From Gorillibacterium sp. (GTDB lineage: Bacteria > Bacillota > Bacilli > Paenibacillales > NBRC-103111), in the NCBI GenBank assembly GCA_014380705.1, contig JACMJI010000155.1:1-7219 (forward strand): a stretch of 7,219 nt of DNA, given 5' to 3'. Below, piece by piece: positions 1-7,219 of the stretch. How positions within the stretch are numbered: position 1 is the first letter of the stretch; every line of letters starts with the position of its first letter. The notes under the pieces were generated by a model, which was given only the letters and a program-made list of their open reading frames with translations, was not told where the DNA came from and searched no databases. The position numbers and the translations under genes were made by a program.

Positions 1-468
1 ATCCGCCATGACATCCTCAAGATGATGGACCTGGAAGTTACTTACACCGATTGCTTTGACTTTACCTTCTTTATAAAGCTTTTCTAAGGCTCTCCAAGTA
101 TCTTTATATTTGCCTTTGACCGGCCAATGGATTAAGTAAAGGTCAAGATAATCAAGACCCAGCTTAACCATACTATCCTCAAAAGCTTGCAATGTAGACT
201 CATAGCCTTGATCAGCATTCCATACCTTAGTGGTAATAAAGAGCTTTTCCCGAGCAATTCCGCTCTCGCGAATCGCTTGTCCCACACCCTCTTCATTGCG
301 ATAAGCTGCCGCGGTATCAATACTGCGATAGCCCGCTTGAATGGCGGTCTTGACGGACTGAATGACCTCGTCTCCCTCTTTCACCTTAAAAACCCCGAAA
401 CCCAGTTGTGGCATTTTTACCTCGTTATGTAGCGTTACCGTATCTGCAATATGCTTCAAGTTAAACAT
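1..468 (-). CDS. Aldo/keto reductase, YvgN/AKR5-like (C-terminus cut by window edge)
   Basis: NADPH-dependent cytosolic reductase of aldehydes and ketones. The family member it most resembles, Bacillus YvgN, reduces methylglyoxal and similar carbonyls. 156 residues are visible of about 275-280 usual. The complete catalytic tetrad is present: D51 and Y56 in [16 protein letters not shown]81 in TTKVWN, and H114 in [14 protein letters not shown] follows near 138-145. The missing part would carry the second half of the TIM barrel and the NADPH phosphate-binding region. The ATG at 468 has its AAAGGGG Shine-Dalgarno directly abutting it. A TTG three codons on (457-459) sits 9 nt after that site and may be the true start, shortening the protein by three residues. 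It is transcribed away from the CDF transporter gene, from which it is separated by that gene's terminator, so it is probably its own unit. Family assignment is secure; the physiological substrate is inferred. Confidence 0.93.
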
Positions 469-502
469 CCCCTTTAAAGAAAATATTATTGATTTAAGTA
501 AA

Positions 503-511
503 ATCATAGCA
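503..511 (-). promoter_or_regulatory. Possible extended -10 promoter for the left aldo/keto reductase
   Basis: On the minus strand TGCTATGAT reads as a TGn extended -10 followed by TATGAT, about 35 nt upstream of the reductase start. The -35 region is only a T-run with no clear TTGACA match, so this rests on the extended -10 alone. Upstream, the CDF gene's terminator would isolate the unit. Confidence 0.35.
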
Positions 512-539
512 TAGCAGTCCACAAAAAAAAATATTGAGC

Positions 540-570
540 AAAAAGAAGCTCCCTTTCACAGGAACTTCTT
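540..570 (-). terminator. Rho-independent terminator of the CDF transporter gene
   Basis: On the minus strand AAGAAGTTCC pairs with GGAGCTTCTT (ten pairs, one U-G wobble) across an eight-base loop. It is followed by a T-run, about 13 bp beyond the transporter stop codon. It separates that gene from the reductase at the left edge. Confidence 0.8.
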
Positions 571-583
571 CGCATCTCTTACC

Positions 584-1672
584 CTACTTATTATCACCCT
601 CGCCTAGTGCCCGAATATCAGAACCTTTCAATGGAATCCCTCGATTGAGCATGGAGTGAGAGTGAAAAATCGACCCCTCTTCTTCAAAAGGGTCCACGTG
701 AACATGAGCCTCACCTAAGTGCTCAATTTCGTGAATTAGCGCATGAATAACTTCTTTGGCAATTTCATGGCCCTCCGCGACGGAAAGCTCTGAATCCACA
801 GTAATATTCAGTTCAGTCTTGATTTCATGCCCACACCATCTGGCTTTTACATCTGACACCGTATTGACTCCACTCACTTGCAGTGCCGTATGGTTGATTC
901 TTTCCACGGTTTCAGGTTCGATGCCGTCTAACATTTGCGTAAAAATTAGTTTTGCTGAGTCTTTAGCAATGAACAGAATTAGCACGGTGATCACAATCCC
1001 GACGATGGGGTCCAGAAGTGGAAACCCTGCCCATATTCCCACCACACCAATTAAAACTGCGAGCGACGTAACCCCATCCATTCGGGCATGCTGACCGTCT
1101 GCTATGAGCGCTGCACTGCCAATTTTTCTGCCCATACGGATTCGGTAGATGGCTACCGTCTCATTACCGGCAAAACCGATCAGTGCTGCGGCTGCTGTTA
1201 CCCAGAGGTTTCCACCCTCTATCGGGTTAAAAAACCTCATTACCGACTGGTAACCGGCCACACCTGCACTCCCCAAAATAACAGCGATAATAAACAAACC
1301 TGCTAAATCCTCGCTGCGACCCATGCCATACGTAAATCTTTTCGTCGGTGGACGTCGACTTAGAAAGAATGCGATCCATAGAGGAATCGAGGTCAGCGCA
1401 TCACCGAAGTTATGAATCGTATCCGCAAGTAATGCAACACTACCCGAATACGTCCATAGGACAACCTGGATAATAGCAGTAGCCAACATGGCGATCAAGG
1501 AGATAAATAAAACCTTAGTCGCTTCTTTATTGCGAAGCAAGCTGGCATTCGTCTCTAGTTGGAAGTGCTGATCCAAGTGATCATTAGATTCCGGTCTCAT
1601 CCTGTTCAGTATCAACCCTTTCCCTTGTAATCCCACGGCCGATTCAACAACGCTGGACATAAATGAATGCAA
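584..1672 (-). CDS. Cation diffusion facilitator (CDF) family metal efflux transporter
   Basis: Proton-coupled exporter of divalent metal ions, probably zinc or a similar ion, in the cytoplasmic membrane. Six hydrophobic segments are visible, at roughly 53-74, 78-104, 121-145, 155-176, 186-213 and 216-237. The metal site is seen as H87xxxD91 in helix 2 (ADTIHNFGDA) and H195xxxD199 in helix 5 (ADGQHARMD); histidine at both positions is typical of Zn-type CDFs. The C-terminal cytoplasmic domain (about 240-330) has the usual GHE and HVHVDP histidines. At 362 residues it is longer than the usual ~300. The start given is the TTG at 1670-1672, which has no convincing ribosome site, nor does the ATG at 1658-1660. 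The ATG at 1598-1600, or the TTG at 1613-1615, follows AAGGGAAAGGG and may be the real start, giving about 338-343 residues. A weak promoter (TTGGCG, 17 bp, TACATA) lies at 1713-1741. Function class is certain; the metal is inferred. Confidence 0.93.
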   Translation of the reverse strand: MHSFMSSVVESAVGLQGKGLILNRMRPESNDHLDQHFQLETNASLLRNKEATKVLFISLIAMLATAIIQVVLWTYSGSVALLADTIHNFGDALTSIPLWIAFFLSRRPPTKRFTYGMGRSEDLAGLFIIAVILGSAGVAGYQSVMRFFNPIEGGNLWVTAAAALIGFAGNETVAIYRIRMGRKIGSAALIADGQHARMDGVTSLAVLIGVVGIWAGFPLLDPIVGIVITVLILFIAKDSAKLIFTQMLDGIEPETVERINHTALQVSGVNTVSDVKARWCGHEIKTELNITVDSELSVAEGHEIAKEVIHALIHEIEHLGEAHVHVDPFEEEGSIFHSHSMLNRGIPLKGSDIRALGEGDNK

Positions 1673-1773
1673 GTTCTGGTGGGGTTCGGTCTCTAATCAA
1701 GCCATGGTCGGTTATGTAGTCCTATTCAGTCTATTCGCCAAACAGTAGATTCTTCACACTCTGGGACTGGTTT

Positions 1774-2973
1774 TTAGAAATAATCGAATAAACAAGTGGC
1801 CATCTCCGGCAACAGCTGAGAAAATGCTCTGATCTCTTCCGTCGTCCCTTTTAAGACACCCGCCTTATGCAATAGTCTAGGCTTCTGATAACCGAATAAA
1901 ATGGCTGTAAGTGCTTTAATATCACAAGAGATGCCCACGGAAGGATCGGTTTCTTTTGCCTGAAGCAAGGGAAGAGAAAGCCCTTCATAGGGTTCAATCT
2001 GGGCTACCCCATTCTCATCCACCGTTAAAAGAAAGCTGCCTCTGTTCCACTCGGCTTGTTGATCCTCCAGATGGAGCACGATCTTCGTCATTTTGCCTAT
2101 TGCCTCAAAAGAATACTGCTTAATAAATGCGGGTGCATCCACAATCCGTGCCATAAAGTAAGGAATGAGTTCCTGCTTAAAGCGTGGGTTTGGCATTAGA
2201 TAGGCCAACTCATCATCAGCTGGTGCTGTAATATGTACCTTACCGATCATAGAATCATGGTTATCAATAAATGTCCACAATGCGCGGCGAGTCTGTTCAT
2301 CTAAGCAAACAAATTCATCGACATGCATCTCATTATCCTTAACATTAAAGCAGATATACCCCCTAGGCTCCCCACCTTCGTTATACCAGACGGCTTTGAT
2401 TCGCTTCATTTCGCTAATACGGGATTTCCACCTATCCTCGCTCCGCTTGAGCATGCCGTTATAGGTTTTGGCATATTGTTCATAGATGCTATTTAACAAT
2501 TCTAAATCTTCTGTCCGCTCAATATGTCCGCTTCGTTCAGCAAACCGTGGAAATTGTGCTAACTCAACTTCGTATTGCTTACGATCCACATAAATTTCAT
2601 ACCCATATTTGCGATAAAAAGGAATCGAGAAAGGATGGAGCATCGAAACGAGCATTCCGTTTTCACGCATGACAGCGAAGCTATTCGCTAAAAGCTTACC
2701 TACATAACCACTCCGACGGTATTCCGGCCAAGTGGAGACGGATGCAATGCCGCCCATTGAAACCTCTTTACCGCCGATCCAGATTGAATATGGCATCAAA
2801 TGCAGCTTGGCCGCAAGCTTTCCCTCTGAATAATAGCCCCAGAGCTCTTCTGGCTTCAATGCTGCTACCCGCTTAGCCCGTTGTTCCTCGGTTAGTTCAT
2901 ATTGAAATGCAAATTCTGAGAGCCTGATAAATTGCTCAACCTCATTGGGTCTAAGCTGATGAATCCCGTTCAA
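1774..2973 (-). CDS. Eis-type GNAT N-acetyltransferase
   Basis: Cytosolic acetyl-CoA-dependent acetyltransferase of the Eis family, whose members acetylate amines such as aminoglycosides or peptides; the natural substrate here is unknown. The 399 residues match the family length (about 390-410). An N-terminal GNAT domain (about 1-140) holds the acetyl-CoA loop R86-R87-S88-G89-Y90-V91-G92 (YRRSGYVGKLL). FYRKYGYE near 119-126 aligns by eye with the segment holding the general-acid tyrosine of mycobacterial Eis, probably Y120. A middle GNAT-like domain and a C-terminal SCP2-like domain follow. The chain ends in FDYF, consistent with the family's use of the terminal carboxylate of a C-terminal phenylalanine as base. 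The TTG start is chosen because AGGAG sits 9 nt upstream; the nearer ATG at 2978-2980 is out of frame. It lies 30 bp downstream of the membrane protein gene and is probably co-transcribed with it. No resistance function can be claimed from sequence. Confidence 0.88.
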   Translation of the reverse strand: MNGIHQLRPNEVEQFIRLSEFAFQYELTEEQRAKRVAALKPEELWGYYSEGKLAAKLHLMPYSIWIGGKEVSMGGIASVSTWPEYRRSGYVGKLLANSFAVMRENGMLVSMLHPFSIPFYRKYGYEIYVDRKQYEVELAQFPRFAERSGHIERTEDLELLNSIYEQYAKTYNGMLKRSEDRWKSRISEMKRIKAVWYNEGGEPRGYICFNVKDNEMHVDEFVCLDEQTRRALWTFIDNHDSMIGKVHITAPADDELAYLMPNPRFKQELIPYFMARIVDAPAFIKQYSFEAIGKMTKIVLHLEDQQAEWNRGSFLLTVDENGVAQIEPYEGLSLPLLQAKETDPSVGISCDIKALTAILFGYQKPRLLHKAGVLKGTTEEIRAFSQLLPEMATCLFDYF

Positions 2974-3003
2974 TGATCATCGCTCCTCTCATCCTATATA
3001 CCT

Positions 3004-3453
3004 TTATCTATAGCTGACAACCAAGATGACAGATAACACCAGAATAATCGTAATCAAAGCCACAGTAATGAACGTCCCTAACTTCTCTCCTTGAACTCTT
3101 ACTTCCTCACCCTCAGCAAGTGCCTTCTTATTGACAAGCTTACCGCTTAGAATAGAAAGGACGATGATCGACAACAGAACGATGACTCCACCCACATTCT
3201 GCATGTAATTGAGCCAAAAGCCCCCGTCGCCATAGTCTCTCGTCAAAATCATTAGAACACCAGTAAGGAGAACAATAAAAGCGCTAGGATGGGTGAGCAT
3301 GTTAAACACTCGAACGGTTCTACGGATCAGAAAAGCTGAGCCTGCAAGCTCCGGTTGTTTCTTTGTTAAAGCTAGCATTATCGTTGCAGCTATCAATGAA
3401 CCAAGCCAGATCGCCAAACCGGATAAATGAAAAAATAACATTAAACCGTGCAT
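3004..3453 (-). CDS. Small four-helix integral membrane protein, CopD/DUF2269-like
   Basis: 149-residue membrane protein of unknown role. Four hydrophobic segments are seen at about 4-28, 52-70, 85-106 and 126-146. Histidines lie at positions 2 and 9 (FFHLSGLAIWLGSL) and 55 (LTHPSAF) near the first two helices. The pattern of a helix opening with H-x-x-G-x-x-x-W-x-G, then a second helix with His, resembles the CopD/HemJ/DUF2269 group, in which such histidines can bind heme or metal. That likeness is by eye and moderate. The start is an ATG with GGAGGT (3461-3466) 7 nt upstream, behind a good sigma-A promoter. The Eis-type acetyltransferase begins 30 bp beyond its stop, so the two probably form an operon. 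No signal peptide or soluble domain is visible. Confidence 0.8.
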   Translation of the reverse strand: MHGLMLFFHLSGLAIWLGSLIAATIMLALTKKQPELAGSAFLIRRTVRVFNMLTHPSAFIVLLTGVLMILTRDYGDGGFWLNYMQNVGGVIVLLSIIVLSILSGKLVNKKALAEGEEVRVQGEKLGTFITVALITIILVLSVILVVSYR

Positions 3454-3486
3454 TTAACCCACCTCCATACTTTTGTGTACTCTTTT

Positions 3487-3515
3487 ATTATAGTCAAGGC
3501 TAAGAGGGGAAGCAA
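3487..3515 (-). promoter_or_regulatory. Sigma-A promoter of the membrane protein/acetyltransferase operon
   Basis: On the minus strand a perfect TATAAT (3487-3492) lies 17 bp from TTGCTT (3510-3515). The expected transcript start near 3480 leaves a leader of about 27 nt, which contains the GGAGGT ribosome site (3461-3466). The -35 is weak but the spacing is ideal. Confidence 0.7.
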
Positions 3516-3543
3516 AGGATAACCTTTCTCATTTGCTTTTCGA

Positions 3544-4128
3544 TTAATAAGAATCCAAATGCTTCGTGCAAGCAATCAATTGGCAGTTCCAGTAGTCCAT
3601 ACCCTTCTCCATAATGCTAATCGACGTATTCTCCAAATGAGGCAGCTCTGTCTCCTGCAGCAGGTACTCCAACGTACGAGCGATCCAAGCACCATGTGAG
3701 ACAAGGAGTACTTTTTTGTTTGGATGCTTGCTGCTCATCTCCTGAAGGAAGTCCAAACTGCGGGCAATCACGGATTCCTTCGACTCCTCGTTATGATCGA
3801 GGTCCGCCCAACCCTCGCCCCATAGCTTGATTCTATCCTCAAGCGTCGTTCCATCGAGTCGTCCGTGTGTCTTCTCACGCAAGCGTAGATCATAGCCATC
3901 CACTTCCCGTGACCTTGCCTTAGCAATATATTCAGCTGTGAGCTTTGCACGGGCTAGGTCACTAGAATACAGATAGTCCCAGTCCTCTTTAGCTAATCTA
4001 GCAGCAAGCTGTTTGGCCTGCCGTATGCCCTCTTCATTTAGTGGAACATCCGTCTGACCTTGTGCCCGCCGTTCCCTATTCCAATCCGTCATTCCATGTC
4101 GAATAAAGCCAAATGTAGTCAGTGCCAT
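3544..4128 (-). CDS. Histidine phosphatase family protein (PhoE/phosphoglycerate mutase-like)
   Basis: Cytosolic phosphatase that works through a phosphohistidine intermediate; substrate not determinable. The 194 residues are the usual size for this superfamily. The catalytic signature is complete: R10-H11-G12 (FIRHGMTDWN, with H11 the phosphorylated residue), R60 in SSDLARA, E85 in LRLREKTHG, and H145 in LLVSHGAW. GQTDVPLNEEGIRQA near 24-38 is typical of the Bacillus PhoE/YhfR branch, a broad-specificity phosphatase, rather than the glycolytic mutases, which are longer (about 230-250). The ATG follows AAGGGAGA at very short spacing. The gene is divergent from the YdhF-like reductase, sharing a 209-bp intergenic region. 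Downstream, no convincing terminator separates it from the next promoter. Family certain, role inferred. Confidence 0.92.
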   Translation of the reverse strand: MALTTFGFIRHGMTDWNRERRAQGQTDVPLNEEGIRQAKQLAARLAKEDWDYLYSSDLARAKLTAEYIAKARSREVDGYDLRLREKTHGRLDGTTLEDRIKLWGEGWADLDHNEESKESVIARSLDFLQEMSSKHPNKKVLLVSHGAWIARTLEYLLQETELPHLENTSISIMEKGMDYWNCQLIACTKHLDSY

Positions 4129-4185
4129 TCTCTCCCTTGGGCAAGCTTTAGTTCGTTTCTCTGTTAAGCATGGAGTAGTTTATTG

Positions 4186-4214
4186 ATTTTTACATAGTTA
4201 TGGGGATTCGTCAA
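4186..4214 (-). promoter_or_regulatory. Likely promoter of the histidine phosphatase gene
   Basis: On the minus strand TTGACG (4209-4214) is followed after 17 bp by AAAAAT (4186-4191), with a TG one base upstream giving an extended -10. The inferred leader is about 50 nt. The -10 hexamer matches consensus at only four of six positions. Confidence 0.45.
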
Positions 4215-4269
4215 TTCGTCCCTTTAAATCGATTGTAGCCAGTTTTTTTAACATTTTAGTAATAAACTA

Positions 4270-4300
4270 TTGACTTAGAGTTAACTCTAAGGTTTACAAT
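4270..4300 (+). promoter_or_regulatory. MerR-type promoter with operator, driving the YdhF-like reductase
   Basis: TTGACT (4270-4275) and TACAAT (4295-4300) are separated by 19 bp, longer than the optimal 17. The spacer region is occupied by a perfect 18-bp palindrome, CTTAGAGTTAACTCTAAG (4274-4291), i.e. CTTAGAG-N4-CTCTAAG. Overlong spacers filled by a dyad are the hallmark of promoters that MerR-family activators distort into an active form. The arm sequence is close to the CTTAAAG-N4-CTTTAAG site recalled for the aldehyde-responsive AdhR regulator of Bacillus. No MerR gene is in this window, so the regulator must act from elsewhere. Confidence 0.8.
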
Positions 4301-4337
4301 TCAATATGTAACTAACATTTGAAGGGGTGACTTAATT

Positions 4338-5258
4338 GTGGTAAAGAAAATAAATGTTGCAAATGGTGTACTTCATGTCTCCGAAATTTCGCTTGGCTGT
4401 ATGCGGATTGCAGAATTATCCGCGAAAGAGGTTGATCTACACGTACATAGCGCGTTGGAGGTTGGTATTGATTTTTTTGACCACGCGGATATCTATGCTG
4501 GAGGAAAAGCAGAAGAAGTATTCGCCGAAGTGCTGAGCAACAGCCCAGGTCTGCGTGAAAAAATGATGATTCAAAGCAAATGCGGAATTCGCAATGGCCT
4601 TTTTGATTTCTCCAAGGAGCATATTCTGGCGTCAGTAGAAGGCATCCTTAAACGCTTAAAGACAGACTATCTAGATGTTCTCTTGCTTCACCGTCCTGAT
4701 ACCTTGGTAGAGCCGGAGGAAGTGGCTGAGGCATTCGACATTCTTGAACAGAAAGGGATGGTCAAGCACTTTGGTGTCAGCAACCAAAACCCTACCCAAA
4801 TCGAATTGCTCAAGAAGAATGTTAAGCAGAAGCTGTTGTTCAACCAGTTGCAGCTGAGTATTACAAATACAGGCATGATTGATGCAGGGTTAAACGTCAA
4901 TATGGCAAACCCAGCTTCCATTGACCATGACGGTGGTATCCTCGAGTACAGTCGCCTGCATGACATGACCATTCAACCCTGGTCGCCTTTCCAATACGGG
5001 TTTTTTGAAGGTGTCTTCTTGGACAATGATAAATTTCCTGAATTGAATAAAGTTGTCGACCGTTTAGCATTGGAAAAAGATGTTGCCAACACAGCGATCG
5101 CCATAGCATGGCTCCTTAGACATCCAGCAAAAATGCAGCCCATTGTAGGAACAACGAATACCAAGCGCTTGCTTGATATTGCAAAGGCTTCAGATATCAC
5201 ATTGACGCGACAGGAATGGTATGAAGTTTATCGTGCAGCAGGCAATAAACTGCCATAA
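4338..5258 (+). CDS. Aldo/keto reductase, YdhF-like
   Basis: Cytosolic NADPH-dependent oxidoreductase. The 306 residues match the E. coli YdhF type (about 298) along the whole length, including HADIYGG-like, SKCGI, HRPD, HFGVSN and RQ.W segments. The tetrad is seen as D48 and Y53 in FFDHADIYAGG, K81 in QSKCG, and H118 in LLLHRPD. IVGTTNTKRL near 270-280 is the C-terminal cofactor-phosphate segment. YdhF itself has no firmly established substrate. The GTG start is preferred because GGGGTGA (4324-4330) lies 7 nt upstream and protein similarity begins at the first residues. The gene stands alone, with its own MerR-type promoter and a terminator 43 bp beyond the stop. The promoter suggests induction by a reactive electrophile or aldehyde, which is an inference. 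Confidence 0.93.
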   Translation: MVKKINVANGVLHVSEISLGCMRIAELSAKEVDLHVHSALEVGIDFFDHADIYAGGKAEEVFAEVLSNSPGLREKMMIQSKCGIRNGLFDFSKEHILASVEGILKRLKTDYLDVLLLHRPDTLVEPEEVAEAFDILEQKGMVKHFGVSNQNPTQIELLKKNVKQKLLFNQLQLSITNTGMIDAGLNVNMANPASIDHDGGILEYSRLHDMTIQPWSPFQYGFFEGVFLDNDKFPELNKVVDRLALEKDVANTAIAIAWLLRHPAKMQPIVGTTNTKRLLDIAKASDITLTRQEWYEVYRAAGNKLP

Positions 5259-5300
5259 ATATCAGTTCATGATTCTTAGATACTTATAAGAATAACCAAG

Positions 5301-5338
5301 AGCCACGAGTATGGAAATTTCATACCTCATGGCTTTTT
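5301..5338 (+). terminator. Rho-independent terminator of the YdhF-like reductase gene
   Basis: AGCCACGAGTATG pairs with CATACCTCATGGCT, apart from one mismatch and one bulged C, around a short A/T loop. A TTTTT run follows (5334-5338). It lies 43 bp after the stop codon. Confidence 0.8.
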
Positions 5339-5354
5339 AATCTATTATTAAACG

Positions 5355-5392
5355 AAAAACGTCGACTGTGCATACGCACAATCGACGTTTTT
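5355..5392 (-). terminator. Strong hairpin terminator downstream of the tRNA-Leu remnant
   Basis: Arms of 17 positions (5355-5371 and 5376-5392) enclose a four-base loop. Read on the minus strand, all 17 pair, one as U-G; on the plus strand the same position is a C-A mismatch, so minus is the better-fitting direction. The stem ends in A5/T5, giving the T-run. It begins 15 bp beyond the last tRNA-like base and fits the original terminator of a minus-strand tRNA gene. Confidence 0.7.
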
Positions 5393-5406
5393 ATAATAAT
5401 TGAAAG

Positions 5407-5453
5407 TGTCGGCGAGAGGACTCGAATCTCCACGGTTTCCCTCACGATTTTGA
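5407..5453 (-). tRNA. 3' half of a tRNA-Leu (CAA anticodon): probable attachment-site scar
   Basis: Partial, non-functional. On the minus strand the pieces run in tRNA order: T33 and anticodon CAA (5450-5453), A37-A38, 3' anticodon strand TCGTG (5443-5447), long class-II variable arm with GGG/CC (5432-5442), T-stem/loop GGAGA-TTCGAGT-CCTCT (5415-5431), 3' acceptor strand CGCCGAC (5408-5414), and discriminator A73 (5407), as leucine tRNAs have. The 5' half is missing: bases upstream of the anticodon loop do not pair with TCGTG, and no D-arm precedes. Position 53 is A where G is nearly invariant, breaking the last T-stem pair, and no full CCA follows (CTT instead). This is what remains at the far end when an element integrates at the anticodon loop and brings its own copy of the 3' half. 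Class (leucine) is confident; the att role is inferred. Confidence 0.72.
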
Positions 5454-5478
5454 TAATCGCATCATCGTTGCCTGCGTT

Positions 5479-5646
5479 ATGAGCCTCATTCGTTTGGGCT
5501 GCGTCTGCCGCTTCCTCATCCGCCTGTCCGGTGCGGATGAGGAAGCGGCGAAATACAAAAAGCGCGCCTGCAATGTCGTGCTGTTTTACATTTTGGCCGA
5601 GAGTATCTGGCAGGTGAAGGAAATCATCTTGTTTTACTACCGGTAG
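5479..5646 (+). CDS. Small hypothetical protein, one predicted membrane segment
   Basis: 55 residues, family not recognised. The N-terminal half is basic and cysteine-containing (LGCVCRFLIRL), a charged stretch DEEAAKYKKR follows at 20-29, and a hydrophobic segment of about 31-52 ends in YYR. Codon choice strongly favours G or C in the third position, unlike the genes at 1-5258 but like the kinase gene on its right, suggesting a real gene within imported DNA. No Shine-Dalgarno precedes the ATG, and the frame stays open back through the tRNA scar to a stop at 5401-5403. It may therefore be the 3' remainder of a longer gene cut at the element's end, or an inactive relic. A perfect inverted repeat (5507-5549) lies within it. 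Confidence 0.45.
   Translation: MSLIRLGCVCRFLIRLSGADEEAAKYKKRACNVVLFYILAESIWQVKEIILFYYR
5507..5549. repeat. Perfect 17-bp inverted repeat with 9-bp loop
   Basis: GCCGCTTCCTCATCCGC (5507-5523) and its exact reverse complement (5533-5549) flank CTGTCCGGT. It lies about 55 bp inside the tRNA scar and within the 55-residue ORF. No T-run follows on either strand, so it is not a standard terminator. Confidence 0.9.
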
Positions 5647-5711
5647 CGGAAAGCTTTTGCCTGAGAAGTGGAACGGCTGGGGATGAAACATAAGCAGATG
5701 GGAGCCACAGT

Positions 5712-5750
5712 AAAATCCCTGCAAATCCTCACTAGCCGGACTTCACAGGG
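5712..5750 (-). terminator. Possible terminator of the HipA-like gene
   Basis: On the minus strand CCCTG..AAGTCC pairs with GGATTT..CAGGG, with a small internal loop, and is followed by ATTTT, about 33 bp after the kinase stop codon. The stem is imperfect and the T-run short. The rest of 5647-5782 shows no gene I can support. Confidence 0.4.
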
Positions 5751-5782
5751 ACGATATGTTCTTGGGGTTTTACCCGCCTATT

Positions 5783-7042
5783 CTAGGATTGTTCCCAATC
5801 CTCCTCGTCTGGCACGCCGCTGTAGGCGATGTCCCCCTCAACATCCGTTTTTCGATCATCCGACCAAAGCAGGCTCTTGCGGGAATGGACAACCTCAGAC
5901 AGCATGGCGATCCGTTTTTGCAAGGCAAAGCAAAGGGCGTCACATCTGGCTTCATCAATAAAAAGCGAGCCGCGAAAAAGTTCTCTTATTTCCTCCTCGA
6001 TGCCTTGCAGCGCGGACAGGTCGAGCCAGTCAAAGGATGTCACCAGCTTGATTTGCTCACTGTGGTCCATCTTAAACGGCTTACAGGTCAGCTTTGCCGT
6101 CGATGAAATCAGCGACTGTGGCTTGGAAAACCAGAGGGATGAACCGCTGTCATAAATCGGAGCGGCCCCGATCCACTCCAGGGTTTCCGCATTTCGGATC
6201 ACGCCAAAATTGTTTTGGTGCCGGTCCTCATTGGCAATGATATAGTCCACGACTATCATGCGGTCTAGGAAATCTTTCATCCCGGAAATGCCCAGCGCCT
6301 CACAACAGTTCAAGTAATGCTGGTACACCGACACATGATTAGGCTTGTGCTGGGTCTGCATCACATACCATGCCGTAATCAACTCAGTCTCGGGAGTGAT
6401 GAAATTCTCACACACACTGTACGGATAATCGTCCTGCACCATCAGCGTGTAGGGAACATGGGAAATGCCCAGCCGCGCCATAATCCTGCTGGCAATCACT
6501 TCATTGTAGGGCTCCTGTTGGGTCGCGCCACTCCCCCCTTTAATGAGACAGCGTTTTCTGTCCAGAATACTCCATTTCTTTTTCAACCAGCCGTCCGAGG
6601 TATTATCCGGCGACATCAGGCTCATGTGCGCAGGTGAGCCTTTACCAAACAGTACATTACCTACATCATCGGAAAAAGGATTGTCGAAAAAGTTAACCTT
6701 GGACCAGTTTGCCTCCGAACCGGCGGGGCAAATCCAATAGTGGTCGGATAAACTCAAACCCAAGCTTTTTTCCAGCAGCTTTTGGGTGGTGCTGAGGTTG
6801 AGTTCAACAAGAGCTTCTCTAATTCCATCCCGGCTGGCAGGGATGGCGCGGCCTCTCCACCATTCATTTAGGGCGAAACGGTCGATTCGTCCCCGTTTAA
6901 CCGGTATTCCGGTGGGAACATGACGTGCTTCAACCACATGGCCTATAGCGGAAATCGCACAGGAGGCTTCGTCAAGCTCAATCTCGGCAACAAGGGTGTT
7001 CTTATGCATGAGAACGTATTTTTTGTGCAAGACATCCGCCAT
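5783..7042 (-). CDS. HipA-like Ser/Thr kinase, Firmicutes mobile-element type
   Basis: 419-residue protein with a HipA/PI3-4-kinase-like fold. HipA kinases phosphorylate cytosolic targets (glutamyl-tRNA synthetase for E. coli HipA); this one's target is unknown. Numbered from the ATG at 7042: an N-terminal region (about 1-145) includes ALNEWWRGRAIPASRDGIR. The kinase core then shows SPDNTSDGWLKKKW, lysine K168 in CLIKGG (probable ATP contact), E181 in EPYNEVIA, the catalytic loop N271-E-D273-R-H-x-N-N278, and YDSG with D298 (metal-binding, DFG equivalent). Active-site residues are all intact and no frameshift is seen. The ATG is chosen over the upstream TTG (7067-7069) because GGAG lies 8 nt ahead. 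The order of motifs recalls HipA-like proteins that follow excisionase-like helix-turn-helix genes in Firmicutes integrative elements. It could act as a toxin, phage defence or element regulator; no choice is possible from sequence. Confidence 0.85.
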   Translation of the reverse strand: MADVLHKKYVLMHKNTLVAEIELDEASCAISAIGHVVEARHVPTGIPVKRGRIDRFALNEWWRGRAIPASRDGIREALVELNLSTTQKLLEKSLGLSLSDHYWICPAGSEANWSKVNFFDNPFSDDVGNVLFGKGSPAHMSLMSPDNTSDGWLKKKWSILDRKRCLIKGGSGATQQEPYNEVIASRIMARLGISHVPYTLMVQDDYPYSVCENFITPETELITAWYVMQTQHKPNHVSVYQHYLNCCEALGISGMKDFLDRMIVVDYIIANEDRHQNNFGVIRNAETLEWIGAAPIYDSGSSLWFSKPQSLISSTAKLTCKPFKMDHSEQIKLVTSFDWLDLSALQGIEEEIRELFRGSLFIDEARCDALCFALQKRIAMLSEVVHSRKSLLWSDDRKTDVEGDIAYSGVPDEEDWEQS

Positions 7043-7058
7043 ACCATCCACTCCATTC

Positions 7059-7190
7059 TTAATCAGCAAAAGGTTCGAATAACCGGTTTGGTTTCCATTC
7101 CATCTGGTGAATGATGTTCCATTTGGCAGCCTCAGATGCTTCTATTATATCAATTTTGTGATGCATCAACCACGGCACTTTTTTATTCAT
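7059..7190 (-). pseudogene. Possible stump of an excisionase-like helix-turn-helix gene
   Basis: A 43-residue ORF ends 16 bp before the kinase start. Residues about 12-26 (IDIIEASEAAKWNI) look like the opening of the helix-turn-helix proteins that often precede this kinase type (..IKEASEKWNIS-RRVQ..). The usual recognition helix and the tail do not follow; the frame runs into IHQMEWKPNRLFEP and stops. No Shine-Dalgarno precedes the ATG at 7188-7190, nor the internal ATG at 7164-7166. It may be a deletion remnant, or a chance likeness over the kinase promoter. Confidence 0.3.
7144..7168 (-). promoter_or_regulatory. Extended -10 promoter and palindrome upstream of the HipA-like gene
   Basis: On the minus strand TGATATAAT (7144-7152) is a perfect TATAAT with the extended TG. 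A 10-bp palindrome TGATGCATCA (7159-7168) lies between it and the -35 position, where no good hexamer is found. Leader to the kinase start would be about 95 nt. The palindrome may be an operator. Confidence 0.45.
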
Positions 7191-7198
7191 AGAAAAAA

Positions 7199-7218
7199 GA
7201 GGTGTACGTCAAGTGATG
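7199..7218 (+). promoter_or_regulatory. Possible ribosome site and start of a gene running off the right edge
   Basis: GAGGTG (7199-7204) is followed 8 nt later by GTG (7213-7215) and then ATG (7216-7218). This is well spaced for a plus-strand gene divergent from the kinase. Only one or two codons are in view, so it cannot be tested here. Confidence 0.25.
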
Positions 7219-7219
7219 G

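What the first reader, a model, noticed from the sequence alone, without database searches (positions are those of the whole stretch)
5407..5453. tRNA-Leu half marks the integration scar of a mobile element
The minus strand carries tRNA-Leu parts in correct order from the anticodon loop to the discriminator base, with leucine-type long variable arm and A73, and breaks off exactly at position 32/33 of the anticodon loop. Anticodon-loop crossover is a known habit of tyrosine integrases. The orientation requires the element to lie to the right, where base composition and gene content also change. G53 changed to A and the lost CCA fit a decayed, untranscribed copy.
Basis: partly seen in the sequence, partly recalled or inferred. 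Interest (0 to 1): 0.75.

Follow-up and report, generated by a model that had tools for sequence, protein, structure and literature searches.

The report
Scar of a decayed conjugative element
A piece of Paenibacillus-like chromosome carries half of a leucine tRNA gene fused to the remains of a mobile DNA element that most likely had inserted into that gene; this is a known kind of insertion mark, here with a partly deleted element.

Summary
The finding holds. Window 5407-5453 (-) is the 3' half of tRNA-Leu(CAA), U33 to A73. In 12 of 13 matching Paenibacillus loci an intact tRNA-Leu(CAA) stands there, downstream of the same aldo/keto reductase gene. The 13th, P. camerounensis, carries at this site a 76-kb integrative and conjugative element (ICE): the same 3' half near the reductase, an integrase gene about 35 bp from the intact tRNA-Leu(CAA), then the tRNA operon. 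Two more genomes carry 52- and 59-kb ICEs of this family in tRNA-Leu(CAA), with the window's HipA-like gene (5783-7069) in the same orientation. In all three, parA, virD4 and trbL lie between scar and small pilin-like gene; that stretch (18-31 kb) is missing in the window, where a trimmed small gene starts right at the tRNA half. So this is the displaced tRNA fragment of an ICE that lost its scar-side conjugation module. Correction: missing CCA is no sign of decay; 12 of 13 intact relatives shown lack it. Not testable: this genome's own intact tRNA and integrase, since the 7219-bp contig ends and no genome is held. Known kind, new example.

The parts
4338..5258 (+). aldo/keto reductase gene, chromosomal flank
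   Evidence: PF00248, E 2.6e-52; relatives in Paenibacillus with tRNA-Leu(CAA) downstream
5407..5453 (-). 3' half of tRNA-Leu(CAA), U33 to A73: displaced target-gene fragment (attachment scar)
   Evidence: 93-94% to tRNA-Leu(CAA) genes; no whole tRNA
5454..5649 (+). trimmed small pilin-like gene of the ICE; its usual neighbour trbL is absent, and 5454-5456 aligns to the trbL stop codon
   Evidence: 92% DNA identity to G075 from 5479 on; 5454-5466 match 10 of 13; intact homologue has a sub-threshold T4SS_pilin match
5783..7069 (-). HipA-like kinase gene, ICE cargo, open frame of 428 aa
   Evidence: PF07804; 96% identical protein in the G075 ICE; homologues in complete ICEs G196 and G243

Best explanation
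An ICE with a tyrosine integrase inserted into the tRNA-Leu(CAA) gene at the end of a tRNA operon next to the reductase gene. Crossover in the anticodon region displaced the gene's own 3' half (5407-5453) to the far end of the element, beside the reductase, while the element's copy restored the tRNA at the integrase end, to the right and beyond the contig. The scar-side part of the element (parA/parB, transfer genes, virD4, trbL) was then lost, which joined the tRNA half to the small pilin-like gene and HipA. Shown: the tRNA half, its place, the empty and filled sites in relatives, the ICE identity of the right side and the missing stretch. Inferred: that the intact tRNA and the integrase exist in this genome, and that the loss came after integration.
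For: Empty site: intact tRNA-Leu(CAA) at 12 of 13 matching loci, and at 4 of the 8 reductase regions closest by DNA within 1.5 kb. Filled sites at the same locus: G005, G043, G058. Same ICE family in tRNA-Leu(CAA) with the same order and strand: G196, G243. HipA-like genes lie within 32 kb downstream of a tRNA-Leu(CAA) copy on its strand in 9 of the 10 genomes that have both on one contig. ICE DNA begins right at the tRNA half.
Against: No intact tRNA or integrase is seen in this genome (contig ends). The attachment-site arm found beside the scar in relatives is absent and no remnant of it could be shown. In most relatives the tRNA lies further from the reductase (about 0.4-10 kb) than here (about 150 bp, as in L006); 6 of the 19 Paenibacillus loci L001-L019 show no match in the stretch held. 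HipA in P. durus is not near tRNA-Leu(CAA) (788 kb).
Confidence: 0.82

Rival explanations
1. The integrase itself made the junction by using a secondary core inside the transfer operon (trbL end), so the missing part was never at this site or was cut out by site-specific recombination.
For: The tRNA part ends at U33 and ICE DNA appears to begin at the next base. ICEBs1 integrates at secondary chromosomal sites with up to 10-12 mismatches out of 17 (PMC3715440, passages).
Against: The trbL end of G075 shares only a short stretch (TGA, TCG) with the anticodon region (by eye). In 8 of 21 HipA loci trbL and the small gene are contiguous, and none of these shows a tRNA half there.
Confidence: 0.07
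2. The scar comes from a different, older element, and a fragment of a HipA ICE was brought beside it later by rearrangement.
For: The tRNA-Leu site is used repeatedly, with tandem insertions in G003 and G243 and an inverted scar with another arm in G052 and G056.
Against: HipA has the same strand and side relative to the scar as in the complete ICEs G196 and G243.
Confidence: 0.06
3. Assembly chimera joining chromosome and ICE reads.
For: The exact HipA and reductase proteins are each known from one contig of 7219 bases only.
Against: Reductase followed by tRNA-Leu is syntenic in relatives, so only the join 5453/5454 could be false; A53 suggests that the half is not part of a working gene.
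Confidence: 0.05

Closest known systems
tRNA-gene genomic islands with anticodon-centred attachment site (Islander, PMC4383910, passages read)
   Same: 3' fragment of a tRNA gene displaced, broken at the anticodon loop; 2083 of 3919 Islander islands are anticodon-centred and 3760 have a 3' fragment
   Different: Partner tRNA and integrase not visible here; the element is truncated at the scar side
ICEBs1 of Bacillus subtilis in trnS-leu2 (PMC3715440, passages read)
   Same: ICE in a leucine tRNA gene of a Bacillota; 17-bp stem-loop core with crossover in its 7-bp spacer (that this stem-loop is the anticodon arm is my reading, not in the passages)
   Different: Other ICE family (recalled); about 20 kb against 52-76 kb for the relatives measured here
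Paenibacillus tRNA-Leu(CAA) ICEs found here (G196, G243, P. camerounensis G005)
   Same: Same target gene; G005 at the same locus; G196 and G243 with the same trbL, small gene, HipA order and strand
   Different: They keep parA/parB, virD4, trbL and integrase; G005 has no HipA match

Membership tests
tRNA-integrated genomic island | tRNA gene fragment ending at a known crossover region | tested here: met
   3' half from U33
tRNA-integrated genomic island | Uninterrupted relatives have the intact tRNA gene at the place | tested here: met
   12 of 13 matching loci; 4 of 8 closest by DNA within 1.5 kb, the other three with full flanks further off
tRNA-integrated genomic island | Intact tRNA at the other end, same orientation | not testable with these tools
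   Contig ends at 7219, no genome held; met in relatives G005, G043, G058, G196, G243
tRNA-integrated genomic island | Integrase gene in the element | not testable with these tools
   None in 5454-7219; present in relatives G005, G196, G243
ICE (conjugative element) | Coupling protein and T4SS genes (virD4, trbL) | tested here: not met
   Absent where relatives have them; only the trimmed small gene remains. A copy beyond 7219 cannot be excluded
ICE (conjugative element) | DNA homologous to a conjugative element | tested here: met
   92% DNA identity over 5479-7203 to the G075 ICE with virD4 and trbL

The most novel reading that the evidence does not exclude
The join of U33 to the trbL stop codon, without the element's usual arm, was made by the integrase itself at a secondary core in the transfer operon. 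The integrase would then prune ICEs into short non-conjugative islands that keep a HipA-like kinase; HipA-like genes standing a few hundred bases to a few kb downstream of tRNA-Leu genes (CAA, CAG, TAA) in other genomes would be such end products.
Probability: 0.07. Interest if true: 0.45.

Novelty: new member of a known kind. Interest (0 to 1): 0.22.

Why it matters
It adds a well-anchored case of tRNA-Leu(CAA) as a recurrent ICE target in Paenibacillus, and shows that a 47-base half tRNA read by eye marked an element boundary correctly. It also gives a picture of how such an element decays: transfer genes gone, HipA-like gene still open.

Tried and rejected
The 25 bases 5454-5478 were tested as (a) remains of the tRNA 5' half: no better than shuffles (fraction 0.52); (b) the attachment-site arm of related elements: no better than random window positions (0.40 for the best arm, 0.81 for the mean); (c) a recurrent sequence: 2 of 394 family genomes at 3 mismatches, 0 in viral contigs for a 25-base pattern. 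They fit best as ICE DNA: the first 13 match 10 of 13; but a gapped alignment of all 25 gave fractions of 0.064 against G075 and 0.30 against P. durus, so this rests on the 13-base block and its position.

Rfam matches in the window (Plastid-ycf3, IsrM) lie far below gathering scores and were dropped. 'Excisionase', a name some sources give to HipA-like relatives, is not supported: Pfam gives HipA_C, NCBIfam nothing, PADLOC partial matches to six PDC-M03A models. Papers: one search found 0 papers for its three terms, and the 8 titles listed of 12 do not concern this element; both searches cover open-licence PMC papers only. The listings were seen; passages of two papers were read.

Full report
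Observation. The minus strand of 5407-5453 reads as a tRNA-Leu 3' half from U33 and anticodon CAA to A73. ARAGORN finds no complete tRNA in the window. The stretch matches tRNA-Leu(CAA) genes at 93-94% over 44-48 bases. Position 53 is A here and G in every row listed (that list was cut by the tool). Missing CCA is common: 12 of the 13 intact genes printed lack it, so it says nothing about decay.

Left flank. Gene 4338-5258 is an aldo/keto reductase with its closest relatives in Paenibacillus. Of the 80 loci kept, 13 carry the tRNA-Leu match downstream of the reductase. Twelve are intact tRNA-Leu(CAA) by ARAGORN; in 11 of these tRNA-Cys and tRNA-Gly follow, while L005 ends too soon. The 13th, P. 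camerounensis (L014), is a 3' half. Distances from the reductase run from about 0.16 kb (L006, close to the window's 0.15 kb) to about 10 kb (L005). Six of the 19 Paenibacillus loci L001-L019 show no match in the stretch held (L001-L004, L007, L013; L001 ends 148 bases after the reductase). Among the eight reductase regions closest by DNA (77-78%, L148-L155), four have an intact tRNA-Leu(CAA) within 1.5 kb (L148, L152, L153, L155), L151 ends after 148 bases, and three have none in that range. In these three it lies further off: G060 about 22 kb, G083 about 16 kb, G043 behind a scar and a 13.5-kb element.

Filled sites. Two patterns over 100 Paenibacillus genomes (half: 91 of 100 genomes match; intact gene: 61 of 100), with flanks read, gave halves without the 5' part in G002, G003, G005, G043 (two), G052, G056 (two) and G058, and one with 2 mismatches in G054. 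Not every genome that matched only the half pattern was resolved; G053, for example, has intact genes with a slightly different 5' half. At the reductase locus, scar and intact same-strand tRNA lie 76.2 kb apart in G005 (P. camerounensis), 13.5 kb in G043 and 22.4 kb in G058, with the intact gene on the side away from the reductase each time. In P. camerounensis the order is reductase, scar 135523, parA, parB, virD4, trbL, small gene, integrase ending at 211675-211678, intact tRNA-Leu 3' end at 211714, tRNA operon. The integrase matches PF00589 at 4e-28. parA lies within 0.3 kb of the scar in the five elements checked for it (G002, G005, G043, G196, G243).

Right side. From 5479 to 7203 the window is 92% identical to an ICE in genome G075. 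There the order is virD4 (PF02534), trbL (PF19597), a small gene with a sub-threshold T4SS_pilin match, HipA on the opposite strand, then a prepilin peptidase (PF01478) and a T2SSE-type ATPase (PF00437). Bases 5454-5466 match the same ICE at 10 of 13, at the trbL stop and small-gene start; 16 of 20000 shuffles and 67 of 10799 left-flank 13-mers do as well. So ICE DNA probably begins at the base after the tRNA half. The small gene has lost its start codon and 15 and 9 bases in gaps; the HipA frame is open.

Link between the two. Long HipA homologues were found in 7 of 100 genus genomes (15 had any match at E 1e-3) and 19 of 392 order genomes (E up to 1e-100), together 21 different genomes. Twenty of the 21 were searched for tRNA-Leu(CAA) (the partial match G365 was not). 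Ten have a copy on the HipA contig, one of them (G155) seen by ARAGORN only. In 9 of these 10 a copy lies upstream of HipA on the same strand within 32 kb; the exception is P. durus (G022) at 788 kb. In G003 and G056 the nearest copy is a half and the intact gene lies 17.9 and 8.5 kb away. Of the other ten, G429 and G026 have HipA 300-375 bases downstream of tRNA-Leu(CAG) and tRNA-Leu(TAA). G196 and G243 are complete: scar, parA/parB, virD4, trbL, small gene, HipA, integrase, intact tRNA-Leu(CAA), tRNA operon. From scar to trbL end is 18.3 kb in G196, 26.0 kb in G243 and 30.7 kb in P. camerounensis (from coordinates). The window has none of it. trbL and the small gene are contiguous in 8 of the 21 HipA loci, each held with about 1.5 kb of flank.

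Mechanism. Integration into tRNA genes by tyrosine integrases with an anticodon-centred crossover is well described: 2083 of 3919 islands in Islander, 3760 with a 3' fragment (PMC4383910, passages). ICEBs1 does so in trnS-leu2 with a 17-bp stem-loop core (PMC3715440, passages). The window fits as the far end of such an element after loss of its scar-side module. How the loss happened is not shown. TGA and TCG occur in both partners near the join (by eye), so a short-homology deletion is possible; integrase action at a secondary core is possible too; a chimera is not excluded.

Verdict. Observation confirmed; interpretation supported with two corrections. A new member of a known kind.

Noticed in passing
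L244 (G429:C4) and L144 (G026:C320): HipA-like genes stand 300-375 bases downstream of tRNA-Leu(CAG) and tRNA-Leu(TAA), same strand, without trbL beside them: the gene seems tied to leucine tRNA genes of several kinds.
   Followed up: partly
L083 (IMG/VR UViG_2881871051, 91,637 bases): A record held as viral looks like chromosome plus a HipA ICE: intact tRNA-Leu(CAA), trbL and VirD4-like genes, and by eye a group II intron reverse transcriptase at 12913-14784.
   Followed up: no
L217 and L132 (G052, G056): A tRNA-Leu 3' half in the opposite orientation with a different flanking arm lies 0.7 kb from the intact gene, suggesting a second element type at this site.
   Followed up: no
L081 (NZ_CP054613.1): A 2.7-Mb record labelled plasmid in P. 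cellulosilyticus carries 17 tRNA genes in the 24 kb fetched, so it may be chromosomal.
   Followed up: no
window 5300-5392: By eye, two hairpins, each followed by a run of T, lie between the reductase gene and the scar; possible terminators. Not folded.
   Followed up: no
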